Part shown: positions 1 to 64,000 of the stretch, one piece after another
Layout of the letters: each line of letters begins with the position of its first letter
How positions within the stretch are numbered: position 1 is the first letter of the stretch
Assembly (NCBI GenBank): GCA_025766275.1
Contig: JAFKAC010000037.1
Location: forward strand, 62,001-126,000
Reading direction: 5' to 3'
DNA from: Lactarius indigo
Taxonomy: Eukaryota > Basidiomycota > Agaricomycetes > Russulales > Russulaceae
DNA length: 64,000 nt
Made by a program: the position numbers and the translations under genes
The notes under the pieces: generated by a model
The model's input: the letters and a program-made list of their open reading frames with translations, nothing else
The model's database searches: none
What the model was told of the DNA's origin: nothing

Positions 1-1253
1 GCCATAAGGGGCATGCTACGTGGCTCAGTAGCGGGTTGAAGATTCAGGAGATGCAGTATGATTTTCGGCAGCTTTCTGAGGGAGACTTCTGATCATGGTT
101 TCACAAAAAATGTAGGTTATCCCTTCAAGCACTGGAAAGGAAGATTGGGTCCCATCCAACACCAGATCAACAAAGGGATATTGCCTTGAAGCGTGCTTGG
201 CTTCAAGAAAGAGTTGACACGTTCCAAAAGCAGGCAGCTAACATTCTCCGGGCTTCCCCTGACAGTGGAGGTGACTCCTGGGATAACACCCCTTTAAGAG
301 AAAGATATATTGGCATCGAATTTGATGGCATCGGTGAAGGAGAAGACGATGACGAGTGTGCATCATCTGCCAAAGAACATGATCAATTGCAAGTATCAGG
401 AAATAACTCCACTGACGGCAGTATTGATGCGGAGTATATCCCATTGCATCTCCCCTCACATCTCGGATATGACTGGTGTGACAAAAATGGTGCCGAAGAC
501 CTGGCGAAGGCGGAACTTCACCTAAGGGAGGGCCAACTCAATGACACTCTGCATCATATTCGCATTGCCCTGGGACACAAATCCTATCTGTTCAGACATG
601 ACGTTCGTCCAGCACGTACACAGAGACTCAAAACTCATGCTTGGACAGAGGTGCATGCTGCCGAGTCAACTGTTCAACATCATGCTCGGGTGTATACTTG
701 TGCACGGCAGGCAATAGTAGACCTTGGTGCCGGCAGCTCTCTCCTTGACAGGTACAAAGTCTTGAGGTGCCAGGACTTGAGTGTCAAGACAAGCGTAATT
801 GCGCCCCATGTGCGTGGACAACGGAACAAATCATTGCCTTGGTTTTGGACAATGGATGTTCGGAGAGATGCCGACGTTGGGGAATGGATGGAAGATTGTA
901 CGGGCTACTCTGTTCATACATGCTTAAGAAATCTAACACTCCACACAGTCTACCGGGTCCATTGGCTTCGAGCAAAAGCTCAAAAAATGCGGTGGATTGA
1001 AGAGCTTCAGTGTCTCCAAGTCGAGATGGACTCTGCCATTAGGTTCTTCAGACATCAAGAGAAATTTTGGCAAACAAAGCAGGAGCTCATTGAGCCCCAG
1101 TCACAGCCGGGGCATGCTGTGTGGGCAGCAAGACAAAGCGCTATGTGGAGTTCAATGGCTGTCCAGGCGGGGTCCAAGTTTACTGCTTTGCTTAAGAGTG
1201 ACCCACCTCCTGAGTTTGCCAAGGTCCTACTACAGCCAAAAACGAGTAGATAA
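1..1253 (+). pseudogene. KDZ-type transposase, C-terminal remnant
   Basis: The frame beginning at base 3 is open to a stop at 1251-1253 except for one TGA at 90-92. The protein has features I know from the C-terminal part of Kyakuja-Dileera-Zisupton (KDZ) transposases of agaricomycetes: an LPSxLGY segment, the LHLREGQxND block, an HKSxLFRxxVRPA stretch, LPWFW, and the YRVHWLRAKA block near the end. The catalytic core would lie upstream, outside the window. After removing a 51-nt intron (898-948) the joined text reads EWMEDFYRVHWLRAKA, which fits the family better than the unspliced frame. The TGA at 90 could be a decayed arginine codon, which would match the other transposons here. Family assignment is from memory of motifs. 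I am confident in the superfamily, less so that the copy is dead, because only one lesion is visible. Confidence 0.75.
898..948 (+). other. 51-nt intron in the KDZ remnant
   Basis: The sequence starts GTACGG and ends CACACAG. Its length is a multiple of three and it has no in-frame stop, so the unspliced frame stays open. Splicing (phase 1) restores the conserved FYRVHWL motif. Confidence 0.6.
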
Positions 1254-1740
1254 AATTATTCAAATACATACAGTAATCTCAACTAGTCGTTGGTAGTCAT
1301 TGGGGGTTAAAATATTGGCAGCATCTAATGGCAAGTTGGGCTTGTTTCTATCTACTAAAAGGGAAGCCATGTAGACAGTGGAATCGCTGCTGATGACGTT
1401 GTATTGGCCAATAGCTGGCAGGGAACTGGCAAACAACATCCTCACATGGGCCCACAGAACCCATCGTGTTGACCCAAAGTTGTTAGGAGAGCTGCCGAGT
1501 GTAGGCTGATGGGTTGAGCTGCCGAGCCAACACCTCATATGGGCCTATAGTCTCTGTCTATGGTCACCCATTGGCCCATAGAACCCATTGTGCTGGTCCA
1601 AAGTTGTCGGGAGAGCTGCCGAGCATGGTCCCAGGATCACGTGTATGATTTGGCAGCGTAACCCTACCTTAGATTATTAGGACTCATAGGCAGCTTCCAA
1701 AGGCAATATCACACTCCATTCACGTTACACACTACATACT
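1254..1740. repeat. Intergenic stretch with a duplicated ~55-bp segment
   Basis: Two imperfect direct copies lie at about 1447-1501 and 1570-1624. Both run from a GGCCCA word through GAACCCAT to GAGAGCTGCCGAG. These words (GGCCCA, and CTGCCGA or its complement TCGGCAG) are also the core of the 44-bp satellite at 5.8-8.4 kb. On the minus strand, 1438-1260 could encode an exon ending in TNDYQRLVEITVCI, but I see no supporting start or splice partner. Confidence 0.4.
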
Positions 1741-2432
1741 ATGTCAGCTGAAACAGGCACCTCTATATTAGATGCTGTGCTCACCTGCATCGGCGAGAGA
1801 ATATCCTCTATCTTGCTCAACTCTGCCAATAAAGATGAAAAGTATATCGCCAGCTTACACAATGAAGTGGCAAGCATTAATTTTCCATCTAAAACAAGTG
1901 GAACACATTCTGATCAGAATTTGGATTTAGCTTGCTGCCGTATGGGTCACTGGCCTTTTATCGTCTAGCGGCAGCCCCCCTCATGTGCCAGAGGCAGTCA
2001 GGATTGCCTTTCACCATTTTTCGGACATCAGGAACCCGGCATCCTATGCAGCACATGATGCGGACCAGAGGCTGAAATGCAAGATTGAGGCATTAGCCAT
2101 TCCACGATTTAAACTTATGGAGTGGTGGAAAATTGGAGAAGGGGTGACTATGAAAGAACCATTTGATGTCCGCGATGAGTTAGTAGCAGAGTTGTTGCGT
2201 TCTCTAGAGATGGTATGCACCCTGCTTCATTTACAAGTCCTCAAAGTAACTGGAACTGCAGCAGGAAGCTAGCTCAAGTCTTCGCACTAGGGTAACAGAG
2301 GGGTTCAAACAAGCTCGGCAGCTGTCCAAGAATATCGAGAGCTGCCGCGATTCCATTTATCACATGTTCGATGATACTTATCGCAGTTTTGAGGCAGAGG
2401 CTATTCGTTTGGAGAATGAAAACTCTGGTTGA
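1741..2432 (+). CDS. Hypothetical three-exon gene
   Basis: I do not recognise this protein. A consistent model is exon 1 at 1741-1866 (starts MSAETGTSI), a 64-nt intron at 1867-1930 (GTGGCA...TTTAG), exon 2 at 1931-2212, a 52-nt intron at 2213-2264 (GTATGC...GCAG), and exon 3 at 2265-2432 ending in TGA. Both introns are phase 0 and the three exons join without a stop. The C-terminal exon is rich in charged residues and could be helical (RVTEGFKQARQLSKNIES). It converges with the minus-strand gene that ends at 2467, leaving only 34 bases between stops. Exon 1 and its intron are the weaker part. No function can be inferred. Confidence 0.5.
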
Positions 2433-2466
2433 TGATTACTGTAGTTCTACACATCACAGAATATGA

Positions 2467-2979
2467 TTACAGCTGCCGATCCTCCCCAATGAAGGCGTCT
2501 GCCATAACCATCTCATTGTCCAAATCACGCAGAAGTTCCTCCAATAGTTCGATCTTCTCTGATTGCTTATCTTTCAGGAGGTTAGCTCGATCTCTGGCAA
2601 TTGAAAGCCATCGCGGAGAGACACCCTTTGGAGGATCCTGGATTGTTTTAGCTGATGTCAATCAGATGACACTTGAGTTACCTTGTCAATGAGCTTTCCA
2701 ATCACAGGTTGTAAGAGTGTCACACTTTTCGGGACCTCGCTGAAACCTTCGGCATCTGCTGTTGGGCCGGAGGGTCCCACCATTCCTTGCTGGTGTTGAC
2801 CCACATCAGACTCCATTCCATTGAGGAGTTTGACCCCATTCCAGAATGCAGATCGCATCTATAGGCATCGGCTCAGTGTTCTAGTAAAGCATTAGTTTTG
2901 ATACACACACCGCCTCCTTGAAGCTGTTCTCCTCTGACTCATAGACACCTTGTTTCATCTCTGAGGACTTCCCCTGCAT
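2467..2979 (-). CDS. Hypothetical three-exon gene (minus strand)
   Basis: Not recognised. Reading the minus strand: exon 1 2979-2911 (starts MQGKSSEMKQG), intron 2910-2859 (52 nt, GTGTGT...CTATAG), exon 2 2858-2682, intron 2681-2638 (44 nt, GTAACT...TCCAG, with a CTGATTGAC branch-like stretch), exon 3 2637-2467. Both introns are phase 0 and the frame stays open throughout, giving about 138 residues. The last exon is leucine- and charge-rich (KIELLEELLRDLDNE) and probably forms a coiled coil. Tail-to-tail arrangement with the 1741-2432 gene, which also ends in a helical segment, may mean the two belong to one gene cluster. That is inference only. Confidence 0.5.
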
Positions 2980-3136
2980 GGTTGATAGATTGTTGATCGG
3001 ATATCAGCAGATGTCCCTCACAGTATGACGTCATAAGCGCTTATGTACACATGCGGATCTATGAATCTGAAACAAGTTGCATGGGGTGGCAACAATCTAT
3101 ATCCCCTTCTAATTAGTTGGAACAGGCCAAAAGCAA

Positions 3137-3225
3137 GAGAACTGCCGGGTTAGACATGAGAGCTGCCGGGATAGACACATGAGCTGCCGAGCTGGATACA
3201 AGAGCTGCCGGGTTAGACACAGGCA
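3137..3225. repeat. Four short tandem copies of a CTGCCG-containing 21-22-mer
   Basis: Four consecutive units of the form GAG(A)CTGCCGGG-TAGACA lie here. They carry the same CTGCCG core that recurs across the first 8.6 kb. The rest of 2980-3621 shows no convincing gene. Confidence 0.6.
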
Positions 3226-3621
3226 TAGGCCAGCCATATGTTTGTGTTTTGACTGCTGGCTGAACAAATTAAGCCCACGCAAGCAGCACGCATAACACCC
3301 AATAATCTTTCCTGAAACATCTTCTGAAACGTGCCTGTGTGGGTCAATGGAATCCATGTGTGAGCTCCCAACAAACTTGCGGCAGCCCCAACAATATGCC
3401 GGCAAGTGAAGCGCTTGCCTGGCCCATATAGTACACCCACACACACTGCCGATGAAACTACAATCCCCTAATAGGATGTTTCACAATATATCTATCTGCA
3501 TAGTTGATAATTATAGATGGACATACCCAGGCCACGCTCCTACTGTTTCCTCCTATATCTACTCCCGACACCTCTTGCCTTTGATCCATAAGACCATTGA
3601 CACCACCCTTCCTCTGTGACC

Positions 3622-5757
3622 ATGTCAACTTCCAATCTCAGTCTAACCCAGGACGAACAAACTCTTCACCACTATGCAGCTATGCTCGAGAAGGAACTAG
3701 AAGCCTATCATGCATGCATACCCAGAGATGAAAAGGTGTGGAGGAAGAAATTCAGAACGCACTTGGTATTCTAGTCTTCCTACAATCCACTTCTATAAGC
3801 TGAGCTGAGGTCTATGCAGAAGACTTCAGTGGACTATTATTTCGGTGCCAATAGAAGAGGCTCTGTACCTCCCCGCATTCACCCACTGTTGTTAAGCCTC
3901 ATGGAAGTGATCAGAGAGGGTGGAACCTCCGTGAAAATAAGTTCAGTCTCAGTGAAGGATCCAAGGATTTTGATGAGCAACTATTATACTTCACCAACGG
4001 ATCTCCCACCACTGAATATACATTTACCAGGCCAAAATGGTGTGGATCCTCTCTCTGACATTCATGTCTGTCGACTGACATCGGCAGCTTCTTGTCAAGA
4101 ATGCATGGACAGTTTGGCGTCAGTAGGCGGCATGATGATAAATATGCCATCGGCAGCTTCCAGTCCAGCTCCTATAGCACCTGAGCATCAAGAAAACTCA
4201 GCAGGTGGAAACATAATGACTACCTCAGCGGCAGCTTCTGGTCTAGAACCTATGGCATCTGAACCTCAAGAGCCCTCGGCAGAGATAGGCAATCCAAGAG
4301 CCCCTATTCCCAGGAGGAAGAAGGATTCGTATGCGTCTGGTAGTGGTGTAACACCGTCACGACGTCAGCTCGACTTGAGCTAGGTTAAGGCGACTCTTGT
4401 GACTTAGCTGATCACGTGCAAAGGCGTATGGCTCGAAGGCGGCTTCTAGATGTACGCAGACACTAGGATCTTGATAAGGCCCTTCCTTGATGAAGGCACG
4501 TCTTTAGAGGAAAGAAAGAGAAAGAGACTAGAAGTGACGATTGAAGAAGACCAAGATGGCGTATCTTGGTCTTCCGCAGCTACCTTAAATACAAAAAGAG
4601 CAGGCTTTCAAGCGCTGCTATGAGTCACCGTAACGTAGCGTCCAACGTGTCGCGTAAGTACCGCAATCCTAATACTACTACTACCTGTACTAGGATCGAG
4701 TCATCCTTCAATGCCTAACTCCTATCGTAAACCCCGAGTCCGTGACTAATATACCTTACAGCCGTAGCCACAACCGGTACAGTAAGGGTCCGATGCGAGA
4801 ATCGTAACAAGTGGTGTTCACAGTGAGTCCTGAATTTTGTCATGCAGATGTGTTGAGGAATAAAATTGCCAAAGAAATTGTTACCAGATCGGCAGCAAAA
4901 AGGAGTGCTGCCGATGATATTGGTGAAGCAGCTATCAGCACTACATACAAGACTAGGAGGCGTGCAGGAGTTAATAATCCGAGTGCAGCTAGGCCAAATA
5001 TCAAAGGTAAGGGTGAACGGGATAAGAGGACAAGCTCAAGAAAGGGCAAGCCTCTACACCCAGAAGAGGACCCTGACAACAACTGGGAGGATGAAGCTCA
5101 ACCTCTCAATAAACCAATGGAGGGAACCAATGAGGAGGCGTCGCCAGGTGCATTAGGTCTAGCTTCCATTGGTTCTATGCTCATCACATTTACCAGCAGC
5201 TAAAGAAATTGTTACCAGATTGGCAGCGAAAAGGAGTGTTGCTGATGATATTGGTGAAGCAGCTATCAGCACTACATACAAGACTAGGAGGCATGCAGGA
5301 AATAATAATCCAAATGCAGCTAGGCCAAATATCAAAGGTAAGGGGAAACAGGATATGAAGACAAGCTCAAGGAAGGGCAAGCCTCTACACCCAGAAGAGG
5401 ACCTTGACAACAACTGGGAGGTCGAAGCTCAACCTCTCAATAAACCAATGGAGGGAACCAATGAGGAGGCATCGCCAGGTGCATTGGGTCTAGTTTCCAT
5501 TGGTTCTATGCTCACCACATCGATCAGCAGCTGAGGGCGAAGATAACAATAATATAGTTAAACAGCTCGAACGGGAGGTCCAGAGTCTAAAGGTCAGATG
5601 TGACTGGCAAGAGAAAACAATTAAGGATCTGAAATCCAGATGCGATAGCCATGAGAAGGTCCTTGAGTCACTTCGGCAGCAAATTGTGGGTCTCCATGAG
5701 AGAGGGAAGAGCCTGAATACTACATATTTTGGGGAGAACTATGATCTCATGCCATAG
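3622..5757 (+). CDS. Hypothetical multi-exon gene with coiled-coil C terminus, interrupted by a solo LTR
   Basis: Unknown protein. The proposed start is ATG 3622 (MSTSNLSLTQDEQ). A 54-nt intron at 3766-3819 joins in phase 0 to exon 2 (KTSVDYYFGANRR...). Exon 2 is followed by a solo LTR (4347-4809) that appears to sit in a short phase-1 intron (donor 4340, acceptor before 4840; 40 nt without the LTR). The next two exons are tandem copies encoding AKEIVTRxAAKRS...NEEASP, each followed by a 52-nt intron (5148-5199, 5479-5530). The last exon, 5531-5757, encodes a strongly helical segment (KQLEREVQSLKVRCD...ESLRQQI) and stops at TAG. The middle is basic and low in complexity, so a nuclear or DNA-associated protein is possible. 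The 40-nt intron is unusually short, so that join is tentative. Confidence 0.45.
4347..4809 (-). mobile_element. Solo LTR, family D (minus orientation)
   Basis: 463 bp bounded by TGTAACACC and ATCGTAACA, with the 5-bp target duplication AGTGG at 4342-4346 and 4810-4814. Read on the minus strand it matches the LTR at 23433-23949 (shared CCCTTACTGTACC and GGTAAGGTATATTAGTC). An inverted repeat at 4546-4574 (GAAGACCAAGA / TCTTGGTCTTC) can form a hairpin. There is no internal domain, so it probably arose by LTR-LTR recombination. Confidence 0.85.
4869..5530 (+). repeat. Tandem duplication of an exon plus its intron (331-bp unit, two copies)
   Basis: Copy 1 runs from about 4869 to 5199 and copy 2 from 5200 to 5530, offset by exactly 331 bases. 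Each contains the AKEIVTR...ASP exon and a complete 52-nt intron (GTGCATT...CAGCAG). The duplicated exon (5200-5478) is 279 nt and phase 1 at both ends, so splicing both copies keeps the frame. The copies differ at scattered positions (for example SAAKRSAADD versus LAAKRSVADD). Confidence 0.8.
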
Positions 5758-5769
5758 CTACACTCCTCA

Positions 5770-8440
5770 TACCAATACAGGCTCATCGGCAGGATGTATG
5801 CATGGGCATTGCAGGTCAATACATGCTTGTCGGAAGAGTACAGATATGAACACTGTGAGCCAACTTCATTGGAAGAAGAAACTGCAGGCCAATACAAGCA
5901 CATCGGCAGGACGCACACATTGGCAGAATGGGCCAGTACAAGCTCATCGGCAGGATACATACCTTGACGCCATGGGCCAATACAAGCTATTCGGCAGAAT
6001 ACACACGCTTCTACCGTGGGTCATTACAAGCTCATCGGCAGCAAGTACACTTCGGCGCCATGGGCCAATATAAGCCATAAACACACAAACGCCATGGGCC
6101 AATACAAGCTCGTCAGCAGAATATGTATATGAGTACAGTGGGCCAATACAAGCTCATCGACAGAATACACACATCGGTGCCATGGGCCAATACAAGCTGT
6201 TCGGCAGAATTCACCTATGGGAAGAATAGGCCAATACGAGCTTGTCAGCAGAATACACACATGAGCACCGTGGGCCAATACAAACCCATCGGCAGCATGT
6301 ACACGTCGGCAGCGTGGGCCAATACAAGCTGTTCGGCAGAATTCACCCATGGGAAGAATGGGCCAATACAAGCTGTTCGGCAGAATACACACATGAGCAC
6401 AGTGGGCCAATACAAGCCCATCGGCAGCATGTACACATTGGCAGTGTGGGCCAATACAAGCTGTTCGGCAGAACTCACCTATGTGCAGAATGGGCCAATA
6501 CAAGCTCATCGGCAGAATACATACATGAGTACAGTGGGCCAATACAAGCTCATCGACAGAATACACACATCGGTGCCATGGGCCAATACAAGCTGTTCGG
6601 CAGAATTCACCTATGGGGAGAATAGGCCAATACGAGCTTGTCAGCAGAATACATACATGAGCACCATGGGCCAATACAAACCCATCGGCAGCATGTACAC
6701 ATCGGCAGCGTGGGCCAATACAAACCCATCGGTAGCATGTACACATTGGCAGTGTGGGCCAATACAAACTGTTTGGCAGAATTCACCCATGGGCAGAATG
6801 GGCCAATACAAGCTGTTCGGCAGAACTCACCTATGTGCAGAATGGGCCAATACAAGCTCATCGGCAGAATACATACATGAGTACAGTGGGCCAATACAAG
6901 CTCATCGACAGAATACACACATCGGTGCCATGGGCCAATACAAGCTGTTCGGCAGAATTCACCTATGGGGAGAATAGGCCAATACGAGCTTGTCAGCAGA
7001 ATACATACATGAGCACCATGGGCCAATACAAACCCATCGGCAGCATGTACACATCGGCAGCGTGGGCCAATACAAACCCATCGGTAGCATGTACACATTG
7101 GCAGTGTGGGCCAATACAAACTGTTTGGCAGAATTCACCCATGGGCAGAATGGGCCAATACAAGCCCATCGGCAGCATGTACACATTGGCAGCGTGGGCC
7201 AATACAAACTGTTCGGCAGAATTCACCCATGGGCAGAATGGGCCAATACAAGCCCATCAGCAGCATGTACACATTGGCAGCGTGGGCCAATACAAGCTGT
7301 TCGGCAGAATTCACCCATGGGGAGAATGGGCCAATACAAGCTCGTCGGCAGAATATGTACATGATTACAACGGGCCAATATAAGTTCATCGACAGAATAC
7401 ACACATCAGCGCCATGGGCCAATACAAGCTGTTCGGCAGAATTCACCTATGGGAAGAATAGGCCAATACAAGCTTGTCAGCAGAATACATACATGAGCAC
7501 CATGGGCCAATACAAACCCATCGGCAGCATGTACACATTGGCAGCGTGGGCCAATACAAGCTGTTCGGCAGAATCCACCTATGTGCAGAATGGGCCAATA
7601 TGAGCTTGTCAGCAGAATACATACATGAGCACCGTGGGCCAATACAAACCCATCGGCAGCATGTACACATCGGCAGCGTGGACCAATACAAGCTGTTCGG
7701 CAGAATTCACCCATGGGAAGAATGGGCCAATACAAGCTCGTCAGCAGAATACATACATGAGTACAGCGGGCCAATACAAGCTCATCAACAGAATACACAC
7801 ATCGGCGCCATGGGCCAATACAAGCTATTCAGCAGAATTCACCCATGGGAAGAATAGGCCAATACGAGCTTGTCAGCAGAATACATACATGAGCACCATG
7901 GGCCAATACAAACCCATTGGCAGCATGTACACATTGGCAGCGTGGGCCAATACAAGCTGTTCGGCAGAATTCACCTATGGGAAGAATGGGCCAATACAAG
8001 CTCGTCGGCAGAATACGTACATGAGTACGGCGGGCCAATACAAGCTCATCGACAGAATACACACATTGGCGCCAGGGGCCAATACAAGCTATTCGGCAGA
8101 ATTCACCCATGGGGAGAATGGGCCAATACGAGCTTGTCAGCAGAAAATACATGAGCACCATGGGCCACTACAAACCCATCAGCAGCATGTACACATCGGC
8201 AGTGTGGGCCAATACAAACCCATCGGTAGCATGTACACATTGGCAGTGTGGGCCAATACAAACTGTTTGGCAGAATTCACCCATGGGCAGAATGGGCCAA
8301 TACAAGCTGTTTGGCAGAATTCACTCATGCAAAGAATGGGCCAATGCAAGCTCATCGGCAGCATGCGCACCTTGGCAGCATGGGCCAATTACAATCTCAT
8401 CGGGACAAATGTCATAGGTGCATTGTGGGCCCATGCAAGC
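5770..8440. repeat. 44-bp satellite array (about 60 units) with an 8-unit higher-order repeat
   Basis: The unit is TGGGCCAATACAAG followed by CNNTCGGCAG and a variable tail, 44 bp in total. Variants alternate in order (tails such as AATTCACCCATGGG, CATGTACACATCGG, AATACATACATGAG). About 6456-6808 and 6808-7160 look identical at an offset of 352 bp (8 x 44), which implies recent amplification in blocks. The array is nearly free of stops in several frames on both strands, so it yields long but spurious open frames. Since 44 is not a multiple of three, no single protein repeat is conserved. Confidence 0.95.
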
Positions 8441-8635
8441 GATTCGTTTGGCAGCTATCCTACCAGCGGTACAGATAATGTGGGCCCACACGAGACTGTT
8501 TGCAGACAAGCCTGATGGGCCCATACAAATATATGCACATTATATTAACAATGGGCCCACATGGGCTTTGCCGACTGACATGGCACAATTGCACATGGGC
8601 TTTACCGAGTCTATCGCAAGGATTTGCGTCATGGG
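8441..8635. repeat. Degenerate edge of the satellite
   Basis: GGGCCCA words recur at wider spacing (8427, 8481, 8517, 8553), with GTTTGGCAG and TTGCCGA remnants between them. These look like diverged 44-bp units before the abrupt change to retrotransposon sequence near 8636. Confidence 0.5.
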
Positions 8636-8640
8636 CTCGG

Positions 8641-9003
8641 CTGAATGCCCTCAATAAAACCAAAGACCCAAACGCGATGGATGTCAGTCACACTCGCACC
8701 AGAGCAGCCATGACGGACGACGAAAAGAAGCAGCTCCAGAAAGAAGGAAGATGCTTCCGATGCAGGGGGCAAGGACATATTTCCAGATTCTGCCCCCAGA
8801 AACCAGCCGCCACAGCCAAGACTGCGAGTACCAGCGACCCGACCCCAACTACTGCCACTATCTCAATGACCGCGTCACGACCCCTCTCGAACGAGGAACA
8901 AGCTGACGCCCAAGTAGCGGCCCTATTCGCCCAAACCCCCGAAGTACGCGAATTAATGGTAGACAAACTCTTTGGGCAGAAGAAGGATTTTCTGAACGCT
9001 TGA
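8641..9003 (+). pseudogene. Gag C-terminal fragment of element A
   Basis: The C-terminal part of a Ty3/Gypsy gag, 5'-truncated. It contains the typical NKTKDPNAMDV lead-in, then one CCHC zinc knuckle, CFRCRGQGHISRFC (about 8755-8796), which binds RNA in the capsid. It ends at TGA 9001-9003. The capsid domain is absent, since upstream sequence is satellite. The pol frame overlaps in the -1 frame (AEEGFSERLNPAAW), the same gag-pol arrangement as in elements B and C. The fragment cannot make a functional capsid. Confidence 0.8.
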
Positions 9004-12000
9004 ACCCGGCGGCCTGGGCTAGAGCATTAAAACTTAGCGTGTACAATAGCAGATTCCGATCCATGCGAATTCCAGTTCTTTTCAAATCTGCTCACACGAC
9101 GGCCGAACGAAATGTCCTTGTGGACTCAGGAGCAACTGACAATTTCATAAGCGCAAACCTTCTAAAACGGCTTAAAATTGCCTGGTTAGCCACCGAACGA
9201 CCTATCAAAATATGGAACGTTGATGGGACTCATAACCAAGGAGGGGAAATCAAATCTTTTACAGACCTCACTGTCAAGACGGGAGGGAAGAGTCAAACCC
9301 TTCGATTCCTTATCACCGACCTGGGGAATGACGAAGTCATACTGGGATACCCCTGGTTCATGGCCTTCGAACCCAAATTCCACTGGCGAGATGCTACACT
9401 CGACGAAGAATTCCAACCCATGATCATCACCAGTCTAAATTTGTCCGACGAAGCCATGCCTTTGGAAGCAACAATTAAGGCATTGGAGACGTATCAACTG
9501 GACGAACTGGCTTGGGAACAACTGGAGAATGAGGTTGATCCTCACATCAAACTGTGAAAGACAACCACGGCATCCAAATTGGCACAACAGGAAGCGGCAA
9601 AGAAACCTCAAAAGACCTTTGAAGAAATGGTCCCAGAAGAATATCGCCAGCACCAAAAGGTCTTTAGCGAAGAAGTGTCTCAACGCTTTCCTCCGTCGCG
9701 ACCATGGGACCACGCCATTGATCTAATTCCAAATGCCCCGGAAACAATGGATTGCAAAGTATACCCGCTCACGGTCCCTGAAACAGAGAAACTGACGGAA
9801 TTTGTAACCGAACACCTGAATAAGAAATACATCCAAACGTCGAAGTCCCCCTACGCTTCCCCTTTCTTCTTTATCAAGAAGAAGGACGGAAAATTACGTC
9901 CCGTACAAGACTATCGCCGCCTCAACGAACTCACTATAAAGAACCATTATCCACTCCCCTTGATCCCGGAACTAATCGATAAGATCCAAGAAGCACGGCT
10001 CTATTCAAAACTCGATATCCATTGGGGGTATAATAACGTCAGGATCAAACAAGGGGATGAATGGAAGGCGGCGTTCAAAATAAATCAGGGACTGTTCGAA
10101 CCCCGAGTCATGTTCTTTGGCCTTACTAACTCTCCCAGCACCTTCCAAACCATGATGGATACCATCTTCCGAGATCTGGTGTTGACAGGAGAAGTTATTG
10201 TTTACATGGACAACATTCTAATCGCAACCGCGGATAATCGTGTCCACCACAGACAAGTATTACATCGAGTTCTCGACCTGTGCGACGAACATGATCTGTA
10301 CATCAAGCCGGAGAAATGTGTATTCGAAGTCTATGAAGTCGAATATCTGGGGCTTATTATCGGGCACGGACAATTACGAATGGATCCAGTCAAAGTCCAA
10401 GGAGTACGCGACTGGAAAGCGCCAAAGTCACTAAAAGAAGTGCGAGCCTTCCTAGGGTTTTGCAACTTCTACCGGCGCTTCATAAGAGGGTTCTCAACTA
10501 TCGCAAGACCGCTCCACGACCTCACAAAGAAGGATACCCCATGGGAATGGACAGAAACCAGACAGAAGGCATTCGACACCATTAAGGATCAAATTAGCTC
10601 CGAACCGGTGCTCTTATTCCCAAAACTAGATCAACCTTTCAAAATTGAGGTCGATGCCTCAAGTTACGCCTTAGGAGCGGTCTTGAACCAAAAAGGAGAG
10701 GACAACAAAATGCATCCGATTGCGTTCTATTCCGAATCCCTATCGGAAGCAGAGCGCAACTATGACATCTATGATAGGGAATTACTAGCAATTGTCAAGG
10801 CATTATGCGCGTGGCAGACTTACCTCGTGGGATCACCCCATCTAATAACGATCCACACCGACCACGCCAACTTGCAGTACTGGAAGGAGCCCAGAAAGAT
10901 CAGCCGACGAGTAGCACGGGAATTCCAAGAACTATCGGAATACAACTTCATACTCAAACATATCCCCGGTACAAAGAATACACAAGCAGATTCCCTATCA
11001 CGAAGACCAGACCACGATGATGGCACCAAAGATAATGACCACGTCACAGTACTCCCAGAGGAGGTATTCCTCAAAATCACCCAAACGTCGATGCACGACA
11101 TGGACATATGGACTCAAATCGCACAAAATATGGACGAAGTGGCACTCCTGCCTTGGATAGAGCCCCACAACCTGAAGAAACACAATGGGTTGTGGTGGAA
11201 GGGCGATGCGCTCGTTGTTGTGGGAAACAACGAACTTAAGCGGGGGGTAATCACTTTTTTCCACGATACTCCAAGCGCAGGACATCCAGGAATTGCAAAC
11301 ACCCTCGAACTACTACGACGCGATTTCTGGTGGCCGAACATGCGTAAAGATGTAGAAGCTTACGTCAAGGGATGTGCAACGTGCCAGAGCAACAAGATCA
11401 ATCATCACCGACAAAAACCCCATCTATTCCCCATTACCACCGAACCATCAGCCGAGCCATTCGAAGTGGTAGCCATGGATTTCATAGTCAAACTCCCGAT
11501 GTCAAAGGGATTCGACTCAATCCTAACCATCACAGATCACGACTGCTCAAAAGCAGCAATATTCATACTGTGTAACGAGACCATAACGTCAGAAGGAGTG
11601 GTGAAACTCTACCTCCGATACGTAAACCCCCATTACGGCCTACCCAGAAGAATCATATCGGACTGGGACCCAAGATTTGCATCGACGTTTATGAGACAAC
11701 TATGCAAAACACTAGGGATACAACAAAACGTGTCATCGGCGTATCATCCCCAAATGGACAGCCAGTCAGAACGAACCAATCAATGGCTGGAACAGTACCT
11801 GCAGCACTGGTGTAACGTACAACAAGATAACTGGGCGGAATTACTCCCCATGGCACAATTCGCTCATAACTCCTGGAGGAACGCCACCACCAAACATTCC
11901 CCGTTCTCACTCATCATGGGATGGGAACTGCGTACCACGTGGACCCCCAAACCATCGAATAACCCCGTAGTGGACCAAAGATTAGAGGAGCTACTAATAC

Positions 12001-12524
12001 TCCGACAACACGCGCAGGACAGCATCAAACACGCGCAATTGCTTATGGCCCAACGAGGAAAAACGGGGTTCACACCTTATCAACAAGGCGACCAAGTATG
12101 GTTAGAAGGGACCAATCTCCGTACCTTCTACCCTATGAACAAACTAGCTCTGAAGCGATACGGACCCTTCAAAATCACTCGGGTCTTATCTGATGTCTCT
12201 TATGAATTAGACCTTCCGGCATCATGGAAGATCCATCCAGTGTTCCATGTGAACCTTCTAACCCCATATAAGGAGACGGAGATGCATGGCGCAAACTACA
12301 CCCGACCACCACCAGACCTTATCGATGGAGAAGAGGAGTACAAAGTGGAGCGAATTGAAGACGCCCAGGAACGAGGAAGAGGGCGCAAACTCCACTACCT
12401 AGTGAAGTGGAAGGGTTTCCCACCAAGCGACAACACATGGGAACCCGCAGCAAATATGACCCACGCCACCGACGTCATCAAAGACTTTTACCAATTACAC
12501 CCAACCGCCAAAGGGGCTGGATGA
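9000..12524 (+). pseudogene. Pol polyprotein of Gypsy element A (PR-RT-RH-IN-chromodomain)
   Basis: One frame runs from the gag overlap to TGA 12522 with a single internal TGA at 9555-9557. Order: aspartic protease (VDSGATDNF, about 9121), reverse transcriptase (FFIKKKDGKLRPVQDYR; polymerase motif VYMDN at 10200-10214), RNase H (EVDASSYALGAVL), HHCC zinc domain (GHPGIANTLELLRRDFWWP...CATCQ), integrase core (AMDFIVKLP, SDWDPRF, SERTNQWLEQYL) and a C-terminal chromodomain (YLVKWKGFPPSDNTWEP). The RT motif is normally YMDD. Here the second Asp is Asn (AAC 10212-10214), which should abolish polymerisation. Compared with B, several Arg positions have become His, Trp or Gln. Chromodomain Gypsy elements usually integrate into heterochromatin. 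This copy is probably dead. Confidence 0.85.
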
Positions 12525-12572
12525 ACAATATAAAAACACCCTCAAGTGTACCCCCCACCTCTCAACTCAACA

Positions 12573-13885
12573 ATGACCGACACCCCAGTAACCAACACCA
12601 CCTTCGTCAATGTCCTCAGCAACCCCCAGCTCGAAGCATCCCTTGAACGAGGGATTGTCACTATCGACCTTTCCGACATCCCCCGCCTATCACCACCACC
12701 ATCCCCTCAGCACGCCGCCATCATCACCTCCACCATCCCTATTGAATGGGAACCTGGGGAACTCACCCCGTCGACACCCGAAGAAGGACAATACTCCCCG
12801 ACACCTCCTCCCCAGCAACAATCGACCCCTCCACCCGAACCACAACCTCAGTCACCACCGTCCTCTCCATCATCCACACCTCCCCCGCCATTAGAACCGT
12901 TCACCCCAGTCCGCGTCCACACCCCTATCGACTATGAGCGACCCGATTCCCCTCCTAACGACGCAGATGACCCTGGGGCACCATTTTTCCCAAACATCAT
13001 AGGTACCCCCAAGTATTACCCGTTGCAAATCCCACTACCTGACGGTGGATCCAACCCTGCGAAGTATATTTACTATCGCAAAGGGTTCACCGAGGTAGTG
13101 GGGACAATGGGCGCTGGACAACCTCACTACAGAGAGGAAGTGTACCTCTCGTCGCTTAGGCCAAATGTCTCGGCACCTCCCTTCACGGCGGAACAACTAC
13201 AGTTCTTTGATCCTCATGACATCCGCGCTTGCGCCTTGGACGAAACCCTCATTGAGCTTAACTCGCCGCGACTCACCGCCGAAGTCACTAGGCTGCGAAC
13301 AGGGCTTTTGGCACTCAAAGAGCTCGACGAGAAGTGCGACAAGTTGGAGGAAGATGCACGAAAGCTGCGGTCAGAACGACTAACGGTGGACTTGATGCTA
13401 GCCAGCACCAAGAGACGACTTCAGTATGCGGGAGCACTGACCACTATTGGCGATGAATACGTGCGAATGATGGCCTTACCCGCCCCAATGCGCCACTCTC
13501 GTTATGCCATTCCATTCTCCCCACGACGCGGAGGACCACTGGAGTTCCCCTGCCTCGCTGACAAACCTCATCACCGACGTTGTTACCACTGTAACAGTCC
13601 CCACCACCTCGTACGTGACTGCCCCACCTGACCACAACCGGCTTGTCGTCACTGCCAAAGCCAAGAGCACCAGTCCTATCGATGCATCTTCCGACGAGCC
13701 AACATGATTGATGAAGTGATCACAACTCATCAGGCCGAAGAACGTATATGGCAGGTAGCGACTACGGAGGCCACTACCTCGTTCACGGTCCCTGAACCAC
13801 CGACAATCACAGCCCAGACCCAAGGAAGGTGGTGTGGACGATGCTTTCGTACCGACGCCAACCACGATGAGATCTGGTGCCCACA
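12573..13885 (+). pseudogene. ORF3 of Gypsy element A (5' part), accessory protein with zinc knuckles
   Basis: It follows pol after about 48 bases, starting at ATG 12573. The N-terminal third is Pro/Ser/Thr-rich. A central block (YYPLQIPLPDGGSNP... then a long helical RLRTGLLALKELDEKCDKLEEDARKLRSERL region) resembles the C-terminal extension of the pol proteins in B and C. The end holds CYHCNSPHHLVRDC, then TGA 13629-13631, then in the same frame CRHCQSQEHQSYRC and CGRCFRTDANHDEIWC. Element B is inserted at 13886 and the frame resumes at 21687. Function is unknown; the knuckles suggest nucleic-acid binding. The TGA may be a decayed codon. Confidence 0.65.
13881..13885 (+). other. Target-site duplication of element B, left copy
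   Basis: CCACA precedes the 5' LTR and is repeated at 21682-21686 directly after the 3' LTR. Removing B and one copy restores the ORF3 frame (WCPQYEMCRKCG). Confidence 0.9.
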
Positions 13886-14394
13886 TGTTACGGTACGGAC
13901 TTGGTGACTCATTACACACGACTCACGACTGGTTATGACTACGGTCCGGTATCAGATTAGTCATGGACTCTTACTTCGTATCAGTCAGCATAGTAGTTCG
14001 CATGTGATTGTGACTCATGTATGACTCATTCCTAGGATAGCTGTACTAGGGTTCGAGCTAGTTACGCTATTGGTTACGTACTATTCGAGCGGCGCTTTAA
14101 AGCCCGCGTGTATCTGTATAAGTAGTAGTCACAGAAGACCAAGAGTCCCCATCTTGGTCTTCTTCAATCCACCACTTGACTCGCTCTCCTTCTTGCCTTA
14201 GTCTCGAACTAAGTGTGTTTCCACTCGTATCCACCAAGGGATACCACTTCTTTGCTTTAGGCTGCAGCGTGTGCTCGAGTGCCCCTGTTCAGCTTGCGTT
14301 GGGTTGACACGTGGTCCCCATTCGCCTATTTCCGCTAAGTTGATTGCGCCCTCACAAGTGTCCAAGTCGGACTAACGCTGGTGGAGCGTAACAT
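13886..14394 (+). repeat. 5' LTR of element B
   Basis: It starts TGTTACGGTACGG and ends GGAGCGTAACA (509 bp). It contains an inverted repeat at 14133-14163 (AGAAGACCAAGA / TCTTGGTCTTCT). Confidence 0.95.
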
Positions 14395-14407
14395 TAAGAC
14401 CAAGATC
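14395..14407 (+). promoter_or_regulatory. Primer-binding site, apparently self-complementary
   Basis: The 13 bases directly after the LTR (TTAAGACCAAGAT) are complementary over 11 bases to ATCTTGGTCTT in the right arm of the LTR hairpin. No tRNA 3' end such as TGGTATCAG is present. This is the layout of self-primed Tf1/sushi-type elements. Confidence 0.55.
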
Positions 14408-16278
14408 CCTCAATCGTGGCGTACTCAACTAGAGACCAGTGGACGTCCTTCCGTCCTTATCATATCGAGCGACGAGGAGATCGCAACGTACCAACAAGAT
14501 TCCTAGGAACAGCCCAGTGGAGAGAATGAGGAGAAGACACCGGGTATTTTGTAGAGTTCAACGGTCCTAACCGTTTTCGACCTGTTGAGTTCAATTTCGA
14601 ACACCTCTGTTGGACCGAGGTTACTTGGAACCCCATAGATCATCGCTGGGACATTGTACGACCAGCCGGAAGAAACTACAACTGCGACATCGACGCAAGG
14701 GAACTCAATAGCCGAGCAGATTATGGTCCCATTGATGGACAAGCACAAGAGCATACAGACGAAGGAGTGAGCGGAGAAGAAGCCTCCGACAGCCAATCAC
14801 CAAGCAGAGGAACCACACCCGCAGAAGAAGCCAGCTTGGGAGCCATTGGAGACCACATCATACAACGAACTGAGTCCCTCACCATTCACCAACCCGAACC
14901 AGAAGTAATCCATATTCACAGCCCGGCAGTCGCAATGGCCACTGCTACTATCACGCACGAAGGGACCCTTACTGCCGAAGAAAGGGATCAAATAGCCCTG
15001 GAAGAACAAAGACGTATAGCGGAAGAATCCAGAACCAACCTAGCCCCTATCAACCCTTACACTGGTCATCGAATGACCGACGACGACGTAGCAATTCACC
15101 GAGCCATCGGGCCGGACGTAGCAGACCCTCCTAGTGGAGGAGGAGGAGGACCTCCCGAGTTACCAGGAGGAGGACCCCCTGCCAAGAGGACCTGGATTCG
15201 GAGGATTCCCTGGAGGATTCCCAGGAGGACCACCAGGAGGAGGACCACCAGGAGGAGGATTACCAGGTGCAGGTCCCATTATTCCCCCGAGTAACAAATT
15301 AGCTGGCAAAGCACCTACAGTATTCGACGGAGAACGCGCCAAAGTAGAAGCGTTCCTTACCCAATGGCATGTCTACTGGGGCATGAATGCCGATGAAAGC
15401 ATCATGGCGACTCCATACCGACGTGCCCTACTTTTCCTCTCTTACATCAAAGGCGTCAACGTTAGCGAATGGGTATTAGCCATGCTTACTTGGCTCAATG
15501 GCCAGATACAAGCTGGAATACTCTGTACCAGTGAAGGATTATGGAACGAAGTCACACGCAGCTTCATGCAGCGCTTCCGAAATACTATGGAACAGGAACA
15601 GGCCCAATACGAACTCAAAAAGGGAGTTAAAATGATTGGGGGCAATCTAGATGAGTATTGCACCCAATTCGAGCAGCTCATACACCGCGCTCAATATAGA
15701 CTCGACGATCCCCAAACATTGGATCTTTTCGCAAGCGGGTTGCCAAAAGACTTATATGAAAAGGTCTATACCCTCGACAATCCCCGCAACTATCGCGAGT
15801 GGAAAGAAGCAGCCACCACTCGCCAGCAACAATACCTTCACCTCAAGGCGGTGTTAAACAAGGGAATTCCTCCAGGACAAGGGCGAGGACAACCCCGTCA
15901 GTCGCGACAATGGCAAGGACCACCAAGAAGCTCTTGGCAGCCAAGGAATTTGCCCCGAGATCCAAATGCCATGGATACTTCGGCGGATCGAATCTGAGGG
16001 CGACTTGCAGGGGCCGAGGACATACTCGCCCCTCGTCCCCCATACCGACCAAGGGGAGGATTCTTACAAAGAGGAGGAGGACGCAACAATCAAAGGCCAG
16101 TCACTTGTTATAATTGTGGAAAGGATGGGCACATGGCATGAGATTGCAGACAACCACGAGGGGGCTATCAACCCCAAGCCTCTACTAGTCGGTACATCGA
16201 CACCGACTATCATCAACAGGAACCCGAAGTTGCTACTAGGGCGGTTCAAGACGTACCCCCTCAACAACGCGCCAGCGA

Positions 16279-19200
16279 TTGGCTCAACAGGGTAGCAGGA
16301 GAATCAGACGACGTAAAGGACATTATCCTCCAACAATTGTGGAAGAAGGAGGGTTTTCAGGACGCCCGAACCCATCGGCCTGGGTGAGGGCAGTTAATTG
16401 TAACAGTGTAATCATGACTCGCTATCGTTCTATGAGAGTTCCAGTATCGATTCGCACCAGTTACGCAATGGCCGACATACGAGCATTAGTTGATTCAGGG
16501 GCAACTCACTGCTTTATGAAACCCTCCTTCGCAAAAAGGATGGGACTTGGGACGAAACCACTTGACGTCCCGAAGAAAATATGGAACATCGATAACACGG
16601 AAAATAGATCAGGGCGTATCACTCATTACACCGATGTCGATGTCCAAACTAAAGGAATTCACAAGGAAATACGTTTCCTTATTACAGATATCGGCAATGA
16701 AGACATCGTATTAGGATACCCCTGGCTCGCCATTTACGACCCACATATTAAATGGTCACAAGCCGCCATCCACGAAGACATGCTCCCTATCATTATCCGA
16801 TCAACCAATCCCTACCTTAAAACAACAACAATTGCTGCAATCAACTCCCAAAATGATGATTATGAAGTCGTACACTCTTGCATTATCACAGACGAACAGC
16901 GGCAACAGTTTGAAGAAGGGTGTCGAATTAGAGCCACCGCCACTGATCTCGCTATTGCCGCTCAACAATACACCACTAAAGCTGAGTTACCCCACGAATA
17001 CCGCGAATTTGAACGTCTCTTCAGCGAAGAAGCATCGGACAGGTTTCCACCCAGCAGGCCCTGGGACCACGCCATCGAATTCAAACCAGGGACAGCCGAC
17101 GCCATCGATTGCAAAATATACCCTATGACTCAAGAAGAAGATAAGAAACTACGCGAATGGATTGACGAACAGCTGAAAAAGGGGTACATACGACCCTCCA
17201 AGTCTCCATACGCATCATCCTTCTTCTTTATCAAAAAGAAGGATGGCAAGTTGCGACCCGTCCAGGACTACCGAAAGATCAACGCCGTCACCATCCGCAA
17301 TCAATACCCACTCCCTCTCATTTCCGATCTTATCACCGACCTCAGCAACGCCCACATCTATACCAAGCTCGACGTTAGATGGGGGTATAACAACATACGC
17401 ATCAAAGAAGGGGATGAGGAAAAAGCAGCGTTCAAAACGCGTTACGGATTATTCGAACCAACGGTGATGTTTTTCGGCTTAACCAATTCTCCAGCAACGT
17501 TCCAGACTATGATGAACTTCATCTTCAGGGATGTCATCACGAAGCATGAAAAACGCGGCACAACTATTCGGGTCTATATGGACGATATCGGCATCGCTAC
17601 GGGACTCAATCACTCTTTATCGGATCACATCGACGCGGTCAAAGACATCCTCCGCGTGTCCGCGGAGCATGACCTATATTACAAGCTTGAGAAATGTCTT
17701 TTCCACTCCCCACGCATGGATTACCTGGGGGTAATCCTTGAAAAGGGGGTGACACGCATGGATCCCGTCAAAATTTCGGGCATCAAAGACTGGCCAACGC
17801 CAACCAAAGTTAAGGACATCCGTTCTTTCCTAGGTTTCTGCAATTTTTATCGACCCTTCATACGAGGATTCGCAACTAAAGCACGACCACTTAACAAACT
17901 TACGCGCAAAAATACCGAATGGCACTGGGGAAACGAAGAAGAAAAGGCATTCCAAGACCTTAAAACCCTCGTCACTAGTGAACCCATCCTAACACATCCA
18001 GATCTCACACAGCAATTCGAATTAGAAGTCGACGCATCTGGTTATGCTACAGGTGCAGTCCTTCTCCAGCGAAAAGCAGATGGTAAACGACACCCCATTG
18101 GCTACTACTCGTCCACCCTTAATGAAGCCGAACGCAATTATGACATCTACGACCTCGAACTCCTTGCAATCGTCAAAGCCTTCCGCCACTGGAGACCCCT
18201 CTTAGCAGGTTCCCCTCACAAGATCAAAGTGTTCTCCGATCATCTTAATCTACAATACTGGAAATCGCCGCAAAAGATTAGTAGGCGCGTCGCCAGGGAA
18301 GTACTCGAACTCTCGGAATACGATTTTGAGATTCACCACATCAAAGGAACTTCCAACGGACGCGCTGATGCGCTGTCGCGAAGGCCTGACTATGACCAAG
18401 GAGAAAACGACAATGAAGGAATCACAGTGCTACCCGAAAGCGTCTTTGCACGCGCCACCATACTAGAAGAACCACGACATCCGCACTGGAGACCTGAAAT
18501 TCTACCAGTGGAGATGACTCCGGAACACCCTATCTACGAACAAGATATAGCTAAGTTGAAACCTTGGGTCGACGCTCACAAGCTAAAAGACATCGAAGGG
18601 ACATGGTATAAAGACGGACGCCGAGTGGTCACTGGCGGCATCCACGATAAACGCACCATTATCGCCGCTCACCATGACTCCCCCGTCTATGGCCACCCAG
18701 GTATCAAACGCACTCTTCAACTCACAGAGCGACATTACTGGTGGCCGCAAATGAAGAATGACGTCACAGACTACGTCAAAGGCTGTGCAGAGTGCCAGCG
18801 GCACAAAGTCAATCTTCGTCCCATCAGAGCGCCCTTACAACCCATTTATCCTAAACCGGAAGCCCTACCGTTCGAAACCATCTCGGTGGACTTTATTACT
18901 AAACTCCCTGTCTCCCGAGGCTACGACTCTATTCTCACAGTAACAGATCATGACTGTACCAAAGTGGCCATCTTTATTCCTTGCAACGAGGAAATAACTG
19001 CAGAGGGAACAGCTGCCCTGTACGTCTCCCACGTCTTCCCACGATTTGGACTCCCCTCGCGTGTTATCAGTGACCGAGATCCCCGCTTTGCATCCAAGTT
19101 TATGCGGGAGATATGCAAAATCCTTGGCATCAGCCAAAACATCTCGACTGCTTATCACCCCAGAACTGACGGCCAATCGGAACGAACAAACCAATGGCTA

Positions 19201-21141
19201 GAACAATATCTCCGCTTCTGGGTAAATGAGCGACAAGACGACTGGGTTCGCTATCTACCTATAGCAGAATTCACACACAATAATTGGCCTAACGAAACCA
19301 CGCGGGAGTCTCCCTTCTTCCTCTTATCAGGGTTCAACCCCCGCGCTGATTGGACCGATAGGCCTTCCCCTATTCCACAGGTGTCGCTGAGGCTAGACCA
19401 GTTCAAACAAGCGCGACAACGCGCCTTCTCCTGCATGCTCAGGGCACAAAAGTCATGGGTCAAGCACAAAGATACGCCCAAGTTCAAGGAAGGCGACCTC
19501 GTGTGGCTAGAAGGACGCCACTTACGTACCCACCAACCAACCGCAAAACTAGCGGCCAAACGGCACGGACCGTTTAAGGTCATCCAGGTGATGTCCCCCG
19601 TCAACTATCGCCTTGAACTTCCCACGCAGTGGAGCATCCATGACGTGTTCCACATAGATCTTCTCACACCTTATCGCGAGACACCCACGCACGGACCAAA
19701 CTATCAACGCCCACCACCTGATTTGGTCGATAACGAAGAAGAATACAAAGTCAAGAAGATTCTAGACTCTCGGCGATTCGGCAGAAGACATCGGCTCCAG
19801 TACCTTGTCAAATGGAAGGGTTACCCGGACTCAGACAATCAATGGATAGATAAGGATGACGTATTTGCCGACGAAGCCGTTCGGGAGTTCAAACATTCTA
19901 ATCCCGACAGAGAAACACATATAAGGATGACCTCTTGTCGTGATAAGTCCCCATCTCCCATTTACCCCATGTCCTCTATCCGACGCAATGACCAGCTCGC
20001 ACTCCTCTCTACCCTCGTCAATGACTCCTCTGCCACGCTTGTCAACCCCGACTCCACCAACAACACCACAGCCGCTGGAACTGAAGATGGAAGCCATACC
20101 TCCATGCAGCATGAGGAAGACGGCCCTATCACTAGTGAAGAACTGCACCAGACACTGCAACGATTCCCTATGCCCATACAGGGAACTCTCGACGACGATC
20201 CAGCAGCAACTCAGCCAGCACCTCCGCCAATGTACGCCCTCACAAATCCAGACACCGGTGAGCCCGAAGTCTTCCTCACAGAAGACGAGCTTTTTCGGCT
20301 TCAAGCAGCTGTCCCGCGCGGTGCAACCACCCGACGCCATGAAGAAATACAAACAAGAATGGAAGGAGACGGCGGCGCGGTGGCAGCAGGAGCAACTGCA
20401 TATCGCCGCCTGCCGACGCCGAATGATGAAGGAGCAGAAGGAGTATTGGACGAAGATGAGGATGAAGACAAGCTTGGAGACCATTACCCCATCAGGCACG
20501 CATTCCTTAATCATGAATTCTACCCTGAAGATCCAGCCGCCACTCCCTACCTCGTCGACGCATTGGGGGGGCCTTTACACCGAGGACGAGTCGCCGTGGC
20601 ACAAGCGGCTCGTTATACACCAATGGGCGAACGAGACCCAGCAACCAGGGCCGTCGTCCCTGAAGGGTTCCGGGTCAATAGAGGACCTGATTACATTCCA
20701 TTCCCGATCAAACTCCCCAACGGACCGACAATACAAGCGTCCCACGTACAGGTTATCCGAGGAGGAGACCCCTTCGTACTCAGATTAGCTCCGGGATCGG
20801 GTTTCCTTTATGGTAAACCCCTCTACGCCACTCCTCATCTCCCAAAGAACAACCGCGCATTCATACCTCACGAGGAGTATTTCATGCTCCGCGACCGACA
20901 CCCTACAGACTTACTACTAATGCGCATCGGAGATGTTACCCTCACTCAGGAACTGCGCCGATTTCGACAGTTCGCCTTTGCAGAAGACCAACTGGAGAAG
21001 CGGATCCGGCAGCTGCAGATGGAAAGGGAGATGGTGATTGCAGACAAAAAGGACAGTCTCTATCGGCTAGAGCATGCTAACATATTAGCACGAATGGAGG
21101 ATGAAGCGGAACGGATGAGGCAGGAATCGGTAGCGGATTAG
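16279..21141 (+). CDS. Pol of Gypsy element B with fused C-terminal extension
   Basis: An uninterrupted frame of 1620 codons. It is probably expressed by -1 frameshift from gag, since the first codon in this frame is TTG and lies in the overlap. Domains: protease (VDSGATHCF, residues 71-79), RT (KLRPVQDYRK; YMDDIGIAT near 433), RNase H (LEVDASGYATGAVL), HHCC zinc domain (HHDSPVYGHPG...CAECQ), integrase core (first Asp in SVDFITKLP near 871; SDRDPRF; SERTNQWLEQYL), chromodomain (about 1150-1205, YLVKWKGYPDSDNQW). The last ~380 residues are unusual: acidic linkers, a YIPFPIKLPNGP block, then a predicted coiled coil (RRFRQFAFAEDQLEKRIRQLQM). They resemble the separate ORF3 of element A. All visible catalytic residues are intact, so this pol could supply activity in trans. 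Confidence 0.95.
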   Translation: MAQQGSRRIRRRKGHYPPTIVEEGGFSGRPNPSAWVRAVNCNSVIMTRYRSMRVPVSIRTSYAMADIRALVDSGATHCFMKPSFAKRMGLGTKPLDVPKKIWNIDNTENRSGRITHYTDVDVQTKGIHKEIRFLITDIGNEDIVLGYPWLAIYDPHIKWSQAAIHEDMLPIIIRSTNPYLKTTTIAAINSQNDDYEVVHSCIITDEQRQQFEEGCRIRATATDLAIAAQQYTTKAELPHEYREFERLFSEEASDRFPPSRPWDHAIEFKPGTADAIDCKIYPMTQEEDKKLREWIDEQLKKGYIRPSKSPYASSFFFIKKKDGKLRPVQDYRKINAVTIRNQYPLPLISDLITDLSNAHIYTKLDVRWGYNNIRIKEGDEEKAAFKTRYGLFEPTVMFFGLTNSPATFQTMMNFIFRDVITKHEKRGTTIRVYMDDIGIATGLNHSLSDHIDAVKDILRVSAEHDLYYKLEKCLFHSPRMDYLGVILEKGVTRMDPVKISGIKDWPTPTKVKDIRSFLGFCNFYRPFIRGFATKARPLNKLTRKNTEWHWGNEEEKAFQDLKTLVTSEPILTHPDLTQQFELEVDASGYATGAVLLQRKADGKRHPIGYYSSTLNEAERNYDIYDLELLAIVKAFRHWRPLLAGSPHKIKVFSDHLNLQYWKSPQKISRRVAREVLELSEYDFEIHHIKGTSNGRADALSRRPDYDQGENDNEGITVLPESVFARATILEEPRHPHWRPEILPVEMTPEHPIYEQDIAKLKPWVDAHKLKDIEGTWYKDGRRVVTGGIHDKRTIIAAHHDSPVYGHPGIKRTLQLTERHYWWPQMKNDVTDYVKGCAECQRHKVNLRPIRAPLQPIYPKPEALPFETISVDFITKLPVSRGYDSILTVTDHDCTKVAIFIPCNEEITAEGTAALYVSHVFPRFGLPSRVISDRDPRFASKFMREICKILGISQNISTAYHPRTDGQSERTNQWLEQYLRFWVNERQDDWVRYLPIAEFTHNNWPNETTRESPFFLLSGFNPRADWTDRPSPIPQVSLRLDQFKQARQRAFSCMLRAQKSWVKHKDTPKFKEGDLVWLEGRHLRTHQPTAKLAAKRHGPFKVIQVMSPVNYRLELPTQWSIHDVFHIDLLTPYRETPTHGPNYQRPPPDLVDNEEEYKVKKILDSRRFGRRHRLQYLVKWKGYPDSDNQWIDKDDVFADEAVREFKHSNPDRETHIRMTSCRDKSPSPIYPMSSIRRNDQLALLSTLVNDSSATLVNPDSTNNTTAAGTEDGSHTSMQHEEDGPITSEELHQTLQRFPMPIQGTLDDDPAATQPAPPPMYALTNPDTGEPEVFLTEDELFRLQAAVPRGATTRRHEEIQTRMEGDGGAVAAGATAYRRLPTPNDEGAEGVLDEDEDEDKLGDHYPIRHAFLNHEFYPEDPAATPYLVDALGGPLHRGRVAVAQAARYTPMGERDPATRAVVPEGFRVNRGPDYIPFPIKLPNGPTIQASHVQVIRGGDPFVLRLAPGSGFLYGKPLYATPHLPKNNRAFIPHEEYFMLRDRHPTDLLLMRIGDVTLTQELRRFRQFAFAEDQLEKRIRQLQMEREMVIADKKDSLYRLEHANILARMEDEAERMRQESVAD
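16351..16357 (+). promoter_or_regulatory. -1 ribosomal frameshift heptamer, gag-pol (element B)
   Basis: GGGTTTT is read in the gag frame as G|GGT|TTT, which fits the X|XXY|YYZ rule. The pol frame is -1 relative to gag and is open across this site. The same heptamer lies at the same place in element C. Confidence 0.6.
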
Positions 21142-21160
21142 TGAGGTGGGCCTCACTCCT

Positions 21161-21173
21161 GAAAAGGGGGTGA
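21161..21173 (+). promoter_or_regulatory. Polypurine tract of element B
   Basis: GAAAAGGGGGTGA lies directly before the 3' LTR and would prime plus-strand DNA. The same tract precedes the 3' LTR of element C. Confidence 0.7.
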
Positions 21174-21681
21174 TGTTACGGTACGGACTTGGTGACTCAT
21201 TACACACGACTCACGACTGGTTATGACTACGGTCCGGTATCAGATTAGTCATGGACTCTTACTTCGTATCAGTCAGCATAGTAGTTCGCATGTGATTGTG
21301 ACTCATGTATGACTCATTCCTAGGATAGCTGTACTAGGGTTCGAGCTAGTTACGCTATTGGTTACGTACTATTCGAGCGGCGCTTTAAAGCCCGCGTGTA
21401 TCTGTATAAGTAGTAGTCGCAGAAGACCAAGAGTCCCCATCTTGGTCTTCTTCAATCCACCACTTGACTCGCTCTCCTTCTTGCCTTAGTCTCGAACTAA
21501 GTGTGTTTCCACTCGTATCCACCAAGGGATACCACTTCTTTGCTTTAGGCTGCAGCGTGTGCTCGAGTGCCCCTGTTCAGCTTGCGTTGGGTTGACACGT
21601 GGTCCCCATTCGCCTATTTCCGCTAAGTTGATTGCGCCCTCACAAGTGTCCAAGTCGGACTAACGCTGGTGGAGCGTAACA
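21174..21681 (+). repeat. 3' LTR of element B
   Basis: 508 bp, TGTTACGG...GCGTAACA. It is nearly identical to the 5' LTR (one substitution and a one-base length difference noticed), then CCACA follows. Confidence 0.95.
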
Positions 21682-21825
21682 CCACAGTACGAAATGTGTC
21701 GCAAATGTGGTAGGCGCGGACCATTCCTCTTCCTCAAGACACATTACTGCTGCCTAGACATCTCTCCTTGGCCGGAGAATGACTTGGACGCCAACATCTA
21801 CGACCTCGTCGACCTGGAGTGTTGA
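21682..21825 (+). pseudogene. ORF3 of element A, 3' part
   Basis: It continues the ORF3 frame after element B and its target duplication. It encodes CRKCGRRGPFLFLKTHYCC, a fourth Cys-rich finger-like motif, then an acidic tail (PENDLDANIYDLVDLEC) and TGA at 21823-21825. The join across the insertion is exact when one CCACA copy is removed. Confidence 0.7.
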
Positions 21826-21859
21826 AGACAAGGCATCTTCAAGCCTGAACGGGGGGTAA

Positions 21860-22477
21860 TGTTATGATCTCTTTCTTGTTTCTCTCGATTCACTTTCGGA
21901 CCCTTATTCCGGACTCGCTTGTCCCTTATCTTTACTTACGACTCCCATCACTTACATCGCAAGCCCTGTACGACCACGTGGACATTACGATTACCCGACT
22001 CCTATCATGCGACTTGCTTATCATGGTTATCTTTCGATAAAGCTCGACATGTGTTAGTTTCCATTCGATCCTTACTCACGCACGGACACGCGTGAGTCTC
22101 CCATGTTCTTCATTCAGATTCCCTTTGTTCCTCTTATGTCTTGTCTTTTGTTCTCCAATCGGGAACGGCGTTATTCCCTTCTTTGTATGACACAGTACGA
22201 TGCGTATTTAAGCCCAGTACTACCTAGCTTGTACGGTAGACTAGACTTCTTGTGTAATACTACACTCGTCTACATGAGCTCTCTCGAGTCTCTTGTCTCC
22301 CGATCCCCCGTCTTCGCTAGACCTTCGCGTCTTAGCCATCCTCTATAGTCCAAGTGACGTGCGTCCTTGTGACTCTTGTGCACCATCACTTCTGAAGTTG
22401 AGCCTTTGAGCTCAGACTCCCAACCATCTGACTGACTTGGTACAGGTCGTACTCAATGCCCCTGTAGTGGTGTTACA
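21860..22477 (+). repeat. 3' LTR of element A
   Basis: It starts TGTTATGATCTC after a G-rich tract and runs to about GTGTTACA. The exact right end is blurred by an adjacent inverted LTR fragment that shares TGTTACA. A TATTTAAG motif near 22205 could be the promoter. Confidence 0.65.
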
Positions 22478-22696
22478 TCTGGAACGGGAATAAAGGGAGA
22501 TCACGCGGGTCTGCGCATGATTGAGAAGTGAATGGAAACTAACACATGTTGAGCTCTATCGAGAGATAACGTCGATAAGCAAAGCGCATGATAGGAACCG
22601 GGTAATTGTAGTGTCCGCGTAGTCATACAGGGCTCGTAATGTGAAGGTGGGGATCGGATAGAGAAGGAAAGAACGAGTCCAAGGAAAAATGTAACA
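22471..22696 (-). repeat. Short inverted LTR-derived element (226 bp)
   Basis: Its termini are TGTTACAT and ATGTAACA, perfect 8-bp inverted repeats. Read on the minus strand the body matches the left half of the element A LTR (AGCCCTGTA, TCCTATCATGCG, ACATGTGTTAGTTTCC). It may be an internally deleted LTR or a non-autonomous derivative. Confidence 0.55.
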
Positions 22697-22727
22697 AAGT
22701 CCACCTGCACGGTCGCCTGGGTTTGGG

Positions 22728-23051
22728 TGTCATGAACGCCCTATATTTTTCTTCTCTTCTTTCCCACTCTTCCGACGCTTCTTTGCTTTGCTGGCAATTG
22801 CTTTGCTGGCAGTTGCTTTGCTGGCAGTTGCTTTGCTGGCAGTTGCTTTGCTGGCATCGTATTGCCTCGCTGGCATCCCTGGACAATAGCTATATAAACC
22901 CTGTAGTACATCCTGTATATCCTTAGCTTTGGCTTCGTCAATCTACTGTCTTGTCCCTCAGTACAATCCTCTCTCCTCTATCACAGCCCTCTTCTCTATA
23001 GCTTAGCTCTTGTGCTTGAACAAGAGGACCTTTGTCACTGTCCAGTTGACA
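22728..23051 (+). repeat. Probable Copia-type LTR remnant
   Basis: 324 bp bounded by TGTCA and TGACA. It has a TATA box (CTATATAAA, about 22890-22898) and is followed by GTATCAGAAC at 23060-23069, which resembles a Met-tRNA primer site. No Copia coding sequence follows, so this would be a fragment. The U3 part contains a 15-bp minisatellite. Confidence 0.4.
22786..22860 (+). repeat. 15-bp minisatellite, 5 copies
   Basis: The unit is CTTTGCTGGCAGTTG; the first copy has CAATTG and the last is truncated. It lies upstream of the TATA box of the LTR remnant. Confidence 0.9.
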
Positions 23052-23127
23052 GTGGCAATTGTATCAGAACTTAGGAGCCCATCCACTCAGTGGGGGTCCG
23101 ACTCTGAGTCCTTTGCCTCAGGCAGGA

Positions 23128-24245
23128 TCAGTTACAGAACGAATGCACGCCCCGGCAGTGGCATGACATTGGGAGTGAACTGCAGGTGCAGGGCCTCGGC
23201 ACTGTGTGCGGCCACTGCATCATGCAACACATGTGGGCCCTGCGGAGGGTGCCGACTTGGCTCTCGCAGGAGGTGAGCTCCACGGCTTGCACAGCGAGCT
23301 TCTGGAATGCGGAGTACGAGAGTGCGTCAAGTGCAATTTGGATGTCCATGTGGTCCTCTTTGAGCAGCTCCGAGCACAGGGAAAGGACGTCCCAAACCGC
23401 TTTTGTCTTCAAGTCATTAATCTCAACTTGCGTGTTACGTTTCAACTCACATGACTTGAACCCTTACTGTACCAGTTGCGATTACGGCGGTAAGGTATAT
23501 TAGTCGCGGACTTACTTACGGTGATACGGTAGTGTGATAGGTGATAGGATATGATAGCTAACTGATGACTGACGCCACTAGTACAGGTACTAGTAGTATT
23601 AGGGTTCGAGTTGATTCTGCGATACGTTGGATGCTACTTTACGGTGACTCATAGCAGCGCTTGTAAGCCTGCTTGATTTGTATTTAAACTGTCTTGTGAA
23701 GACCAAGATACGCCATCTTGGTCTTCTTGAATCGTCACTTGTTTCCTTTCTTATCTTTTTATCTCTTGTCTCTTCTCTCCTTCATTATCTCGTCTCTAAA
23801 GAGCATCCAACTCCATTTGTGACTAAGACCGTAACGACTTGCCAGAGTACCTCTGCGTAATCTCTTGGGCAAGGACTTGGACCTTCATGTCTTCAAGCCA
23901 GAATCATCGCTAAGTTGTTATCGCCATCTGAGCTCAAGTCAAGCTAACATTGTGACAGTGTTACATTGTGGCACTCTATTTTGGCTACGTACCTTTTCAC
24001 CCTCATGTTCCTTTGAGACATGCTCTTTTCCCACTCGCTCTTCTTTTTCGTGTTCGGCAAGCCACTGACGATCAGCTTCGAGGCATTCAACAGTCACATC
24101 ATGCTCGGGGAGGAGACGGTTTTTGAGCTGCACATGGGTGGCCTCTGGGACGGCAAGTCTGCGCTTGAGAGCCATTTGGGAGAGGGTGATATTCAGTGCC
24201 TGAGCACGCTGCTGTCTCTTGGCTGTTGAGAGTTGTGGATCTGTA
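23128..24245 (-). CDS. Hypothetical gene (minus strand) with a solo LTR in its intron
   Basis: Unknown protein. The upstream exon (minus, open from about 24245) reads LSTAKRQQRAQAL...LAVPEATHVQLKNRLLPEHDV and ends SKEHEGEK before a GTACGT donor at about 23990. The downstream exon resumes TKAVWDVLSLCSELLKEDH and is open to 23128. Without the LTR the intron would be about 64 nt, phase 0 on both sides (acceptor TTGAAG). The first part is rich in Glu, Lys and Arg and probably helical. True start and end are uncertain because more exons are likely upstream. The C-terminal Cys-rich stretch may be past another splice site. Confidence 0.4.
23433..23949 (+). mobile_element. Solo LTR, family D (plus orientation)
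   Basis: 517 bp, TGTTACGTTTC...AGCTAACA. The flanks TTGCG (23428-23432) and TTGTG (23950-23954) look like a target duplication with one C-to-T change at a CpG. It matches the LTR at 4347-4809. Hairpin at 23698-23726 (GAAGACCAAGA / TCTTGGTCTTC). TATTTAAAC near 23681 is a TATA candidate. Confidence 0.75.
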
Positions 24246-25329
24246 CCCAGGGGAATGTGTCAGGGATCTGGCATATAGGATGGCCACAATGAACCACACT
24301 TGATTTCTGCAGCGAGGGAGCCAATTTTTGCAGACCTTGTCAAATACTAAGGTTGAGGACAACTATCAGGGGTCTTTCATAGGCTTGTCAGTGGGGGGAG
24401 ACACCACATGGCCCATTAATCTAAAGTGCCTAATATGGGTATTTGCTTGCCTATGGAGTTCGTCCAAACAGGTCCAAAGAGATGCATTGCGGAAGGCAAC
24501 CTGCTGTTGAGCTGACTATTTCTTCCCAAGGTGAATTAGTGTAGATGAGGGAGAAGGGGTTGAAAATGTCGATCTGGGGGTATTTAAGAGAAACGCAGGT
24601 GACCATAAGTTGAGCCAAATGGCATAATCGACCACCCTATGTCATAGTGTTGAGAACAAGAGAGGTGAGTTGACTATGTCAGGATGTCGTCAGGAATGAG
24701 AAGCCATGGAGGAACGGACAACACCTCCGCCAGAGAGGTGCATCAATGCGTCAATGCGCGTCAACCTGACTTCAACCTGTACGTCAGCTGTATGGCATGA
24801 GGCGGTCCGATATAACTCACTGCCTATTTTACATGTATAAGCTTTTCACGGCTTCCTTCCATCTTTACCATATGAGGCCTTGAGTAGAACGCGAAGGTTG
24901 TATGTCTGGCAAAACATTCTATGCATCTGTGGGTGTAATCTCGGTGGAGACGACGATGTCTAAAGCAGCGAGGAAAGGCTGAGTCAGCCAATAATATGGT
25001 CCCCCAAGTCATGGTAGGACGAACAGGTAAGCAAGTACTCCTATTAACTCAGTGGGATTTTGTGCTGGAAAACCACTTTAGAGATGTTACGAATATATTG
25101 ACGACAGAACCACAGCCGGGTCAGGGTCAAATCAGGCAAGCGACCCGATCGATCGTGTGAACCATCATCGATCGAGGACGGGATCAAATCGATCGTCAAC
25201 TTGCTTCCATCACACAACAACCCTGTCATCAAATTCCAGAGGTGTAGGTCTGAGTCCGGGAAGACAAAAAGTGAAGCAATGGTGAGCCCTATTATTCACC
25301 AGAGATATTCTTGGAAAACAGAGAAGGTA
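24246..25329. other. Gene-poor region with a relic of the GTPase gene promoter
   Basis: About 24505-24720 (TTGAGCTGACT...CATAAGT...AAATGGCATAATCGAC) resembles the sequence upstream of both GTPase genes (27390-27560 and 50270-50440), but no GTPase coding sequence follows. Around 25141-25195 the palindrome CGATCG occurs four times in about 55 bases. I see no convincing gene. Confidence 0.4.
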
Positions 25330-26115
25330 CCTGGCCTTCGACACGGAGCTGCTTGCTGCCGGGCCGGGTATGCTCACGCATCTCACGCAACTCCCTGATA
25401 CGCCCCCCTATGCGTTCTTCGACGAATTTCTCACCGCGCTCACGCATGTGCGTCTTGCTCACCTCGCGCTGCCCCATTTCATTGGGTTGGCTTGCCCCGC
25501 GCAGCGCTGGATGTGCCCGCCACCACCGCGCCGCGCCTTGTCGTGCTCGATAGCAGCCCCGACCTCGTGGTCGTGCTCACTCCTGGCCGTCCGCTGCACA
25601 GCGCGATGCTACGCATCTCCAGTATGCTGTACGATGGATTGCGACCCATAGCGCTTTTCAGCACGCTCGGAGGTGCACTGAAGGATTCCGTATTCGTGCT
25701 TGCGCTCGATGTGGACATGCGCATGTGCGGGCGGTTATTAGGCGCGCCGGGAAATACCGGCGCGGCGCTCGAGCCGCTCGAGCGGAGTCTCGACGGCACT
25801 TCAGACGAAGTGCGCGTCTGCTGCCCCCCTTGGCTCTTTCTCTGACTGTCTGACTGAGCAGTACTAGGTCTCACTGCAAGCGCTGTACAAGCAGGTTGGA
25901 TCGCCATTGCCGACCTTCCAGGCGCTTCGTACCCCCCCCCCCCCCCCTACAGGCTACACTGGCGACTGAAGCTGCCAAGGGGGAGGAAGGTTCGTCGCGT
26001 CTCGCGCTGTGGACACGATCTCCACTGGGATTGGTATTACTTTGCGTCGTCTTTCTATCGGGGGCACATTGGGAACTCGAGCAGGGTGGAATTGGTCCGC
26101 GTGAAGTGAACTCAT
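25330..26115 (+). pseudogene. Leucine-rich hypothetical protein relic, copy 1
   Basis: Frames in succession encode FDTELLAAGPGMLTHLTQL, then PPYAFFDEFLTALTHVRLAHLALPHF, then LRISSMLYDGLRPIALFSTLGGALK and LDGTSDEV. The same order of segments is present at 35262-36345, so this is a 5'-truncated, frameshifted copy. The Leu-rich spacing recalls leucine-rich repeats of fungal F-box proteins, but I see no F-box. A C homopolymer of about 16 (from 25931) lies within it. The tail (LWTRSPLGLVLLCVVFLS) is also shared with copy 2. Confidence 0.5.
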
Positions 26116-27729
26116 GTATGCTCATTTTTCTTCTCATTTTATTGGATGCTTTCTTTGCGCACATCTCTCTCTCATTCAATCGCCACACTTGACCTTTTTT
26201 CTATGGAGAAGGGTTCGGGTCCTCCATCAAGACGGCTACCCTCCCTTTCTTTGATCCTGCACGATTGCTGCCCGATATCTTCACATTATAGCTGTCTATA
26301 GTTCCGTCATAAAGCTCATATGGATCACGTTACTCCCATCATGTACATAACACACGATATGTACTCAGCAACTCATAAATTCGTCGAAACCGTCCCGAAG
26401 CGCGCGTACTGCCCCTCTTCTGTTCGACAATAGTGACCAAGTCCAGTATGATCGAATTCACGACAAGGTCTTGTGGCGAGTAGGTATCAGAAAATGACAC
26501 ATACACACATACCGATGTTTCCTACGATGGTGGGAGATAGATCAGATCATTGAGACGTTGCTGTATTGCACCGAAAATAATGTTTACCCAACCTGATCGA
26601 CCTGGCCGCAGTCCATCGGAATCGGTTAGAACAGTGACAACGGATACGGCCAATATAATGCGACAGTCTGCGCCTCTGCTCGGCCCGTATACCATGTGAA
26701 AGCGGAGGAGTGAGCTGGTACCGGGTCGGGGAGCGGGAGCGTAGCGTCATGGTCATGGGGTGGAAGAGCTTCAGACAGGTATATGGATTCTTGCGCGGCA
26801 CCGAGAATTCGAGAGAGAAGGGATGCAGTGGCATGGGGATGGAAGGCACGTACCAATCTTGTTAAGCCCGAGCCGAACCGTTTCCCACCACCTCGTGCCC
26901 ACGCACGTCCTCCTCGACTGGCCAGTTGTGGCGGACCGTGCGCGCGTCAAGCACGAGCAATACGGTGGCGAGCTTGTGGATGTAGAGCTGCTACTACAAC
27001 CGCTCCTTCATCTTGCCGCTCCTGGCAGGTGCCAACTCCGACGCAGCAGATCGGATGTCGCGCATGGAGGGGAAAGCCGCTAGCTACACGAGCGACAAGA
27101 GTCTGGGCTTGACGTCATCGCGTCTTGGTGACGCGGGTTACGCCGCGGAGACTGGGAAGAACTGATCAGTAGTTAGGTCAGCGAGTAAGATAGAGAGGAT
27201 AGTGCTTTCTTTGCATCGCTGACCCAGAGGTCGGTAGGCGGGCACCTGGATCCTTTTTCGAGTTCTGAGCTAGACCGATGTCCTAAGCGAAGATAATTGG
27301 TACTCACTTCATTTGAGGGGTAGGTTTATTTTGTCTTTTAAAGCTTTGCGTGGGTTATTGAGACGGTTACAAGGTCGATTGAGGGAGGTATTGTCGAGCT
27401 GACTGTTTCTGATGAATTAGTGTGAACGAAAGTAATGAAAAAACTTTTGATATTAAAAAGAAACTCCAATAGCCATAAGTCAATCCAATCGGCGTGGTAT
27501 CGTCGGAGGGTTGACCGTTCCGACAGATTGTCGGGTTGTCATAGACGAGAAAGTGGGAATAGGACGGCGGGCGCTTCCTGGGTGCACTGGGTTCACACGT
27601 GCGTGTCTCTCACGGCTTTTTTGTATCTGTTTGTTGACTTCCACCCGTCGCTCCTACATCCACCTTTACTTCATCAGAGTTCATCGCACCGCACCCAAGC
27701 TTAGAAAGCCAAATTCCATATATCTTAGG
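26116..27729. other. Intergenic region paralogous to 49265-50612
   Basis: Several blocks match the other copy: TATTGCACCGAA, TTTACCCAACCT, CTGGTACCGGGTCGGGGAGC, and the stretch before the GTPase start. Short open frames on both strands are not conserved as frames between the copies, so I do not call a gene. The last ~300 bases should hold the GTPase promoter. Confidence 0.45.
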
Positions 27730-30700
27730 ATGGAATCGAATACGCGATCTGTAACTGATATGGACGATCAAGCCCAGTTAGTCGAACAGCTTTCACTTAA
27801 GGATAGGCTGACCGGCTCACGTACAGATATGTTGATTTGAAAGGTATATAGGTCTCACCATTGCTCCTGCATCTCCTGATCAGAATTGATGTTTGCGTAG
27901 AAATATCTGTCGATTTTATCGAGACACGTCCTACATCCGACCTCGAGCTCGTTTTCAAGGACGGTGCCGGTGTCAAATACAAGTCTAACAAATTCAAGAA
28001 CGGAGTCCCTGTTCTTTGGAGACCTGAAATGTCTGTCGTGTTTTCCCTCACCATCGAATACTAATATCTTTCGCACAGCCATGTTAGGACCCACACCAGT
28101 GCAACGTTGACCATCCAGCGAGCCCTTTTCAAGAAAAGGGTTGCTGAGATTTCGGTCAAGTTTAAGTCAGACAAGTTTGGAGACCACAATGTTGTCAGTC
28201 TGGAAGGTGGTGATCTCTCGTTCCTGTTCTAGACCGCTTCATGCTAAGAGGCTTCACAGATAGCAACCGTCGCATTACCGTAACTTTTGCGTACGGGAAA
28301 CCTAAACCCGTGGGTCTTTGGTTGTTCTCTGGTGCCAGCAAGCCGTTGATTTCCTCCTATAGTTGGCAGATGCCACTCGCTTTCTTGGCCCTCGGCTCAC
28401 CTTCTCAAACACCGTCATTCAGCAACACCGTCGTCAAATTCTCGAAGTCCAGTTCCGGATACTTATTATAGGAAGGGCAAATGCGGGGAAGACATCGATT
28501 CTGCAGAGAATATGTGATACTACAGAGAGCCCAGTCATTCATCGAGGAAGTGAGGAGGTATGTGGTCCAAAATTTTCGTCTGTGAACATGATCTCACTTT
28601 CGATCAGGTTAGACTCGACCCGTCCATGGACGTAAGTGATAATAGTATTACCTCTCTTCTTTGCCTTTAAACATGGAGTTAGCGAGGCGAGCACACGATC
28701 GACGACGAACTCGTGTTCTCTAATAATAAGGGCTACGTTTTCCATGACTCTCGCGGTATCGAGTCTGGTAGCGAAGACGAACTCGGGATTTTGCAGGGAT
28801 TTATTCGACGCAAGTGTGGAGAAAGGCGACTGGCAGACAGATTGCATGCGATATGGTTTGGACTCTCGAGTGTTCACGATTACGCCAGCTGACGATCATA
28901 TTTTTTTGAGGTACTGTGTCCCAATGGACAACCAACGACCACAGCTCGATCTGAGGTTTTTCAAGGACATCTGTCCTGACGGGAATGGTGCGTCATCACG
29001 GACGTTCGTGACTGTATTAAAAAAATCGTTTTCAGTGCCTGTCGTTGTCGTGTTTACAAAATATGATCAATTCCTACGAAATGTCCAAATTCATGTGGAG
29101 GATTTCGGAAGCCCAGATGACAACGTGTCTGATGTGGCAGAAGAACAATTCGAAGAGCACTACTTGCGTGCACTTGGTGATGGTGTTAAATTCGTGAGAT
29201 TAGAAAGTGGGTTGAAAGGCAAATAAGGAATTAGTGCTAACGGTTTTGGGTAGAAATGCACAAGCAAAGTATGGGCTGCGATAAGCTTATTGAGACGACA
29301 GCTGCAGCATTGAATGACGACATCGTCGGATTGATGCTTTTGGCGGTGCAAAGGGGAAACTTAGAATTCAGTGTTAAAGCAGCTTTGAAACGGTGAGTGC
29401 GCCAATTGAAGGGGCAAAGTGAGCACCGATGATAACAAGGATTGCAGTGTCCGTTCGCATGATAGCACCAAGGCTGAAGATATAATTCGGAAATGTCTTC
29501 TGCCGTTTCCACGCATCTGGGTACGTATTAATAGTATTAAATTGTGGTAAAGAATTCGTGATCCTTGATGGACCTTAATTAGTGGGTGAGTGTCAGCCCT
29601 TACTCACATTTTCGAGCCTGCTGACGATGGCTGTCCTCGTCTGTCCAGTTTGTGAGTGGCTGTTGTGTGTCGCTGTGTTTCGAGCCTGCTGACCATGGCT
29701 GTCCTCGTCTGCCCAGAATGTGAGTGGCTGCTGTATGATGCTGTGTTTCGAGCCTGCTGACGATGGCTGTCCTTGTCTGTCCAGTATGTGAGTGGCTGCT
29801 GTGGGTCGTTGTGTTTCGAGCCTGCTGACGAAGGCTGTCCTCGTCTGTCCAGAGAGTGAGTGGCTGCTGTGCGTCGCTGTATTTCGAGTCTGCTGACCAT
29901 GGCTGTCCTCGTCTGTCCAGGATGTGAGTGGCTGCTGTGTGTCGCTGTGTTTCGAGTCTGTTGACGATGGCTGTCCTCGTCTGTCCAGAGAGTGAGTGGC
30001 TATTGTGTGTCGTTGTGTTTCGAGCCTGCTGACGACGGCTCTCCTCGTCTGTCCAGTTGGTGAGTGGCTGCTGTGTGTCGCTGTGTTTCGAGTCTGCTGA
30101 CCATGGCTGCCCTCGTCTGTCCAGGATGTGAGTGGCTGCTGTGTGTCACTGTGTGTCAAGCTTGCTGACGACGGCTGTCCTCGTCTGTCCAGAATGTGAG
30201 TGGCTGCTGTGGCTCGCTGTGTTTCGAGCCTGCTGACGATAGCTGTCCTCGTCTGTCCAGAGAGTGAGTGGCTGCTGTGTGTCGCTGTGCGTCAAGTATG
30301 CTTACAACGGCTGTCCTCATCTGTCCAGGATGTGAGTGGCTGCTGTGGCTCGCTGTGTTTCGAGTCTGCTGACCATAGCTGTCCTCGTCTGTCCAGAGAG
30401 TGAGTGGCTGCTGTGTGTCGCTGTGTTTCGAGTCTGCTGACGATGGTTGTCCTCGTCTGTCCAGAATGTGAGTGGCTGCTGTGTGTCGCTGTGCGTCAAG
30501 TATGCTGACAACGGCTGTCCTCATCTGTACAGTTGGTGAGTGGCTGCTGTGTGTCGCTGTGTTTCGAGTCTGCTGACCATGGCTGTCCTCGTCTGTCCAG
30601 TTTGTGAGTGGCTGCTGTGGCTCGCTGTGTTTCGAGTCTGCTGACGATGGCTGTCCTCGTCTGTCCAGAATGTGAGTGGCTGCTGTGTGTCGCTGTGCAT

Positions 30701-33658
30701 TGAGTATGCTGACAGCGGCTGTCCTCGTCTGTCCAGGATGTGAGTGGCTGCTGTGTGTCGCTGTGTTTCGAGCCTGCTGACCATGGCTGTCCTTGTCTGC
30801 CCAGTTGGTGAGTGGCTGCTATGTGTCACTGTGCATCGAGTCTTCTGACGACGGCTGTAATCGTCTATCCAGGATGTGAGTGGCTGTTGTGGCTCGCTGT
30901 GTTTCGAGCCTGCTGACCATGGCTGTCCTCGTCTGTCCAGGTTGTGAGTGGCTGCTGTGTGTCGCTGTGTTTCGAGTCTGCTGACGACGGCTGTCCTCGT
31001 CTGTCCAGAGAGTGAGTGGCTGCTGTGTGTCGCTGTGCGTCGAGTATGCTGACAATGGCTGTCCTCGTCTGTCCAGGTTGTGAGTGGCTGCTGTGTGTCG
31101 CCGTGTTTCGAGCCTGCTGACCATGGTTGTCCTCGTCTGTCCAGTATGTGAGTGGCTGCTGTGGCTCGCTGTGTTTCGAGTCTGCTGACCATGGCTGTCC
31201 TCGTCTGTCCAGAATGTGAGTGGCTGCTATGTGTCACTGTGCGTCGAGTATGCTGACGACGGCTGTCCTCGTCTGTCCAGTTTGTGAGTGGCTGCTATGT
31301 GTCACTGTGCGTCGAGTATGCTGATGACGGCTATCCTCGTCTGTCTAGTTGGTGAGTGGCTGTTGTGGGTCGTTGTGTTTCGAGCCTGCTGACCATGGCT
31401 ATCCTCGTCTGTCCAGTTGGTAAGTGGCTGCTGTGTGTCGCTGTGTTTCAAGTCTGCTGATCATGGCTGTCCTCGTCTGTCCAGGATGTGAGTGGCTGTT
31501 GTGGCTCGCTGTGTTTCGAGCCTGCTGACCATGGCTGACCTCGTCTGTCTAGGTTGTGAGTGGCTGCTGTGTGTCGCTGTGTTTCAAGTCTGCTGACCAT
31601 GGCTGTCCTCGTCTGCCCAGAATGTGAGTGGCTGCTGTGTGATGCTGTGTTTCGAGCCTGCTGACGACGGCTGTCCTCGTCTGTCCAGTTGGTGAGTGGC
31701 TGCTGTGTGTCGCTGTGTTTCGAGTCTGCTGACGATGGCTGTCCTCGTCTGTCCAGGATGTGAGTGGCTGCTGTGTGTTGCTGTCTTTCAAGCCTGCTGA
31801 CCATGGCTGTCCTTGTCTGTCCAGAATGTGAGTGGCTGCTGTGTGTCGCTGTGTTTCGAGTCTGCTGACCATGACTGTCCTCGTCTGTCCAGCATGTGAG
31901 TGGCTGCTGTGTGTCGCTGTATTTCAAGTCTGCTGACCATGGCTGTCCTCATCTGTCCAGAATGTGAGTGGCTGCTATGTGTCGCTGTGTTTCGAGCCTG
32001 CTGACGACGGCTGTCCTCGTCTGTCCAGTTGGTGAGTGGCTGCTGTGTGTCGCTGTGTTTCGAGTCTGCTGACCATGGCTGTCCTCGTCTGTCCAGTTTG
32101 TGAGTGGCTGCTGTGTGTCGCTGTGTTTCGAGTCTGCTGACCATGGCTGTCCTCGTCTGTCCAGGATGTGAGTGGCTGCTGTGTGTCGCTGTGTTTCAAG
32201 TCTGCTGACCATGACTGTCCTCGTCTGTCCAGAATGTGAGTGGCTGCTGTGGGTCGTTGTGTTTCGAGCCTGCTGACGACGGCTGTCCTCGTCTGTCCAG
32301 GATGTGAGTGGCTGCTGTGTGTCGCGGTGTTTTGAGTCTGCTGACCATGGCTGTCCTCGTCTGTCCAGTTGGTAAGTGGCTGCTGTGTGTCGCTGTGTTT
32401 CGAGTCTGCTGACCATGGCTGTCCTTGTCTGTCCAGAATGTGAGTGGCTGCTGTGTGTCGCTGTGTTTCAAGTCTGCTGACCATGACTGTCCTCGTCTGT
32501 CCAGAATGTGAGTGGCTGCTGTGGGTCGTTGTGTTTCGAGCCTGCTGACGACGGCTGTAATCGTCTATCCAGGATGTGAGTGGCTGCTGTGTGTCGCTGT
32601 GTTTCAAGTCTGCTGACCATGACTGTCCTCGTCTGTCCAGAATGTGAGTGGCAGCTGTGGGTCGTTGTGTTTCGAGCCTGCTGATGATGGTTGTCCTCGT
32701 CTGTCCAGGATGTGAGTGGCTGCTGTGTGTCGCTGTGTTTCAAGTCTGCTGACCATGGCTGTCCTCGTCTGTCCAGGATGTGAGTGGCTGCTGTGGGTCG
32801 TTGTGTTTCGAGCCTGCTGACGACGGCTGTCCTTGTCTGTCCAGTTCGTGAGTGGCTGCTATGTGTTGCTGTGTTTCAAGCCTGCTGACGATGGCTGTCC
32901 TCGTCTGTCCAGAATGTGAGTGGCTGTTGTGTATCGCTGTGTTTCGAGTCTGCTGACCATGGCTGTCCTCGTCTGTCCAGGGAGTGAGTGGCTGTTGTGA
33001 GTCGTTGTGTTTTGAGTCTGCTGACGATAGCTGTCCTCGTCTGTCCAGTTTGTGAGTGACTGCTGTGTGTCGCTGTGCGTCGAGTATGCTGACAACGGCT
33101 GTCCTCATCTGTCCAGGATGTGAGTGGCTGCTGTGTGTCGCTGTGTTTCAAGCCTGCTGATGACGGCTGTCCTCGTCTGTCCAGGATGTGAGTGGCCGCT
33201 GTGGCTCGATTTGTTTCGAGCCTGCTGACCATGGCTGTCCTCGGCTCTCCAGTTTGTGAGTAGCCGTCATATGTTGCTGTGTATTGCACCTGCTGACGAC
33301 TCTCGCCCTCGGATCCTCAGGATGTGAGTTTCTGTTGGCGTTTCTGCATCTTTTGCGTGTTGATCATCCCTGTCTTTGACTCCACCATTGATCGTACTCG
33401 TCCCTGATCAATTAGCTCGTGCGTGCATGCTCCCCATTCCAGCCTTCTAATTGTATTCACCTTTAGTTCTCCAGTTTGTATGTGCTCTTTGTATGCTCCC
33501 TCAACCAAACAATCTCACTTGTTCGTCAGGTAGTGCAGATGATGTCACTTCCTGCCCTTCAAAATGTGTTCTCTTTCTATGACACTCATCTACCCCTAGC
33601 TTATGATTTTTATCTTTTTAGCTTACTGTTACCGGTGTTGCCGTCGATTATCATTTGA
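27730..33658 (+). CDS. P-loop GTPase gene 1, containing a tandem micro-exon array
   Basis: Start ATG 27730 (MESNTRSVTDMDDQ). Two beta-rich upstream exons (SVDFIETRPTSDLELVFKD from 27901; TLTIQRALFKKRVAEISVKF from about 28110) are C2-like at best. G-domain exons: 28363-28557 (Walker A GRANAGKTS), 28608-28631, 28683-28855 (HDSRG, the DxxG motif), 28911-28987, 29036-29206 (TKYD, the G4 motif), 29254-29392, 29448-29520 ending FPRIW. Introns are 47-55 nt. Then comes a 62-nt intron, TGG at 29583, about 55 tandem intron-plus-triplet units, TTT at 33475, and the last exon 33530-33658 (VVQMMSLPALQNVF... hydrophobic end LLPVLPSIII, possible membrane segment). The exon near 28200-28300 has a frameshift relative to gene 2, so the N terminus may be broken. 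Probably a TRAFAC-type GTPase; substrate role unknown. Confidence 0.7.
29583..33323 (+). repeat. Tandem array 1: about 55 intron-like 68-bp units, each ending in a 3-nt potential exon
   Basis: Each unit reads GTGAGTGGCTGCTGTG...CTGAC (branch-like)...TGTCCTCGTCTGTCCAG, then three bases, then the next GTGAGT. By hand count the triplets from 29583 to 33323 are 15 GAT, 13 AAT, 8 TTG, 6 TTT, 5 AGA, 3 GTT, 2 TAT and one each of TGG, CAT, TTC, GGA: 56 sense codons and no stop. The intron-like part is almost uniform while the triplet varies from unit to unit. All units keep GT and AG. The branch-like CTGAC lies about 23 bases before the AG, a normal fungal distance. Confidence 0.9.
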
Positions 33659-34371
33659 TCCTTGGTATTTCACGTTATTATCTGTAGTGCCTATTTAACC
33701 TTTTGACAAAGCGGTTATCCTCATCTTGAAGCATGCGACTTTCCTATCTCTCTCAAACGAGTCACCTGAATCAGTTTTAATCCGTGCGAACGCTGAATAT
33801 TGCAAGGCAAATATTGACCTAAAGATTCGACAACACCTTACTGCACCTTCTCAAGAGCATTCCGACGAGTCATTTGCAGCCTTTATTATGGCCACTGATT
33901 TGGTTTGTTCGTTCTTATATTTGTTAAGATAAGACCCAGTCAAACCTTTGGTACAGTCTCAGTCTTCGGTCGAAACCACACTTACGTAGATGAGATCATT
34001 GGTCTTCATACTGGGGTCGGAGGAACACCGCAAGGAAAGGTAAATAGATGTATGCCAGTGTATTATCAAATGGTCCACGCATCATGTACTAGTAGTTGGG
34101 CCATGTATGATGTGTACGATGAAACTCGATATCCCAGACTGTGTTTTTCCCCATTCATTTGTCCGCTCGCCATTTAACCTGTCCCCCCCTCTACAGCTTC
34201 TGCCATCACTAGTCCATGTGACTATTGTGGGTGCACAGGTCTAGGCGGTCAAAGAGGTTGGTGCAAGCACAGAACACACCGTGGTGGTGGGGGGGTCGGA
34301 AAGCCCCTAAAAGACAAAACCTGACTGGATATCAATTTTTCCCATCCCGCTCCCCCCTTGGCAACAAGCGC
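33659..34371 (+). other. Downstream segment shared by both GTPase loci
   Basis: An open block at about 33715-33900 encodes AVILILKHATFLSLSNESPESV...QEHSDESFAAFIMATDL. Its counterpart at 57226-57410 has the same residues at most positions, so it is probably an additional exon or a second small gene. I found no splice that joins it cleanly to the preceding exon. The rest to 34371 shows only weak similarity to the other copy. Confidence 0.4.
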
Positions 34372-34500
34372 TTCAACGAATTCCAAAGATCCAGTTCCAA
34401 GTCCTTATTATAGGAAGGGGAAACGCAGGAATGGGATCAATCCCACAAAGAATGTGTGATACGACGGAGAGCCATTATCTACTGGGGGATTCAGGTACGT
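34372..34500 (+). pseudogene. Isolated P-loop exon relic of a third GTPase copy
   Basis: It encodes KIQFQVLIIGRGNAGMGS then PQRMCDTTES, matching the Walker A exon of the two GTPase genes. The GKT of the P-loop is changed to GMG, so nucleotide binding would be lost. No neighbouring G-domain exons follow. Confidence 0.7.
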
Positions 34501-35261
34501 CACCAGGTCTTTCAAACAATCAGAAAGAGAAAGGACATGGAGACAGATGGAACTCACCGATCTTGTAGAGTACGGACACGAACGCTCCTCCTTTTCCAGC
34601 TGGCTGCAGCACCCGGCCGCCGGGTTGCACGTTGCACGATCAAGCATGAGTGAGTAGTACGATGCCTCCGGTCAATCAGTCCCCCGAACTCCCACAGCTT
34701 CCTCTCACCGTGCCTTCTTTCCTCGCAGGTTGAAGCATTCTCAAAACATCGACATCAAGGGCGTGCCCAGTCTCATTAAGTCACTATCCACAGTCTCTTC
34801 GACATACTTATTCTCCATCTCGATGTCCCTGTCCCAGTGAATGATGACCGTTGCTTCCGTGTTACACTTCCGCAGGAGGCAGGGTGCCTCCTCCGAGGGT
34901 TCTATTTCCCACATTTCCAGAGTGCCGTTGCTCCCCTCTCCTAGCTGCTTCCCATCGCCTCCATCTCCAGATTTCCATCCTCCCAGCGGCCTCGTGCGAT
35001 GGGCCGGTACCATCTCTGAGCTGGACATGGCTTGCACTGATTTGTCGGTTTCACCTTCCCGCCCATGTTCCTTAGCATACTGACGCACACCATCCCTCCT
35101 AGTGCCCGGTCCTCCTTCCAAACGCGCCCCACCTGCCCACACATTCAGCTCGCCAGCATTCCTGCACTCCCCATCTGAGTCTGTGCATGTACCTCCTGCA
35201 TCACCACCACCCCCAGCGTATTATAGTGACTACTCCACAGACATCGGAGCAGCGCAGCCCC
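34501..35261. other. Unassigned region
   Basis: A minus-strand frame (35142-34741, 133 codons, acidic C-terminal half with VIIHWDRDIEMENKYVEETVD) is open, but I do not recognise it and find no paralogue in the window. Nothing else is convincing. Confidence 0.2.
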
Positions 35262-36335
35262 ATGGCTCACCCGACAGCAAGCGCGCCAGAGCCCTCTGAT
35301 CTCTCTCTCATTCGTCCTGGCGCCCGTCCCGTCCTCGTGGCTGCCTGTCCTTGCCCGTGTCTCGAAGCGCTTCGGTGCTTCAGCGCCGCCGCGCAACTCG
35401 CGCCCTATCGTACGCTCAAGCTATCTACCGACAACGCCGACTGCGCGTCGCTCGTGATCATGTTCACGCTGTGCGCCTACCCGTCTGCGCGCAGCTTGTC
35501 ATTCATACTAGCGCTAGCCCTGGCGCTCCGATCAAGGTGCGCGCTGTCTGCGCTGGCGCTACCCACCTTCGATGCAGAGTTGCTCTCCGCTGCGCCGGGT
35601 ACCCTCACTCACCTGACGCTGCTCGCCGATACGCTACCCTACGCGTTCTTCGACGACTTTCTCGCCGCGCTAGCCCGCGCGCATCTCATGCACCTCGCGC
35701 TGCCCAACTTCGTTGGCGTACCTCCTGCAGCGCATAAAGTCCCACCTCCTCCGCGCCGCGTCTCGCCAGGCTTGACAGCATCCCTGGCCTAGCGGCCACG
35801 CTGACTCTCAACCATCCTCTGTGCCGTGTGACGCTACGCATTGCCAGCGCGCTCTACGATGGCCTTCGCCCCGGGCGCTGTTTCGCACGCTCAGTGGCAC
35901 ACTGAAGGAGCTCGTGCTCGTGCTTGCGCCCGTTGTGGATGTGCACACACGTGGGCGGTTATTAGGCACGCTTGGGGAATATGGATGCGGGGTTTGAGGC
36001 GTGCTCGAGCTGAGTCTCGATGGCACTTCAGATGAGGTATGGGTCGCCTACCCCCTTCTGTACCACTTGCCTCTGACTGATCGGCACTGGGTCTCATTGC
36101 AAGCGCTGGACAAGCAAGTTTGATCATTATTGTTAAATGTGCAGGCGCTTCGAACGCCCTGCCTCCAGGTTTCTCTGCCAACCGAGGCTGTCAAGGCAGA
36201 AGAAGACCCGTTGCAGCCCGCACTGTGGACGCGACCTCCACTGGGATCGGAATTACACTGTGTCGTCTTTATTTCGAGGGCTTACTGGGAATTCGGGTGG
36301 AGCGAGAAGGTACACGTGAACCAAGCTCATGTATG
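35262..36335 (+). pseudogene. Leucine-rich hypothetical protein relic, copy 2
   Basis: ATG 35262 opens a frame (MAHPTASAPEPSDLSLIRPG) that continues through LKLSTDNADCASLVIMFTLC, ALPTFDAELLSAAPGTLTHLTLLADTLPYAFF and LMHLALPNFVG to a stop at 35790-35792. Homology to copy 1 continues in other frames (LRIASALYDGLRPG, then GTLKELVLVLAP, then LSLDGTSDEV) and ends with LWTRPPLGSELHCVVFISRAYWEF near 36300. At least two frameshifts separate these pieces, so it is a pseudogene or contains unrecognised introns. Leu/Ala-rich repeats suggest an LRR-type fold. Shared sequence with copy 1 ends at about 36335, where the DIRS-type element begins. Confidence 0.5.
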
Positions 36336-36549
36336 GCCAGTCTGAGGCGGAGTGAGAAACGAGCGGTGCCTTAGAGTGTAGTCTTTGCGCGAGCGGAGAG
36401 GGCGGCACGTGCTCAGTTTCCTCTTTTGCGCCGCCACCTCTCCGCCCATTTTCCAACCGGTCTGAAATACTGGTAGTCTTTTATTTCGTAGAGTTCCATT
36501 CTTATCAGTACATCCAAAGAAGCAATTACTCTAACGACCACCCGTAAAC

Positions 36550-37224
36550 ATGCCATGCATCAATGTAGACCCATACCAGGCAGTCTGCCCAAGTTTCGAA
36601 AGCGATGAGTGGGATTTCATGAGACGATCGATGATAGAGTCCCACCGTGGACCCCAGCCGCTTACCGAGATAGAAGCGGTACAGCGAATGAAAGAAGCAT
36701 GGGCCCAAGAGAATTTCAACAAAAGAGTTGCCTGGGACGCGCAACTCGAACAGGATAGAATGGCGCAAGAAGAACAAGACAGGCTAGACCAAGAAGCAGA
36801 AGCCGCGCAAGTCGCTCAGCAGGAGAAAGAGGCCGAGGAACTTCGTAGAGAGGCCGAGAAGAAAAAACCGAAGATGAACACCTTCGACCCTCGCCGCTGC
36901 CTCGGTGACTGGATCGAACCGAGACCGGCCCAGTACGCAATAAACAAAATAAACAACTTGGAATGGGTCGAACTAGACTATTTCACTTTGAAAGGATGCA
37001 GAGACGCCGCGGCCGACTCGAGTAGGTCGGGCAACCAGGATTCTCTTACTTTCACGCAACTTGGGGACACCATCGCAATGCGCCCACTAGCCGCCATGGC
37101 GCCCGCCAGGGGCATCAGAAACGATGAAGACCTAAGCTGGCTAGAGTTAATGGAGGCCAAAAATTCGATGCTTCACTTCATAGCCAAGTCAAAGGCCTGG
37201 CCTCCAAGCAACGCGGAAGCCCTA
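36550..37224 (+). pseudogene. Gag-like protein of the DIRS-type element, 5' part
   Basis: ATG 36550 (MPCINVDPYQAVCPSF). A charged coiled-coil region (AQLEQDRMAQEEQDRLDQEAEAAQVAQ is part of it) precedes a conserved block (FDPRRCLGDWIEPRPAQYAINKIN, split here by me only for naming, and SSRSGNQDSLTFTQL). The frame is cut at 37224 by element C and continues at 45044. Removing C and one CCCTA copy restores AEALAAFFVILDMHP in frame. I know this protein type as the first ORF of agaricomycete DIRS-like elements; that is from memory. Confidence 0.75.
37220..37224 (+). other. Target-site duplication of element C, left copy
   Basis: CCCTA here is repeated at 45039-45043 directly after the 3' LTR. Confidence 0.95.
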
Positions 37225-37732
37225 TGTTACGGTACGGACTCGGTGACTCATTACGCACGACTCATGACCGGTTATGACTACGGTCTGACATCAGATTAGT
37301 CATGGACTCTTACATCGTATCAGTCAGCATAGTAGGTCGCATGTGATTGTGACTCATGTATGACTCATTCCTAGGATAGCTGTACTAGGGTTCGAGCTAG
37401 TTACGCTATTGGTTACATAGTATTCCAGCGGCGCTTTAAAGCCCGCGCGTATCTGTATAAGTAGTCGACTCAGAAGACCAAGAGTCCCCATCTTGGTCTT
37501 CTTCAATCCACCCTTTGAATCGTCTCTTGTCTGCCTTAGTCCCCGGACTAAGCGTGCTTCTACTCGTGCTTACCAAGAGCACTCTTCTTTACCCTTTTTG
37601 CTGCGGCGTGTGCCAGAGTGCCCCCGTTCAGCTTGCGTTGGGTTGATACAAGTTCCCCATTCGCCTAGCTTTCGCTAAGTCGATTACGCCCTTTACGAGT
37701 CCAAGTCGGACTGACGCCGGTGGAGCGTAACA
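37225..37732 (+). repeat. 5' LTR of element C
   Basis: 508 bp, TGTTACGGTACGGACTCGG...GAGCGTAACA, with hairpin arms at 37472-37502. The following TTAAGACCAAGAT (37733-37745) is complementary to the hairpin arm. Confidence 0.95.
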
Positions 37733-39720
37733 TTAAGACCAAGATTCTCATCGTGGCGTACTCGACCCGAGACCAGTGGACGTCCTTCCGTCCCTATCAT
37801 ATCGAACGACGAGGAGATCGCAACGTACCAACAAGATTCCTAGGAGCAGCTCAGTGGAGAGAACGAAGCGAAGACACCGGATACTTTGTAGAATTCAACG
37901 GTCCTAACCGTTTCCGACCCGTTGAGTTCAATTTTGAACATCTCTGTTGGGTCGAGGTTACTTGGAACCCCATAGATCATCGCTGGGACATCATACGACC
38001 AGCTGGAAGAAATTACAACTGCGATATCGACGCGCGAGAGCTTAATAGTCGCGCAGATTACGGTCCTATTGACGGACAAGCGCAAGAACACACCGACGAA
38101 GGAATCAGCGGAGAAGAAGCCTCTGACAGTCAACAATCGCCAAGTCGAGGAACAACGCCAGCCGAAGAAGCAAGCCTAGGAGCTATTGGCGATCACATCA
38201 TACAACGAACTGAGTCGTTGACTATTCACCAACCCGAACCAGAAGTAATCCACATCCACAGCCCAGCAGTCGCAATGGCAACAGCCACCGTTACCCAAGA
38301 AGAGGTATACCTCACTGCAGAAGCAAGGGATCAGATCGCCTTGGAAGAACAAAGACGTATTACCGAAGAATCGCGGGCCAATCTAGCCCCCATCAACCCA
38401 TATACTGGTCACCGAATGACTGACGACGACGTAGCAATTCACTGAGCCATCGGACCTGATGTAGCTGACCCCCCCAGTGGAGGAGGCGGACCCCCTTCCG
38501 ACCTGCCCAGAGGAGGCGGAGGTGGAGGACCCCCATCGAGAGGACCGGGGTTCGAAGGATTCCCTGGGGGATTCCCAGGAGGACCACCAGGAGGAGGAGC
38601 TCCGGGGGGAGGATTACCAGGTGCCGGTCCTATTATTCCTCCAAGCAACAAATTGGCTGGTGAAGCACCTACAGTATTCGACGGGGAACGCGCCAAAGTT
38701 GAGGCGTTCCTTACTCAATGGCATGTCTACTGGGGCATGAATGCCGACGAAGGCATTATGGCAACGCCATATTGACGCGCCCTACTTTTTCTATCTTACA
38801 TCAAAGGCGTCAACGTCAGCGAGTGGGTATTGGCGATGCTCACCTGGCTTAACGGCCAGATACAAGCCGGCATACCCCGAACCAGCGAAGGGCTATGGAA
38901 CGAAGTAACGCGCAGCTTCATGCAGCGCTTCCGCAATACGATGGAACAGGAACAAGCTCAATACGAGCTTAAGAAAGGAGTCAAGATGACTGGGGGCAAT
39001 TTAGATGAGTATTGCACCCAATTTGAACAGTTAATACGCCGCGCTCAGTACAGACTCGATGATCCGCAAACGCTCGATCTATTCGCGAGCGGATTACCAA
39101 AAGACCTTTACGAAAAAGTCTACACTCTCGACAACCCCCGTAACTACCGCGAATGGAAAGAAGCGGCCACCACCCGCCAACAACAGTATCTCCACCTTAA
39201 AGCGGTGTTGAACAAGGGAATTCCCCCTGGACAAGGACAAGGAAGGCAACGGCAACAACGACAGTGGCAGGGACCACCGAGAAGTTCATGGCAGCCAAGG
39301 AATTTGAGAGATCCAAATGCCATGGATACCTCCGCAGATCGAATTCGAGGGCGACTCGCAGGGGCTGAAGACATACTCGCCCCTCGTCCCCCATACCGAC
39401 CAAGGGGAGGATTTTTACAGAGAGGAGGAGGACGTAACAACCCTAGGCCAGTCATATGTTACAACTGTCGAAAGGACGGACACATGGCCCGTGATTGCAG
39501 ACAACCACGAGGGGAATATCAACCCCAAGCATTGACCAGTCGGTACATTGACACCGACTATCATCAACAAGAACCCGAAGTCGCTACCAGGGCGGTCCAA
39601 GAAGTACCCCCTCAACAGCGCGCCAGTGACTGGCTTAATGGAGTAGCTGAAGAATCGGACGACGTAAAGGACATTATCCTCCAGCAGTTGTGGAAGAAGG
39701 AGGGTTTTCAGGACGCCTGA
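37733..39720 (+). pseudogene. Gag of Gypsy element C, two to three nonsense codons
   Basis: One continuous frame with TGA at 38443-38445 and 38773-38775 and ending at TGA 39718-39720. Element B has CGA at all three. Order: N-terminal region (TSFRPYHIERRGDRNVP), acidic linker, Gly/Pro-rich stretch (38470-38640), capsid domain (FDGERAKVEAFLTQWHVYW... LFASGLPKDLYEKVY), then an intact CCHC knuckle (CYNCRKDGHMARDC, about 39459-39500). No frameshift, unlike B. The open part 38830-39720 covers half the capsid domain and the knuckle. Start codon unclear: the frame is open from the LTR end without an ATG. Confidence 0.85.
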
Positions 39721-42700
39721 ACCCATCGGCCTGGGTGAGGGCAGTTAATTGTAACAGTGTAATCATGACTCGCTATCGTTCTATGAGAGTTCCAGTATCG
39801 ATTCGCACAAGTTACGCAATGGCCGACATACGAGCATTAGTCGACTCAGGAGCAACCCATTGCTTCATGAAACCCTCCTTCGCAAAAAGGATGGGATTAG
39901 GGATTAGACCGTTAGACGTCCCAAAGAAAATATGGAATATCGATAACACAGAGAACAAGTCGGGGCGTATCACCCATTATACCGATGTTGATGTCCAAAC
40001 TAAAGGCATCCACAAGGAAATTCGTTTCCTTATTACAGACATTGGCAACGAAGACATCGTATTAGGATACCCTTGGCTCGCTATTTACGATCTGCACATC
40101 AAATGGTCGCAGGCGGCTATTCACGAGGATATGCTTCCTATTATTATTCGTTCAACTAATCCCTACATCAAAACAACGCCATTAGTAGCTGCAGCCACCG
40201 TCCAAAGAAACGACTATGAAGTCGTACATTCTTGTGTCATCACAGACGAGCAATGACAACAATTCGAAGAAGGATGTCGAATTAGAGCTACAGCTACCGA
40301 TCTAGCAATCGCGGCTCAACAATACGTTACTAAAGCTGAGTTACCACCCGAATACCGCGAATTCGAACGTCTTTTCAGTGAAGAAGCGTCGGACAGGTTC
40401 CCACCAAGCAGGCCTTGGGACCATGCCATCGAATTCAAACCTGGGACGGCTGACGCGATTGACTGCAAGATATATCCTATGACTCAAGAAGAGGACAAGA
40501 AATTGCGCGAATGGATCGATGAGCAACTCAAGAAAGGGTATATACGACCCTCCAAATCTCCATACGCATCATCTTTCTTCTTTATTAAGAAGAAAGACGG
40601 AAAATTACGACCTGTCCAGGATTATCGAAAGATCAACGCGGTCACCATTCGCAACCAGTATCCGCTCCCCCTTATATCCGATCTCATCACCGACCTCAGC
40701 AACGCCCACATCTACACCAAACTTGACGTCAGATGGGGGTACAACAACATACGTATCAAGGAAGGAGACAAAGAAAAAGCGGCGTTCAAAACGCGATATG
40801 GACTATTCGAACCAAAGGTGATGTTCTTTGGCCTAACCAACTCCCCCGCAACGTTCCAGACTATGATGAATTTCATCTTCAGGGATATCATCGCGAAACA
40901 TGAGAAGCGGGGTACCGTCATTCGTGTCTATATGGATGACATCGGCATCGCAACTGGACTCCACCACTCACTACCAGACCACATAGAAGCAGTCAAGGAC
41001 GTGCTCCGCGTATCCGCGGAGCATGATTTGTATTATAAACTCGAAAAATGTCTCTTCCACTCCCCGCGTATGGATTACCTGGGGGTAATCCTTGAAAAGG
41101 GGGTGACACGCATGGACCCCGTCAAAATTTCGGGCATTAAAGACTGGCCCACACCAACCAAGGTTAAGGACGTCCGCTCTTTCCTCGGTTTTTGTAATTT
41201 TTACCGACCCTTCATACGAGGCTTCGCAACTAAAGCACGACCTCTCAACAAACTTACGCGTAAAGACACCGAATGGCACTGGGGGACTGAAGAAGAGAAG
41301 GCGTTCCAAGACCTCAAAAACCTCGTCACCAGTGAACCTGTTCTCGCACACCCAGATCTTACGCAACAATTCGAACTAGAGGTCGATGCATCCGGATTCG
41401 CCACTGGAGCTGTCCTCCTTCAACGCAAAGCAGACGGCAAAAGACACCCCATTGGCTACTATTCATCCACTCTCAGCGAAGCCGAACGAAACTACGATAT
41501 TTACGACCTTGAACTCCTAGCAATTGTCAAGGCCTTTCGCCATTGGAGACCTCTTTTAGCAGGCTCTCCTCACAAGATCAAAGTATTCTCCGACCACCTC
41601 AACTTACAATACTGGAAGTCGCCACAAAAGATTAGCAGACGCGTAGCCAGGGAAGTACTCGAACTCTCCGAATACGACTTCGAGATTCACCACATTAAGG
41701 GAACTTCCAATGGACGCGCTGACGCCTTATCACGAAGACCAGACTACGATCAAGGAGAAAATGATAACGAAGGAATCACAGTATTACCCGAAAGTGTCTT
41801 CGCGCGCGCCACCACGCTAGAAGAACCGCGACATCCACATTGGAGACCCGAGATCTTACCAGTCGAGATGACCCCGGAACACCCAATTTACGAACAAGAC
41901 ATAGCTAAGTTAAAACCTTGGGTGGATGCTCACAGGCTAAAAGATATCGAAGGGACATGGTACAAAGATGGACGCCGAGTAGTCACCGGTGGCATTCATG
42001 ACAAGCGTACCATCATCGCCGCCCACCACGACTCCCCTGTCTACGGTCACCCTGGTATCAAACGCACCCTCCAACTTACCGAACGACACTACTGGTGGCC
42101 GCAAATGAAGAATGATGTCCAAGACTATGTCAAAGGTTGCGCAGAATGTCAGCGACACAAAGTCAACCTTCGTCCCACCAGAGCGCCTCTACAACCCATC
42201 TACCCCAAACCGGAAGCCCTGCCATTTGAAACTATTGCAGTGGACTTTATTACTAAACTTCCCATCTCTCGTGGTTATGATTCTATCTTGACGATAACAG
42301 ATCATGACTGTACCAAGGCCGCCGTTTTCATCCCCTGTAACGAAGAGATAACGGCCGAAGGAACGGCCGCCTTGTACGTTTCTCACGTCTTCCCACGATT
42401 TGGACTCCCCTCGCGCGTTATCAGTGACCGAGACCCCCGCTTTGCATCAAAATTTATGCGGGAGATATGCAAAATTCTTGGCATCAGCCAAAACATCTCA
42501 ACCGCTTATCATCCCAGAACCGATGGCCAATCAGAACGAACGAATCAATGGCTAGAACAATACCTCCGCTTCTGGGTAAATGAGCGGCAAGATGACTGGG
42601 TCCGTTATCTACCAATGGCGGAATTCACGCATAACAATTGGCCCAATGAGACCACGCGGGAGTCCCCCTTCTTTCTCTTATCAGGGTTCAACCCTCGTGC

Positions 42701-44471
42701 TGATTGGACCGATAGACCTTCTCCTATTCCACAAGTGTCGTTAAGGCTAGACCAATTCAAACAGGCACGACAGCGCGCCTTCTCCTGTATGCTCCAGGCG
42801 CAAAAGTCATGGGTCAAGCACAAAGATACGCCCAAGTTCAAAGAAGGAGATCTTGTGTGGCTTGAAGGACGCCACTTACGCACACACCAGCCAACCGCAA
42901 AACTAGCGGCCAAACGACATGGACCGTTCAGGATCATCCAGGTGATGTCCCCTGTCAATTATCGTCTAGAACTTCCCACGCAGTGGAGCATCCACGACGT
43001 CTTCCATATAGACCTTCTCACGCCTTATCGCGAGACTCCCACACATGGACCAAATTATCAACGCCCACCACCTGATTTGGTCGATAACGAAGAAGAGTAC
43101 GAGGTCGAGAAGATTCTGGACTCTCGGCGATTCGGCAGAAGACGACGACTCCAATACCTCGTGAAATGGAAGGGGTATCCGGACTCTGATAACCAATGGA
43201 TAGATAAGGATGACGTATTTGCTGATGAAGCCGTTCGGGAGTTCAAACATTCAAACCCCGACAGGGAAACACATATAAGGACGGCATCCAATGTCGCTAA
43301 GTCCCCATCACCCACTCCTCCTATGTCTTCTGCTCGACGCAATGACCAGCTCGCACTCCTCTCTACCCTCGTCAATGACTCCTCTGCCACGCTTGTCGAC
43401 CCCGACACCTCCAACGACGCCGCAGCCAATAGAGCTGGTGCTGGAAGCAGTACCACCATGCAGCATGAGGAAGACGGCCCTATCACTCGTGAAGAACTGC
43501 ACCAGACACTGCAACGATTCCCTATGCCCATACAGGGAACTCTCGACGACGATCCAGCAACAACTCAACCAGCACCTCCGCAACCAATGTACGCCCTCAC
43601 AAACCCCAACACCGGTGAGCCCGAAGTCTTCCTCACAGAAGACGAACTCTTTCGGCTTCAAGCAGCTGTCTCGCGCGGTGAAACCGCCCAACGCCATGCA
43701 GAAGTACGAACAAGAGTGGAAGGAGACGGCAGCGCGGTGGCAGCGGGAGCAACTGCATATCGCTGCCTGCCGACGACGGATGATGAAGGAGCGGAAGGAG
43801 TATTGGACGAAGATGAGGATGAAGACGAGCTTAGAGACCATTACCCCCTCAGGCACGCATTCCTTAACCATGAATTCTACGCTGAAGATCCAGCCGCCAC
43901 TCCCTACCTCGTCGACGCAGCGGGGGGACCTCTACACAGGGGACGAGTCGCCGTGGCACAAGCGGCTCGTTATACACCAATGGGGGAACGAGACCCAGCA
44001 ACCAGAGTCGTTGTCCCTGAAGGGTTCCGGGTCAATCAAGGACCCGATTACATTCCGTTCCCGATCAAACTCCCCAACGGACCGACGGTACAGGCATCAC
44101 ACGTACAGGTTATCCGAGGAGGAGACCCCTTCGTACTCGGACTAGCTCCGGGGTCGGGCTTCCTCTATGGGAAACCCCTTTACGCCACCCCCCATCTGCC
44201 AAAAAACAACCGTGCGTTCATCCCACACGAGGAGTATTTCATGCTCCGAGACCGACACCCCACCGACTTGCTACTAATGCGCATTGGGGACGTCACCCTC
44301 ACTCAAGAACTGCGCCGGTTTCGGCAGTTTGCATTTGCAGAAGACCAGCTGGAGAAGCGGATTCGGCAGTTGCAGATGGAGAAGGAGATGGTGGTTGACG
44401 ACAAAAAGGACAGTCTCTATCGGCTGGAACGGGCTAACATATTGGTTAGGATGGAAGATGAAGCAGAATGA
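39690..44471 (+). pseudogene. Pol of Gypsy element C, one internal nonsense codon
   Basis: Frame open from the gag overlap with one TGA at 40254-40256 between protease and RT (B has CGG), and a final TGA at 44469-44471 ten codons before the stop used in B. Protease VDSGATHCF, RT KLRPVQDYRK and YMDDIGIAT, RNase H EVDASGFATGAVL, HHCC domain, integrase SVDF-equivalent AVDFITKLP, SDRDPRF, SERTNQWLEQ, chromodomain YLVKWKGYPDSDNQW, and the C-terminal extension with YIPFPIKLPNGP are all present. Apart from the stops the protein is nearly identical to B. From 40257 on, everything from RT to the extension is open. Confidence 0.9.
39702..39708 (+). promoter_or_regulatory. -1 frameshift heptamer, gag-pol (element C)
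   Basis: GGGTTTT in register G|GGT|TTT with the gag frame; pol is open in the -1 frame. Confidence 0.6.
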
Positions 44472-44530
44472 ATGAGGCAGGAATCGGTAGCGGACTAGTG
44501 AGGTGGGCCTCACTCCTGAAAAGGGGGTGA

Positions 44531-45038
44531 TGTTACGGTACGGACTCGGTGACTCATTACGCACGACTCATGACCGGTTATGACTACGGTCTGACATCAG
44601 ATTAGTCATGGACTCTTACATCGTATCAGTCAGCATAGTAGGTCGCATGTGATTGTGACTCATGTATGACTCATTCCTAGGATAGCTGTACTAGGGTTCG
44701 AGCTAGTTACGCTATTGGTTACATAGTATTCCAGCGGCGCTTTAAAGCCCGCGCGTATCTGTATAAGTAGTCGACTCAGAAGACCAAGAGTCCCCATCTT
44801 GGTCTTCTTCAATCCACCCTTTGAATCGTCTCTTGTCTGCCTTAGTCCCCGGACTAAGCGTGCTTCTACTCGTGCTTACCAAGAGCACTCTTCTTTACCC
44901 TTTTTGCTGCGGCGTGTGCCAGAGTGCCCCCGTTCAGCTTGCGTTGGGTTGATACAAGTTCCCCATTCGCCTAGCTTTCGCTAAGTCGATTACGCCCTTT
45001 ACGAGTCCAAGTCGGACTGACGCCGGTGGAGCGTAACA
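44531..45038 (+). repeat. 3' LTR of element C
   Basis: 508 bp, apparently identical to the 5' LTR; preceded by the GAAAAGGGGGTGA purine tract and followed by CCCTA. Confidence 0.95.
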
Positions 45039-45043
45039 CCCTA

Positions 45044-45784
45044 GCAGCTTTCTTTGTCATTCTGGATATGCATCCAATCCGCGTTCAGACCAACGGCCGA
45101 AAAGCATTGTTGCTGTACCAAAGCCGGGTGAGACGGGAATGGTTTGACGCGCTGAGTCGCAATGAAGGGTTCAATATCGAGATAATCAGTGAAGGTCTCC
45201 TTCGGACCATTTCCGACAACCTAAACACCAGACTTCAAGAAAGAAAGATTGATAAGATCGACAGGGCGCAGTCGGATTGGGAGTCCGAGGCAGCTCACTC
45301 CTCCTCCAGACACTATCGCGATCAGGGTCAGCACCACCATAACCGCCATCGATCCTCTTCCCCCCGCCGGCGTGATTCACCGAGAAAGCGTGCTCGCTCT
45401 CATTCACCCCACCCACATCGGAGTTCACCCTCCAATCGTCCAGAGAAGCACGCTCGAGAGACTCCTTGGCGCCCGCGCCGTGACGACCCGGAGTTTTTTC
45501 AGTCCGGTGCAGGCCCACGTGGGGGAGTCTGCGCGATCTGCCTTGGGCGCCACGAACACACATTCTCCAAGTGCAGGGCACAAAAAATATGGGACGGATC
45601 GGCAAACGCTCCCAGGAAAAACGAGCAAGGGAGGCTCGTCGCAGCAGACGGCCTCCCGCTCTGCTTCGATTGGCAGGTCGCCAGAGGATGCGCCTTGGCC
45701 AGTCACCCCGAGCATCACAGATGCTCGGGCTGCGGAAAGTCAGATCACGGAGCCCAAGCTTGTCCTCGAGCAGAGAAAGCTTGA
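45044..45784 (+). pseudogene. Gag-like protein of the DIRS-type element, 3' part
   Basis: Continues the frame of 36550-37224. It contains LLLYQSRVRREWFDAL and a helical segment, then a His/Arg/Ser-rich basic stretch (45300-45440), then Cys-His motifs CAICLGRHEHTFSKC and CRCSGCGKSDHGAQAC-like (the visible text is CSGCGKSDHGAQAC) with a preceding CFDWQVARGC. These are probably zinc knuckles that bind RNA. It stops at TGA/TAG after RAEKA (45784). The RT frame overlaps its end. Confidence 0.75.
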
Positions 45785-47672
45785 GGCCTTATCTCTGTAC
45801 AGGTGCGAGGCATGGGTGGCAGAGCTCGCACGACTTGGCCTTCAGGCCAAGTATCCGACGCTCGTCCAGGGCCTCTCGACCGGTTTTGATCTTGGGATTC
45901 CCGAGATCGTACATACTTATACCCCTCCTAATCATCCATCCGTCAAAACCCTTTCACCTGTACTTAACCTCATCACTGAACATGAATTCGCTACGGGCCA
46001 GTACATCGGACCCTTCTCGTGCGTGCAGCTGGAGGCCAGCATCGGCCCTTTTCAGTCCTCCCCCTTATCCCTCGTTCCCAAGACAGCCAAGCCAGGACAA
46101 TTCCGAGCGGTGCACAACTTCTCACACCCTCATAGCCCGCTGCAGGGAACGGCTTCCATCAACGCACATGTTGAGAGCGACGACTTCCCTTGCACCTGGG
46201 GCACCTTCACAGCTGTCGCCCTCCTCATCTCCCGCTTGCCTCCCAGCTCCCAGGCCTCCGTGCGGGACGTGGCCGAAGGATACAGGACCATTCCCGCCGC
46301 GCCTTCCCAATGGCCCGGCCTTGTCGTCCATTTGCAGGCCGAAGACCGGTTCGCAGTCAACACGTGCAACAATTTCGGCCTCACCTCAGCCGGAGGTGTG
46401 TACGGAAGGGTCACGGATGCCAGTGCAGACATGTTCTGGGGAAACGGCATTGGCCCTCTATCAAAATGGGTCAACGACCACATCTTCTTCAGAATCCCGT
46501 GCACCCACCTACGCAACTATAATGCGCAACGCGCTGAATGGCACCGGGAGATTCTCGCCCAAGGGGGCTGCATACAGGACGGTAGCCGCCTGTGGTACAA
46601 GGGCAAAAGCCTACCCGATGATTCGCTGGAAGAGTTCGACGAAGACTGCACAGCCGTCCTTCAGGACCTCGCCGACTCTTCCCCACGTCCCAAGTTGGAT
46701 CAAGAATTCATGTACACCGACGCGGATATTGATGCGCTCTCGGCACACCTCGGCATCAAATGGGAGACCTCCAAAACGGTCCCATTCACCTCGGAGGTCC
46801 CGTATCTCGGGCTGTGCTGGGACCTGCACACGCGTACAGTCTATCTACTTGAGAAGAAAAGAATCAAATATCTCTCGGCCATTGCAGAATGGGAGGAGAA
46901 GTGTGTCCACAACCTCCTCGAGACTCAAAGATTATACGGCAAACTCCACCACACGTTGCTGGTCATCCCGGCAGGGCACGCTTACCTCACCAACATGGAG
47001 GCCATGCTGGCCTCATGTAATAACAGTCCTTTCGTACCTCGCACCCCACCCTGGGACAATCAAAGCGACCTTAAATGGTGGACGCAGCGACTCAGTCGCC
47101 CCGAGATATCCAGGCCCATCCCAGCCCCTGAACCCCTCATCGACTACAGCACCTTCTCAGATGTGAGCTCTGGATTCGGCGTCGCAATCACGATTGGCCC
47201 CAGATGGAGAGCCTGGTGCTTGGCACCAGGCTGGAAATCTCAGGGACGAGACATTCAATGGGCCGAGGCGATCGGTTTTGAGCTTCTCATCATCGGCCTA
47301 TGCACATTTTCAAGCAAGGGCGAACACATTAAAGTCTACGGGGACAACCGCGGCGTCATCGAGGGATGGTGGAAAAGATCCAGCGCCAACAAACCAACAA
47401 ACTGTGTCTTCCGCCGTATCCTTGAGTTATCGGAAAATCGCAGTACAGTCATTCACACAAGATACATTCCGAGCGCACAAAATCCTGCTGATGCTCCCTC
47501 CAGAGGGCATTACCCCTCCTCCGGGCTCCTACTCGGACACATCAGCATCCCTGAGGAGGTCAAACCCTTCCTCGTCGACACCCACCCCGCACAATTTGAC
47601 GAGGGAGGCCATCGTAGCTCGGCTAGTTCAAAAGCGCGGCCTCAAGGACTTTCAACCAAGCGCAGGCGCTGA
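45249..47672 (+). CDS. Reverse transcriptase/RNase H of the DIRS-type element
   Basis: An open frame of 807 codons; the real protein probably begins near 45700, since the first ~150 codons overlap gag and look non-coding. RT features: SPLSLVPKTAKPGQFRAVHN, VRDVAEGYRTIP, NNFGLTSAGGVYGRV, and the polymerase motif KWVNDHIFF near 46465. That motif normally carries two Asp (VDDH); here the first is Asn (AAC 46473-46475), which should inactivate it. RNase H follows: TFSDVSSGFG, QWAEAIGFE, YGDNRGVI, NPADAPSRG supply the four acidic residues. This order (gag, RT-RH, then tyrosine recombinase) is characteristic of DIRS elements. Confidence 0.85.
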   Translation: MIRSTGRSRIGSPRQLTPPPDTIAIRVSTTITAIDPLPPAGVIHRESVLALIHPTHIGVHPPIVQRSTLERLLGARAVTTRSFFSPVQAHVGESARSALGATNTHSPSAGHKKYGTDRQTLPGKTSKGGSSQQTASRSASIGRSPEDAPWPVTPSITDARAAESQITEPKLVLEQRKLEALSLYRCEAWVAELARLGLQAKYPTLVQGLSTGFDLGIPEIVHTYTPPNHPSVKTLSPVLNLITEHEFATGQYIGPFSCVQLEASIGPFQSSPLSLVPKTAKPGQFRAVHNFSHPHSPLQGTASINAHVESDDFPCTWGTFTAVALLISRLPPSSQASVRDVAEGYRTIPAAPSQWPGLVVHLQAEDRFAVNTCNNFGLTSAGGVYGRVTDASADMFWGNGIGPLSKWVNDHIFFRIPCTHLRNYNAQRAEWHREILAQGGCIQDGSRLWYKGKSLPDDSLEEFDEDCTAVLQDLADSSPRPKLDQEFMYTDADIDALSAHLGIKWETSKTVPFTSEVPYLGLCWDLHTRTVYLLEKKRIKYLSAIAEWEEKCVHNLLETQRLYGKLHHTLLVIPAGHAYLTNMEAMLASCNNSPFVPRTPPWDNQSDLKWWTQRLSRPEISRPIPAPEPLIDYSTFSDVSSGFGVAITIGPRWRAWCLAPGWKSQGRDIQWAEAIGFELLIIGLCTFSSKGEHIKVYGDNRGVIEGWWKRSSANKPTNCVFRRILELSENRSTVIHTRYIPSAQNPADAPSRGHYPSSGLLLGHISIPEEVKPFLVDTHPAQFDEGGHRSSASSKARPQGLSTKRRR

Positions 47673-48891
47673 AAACTCCAAGCGGCGAAAACCCCTCAAC
47701 ACGAGGCCGCGCCATCTCCCCATACCTTCCATCGCCTCCTCACCTCATAAAAAGCCGGCCCCCTACCCGACGTCCCTCACTCCTCTCCCCTCCTCACTCC
47801 GCCCGCACTGTCTCGCCAAGAATCGCTTGAGACTGTGGACCCCCATCAGCAACCAGCTTTCGTCTCCGGACACCCCAGTCGTTAGCGCAGAAGAGCGAGA
47901 GTGCGTCAAAAATACCATGGTACACGCATGGGAAGAGGTCACGCGCGAGGCATACGGGTCCGGCCTACTAATGTGGCATTGTTTCTGCGATGACAAAGGA
48001 GTCCCCGAGCCTGAGAGAGCTCCAGCATCACAACCCCTCCTATCCGCATTCGTGGCCCACATGGTGGCTGTGTATTCCGGCAAGACTATTTCCAACTACC
48101 TGAACGGCGTGCGAGCCTGGCATATCCTCCATAGCATCCCATGGATACTCGACAAAAACGAGATGGATGCCATGCTGCGCGCCGCCAGCAAACTCACTCC
48201 GGACACCTCGAAAAGAAAAGCCCGCCATCCTTACACCCCTGATTTCATTGCGGCCGTCAAGCGAGGCCTGGTCATGGATGATCCTCTCGACGCAGCTGTC
48301 TTCGCATGTCTAGCCACATGTTTCTACGCCTCGGCTAGACTTGGCGAATTCACGGTTCGCACCCTGGAGAGCTTCCGCCCCAGCACCCACATCACCACCC
48401 AGAACCTCTCATATGAGCAGGATCGCGGCGGCAACAGGGTGACCGTTTTACACCTCCCCTCAACAAAAGCCGCAGGCAGGGACGGAGAGGACGTGTACTG
48501 GGCGACGCAGGCAGGGGAGACTGACCCCTCAGCGGCCCTGCAAAACCATCTAACCATAAATCAGCCTTCCGAGGCATCACATTTATTCGCGTATCGAGCC
48601 AAGAACACCCATCGCCCTCTCACCAAATCAAAGTTCCTGGAGAGAGTGGGGAAGGCCGCTCGCACAGCCGGCCTCGAGCCGCTGCAAGGACACGGCATTC
48701 GGATCGGGTCCACACTCAAATATCTTCTTTGAGGTGTCCCTTTCGACGTCATGAAAGCCAAAGGCCGCTGGGCTGGGGACTCCTTTTTGCTATACCTGAG
48801 GAAGCACGCGGTTATCATCGCCCCCTACATTCAAGACGTCCCTGAAATACACGAAGCCTTCATACGCTATGCCATGCCCCCAGTGCGCTAG
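47491..48891 (+). pseudogene. Tyrosine recombinase of the DIRS-type element
   Basis: Start ATG 47491 inside the RNase H frame. A basic N terminus, a SAM-like core-binding region (YGSGLLMWHCFCDDKG; ISNYLNGVRAWHILH), then the catalytic domain. The catalytic Arg is in SARLGEF (about 48335), the H-x-x-R box is HGIRIG (about 48700), and the nucleophile Tyr is in SFLLYLRKH (about 48794). TGA at 48730-48732 separates the box from the Tyr; the frame is open after it to TAG 48889-48891. The residue expected there is Arg (L-R-G-V-P-F-D-V), so CGA to TGA is likely. Without the Tyr the enzyme cannot cut DNA. Confidence 0.85.
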
Positions 48892-49264
48892 AAACAACGC
48901 CCCGCCTCACCAGTGCCACACGCAGGGTAAGCAATGCCATGCCATCTCTTCCTAAACAGGGGGTACCGAGTCTCACTCGCCGCGTCATCGATTCCTAACA
49001 GATTGGGTGTCGCGACCTCGCCTCGGCCACCGGAGCTCATTTTCGATCGTGAAGTGCTTCGCGCTTTCGCCCGTCTTCTATGCACCTACCCCCATACACT
49101 AGATATACCGTTTCCGCTACCTCATAGGTTAAATAAACAATCGCACTTCTCTTCAATCGTCAGCGTTCCGTGTCGCGTGCTTCTCACCCCTCCCCCTTCC
49201 ACCGTTTTGCCTTCAAGCGACCACGGAACTGGCTCCAAACGAGAACCAAGTAGCGTCTCGCAAA

Positions 49265-50612
49265 GATGCTCGTTTTTCAAAAAAAGAATGGATGTTTTCT
49301 TTCCGCGTATATCCCCCTCATTCGATAAACACACTCATTACGACTTGATCATTTTGCTTTAAAGATAAGGGAGCACGTCTCCAGACAGCCTTTCTTTATC
49401 TGATCACTGCATGATCGCTACCCGATATCCTCATATCATAGCTGCCTATTTTTTTCCGTCGTAAAGCTCACATACATGCACATACTGATGTTGGTGGGAG
49501 ATAGATAAGATCACTGAGACAATACTATATTGCACCGAATACAGCTTTTACCCAACCTAATCGACTCGACTTGACCGTCGTCCACCGGAACCAGTTCGAA
49601 CGGATACGCATCTCAGCTGATATAATGCGACTGTTTGCGCCCCTGTTCGGCCAATATACCACGAGAAGGCAGAGGAGTGCGCTGGTGCAGTGTCAAGGGT
49701 GATTTGCGCGCTGGTACCGGGTCGGGGAGCTGGAGCGTAACGTTAGGGTCATGGGGTGGAGGAGTTTCAGTCGGGTATGCATGGAGACGGAAGGCACGTA
49801 CCGATCTTGTTGAGCCCGAACAGAACCACTTGCCCTCCGCCTCGCGCCCGCGCACGTCCTCCTCGATTGGCCAGCTGCGCCGCCCAACTGGCCCGTGCGC
49901 GTCAAGCACGAGTAATATGGTGGCGAGCTCATGCGTATAGAACTGCTACTACAACTGCTCCTTCGTCATGCCAGAGGGGAAGGCCGCTAGGTACGCGAAC
50001 GACAAAAGTTTGGACTTGACGTCGTCGGGTCTTCGCAACGCGGGTTATGTGGCGGGGACTGGGCAGAACTGATCAGTGGCCAGGTCAGCGGGTAAGATGG
50101 AGAGGATTGTGCTGCGTTGCTGACCCTGATATTGGGCCTGTGGACACCTGAATCCATCTCGAGTTCTGAGCTTGACTGATGTCCTGAGCAAAGAAAATTG
50201 GGTGCTTACTTCATTTGAGGGGTGGGCTTATTTTTTTGCGCGTTGTTGAGAGAGTCGCAAGGGGGATGTCGTTGAGCTGACTGTTTCTGATGCGAGAAAG
50301 GTTGGGTGCTACTTGACTCTTGAGAAATGCCAACGGCTGCAAGTCAGGCCAAACGGCATGATCGACTATCCAATGTCATCAGCGAGTCGACGGGAGTTGG
50401 CAGTTCCAGGCATGTTGTCGTAGACGAAAAGTTGGAACAGAATGGCTCAGCCTCAACAAGCTCGTGACACCGTCCGTGTACTCGAGTCACGCGTCACGCG
50501 TCACGACACCACCCATCCTTGCCTCCGACCGTCGTTCACACATCCGTCTTGCTTCATCAGAGTTCTTCACAACCACCCCAAGCTTAAACAACCAAATTTC
50601 TTATATATTGGG
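49265..50612. other. Intergenic region paralogous to 26120-27729
   Basis: Matches its counterpart in blocks (TATTGCACCGAATA, TTTACCCAACCTAATCGA, GGTACCGGGTCGGGGAG, GAGCTGACTGTTTCTGAT). It presumably holds the promoter of GTPase gene 2. No open frame is conserved between the copies. Confidence 0.45.
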
Positions 50613-53600
50613 ATGGAATTGAATCCAAGATCTGCAACCGATATAGACGATCAACCTCAGTTAGTTTGAACAACTTCCTCTCGCCGAGCATAGACTGACC
50701 GATTCACGAACAGAGTTATTCGTTTGAAAAGTATATAGAACCTACAATTGCTTCTGAGAAGAATTGATATAGTTGCGTAGAAATATCTGTCGATTTTATT
50801 AGGACACGTCCCACATCCACCGATCTCGAGCTTGTTTTCAAGGACGACGCCGGTGTCACATACAAGTCTTACAAATTCAAGAACGGCGACCTTGTTCGTT
50901 GGCACCCCAACATGTTCGTGTCATTAGCCGTGTTTTTTCCCTCACCGTCGAGTGCTAATTTATTCCGCGTAGCTATGTTAAGACCCACACAAAAGCTACG
51001 TTGACCATCCAGCGGGCGCTGTTCAAAATAAGGGTCGCTGAAGTTTCCGTCGAGTTTAAGCCATATAAGTTTGGAGACGACAAGGTTATCCGTCTGGAAG
51101 GTGGTGGTGCCTTTCCTCCCAGTACAATCCGCTTCTTACTGAGTGGCTTCACAGATAGCGACCATCGCGTTGCCGTGACTTTTGTTTACACGAAATCCAA
51201 ATCGGTGTGTCTTTGATTGTTCTCTGGTGCCAGAAAGCCGTTGAATTCCTCCTATAGTTGGCAAACGTCACTCGCGATCTTGACCCTCGAGCCACCTTCC
51301 CAAACACCGTTGCGCCAATGGACACACAGCAACCCGGTCGTCGAATTCCAGAAATCAAGTTCCGCGTGCTTATTATAGGAAGAGCAAACGCAGGAAAGAC
51401 GTCAATTTTGCAGAGAATCTGCGAAACCACAGAGAGCCCCGTCATTTACCGGGGAATGAAGGAAGTACGTAGTCCAACCGTTTTGTCCGCGAACCTGATT
51501 TCACTGCCGACCAGGTTAGACTCGACCCGTCCATGGATGTAAGTGATGGTAGTATTTTCTTCGGTTGTCTTGAACATGAAACCAGCGAGGCGAGCACGGA
51601 ATCGACGATGAACTCATGTTCTCTAATCATAAGGGCTACGTTTTCCACGACTCACGTGGAATTGAGTCAGGTGGCGCTGAGGAACTCACGATTCTGCAAG
51701 AGTTCATTCGACGCAAGTGTGGAGAAAGGCGACTGGCAGACAGATTGCATGCGATATGGTTTGGACTGTCAAGTATTCACAATGATGACAACTAACAGTC
51801 ATGGTTTTTGAGGTACTGCGTCCCAATGGACAACCAACGGCCACAGCTCGATCTCAAATTTTTCAAGAATATCTGTCCTGACGGAAACGGTGTGTCATTA
51901 CGGATGTTCGTGACTGTATTAACCAGATAATTTTCAGTCCCTATCGTTGCGGTATTTACAAAATATGATCAATTCCTACGAAATGTCCAAATCTATGTGG
52001 AGGATTTCGGAGGCCCAGGTGACAATGTATCTGATGTGGCAGAGAAACAATTTGAAGAGCACTACTTGCGTGCACTGGATGATGGTGTTAGATTCGTGCG
52101 ATTAGAAAGTGAGTGGAGGGCCAGATACCTGAGTTACGTGCTAATACTTTTGGGGCAGAAATGCACAAGCAAAATATGGGCTGCGATAAGCTTATTGAGA
52201 CGACAGCTGCAGCTTTAAATGACGACATCGTCGGATTAATGCTTTTGGCCGTGCAGAACGGTAATTTAGCATTAAGTGTTAAAGAAGCTTTGAGGCGGTG
52301 AGTGTGTCAATGGGAGTGCAATGTGAGCGACAATGACGATGAAAATCCCAGTATCGATTCCCATAGTGACGTGGGGGTCAAAGAAATAGTTCGGGAGTGT
52401 CTCATCCCGTTTCCACACATCTGGGTGAGTATCGATAAGGCGGTACAGTAGATTATGGTACAGGATTGATAATCTTTGATACCGCCTGACTACTAGTGGG
52501 TGAGTGGCTGCCATGGCTCATTGTGTTTCAAATCTGCTGACGATGGCTATCCTCGGCTATCCAGGAAGTGAGTGGCTGCTGTGACTTTCTGGTTCGAGCC
52601 TGCTGACAACAGCTTTCCTCGGCTCTCCAGAGAGTGAGTGGCTGCCGTGACTCTCTGTGTTTCGAGCCTGCTGACACCGGCTCTCCTCGGCTCTCCAGGA
52701 AGTGAGTGGCCGCCGTGGCTCTCTAAGTTTCGAGCCTGCTGACGACGGCTATCCTTGTCTCTCCAGGAAGTGAGTGGCTTCCATGGCTCTCTGTTTTTCA
52801 AGCCTGCTGACGACGACTCTCCTCGGCACTCCAGAGAGTGAGTGGCTGCCGTGACTCACTGTGTTTTGGACCTGCTAATGACGGCTGTCCTCGGCTTCCA
52901 GCTCGTGAGTGGCTACCATGGTTCTCTGTGTTTCGAGCCTGCTGACGATGGCTGTCCTCGGCTCTCCAGGAAGTGAGTGGCCGCTGTGGCTCTCTGTGTT
53001 TTGACCCTGCTGACAACGGCTGTCCTCGGCTCTCCAGGAAGTGAGTGGCTGCCGTGGCTCTCTGTGCTTCGAGCCTGCTGACGATGGCTGTCTCGGCTCT
53101 CCAGTGGGTGAGTGGCTGCTGTGACTCTCTGTGTTTCGAGTCTGCTGGCGACAGCTGTCTGGGCTCTCCAGGGAGTGAGTGGCCACCATGGCTCTCTGTG
53201 TTTCGAGCCTGCTGACCACAGCTTTCCTCGGCTCTCCAGGCAGTGAGTGGCCGCCGTAGCTCTCTGTGTTTCAAGCCTGCTGACAACAGCTGTCTCGGCT
53301 CTCCAGGCAGTGAGTGGCTGCCGTGGCTCTCTGTGTTTCGAGCCTGCTGACGACGGCTCTCCTTGGCTCTTCAGGAAGTGAGTGGCTGCCGTAGCTCTCT
53401 GTGTTTCGAGCCTGCTGACCACAGCTGTCTCGGCACTCCAGAGAGTGAGTGGCTGCCGTAGCTCTCTGTGTTTCGAGCTTGTTGATGACAGCCGTCCATG
53501 TCTCTACAGGAAGTGAGTGGCTGCCATGGCTCTCTGTGTTTCAAGCCTGCTGACGACGGCCATCCTCGGCCCTCCAGTTCGTGAGTGGTTGCCGTGGCTC

Positions 53601-56600
53601 TCTGTACTTCGAGCCTGCTGACGATGGCTGTCCTTTGCTCTGTAGAGAGTGAGTGGCTGCGGTTGCTCTGTGTTTCGGGCCTGCTGATGACGGCTCACCT
53701 CGGCTCTTCAGATAGTGAGTGGCTCCTGTACCTCTCTGTGTTTCGAGACTGCTGATGATGGCTGTCCTCGGCTTTCCAGAGAGTGAGTGGCTGCTGTACC
53801 TCTCTGTGTTTCGAGCTTGCTGACGATGGCTGTCCTCGGCTCTCCAGAGAGTGAGTGGCTACCGCGGCTCTCTGTATTTGAGGCCTGCTCACGACAGTTG
53901 TCCTTGGCTCTCCAGTGGGTGAGTGGCTTCCGTGGCTCTCTGTATTTCAAGCCTGCTGACGACGGCTGTCCTCGGCTCTCCAGAGAGTGAGTGGCTACCA
54001 TGGTTCTCTGTGTTTCGAGCCTGCTGATGTCTGCTGTCCTCGACTCTCCAGCAAGTGAGTGGCTGCCATGGCTCTCTGTATTTCAAGCCTGCTGACGACA
54101 ACTCTCATCGGCACTCCAGTGGGTGAGTGGCTGCCGTGGCTCTCTGTGTTTCAAGCCTGCTGACAACGGCTGTCCTTGGCTCTCCAGAGAGTGAGTGGCT
54201 GCCGTGACTCTCTGTGTTTCGAGCCTGCTGACGACGGTTGTCCTCGGCTTTCCAGCTCGTGAGTTGCTACCATGGTTCTCTGTGTTTCGAGCCTGCTGAC
54301 GATGGCTGTCCTCGGCTCTCCAGTTAGTGAGTGGCTGCCATGACTCTCTGTGTTTCGAGCCTGCTGATGACGGCTTTCCTCGGCTCTCCAGGGTGTGAGT
54401 GGCTACCGTTCCTCTCTGTGTTTCAAGCCTGCTGACGATGGCTGTCTTCGGCTCTCCAGTTCGTGAGTGGCTGCCGTGACTCTCTGTGTATTGAGCCTGA
54501 TAATGATGGCTGTCCTCGGCTCTCCAGTTCGTGAGTGGCTACCATGGTTCTCTGTGTTTCAAGCCCGCTGATGACGGCTGTCCTCGTCTCTCCAGTTCGT
54601 GAGTGGCCGCTGTGACTCTCTGCGTTTCGAGCCTGCTGACACCGGCTCTCCTCGGCTTTCCAGCAAGTGAGTGGCTGCCGTGGCTCTCTGTGTTTCAAGC
54701 CTGCTGATGACCGCTGTCCTCGGCTTTCCAGAGAGTGAGTGGCTGCCATGGCTCTCTGTGTTTCGAGCCTGCTGATGACGGCTGTCCCCTGTTCTCCAGG
54801 ATGTGAGTGGCCGCCGTGGCTTTCTGTATCTCAAGCCTGCTGACGACGGCTCTCCTCGGAACTCCAGTTCGTGAGTGGCTACCATGGTTCTCTGTGTTTC
54901 TAGCTTGCTGATGACGGCTTTCCTCGGCTCTCCAGGAAGTGAGTGTCTGCTGTGGCTCTCTGTGTTTCGAGCCTGCTGACGATGACTGTCCTCGGCTCTC
55001 CAGAGAGTGGGTGGCTGCCGTAGCTCTCTGTATATCGAGCCTGTTGACGACGGCTGTCTCGGCTCTCCAGTTCGTGAGTGGCTGTTGTGGCTCTCTGAGT
55101 TTCGAGCCTGCTGACGATGGCTGTCCTTGGCTCTCCAGTTAGTGAGTGGCTGCCATGGCTCTCTGCGTTTCAAGCCTGCTTACCATGGCTGTCCTTGGCT
55201 CTCCAGGGAGTGAGTGGCTGCCGTGACTCTCTATGTTTCCAGCCTGCTGACGAGGGCTCTCCTCTGCTCTCCAGGCAGTGAGTGGCTGCCGTTCCTCTTT
55301 ATGTTTCGAGCCTGCTGACGATGGCTATCCTTGGCTCTCCAGGCAGTGAGTGGCTGCCATGACTCTTTGTGCTTCAAGCCTGCTGATGACGGCTTTCCTC
55401 GTCTCTCCAGAGAGTGAGTCGCTGCTGTGACTCTCTGTTTCGAGCCTGCTGACGACGGCTTTCTTTGGCTCTCCAGGAAGTGAGTGGCTGCCGTGGCTCT
55501 CTTTATTTCGAGCCTGCTGATGACGGCTGTCTTTCGCTCTCCAGGGAGTGAGGGGCTGCAGTTTCTCTCTGTGTTTCGGGCCTGCTGACGACAGCCATCC
55601 TCGGCTTTCCAGTTTGTGAGTGGCTGCCATGGCTCTCTGTGTATTGAGCCTGATAATGATGGCTGTCCTCGGCTCTCCAGGAAGTCAGTTGCTACCATGG
55701 TTCTCTGTGTTTTGACCCTGCTCACGACGGCTGTCCTTGGCTCTCCAGGAAGTTAGTGGCTGCTGTGACTCTATGTGTTTCGAGCCTGCTGACGACGGCC
55801 GTCCTTGGCTCTCCAGGGAGTCAGTGGCTGCCGTAGCTCTCTGTGTTTCAAGCTTGCTGATAACGGCTGTCTTTGGCTCTCCAGGGAGTCAGTGGCTACC
55901 ATGGTTCTCTGTGTTTCGAGCCTGCTGACGACGACTGTCCTTGGCTCTCCAGGAAGTGAGTCGCCGCCGTGACTCTCTGTGTTTCGAGCCTGCTGATGAT
56001 GGCTTTCCTCGTCTCTCCAGTTCGTGAGTGGCTGCTGTGGCTCTCTGTGTTCAGAGCATGCTGACAACGGCTTTACTCGGCTCTCCAGGATGTGAGCAGC
56101 TGCCATAGCTCTCTCTGTTTCGAGCCTGCTGACCACAAATGTCCTTGGCTCTCCAGGAAGTGAGTGGCTACCATGGTTCTCTGTGTTTCGAGCCTGCTGA
56201 CGATGGCTATCCTTGGCACTCCAGTTCGTGAGTGGCCACCATGGCTCTCTGTGTTTCGAGCCTGCTGATGACGGCTGTCCTCGGCTTTCCAGAGAGTGAG
56301 TGGCTGCCATGGCTCTCTGTGTCTCGAGCCTGCTGATTACGGCTGTCCCCTGTTCTCCAGGATGTGAGTGGCCACCGTGGCTTTCTGTGTCTCGAGCCTG
56401 CTGACGACGGCTCTCCTCGGAACTCCAGGATGTGAGTGGCTACCATGGTTCTCTGTGTTTCTAGCTTGCTGATGACGGCTTTCCTCGGCTCTCCAGGAAG
56501 TGAGTGGCTGCTGTGGCTCTCTGTGTTTCGAGCCTGCTGACAACGGCTTTCCTCGGCTCTCCAGTTAGTCAGTGGCTGCCGTAGCTCTCTGTGTTTCGAG

Positions 56601-57170
56601 CCTGCTGATGATGGCTTTCCTTGGCCCTCCAGGGAGTGAGTGGCTGCCGTAACTCTCTGTTTAGAGCCTTCTGACAATGGCTGTCCTTGACTCTCCAGTT
56701 AGTGAGTGGCTGCCGTGGCTCTCTGTGTTTCTAGCCTGCTGACGACAGCTGTCCTCGGCTCCTCAGGTTGTGAGTGACTGCCATGTGTCGCTGTGGTTTG
56801 AGCCTGCTGATGACTCTTCCCCCGGATCTTCAGGATGTGAGTTGCCATATGCCTTTCCGTGCTTTTTTATCTGTCGATTATACCTGTCTTTGACTATTCA
56901 TCTATCTCACTCATCCCTGATTAACTAGCACGTGCGTGCATGCTCCCCTTCCTAGCTTGCTCATGGTGTTTACCTCTATTTCTCCAGTTTGTAAGTGCTT
57001 TCTGTATATTCACCGAACCACACATCTCATTTGTCCTTCAGACAGTGCAGATTATGTCACTGCCCACCATTCGAAATGTGTTCTTTTCATACTACATTCA
57101 TCTATCCCTGGCTTATGATGTTTATCTCTCTAGCTTACTGTCACCGGTCTCGGCACCGGTTATCATTTGA
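50613..57170 (+). CDS. P-loop GTPase gene 2, containing a tandem micro-exon array
   Basis: Paralogue of gene 1 with the same intron positions. ATG 50613 (MELNPRSATDIDDQ), but TGA at 50667 where gene 1 stays open, so the first exon may be broken. Upstream exons: SVDFIRTRPTSTDLELVFKD (from 50781) and TLTIQRALFKIRVAEVSVEF (about 51000-51210, intact unlike gene 1). G-domain exons: 51258-51464 (GRANAGKTS), 51515-51538, 51586-51758 (HDSRG), 51813-51889, 51938-52108 (TKYD), 52159-52297, 52352-52424 (ending FPHIW). A 72-nt intron leads to TGG 52497, then 64 intron-plus-triplet units, TTT 56988-56990, and the last exon 57042-57170 (TVQIMSLPTIRNVF..., 129 nt as in gene 1). All visible G-domain motifs are intact. 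Confidence 0.7.
52497..56836 (+). repeat. Tandem array 2: about 64 intron-like units, each ending in a 3-nt potential exon
   Basis: Unit: GTGAGTGGCTGCCGTGG...CTGAC...TGTCCTCGGCTCTCCAG plus three bases; mean spacing about 67.8 bp. Triplets by hand count: 14 GAA, 12 AGA, 8 TTC, 6 GGA, 5 GAT, 4 each TGG, GCA and TTA, 2 each CTC and CAA, one each ATA, GGT, TTT, GTT: 65 sense codons, no stop. Donor positions 3-6 vary (GTCAGT, GTTAGT, GTGGGT, GTGAGC) but GT and AG are never lost. Codons differ strongly from array 1 although the intron part is clearly related. Confidence 0.9.
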
Positions 57171-57530
57171 TTCTCGGTATTTCATGTTATTATCTTTTGC
57201 GCCTATTTGACTTTTGTCCAAGCTGTTATCCTCATCTTGAAGCATGCCAGTTTATTATGTCTCTCAAACATGTCACCTGAATCAGCTTTAACCCATGCGG
57301 ACGTTTGCTATTGGGATGCAAACATTGACTCGAAAATTCAACAATACCTCGCTGCACCTCAAGAGCACTCTGACGAGTCATTTGCAAGCTTTATTATGTC
57401 CACTGATTTCGTTCGTTTGTTTTTATATCTTTTAATATATTGTCTCAATCCTTTAGTACAGTTCTACTCTTCGGTTGAAACCACATTTTCACAGACGAGA
57501 TCGTTGGTTTAGGCTGTTCTGGGAATCGAT
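57171..57530 (+). other. Downstream segment shared with GTPase locus 1
   Basis: Open block encoding AVILILKHASLLCLSNMSPESA...QEHSDESFASFIMSTDF, the counterpart of 33715-33900. The conserved amino acids suggest an exon under selection, but its connection to the preceding exon is unresolved. Confidence 0.4.
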
Positions 57531-58867
57531 ATTCCCATCCAAGTGTATCTTCTCACTGGAGTTGAGCAACACCGCATGGAAGATAAGTAGATCTATTATA
57601 TAATGGTCTAGGAATCGTGTACTAGTTGAGCCATGTATGATGTGTACGATCGAACTCGATGTCATAGACTGCGTCCACTCCCCATTGTTCGCTCGCTCAC
57701 GCTTCAGTTGCTGCCCTCTCTGCAGCCTCTGCTATCGCTAGTCCATACAACCACAGCGGGTGCACACGTCTCGGCAGTCAAAGAGGTAGATGCAGATGTA
57801 GAATACAGTGGTGGCGTTAGGGGGTACGCCACCTGCTGTATCCATGTGCCGCTTGATCGTGTGATCGAGCCTGGTGACCTTTTTGGGGTCTGGGACAGGG
57901 AGCCGCGTGGGGTGCCCTCATCTGACAGTGCGATCTCCGCAAAGCTATGTCTTTGAAACGTACCGTCAGAGGTGCTGTGTCCAGCTTATGGGCGCGATGC
58001 ATTGGAACGTATCCAGGGTTTTGTTCGCCCGCTCATGGATCAGCTCGAATTGGTGGTGCTGTGAGGAGTTGGCCCTCCTCGTCTTCCCTGTATACATGCG
58101 CGAGTTCGTGCAAGCGCTGTAGGCATGTGGTTCTGTCGTTTGTTTGAGGTCGGTTACGCCGGTAATGACTGGACCACGATATTGGTGATGTTATTGAGCA
58201 AGCACACTCTCGAATCGGACCCTGGTTTCCTGACTAAGAGTCGGATGAGCGGCGTGCCTAGGAGTTAGGGACACACAACGCAGAATGAGTAGAATGTGGA
58301 TATTGCGTTCAAACGAGTCCAAAGAGAGTCTTTAAGAGACGCATCGCGGAAGGAAAGTCACTGGTTCAATTCACTGGTTCAATCTTGGGTCCAATGTTTT
58401 TCCTCTCCGAATCCTCCCCTTGCCGATATTATGATGCGACGGTGCTACTTTCCTCTAATTCCGCATTGCATTTTTAATTCAACGTGCCATAATTGTGTCA
58501 CTGTACGACTTCGAGACTCTCCGTCGTCCAGGTGAGCATGTGAGTCGCTTCCACTTTCAACAAGTCAGTCTCATTCGAAGCAACTTTGTTTGCATCAACG
58601 ACTCCCCGCCATTGATATATCTTCACACATCACTAGAAATGGCTTCCTGTCGCTTTTCAATCCCCCCTGCAGTACTGAAGTGTGCTGCGTCCCTACCCTT
58701 GATGCCCACAACTTCAAGTTCATCCCACTCCAGAACCATCCCTTCTCTTCCTCATACCACCACCATCTCTTTTAAGCGCTGGTATTGGTACAGCTACTCA
58801 TCGTTCAATACATCCCCTGTAAACAGACAAGGAACACGCCTGGTGTCCTCGCGACCCTTGTCCAGCA
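57531..58867. other. Unassigned region before the LINE
   Basis: About 58270-58360 (TCCAAAGAGA...GCATCGCGGAAGG) resembles 24450-24500, so this is another piece of the repeated locus. A short open frame from ATG 58639 (MASCRFSIPPAVLK) reaches 58935 and overlaps the LINE start; it could be part of the LINE 5' region. No firm gene. Confidence 0.3.
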
Positions 58868-60442
58868 ATGATCCACCCAGATCCACCTCCCGACCTACCC
58901 CCCGACGCCCTCGACGAGGGAAACCTCTACTTTGACCACTTCTCAACTCCCCCCCTCCACAACCCCGATACATACACAGCGGTGACCGTAAACGAGCCAC
59001 TCGCCTCAACGCCCCCCATAGAAGGGAATATGGGCACTGCTCTCAACCCACTCCTAATTTCCAGCTCAACTCCCCTGCCGGTGGCGGACCAGGACTCGAG
59101 GATGAACTCCCCCGAGTCGGAAGAAAGCACACACCCTGCTGTCCCTCCGGCAGGACAACACGCCCCCCTCTCCGATCTTCCAGACACACCGGAAGAAATA
59201 ATCATCAGGGGTCGAAACACATCAAGGACGCCTCGTGCCAACACGCGACGCCTCTCTAACGCCTCGGTCTGGTCTCACATCTCGGAAGAACCAGCCTCCT
59301 CACACTCCTGCTCCCCCACTCGATTCTCATCCCCCCCTCCCCCCCTTACGGACACTAACCTAGCTCAGGCAGTTGCTGGAGGCGCCATACCTCCTCCGAT
59401 CTCTGTACATACCTCAAACGCCAAATATGGCACTGAACTCACTAGCTCCCTCGACCTTAACCACGAGGATCAAATCATTGGTTTTGAAGCGAACGATCAA
59501 ACACTCAAGGAAGAATTTACCCGGGAGATCAATGACATAGTCATGGGTTTCTCTCAATATTACCTCACAGGTCCGCTCCAATTCCGGTTTGATAATGATT
59601 TCTCCTTTAGGCAGGAGAACCTCCAGACCGCTGTATTACTAACTCTCCAAGCGCTTGACACCGGCACTGCCTTCAAGGAAGGCGAGACCTCTGTCTCCAT
59701 CCTTACCCCCCAAGCGTGGCACCGCCTTGTTATGGCCGTCCTAGCAGCCATTATCAGAGGACACCTTCGCTCCCCCGGGAGAGCCACAAATGGTAATAAG
59801 TCCCTCAATTGGAGCACCGACTCTTTTGTCGTTAGCTCAGACATCCCTAAGCCGCTCTCCGAAGGAGGCGCAATCCGCTCAATGGCTCTTCAACTAGCAG
59901 GGTACTATGATACCAAACGTTCTAACCCCCTGCACACCTCTCCAGAGGAATTTTTCTCCTCTCTTATCAAGAAACAAACTCACACCCTTCAGCGCATCGC
60001 CACACGCATCGCTCAACCCCACCAAGAAGCCCACCAAAACATCACCCTTAGCGAACAAGAGATGGAACAAATCCAAAACAAGGTCAAAGACTCCATCTTC
60101 CAATCCCTCAATGCCGAAGCACTAAACGACCTCGATACTTGGCAGGACATTTACCGCGAAGAATTCAAAGAAGTTATGCAAAAGTGGATCGCTGCCAACA
60201 ATTTCGCCTCCCCGGATGCCTGCTTCATCAAACCAGACATCAAACAGAAAGCACGAGCCAAATCAGTCACCCCAGAACAAGAACTCAATATCTCCCAGAT
60301 TGAAACACTAGTCCGCACCGACTGCCAAGTCCAAATTGATGTCATGAGACGGGATCTCCTGAGTGACATGAAGGTCACGATGGAGAAAGAAATTGCAGAC
60401 CTCCACTCTAACGAACTTCACACGCATGCACGCAGAGGTTAA
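58868..60442 (+). pseudogene. LINE ORF1, N-terminal part (frameshifted)
   Basis: ATG 58868 (MIHPDPPPDLPPDALDEG). A Pro/Ser/Thr-rich N-terminal 180 residues, then a folded-looking region (LDLNHEDQIIGFEANDQTLKEE in part; PLQFRFDNDFSFRQENLQTAVL in part) and helical segments. The frame ends at 60440-60442 just after HTHARRG. Sequence on the other side reads HAEVNANIQKEADTF in another frame and continues the helix, so a single-base change near 60426-60435 probably split one ORF. ORF1 proteins of LINEs bind the element RNA. Confidence 0.7.
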
Positions 60443-63400
60443 CGCTAACATCCAGAAAGAAGCCGACACCTTTAGAGAAACGGAATTCAACCGCCTCAAA
60501 ACCATCGCCATCCAGCAAGTTAATGCAGACATTGACTCCCTCAAAGCCCAGTACACAGCGGAACACAAAGCCTATGTTAGAAACAAGCGCGATAGAGTCC
60601 GAAAGGACCTTAAAGCGTGGAAGGTTCGTCACACCAACTCCCGTAACCTTGCCCTCCTTCGGGCGGAAGCAAAGAAACTAGGCTACGACCTAGTCGCTAA
60701 CTCCCCAGATGCTTTCAAACCTGACCCTGACCCCGCACGCGCGGAAGAAGACTGGCTGCCATCCTCGCGCGCCTCTTCCCGCAACTCCTCTAGGGCCACC
60801 TCCGTCGAACGGCAGGCACCCACCACTCCGCCTCTTGTCCCTCTTCGCACGGACCCCAACGTGACGCCCACCCCTGTACGCATCAAACGCGTCCGTACAG
60901 ACGACCTTCAAGAACCCCAGTCGGACATCACCATTGAGCTCCCTCCACTCCCCGACACTCCCATCGTCCCAACAAACCTCTTCCCCTCATACGCCACCTC
61001 CGAACACAACCCCCTCCCCCCAGCGGAGTGCGTCCAACTTGCCACAACGGATCACATGATTCAGGACCATCCGATCGATGTTCTACACGACCAACTAGCA
61101 GATAACGGCGGTGTCAAGGCTTCCATGCACGCGGTCAAGCGCGATACGGAGCCCCAACCACCTCAAGTAGGCCCGACCTCTTCTATGTCATTGGACGCTC
61201 CTTCTCCCCCCGCTGCTCCGCCTGCGGAAGAAAGTGAGCTCATGACTATGATGAAGATGGTCATGGGTACCATTTCTCGCCTCGAGGCCCAAGTCATTGC
61301 ACAAGACACGCGCATTACAGACCTCATTTCAGGCAAAAACCCCAAAGCAGGGCAGAAAGCAGCTAAACGCTCGGAGGCGGTGACAGCCCCTCCCCGCGCC
61401 AATACTGCGAGTACGCCAGCCAACGCAATGGACGAGGCTCCGCGTCACTTGACCCGAGCTGATGACCCTGCGCCCGCCATGCCCACTGCGAGCAACCAGA
61501 CCACACCCCGCGCCCCACCCCCTGTGAACCGCTCCACTCGCCCAGGTCCAACGGCTCTAGTCCCCCCTTCCTGGTCGGCAGTTGTCACAAAGAAAGCTGT
61601 CACTCAACAGTCCAACAACTCTACTCTTTCACGACAAATCACTTCTTCCACCGGATGTAACAACGCCGGCAAGAGTGGCAGGGACGCCGCTGCCCGACGG
61701 GCGAAGTCTAACACAACCGAAGTTACGGTCATACGGGGCCAAGGTCTCCCAGATGCCCAACTTGAGACAACCATCCGCAACACCCCCCCGTCCGTTATTG
61801 TAAACACAGCACGCTCGGAAATAGAGCGACTCACCTCATCCCCCATCGTCCTCCTCAACGGCCGCTGGTCTCTTCACCAGTCGTCAAACAACTTCGTCTA
61901 CCGGATTGCGGGCTCCATTCCGTTCCGCTCAATAATCAAATTTGCCTCCGCTCTCGTTAACCCACTGAAAACGGGACGACTCATTCCGAATGACGGATGG
62001 ACGTATGCGCAAATCCGGAAGACCCCTACAGCCGACGCTGATGGTGCCATCCACGACTCTGACCAACTCACCGAAGAGCTCCGGCGCAACCCAGCATTTG
62101 CGGACGCATGCTTCTGCATTCCCCCTCACTGGCAGGCTAACCCACATAATCTCCCCAACTACACCCACTCGACGGTTAAGGTAGCATATGTGGATGAAGA
62201 CGGCGCAATCGCTAAACAAGTCAAGCGCGACGGTCTGTTCATGTTCAGCGAACCAGTCCAGCTCATCATCACTGGGGACAACCCCACACTTGTCATGTGT
62301 GGGCGTTGCCATAAGATAGGACATGCCACTGACACTGCCGCATGCCAAGTACCCCGCAATTCAATTATTTGCCATATCTGTGGCGGCTCCCATCCCGCCA
62401 ACCAACACTCCTTCCATTGCCCCCGATCTCACGAGCACAAAGAAGCAGGCAAATGCTACTGCCGGTTCCCTTGTCTCAATTGCAAAGCGCCCACGCATAA
62501 CGCGCGCTCCATGCAATGCCCCGCCAAACGCTCCTTCTCTCCCCCAATGCTCGCAACTATTTCCGACACCCCTGCTGCCCCCTCTGGCCCCTCTGTCAAG
62601 GGAAAAGAGAAGGCTACAGTACCCCCGGCTACGGGCCCTTCGGGCACGACAGCGTCTGCAGGTACTGAGCCCCAGGCAAGGGTCGACGACCCAGACCAAA
62701 ACCCATTTACGCCAGTCACTAAGAAGAAAAACCGCAGACAACGCGGCGAAGTGGCAACACATAACACAAACGTCCCGGGTTCAGCCAACTTTACGGCCAA
62801 CAAAGGACGTATCACCGCAAAAGTCCCTGCCCGCCCCCTCACTTCCACGTCAGCCCCCCCAGCCCCTCATACAGCAGGCGGCGCCTTCCAACCCGCCCCG
62901 AACGGCCTACCAGACTGGAAAACTGTGCCTGTCATCTTCGACCAACACCTTGCAACCGTCAAAGAAACCCAAGCAGCCTTTCGCTCCCTTATCCCACCAG
63001 CAGACTACGAAGAAGAACTTGAGATCCTGAACACTATCGACATCGAGTGGAACGGTAAAGGGGACGGTAAGTTCGTCGGCATTGATAGTGTCGAAGCCCA
63101 ACTGGCAGTCAAAGCCAACTTTCCTCTCCGCTCCTCCCACATTCGCGACCACTACCGCCTCCTCCACCCAGATAGAGACGCTGACAACGAAATCGAACTC
63201 ATAGCTGAGCAGTACAGAATGGATGAGAACACCCCCACGCCTCTCACGGCGCGCTTGTACCTCCTCCACTCCATCCCAAGGGAACAGCGCTTTGCCTTCG
63301 CTGATGAAGTTTTTGTCCCAGAACCCACACAACAGGAACTAACCCGTCAGAAAGAGCTTAAAACGAAGCTCATCGACGTCCTCTTTCTACTCTTCGGGAA

Positions 63401-63560
63401 AGACACTGTGGTCTCCCTGGCCATCCATGACTTCCTCGTAAACGCAATTGACTTCCGCTATTTCACAGCCCTCCCCTCCCAACAAGAACAATGGAGAGTC
63501 GTCGAGACGATCCTCTCATCCTTCAACGACATCAGCGCTAACCCTCTTAACACCGTTTAA
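60426..63560 (+). CDS. LINE ORF1, C-terminal part with three CCHC zinc knuckles
   Basis: The frame is open upstream of ATG 60426 from 60393. A coiled-coil beginning (EVNANIQKEADTFRETEFN), a long Pro/Thr-rich low-complexity stretch (60730-61620), then a conserved region (VIRGQGLPDAQLETTI; PFRSIIKFASALVNPLKTGRL) resembling the RNA-binding part of gag-like ORF1s. Three knuckles follow at about 62296-62520: CGRCHKIGHATDTAAC, CHICGGSHPANQHSFHC, CLNCKAPTHNARSMQC. The C-terminal 220 residues are conserved-looking but unknown to me. TAA at 63558-63560. ORF2 starts 2 bases later, so translation is probably coupled by termination-reinitiation. Confidence 0.8.
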   Translation: MHAEVNANIQKEADTFRETEFNRLKTIAIQQVNADIDSLKAQYTAEHKAYVRNKRDRVRKDLKAWKVRHTNSRNLALLRAEAKKLGYDLVANSPDAFKPDPDPARAEEDWLPSSRASSRNSSRATSVERQAPTTPPLVPLRTDPNVTPTPVRIKRVRTDDLQEPQSDITIELPPLPDTPIVPTNLFPSYATSEHNPLPPAECVQLATTDHMIQDHPIDVLHDQLADNGGVKASMHAVKRDTEPQPPQVGPTSSMSLDAPSPPAAPPAEESELMTMMKMVMGTISRLEAQVIAQDTRITDLISGKNPKAGQKAAKRSEAVTAPPRANTASTPANAMDEAPRHLTRADDPAPAMPTASNQTTPRAPPPVNRSTRPGPTALVPPSWSAVVTKKAVTQQSNNSTLSRQITSSTGCNNAGKSGRDAAARRAKSNTTEVTVIRGQGLPDAQLETTIRNTPPSVIVNTARSEIERLTSSPIVLLNGRWSLHQSSNNFVYRIAGSIPFRSIIKFASALVNPLKTGRLIPNDGWTYAQIRKTPTADADGAIHDSDQLTEELRRNPAFADACFCIPPHWQANPHNLPNYTHSTVKVAYVDEDGAIAKQVKRDGLFMFSEPVQLIITGDNPTLVMCGRCHKIGHATDTAACQVPRNSIICHICGGSHPANQHSFHCPRSHEHKEAGKCYCRFPCLNCKAPTHNARSMQCPAKRSFSPPMLATISDTPAAPSGPSVKGKEKATVPPATGPSGTTASAGTEPQARVDDPDQNPFTPVTKKKNRRQRGEVATHNTNVPGSANFTANKGRITAKVPARPLTSTSAPPAPHTAGGAFQPAPNGLPDWKTVPVIFDQHLATVKETQAAFRSLIPPADYEEELEILNTIDIEWNGKGDGKFVGIDSVEAQLAVKANFPLRSSHIRDHYRLLHPDRDADNEIELIAEQYRMDENTPTPLTARLYLLHSIPREQRFAFADEVFVPEPTQQELTRQKELKTKLIDVLFLLFGKDTVVSLAIHDFLVNAIDFRYFTALPSQQEQWRVVETILSSFNDISANPLNTV

Positions 63561-63562
63561 AT

Positions 63563-64000
63563 ATGCATAGCACAACCATACTATCCGTCAACATGCGCCG
63601 TCGCAACACGGCAACCCACGCTATGCTACAGGAAGACACACAACACGACATCATATGTATACAAGAACCCTGGTTCAGTTCCATTGGTACCGCCCGCAAC
63701 GATCAATCGAAGAATGGGATCGACGTTCTAGGAGGGGCTAATAACCCCAAATGGAACCTCCATTACCCATACTTCTCCAACAACAAACGCACCAAAGTTA
63801 TGATTTATACCCGCAAGAACGACCGCCTTGCCTCGAAATACCGCCTGCACCCAGCACACATCATCCCACGCCTCGACCTCTGTCATCACCCCTCACTGAT
63901 GATCGTCGACGTATGTATAAACAAACACTCTTTCAGACTAATAAATTTCTACAACGACGTAGCTGACGCCTCAGCACTCCGATCCCTACTAGAATTAGAC
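63563..64000 (+). CDS. LINE ORF2, N-terminal endonuclease domain (partial)
   Basis: ATG 63563, open to the window end (146 codons). It begins MHSTTILSVNMRRRNTATH and has IICIQEPWF, the signature Glu of exonuclease-endonuclease-phosphatase type endonucleases that nick target DNA for priming. Asn in SVNMRRR is the expected metal-site residue. Later conserved pieces include KVMIYTRK and FRLINFYND. The reverse transcriptase domain would lie downstream. No lesion in the visible part. Confidence 0.85.
   Translation, partial: MHSTTILSVNMRRRNTATHAMLQEDTQHDIICIQEPWFSSIGTARNDQSKNGIDVLGGANNPKWNLHYPYFSNNKRTKVMIYTRKNDRLASKYRLHPAHIIPRLDLCHHPSLMIVDVCINKHSFRLINFYNDVADASALRSLLELD

Follow-up and report, generated by a model that had tools for sequence, protein, structure and literature searches.

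The MEGs of Schistosoma mansoni carry 10–20 exons per gene and introns of 0.1–5 kb and encode secreted products, the exon lengths being given as 6–81 bp in the text of the source and as 3–81 bp in its abstract, with most exons at 15 bp (PMC10526429). In the bicycle genes of aphids the internal exons are almost all in phase 2, and megacycle contains >100 micro-exons encoding about 2000 residues (PMC9168663). Even smaller exons can be used by the spliceosome, fungi included, as exemplified by the 1-nt exon of Fusarium CYP621A (PMC12940212), by the 1-nt exon of Arabidopsis APC11 and by the 3-nt micro-exons of Drosophila and plants (PMC4674806, PMC8042270, PMC8831610). Moreover, introners and introns arising by tandem duplication show that near-identical introns can multiply (PMC4974935, PMC8469720). 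These statements, and the comparisons built on them, refer to excerpts of the cited sources.

The window analysed here, a stretch of 64,000 nt from the basidiomycete Lactarius indigo, contains two arrays of 3-nt candidate exons, each following the exons of a G-domain gene. We read such an array, with a probability of about 0.85, as a row of real one-codon exons that are predicted to be spliced and to encode, with each exon supplying a single amino acid, the linker that joins the G domain to a C-terminal hydrophobic helix. As in the MEGs, many very short consecutive exons, mostly multiples of three, make annotation difficult; however, in L. indigo all array exons are 3 nt long, 16–81 of them follow each other, the tandemly repeated introns measure about 65 nt and the product is a G-domain protein, so that exons and introns alike lie outside the ranges given in the text for MEGs (exons of 6–81 bp, mostly 15; introns of 0.1–5 kb). 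The bicycle genes and megacycle resemble the arrays in having many single-phase micro-exons in fast-evolving genes, whereas the roughly 2000 residues of megacycle imply far longer exons, a tandem DNA repeat is not described in the excerpt, and the phase differs: the row of array exons opens in phase 0 behind the motif FPRIW, and stop codons are avoided in that phase alone. The ultra-small exons named above demonstrate that 1–3 nt are usable, but they are isolated and do not occur by the dozen. Introner families consist of near-identical introns scattered over many unrelated genes; the near-identity is shared, while rows of neighbouring one-codon exons are not described for them in the excerpts.

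The initial annotation knew of no described gene like this, and in the full texts searched, which exclude most subscription journals and bioRxiv, we likewise found no report of one-codon exons arranged in rows. A term search of the articles on the Lactarius-Pinus transcriptome (PMC8417538) and the L. hatsudake genome (PMC9713418) returned no relevant passage on GTPases or exons. As far as our searches show, the arrangement is new, although its parts, 3-nt exons, GT-AG introns and minisatellites, are each known. If the main reading is true, this gene type is, as far as searched, the first to give each residue of a protein stretch an exon of its own over tens of consecutive exons.

Architecture of the arrays and of the gene family

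The first junction search of the window revealed 57 YAG-NNN-donor junctions between 29580 and 33472, spaced by 68 nt in 54 of 56 steps and by 66 and 154 nt in the other two, with no stop codon among the 57 triplets. The 154-nt step contains a further candidate exon, CTC, bounded by a TAG acceptor and a GTGCGT donor, which brings array 1 to 58 triplets; the claim of the initial annotation that all triplets are sense codons thus held, and its count of 57 had to be raised. An equivalent of CTC was found in 15 other arrays, where its donor is GTGCGT, GTGTGT, GTACGT or otherwise variant. Apart from a few, the predicted introns of array 1 are 65 nt long; their acceptors are CAG (n = 54) or TAG (n = 4), and GTGAGT serves as donor in 54 of 58 cases. 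Phenylalanine, the residue encoded by the final triplet TTT, is also the last linker residue in several intron-free homologues. The annotated protein P0001, marked 'partial', terminates at FPRIW. The features are listed in Table 1.

Table 1. Coordinates within the window of the two candidate exon arrays and the adjoining gene parts.
Feature	Position	Strand	Basis or remark
Exons of the G-domain gene 5' of array 1	27730..29520	+	P0001 mapped by tblastn
Last exon before array 1, ends FPRIW	29448-29520	+	Part of annotated protein P0001
Predicted 62-nt intron between FPRIW and first one-codon exon	29521..29582	+	Sequence GTACGT...TTAG
Array 1, 58 candidate 3-nt exons, first TGG, last TTT	29583..33477	+	Junction search
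CTC, one-codon candidate exon overlooked in earlier count	33416-33418	+	Acceptor TAG, donor GTGCGT
TTT, final 3-nt exon of array 1	33475..33477	+	Junction search
Exon VVQMMSLPALQN, 36 nt, phase 0, first ordinary exon past array 1	33530..33565	+	Alignment with intron-free homologues
Predicted 56-nt intron GTGTTC...TTTTTAG	33566..33621	+	Alignment with intron-free homologues; previously taken as coding
Exon LTVTGVAVDYHLIL, 43 nt	33622..33664	+	Alignment with intron-free homologues
Predicted 47-nt intron, AAG acceptor	33665..33711	+	Alignment; acceptor type unusual, hence less certain
Exon with hydrophobic helix AVILILKHATFL and conserved tail, 3' end approximate	33712..33902	+	Alignment
Paralogous G-domain gene 5' of array 2, start approximate	50614..52424	+	tblastn of P0001; sequence
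Array 2, 67 candidate 3-nt exons	52497..56990	+	Junction search

Downstream of array 1, the 129-nt terminal exon proposed initially had to be abandoned. Alignment with the intron-free homologues and with the exons of P0084 and P0124 places introns inside it, giving a 36-nt exon, an intron, a 43-nt exon, a second intron and an exon starting at 33712; with this structure, the TGA that closed the 129-nt reading does not serve as the stop codon. A conserved hydrophobic reading had also been considered as proof that the terminal exon is coding, and this was dropped, since length differences among the paralogues within the 56-nt intron are not divisible by three and thereby break the frame. At 34362-34472, 0.5 kb past the gene of array 1, lies a decayed G-domain gene fragment of the P-loop region, which shares 62% identity with P0001 across 37 residues.

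Array 2 has six variant donors of the GTCAGT or GTTAGT type or other types. Units with GTGAGG, GTCAGT or GTTAGT instead of GTGAGT cluster at 55550-55950, and exon skipping might be expected within this patch.

The central observation of the initial annotation, 3-nt candidate exons between intron signals, was confirmed and exceeds chance: in the genome (90.3 Mb) a pattern of two linked units gave 1426 matches, whereas the reversed control pattern gave 0. Searching with 187 residues translated from joined G-domain exons yielded at least 191 exon matches, corresponding by eye to about 50 gene places, some of which are probably allelic copies. Twenty stretches and the C1 locus were read; they hold 22 family genes, 17 of which carry an array of 16 to 81 triplets (757 in all), and all 17 arrays are entered from the conserved FPxIW exon of the family. 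The remaining five genes lack a run of six or more units, which counts against the reading as one-codon exons. L030 has eight additional YAG-NNN-donor units, which form another short run at 5720-6253, 2.7 kb past the main array of that gene.

Aligned with P0128, P0124 and P0084, the linker lies between FPYIW, at which the G-domain part has its helical end, and the short exon VVQMMSLPALQN; beyond this exon come the hydrophobic helix YHLILAVILILKHATFL and a tail that is conserved. On the best reading the array codons are translated into a charged linker that connects the G domain with the C-terminal hydrophobic helix. The P-loop GRANAGKTS is visible in the sequence. The Pfam profile MMR_HSR1, which represents TRAFAC-type GTPases, scores 23.0 bits for P0084 (curated cut-off 21.9) and 20.9 bits, below the cut-off, for P0001, and it does not match P0128, P0124, P0134 or P0150. 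AlphaFold modelled P0128 with low overall confidence (mean pLDDT 66, under 50 at residues 300-311), placing a helix at 360-378; searched with this low-confidence model, Foldseek returned dynamin-like and G-alpha folds at low TM-scores.

Splice signals and stop codons

GT donor, branch motif and AG acceptor flank the array exons as in GT-AG spliceosomal introns. Donors start with GT in 756 of 757 cases and with GC in one, in a search that required AG and a donor beginning with G, and the branch motif CTGAC/T has its A mostly 24 nt before the intron end; C1 has CTGAC in 39 of its 78 introns, and L024 in 49 of 56. In every one of the 17 arrays diversity rises from the splice signals over the intron body to the triplet, and neither triplets nor signals drift with the rest of the unit, as those of a non-coding minisatellite would. 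In the diverged array of C1 the introns of 55–73 nt, 51 of 78 off the modal length, have a mean identity of 0.68, and the donor, the AG and the 3-nt spacing are nevertheless maintained; its donor positions 1–6 hold 1.25–2.00 bits compared with 0.13 at position 7. Across the arrays 185 of 722 introns deviate from the modal length of their own array, and the same rate would give 8.5 exon changes; this contrast favours fixed 3-nt exons but is only suggestive, the junction finder having itself required 3-nt exons. Inspected by eye, nearly all long gaps between units contain a 3-nt site, the exceptions being L026, which has lost an acceptor, C1, where an intron of 88 nt is fused, and L035, which has an intron of 82 nt. 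The lost or altered sites, comprising the acceptor of L026, the fused intron of C1 and five GTCAGT/GTTAGT donors in L025, count against the one-codon-exon reading. In L023, L026, L029, L037 and L041, an AAG or GAG acceptor replaces CAG in several units, often before AGA.

One indication that the triplets are coding is the absence of TAA, TAG and TGA from all 757, for which column shuffling within arrays (2000 runs, minimum 57) leads to an expectation of 80.7; 60 of the 757 triplets derive from a relaxed-site search that required 3-nt spacing. When the two arrays that nearly duplicate that of L023 are left out, there are 0 stops in 676 triplets versus 67.1 expected. Because neighbouring units are related, fewer triplets are independent than the shuffles assume, and for the 238 distinct triplets per array 18.5 stops are still expected. 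Read as joined triplets, phases 0, 1 and 2 contain 0, 32 and 116 stops, respectively (740 codons each in phases 1 and 2). Among the 3-mers of a unit the triplet shows the highest diversity (44 kinds, 4.14 bits), and it is never a stop in 537 units. Stops do occur at other variable offsets (22 at offset 47, 83 at offset 17), although some have none. Stop avoidance judged from array 1 alone (0 versus only 2.8 expected, P 0.03) or from the 51 pooled distinct triplet types (2.1 expected, P 0.08) was set aside as weak, unlike that in array 2 (8.1 expected) or C1 (5.2 expected) taken alone.

The linker in intron-free homologues

Among the homology matches listed, 33 proteins of 'jgi' records stem from short contigs of 914–3017 bp. 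Their frames run unbroken across the sites of the L. indigo introns, and as the ORFs cross several such sites, the contigs are probably RNA-derived. The FPxIW flank is found in 22 of these 33 homologues, 14 of which also have the 3' conserved exons, and all 14 contain a linker when counted by eye, with lengths of 25–58 residues (11 by script, 3 by eye); examples are LVSDDSDLDHSDLDLHSSFNLLSSNSNFDNDSDSDWF in P0132 and FFGEDLGGLLESGSGLSEDEDDGDSGEESSGSLEHL in P0124. These lengths lie inside the range of array sizes (16–81), which fits inclusion of most exons, and L. indigo itself presumably splices and translates the array codons with most exons included. In amino acid composition the linkers correlate with the L. 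indigo triplets at r 0.63 and the remainder of the same proteins at 0.30, which speaks for the one-codon-exon reading. Against it, the linkers correlate nearly as highly with the remainder of their own proteins (r 0.55), the linker of P0133 reaches only r 0.05 with the triplets, and serine occurs in homologue linkers where L. indigo has arginine.

Further homologues leave the linker early. P0056, P0181 and P0064 have 4, 7 and 11 residues after FPxIW, followed by VIGC/VSGC..., the translated 5' end of an array intron, so that they look like transcripts continuing into a retained array intron. A single ordinary linker exon would predict one start of such read-through, and three are seen. P0035 enters the first intron directly after FPxIW with 0 linker residues. 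The ends of P0077, P0176 and P0207 are uninformative, P0077 and P0207 being hard to read, and P0186 loses the frame after about 47 linker residues; P0077, P0207 and P0186 count against the one-codon-exon reading.

Gene models of named species also count against it, as they truncate or skip the array: P0001 ends before it, and the L. tabidus model P0084 joins FPYIW to TEQVVSLPAIQ without a linker. In P0117 (L. pseudohatsudake), P0091 (L. hatsudake) and P0083 (L. tabidus) the models hold translated array introns, VSGCRGSLRFEPADDACPRLS, which indicates misannotated arrays in other Lactarius species. If the main reading is true, public annotation truncates or misreads genes of this family, P0001 stopping at the array and several models entering it. 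A homologue outside Lactarius, P0150 of Galerina marginata, has a 27-residue stretch, TVKAHTSFFKIFVDSVCSSFFRNLWVT by eye, at the linker position.

Competing explanations and change of the arrays

The initial annotation left open whether the triplets are micro-exons or recursive splice sites. Stop avoidance in phase 0 only, the kept splice signals and the homologue linkers speak for micro-exons. Recursive sites, also called ratchet sites, join acceptor and donor directly and keep nothing. That one long intron is removed stepwise in this manner, without retention of the triplets, is hardly credible: an acceptor does lie near a donor in every unit, but exactly three bases separate them in every called unit, and these bases are constrained to sense codons in one phase. 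Only slightly less improbable is a non-coding minisatellite in one long intron, removed whole from the FPRIW donor to the VVQMMSLP acceptor, with the inner sites as leftovers of an amplified intron. The array is indeed a tandem repeat, the frame would stay intact if all triplets were skipped, and P0084 lacks the linker, yet the 757 triplets free of stops in phase 0 only, the splice signals maintained in diverged arrays and the linker of all 14 short-contig homologues with both flanks stand against this explanation. An unlikely alternative, though more plausible than these two, holds that the exons are real but mainly regulatory, incomplete splicing leading to intron-retaining, truncated or decayed transcripts while the linker sequence is of minor importance; the four of 22 FPxIW homologues that enter intron-like sequence (P0035, P0056, P0064 and P0181, after 0, 4, 11 and 7 residues) agree with it, whereas stop avoidance over whole arrays and the 14 complete linkers do not.

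A fourth alternative concerns the origin of the arrays and has the same coding outcome: near-identical introns would have entered an ordinary exon codon by codon, similar to introners and without unit duplication. We regard this as possible but rather improbable. Introns are alike inside arrays, up to 0.93 in L038, while the triplets are near saturation (pi 0.57–0.72), most strikingly in L038 with an intron pi of 0.07 and an exon pi of 0.68; simple duplication of codon plus intron would leave both alike. In the majority of 16 arrays intron similarity does not track the neighbouring triplet, and it tracks distance in C1 alone; no long repeated codon blocks were found in the arrays, and equal adjacent triplets show no excess (72 of 616 versus 74.6 by chance), a figure on which an origin with target-site duplications was rejected. 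On the other hand, insertion would have been required at each codon boundary and nowhere else, a codon block separates L038 and L015 as unit recombination would give, and intron similarity is linked to the 5' triplet in L030 (z 3.1) and L041 (3.0), the two arrays with z of at least 3, and in L039 (2.4) and L036 (2.0). Either selection keeps codons different amid intron homogenisation, or introns spread into a ready-made row of codons.

For the one-codon exons themselves, a mechanism to which we give even odds is that of a frame-proof codon cassette, in which recombination within the introns, 95% of the length, would add, delete and reshuffle single codons and generate linker diversity in a large family of putative membrane-linked GTPases, the introns being homogenised by concerted evolution and the codons kept different by selection. 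The repeat unit would be one codon plus one intron; recombination between near-identical introns could insert, delete or exchange codons and would always preserve the frame, allowing fast linker divergence. If true, the linker can evolve codon by codon with no frame-shift risk. In principle only, any skipped subset of exons would also retain the frame, and the number of isoforms would be enormous. The question raised is how the spliceosome can use the sites on either side of three bases about 60 times per transcript without skipping, and the arrays would, if the reading holds, offer a natural system for studying intron definition where exon signals are absent altogether.

The loci L014 and L015, 97.9% identical over 3333 bases, have LRD and DRFDDELFL in common around a swapped block, LDREER versus DDEFF. 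The first 17 codons of three other near-identical loci, L018, L019 and L020 (99% identity), are the same, which indicates that array change is not constant. Between recent duplicates, exons and introns differ by 1.7% and 6.2% in one pair, and by 4.9% versus 4.3% and 6.7% versus 5.3% in two others; this mixed exon conservation counts against the one-codon-exon reading. Besides the arrays, the window contains another large tandem repeat at 5887-8403, with a 44-bp unit in 57.5 copies and 73% matches, and a 331-bp unit in two copies with 92% matches at 4871-5532.
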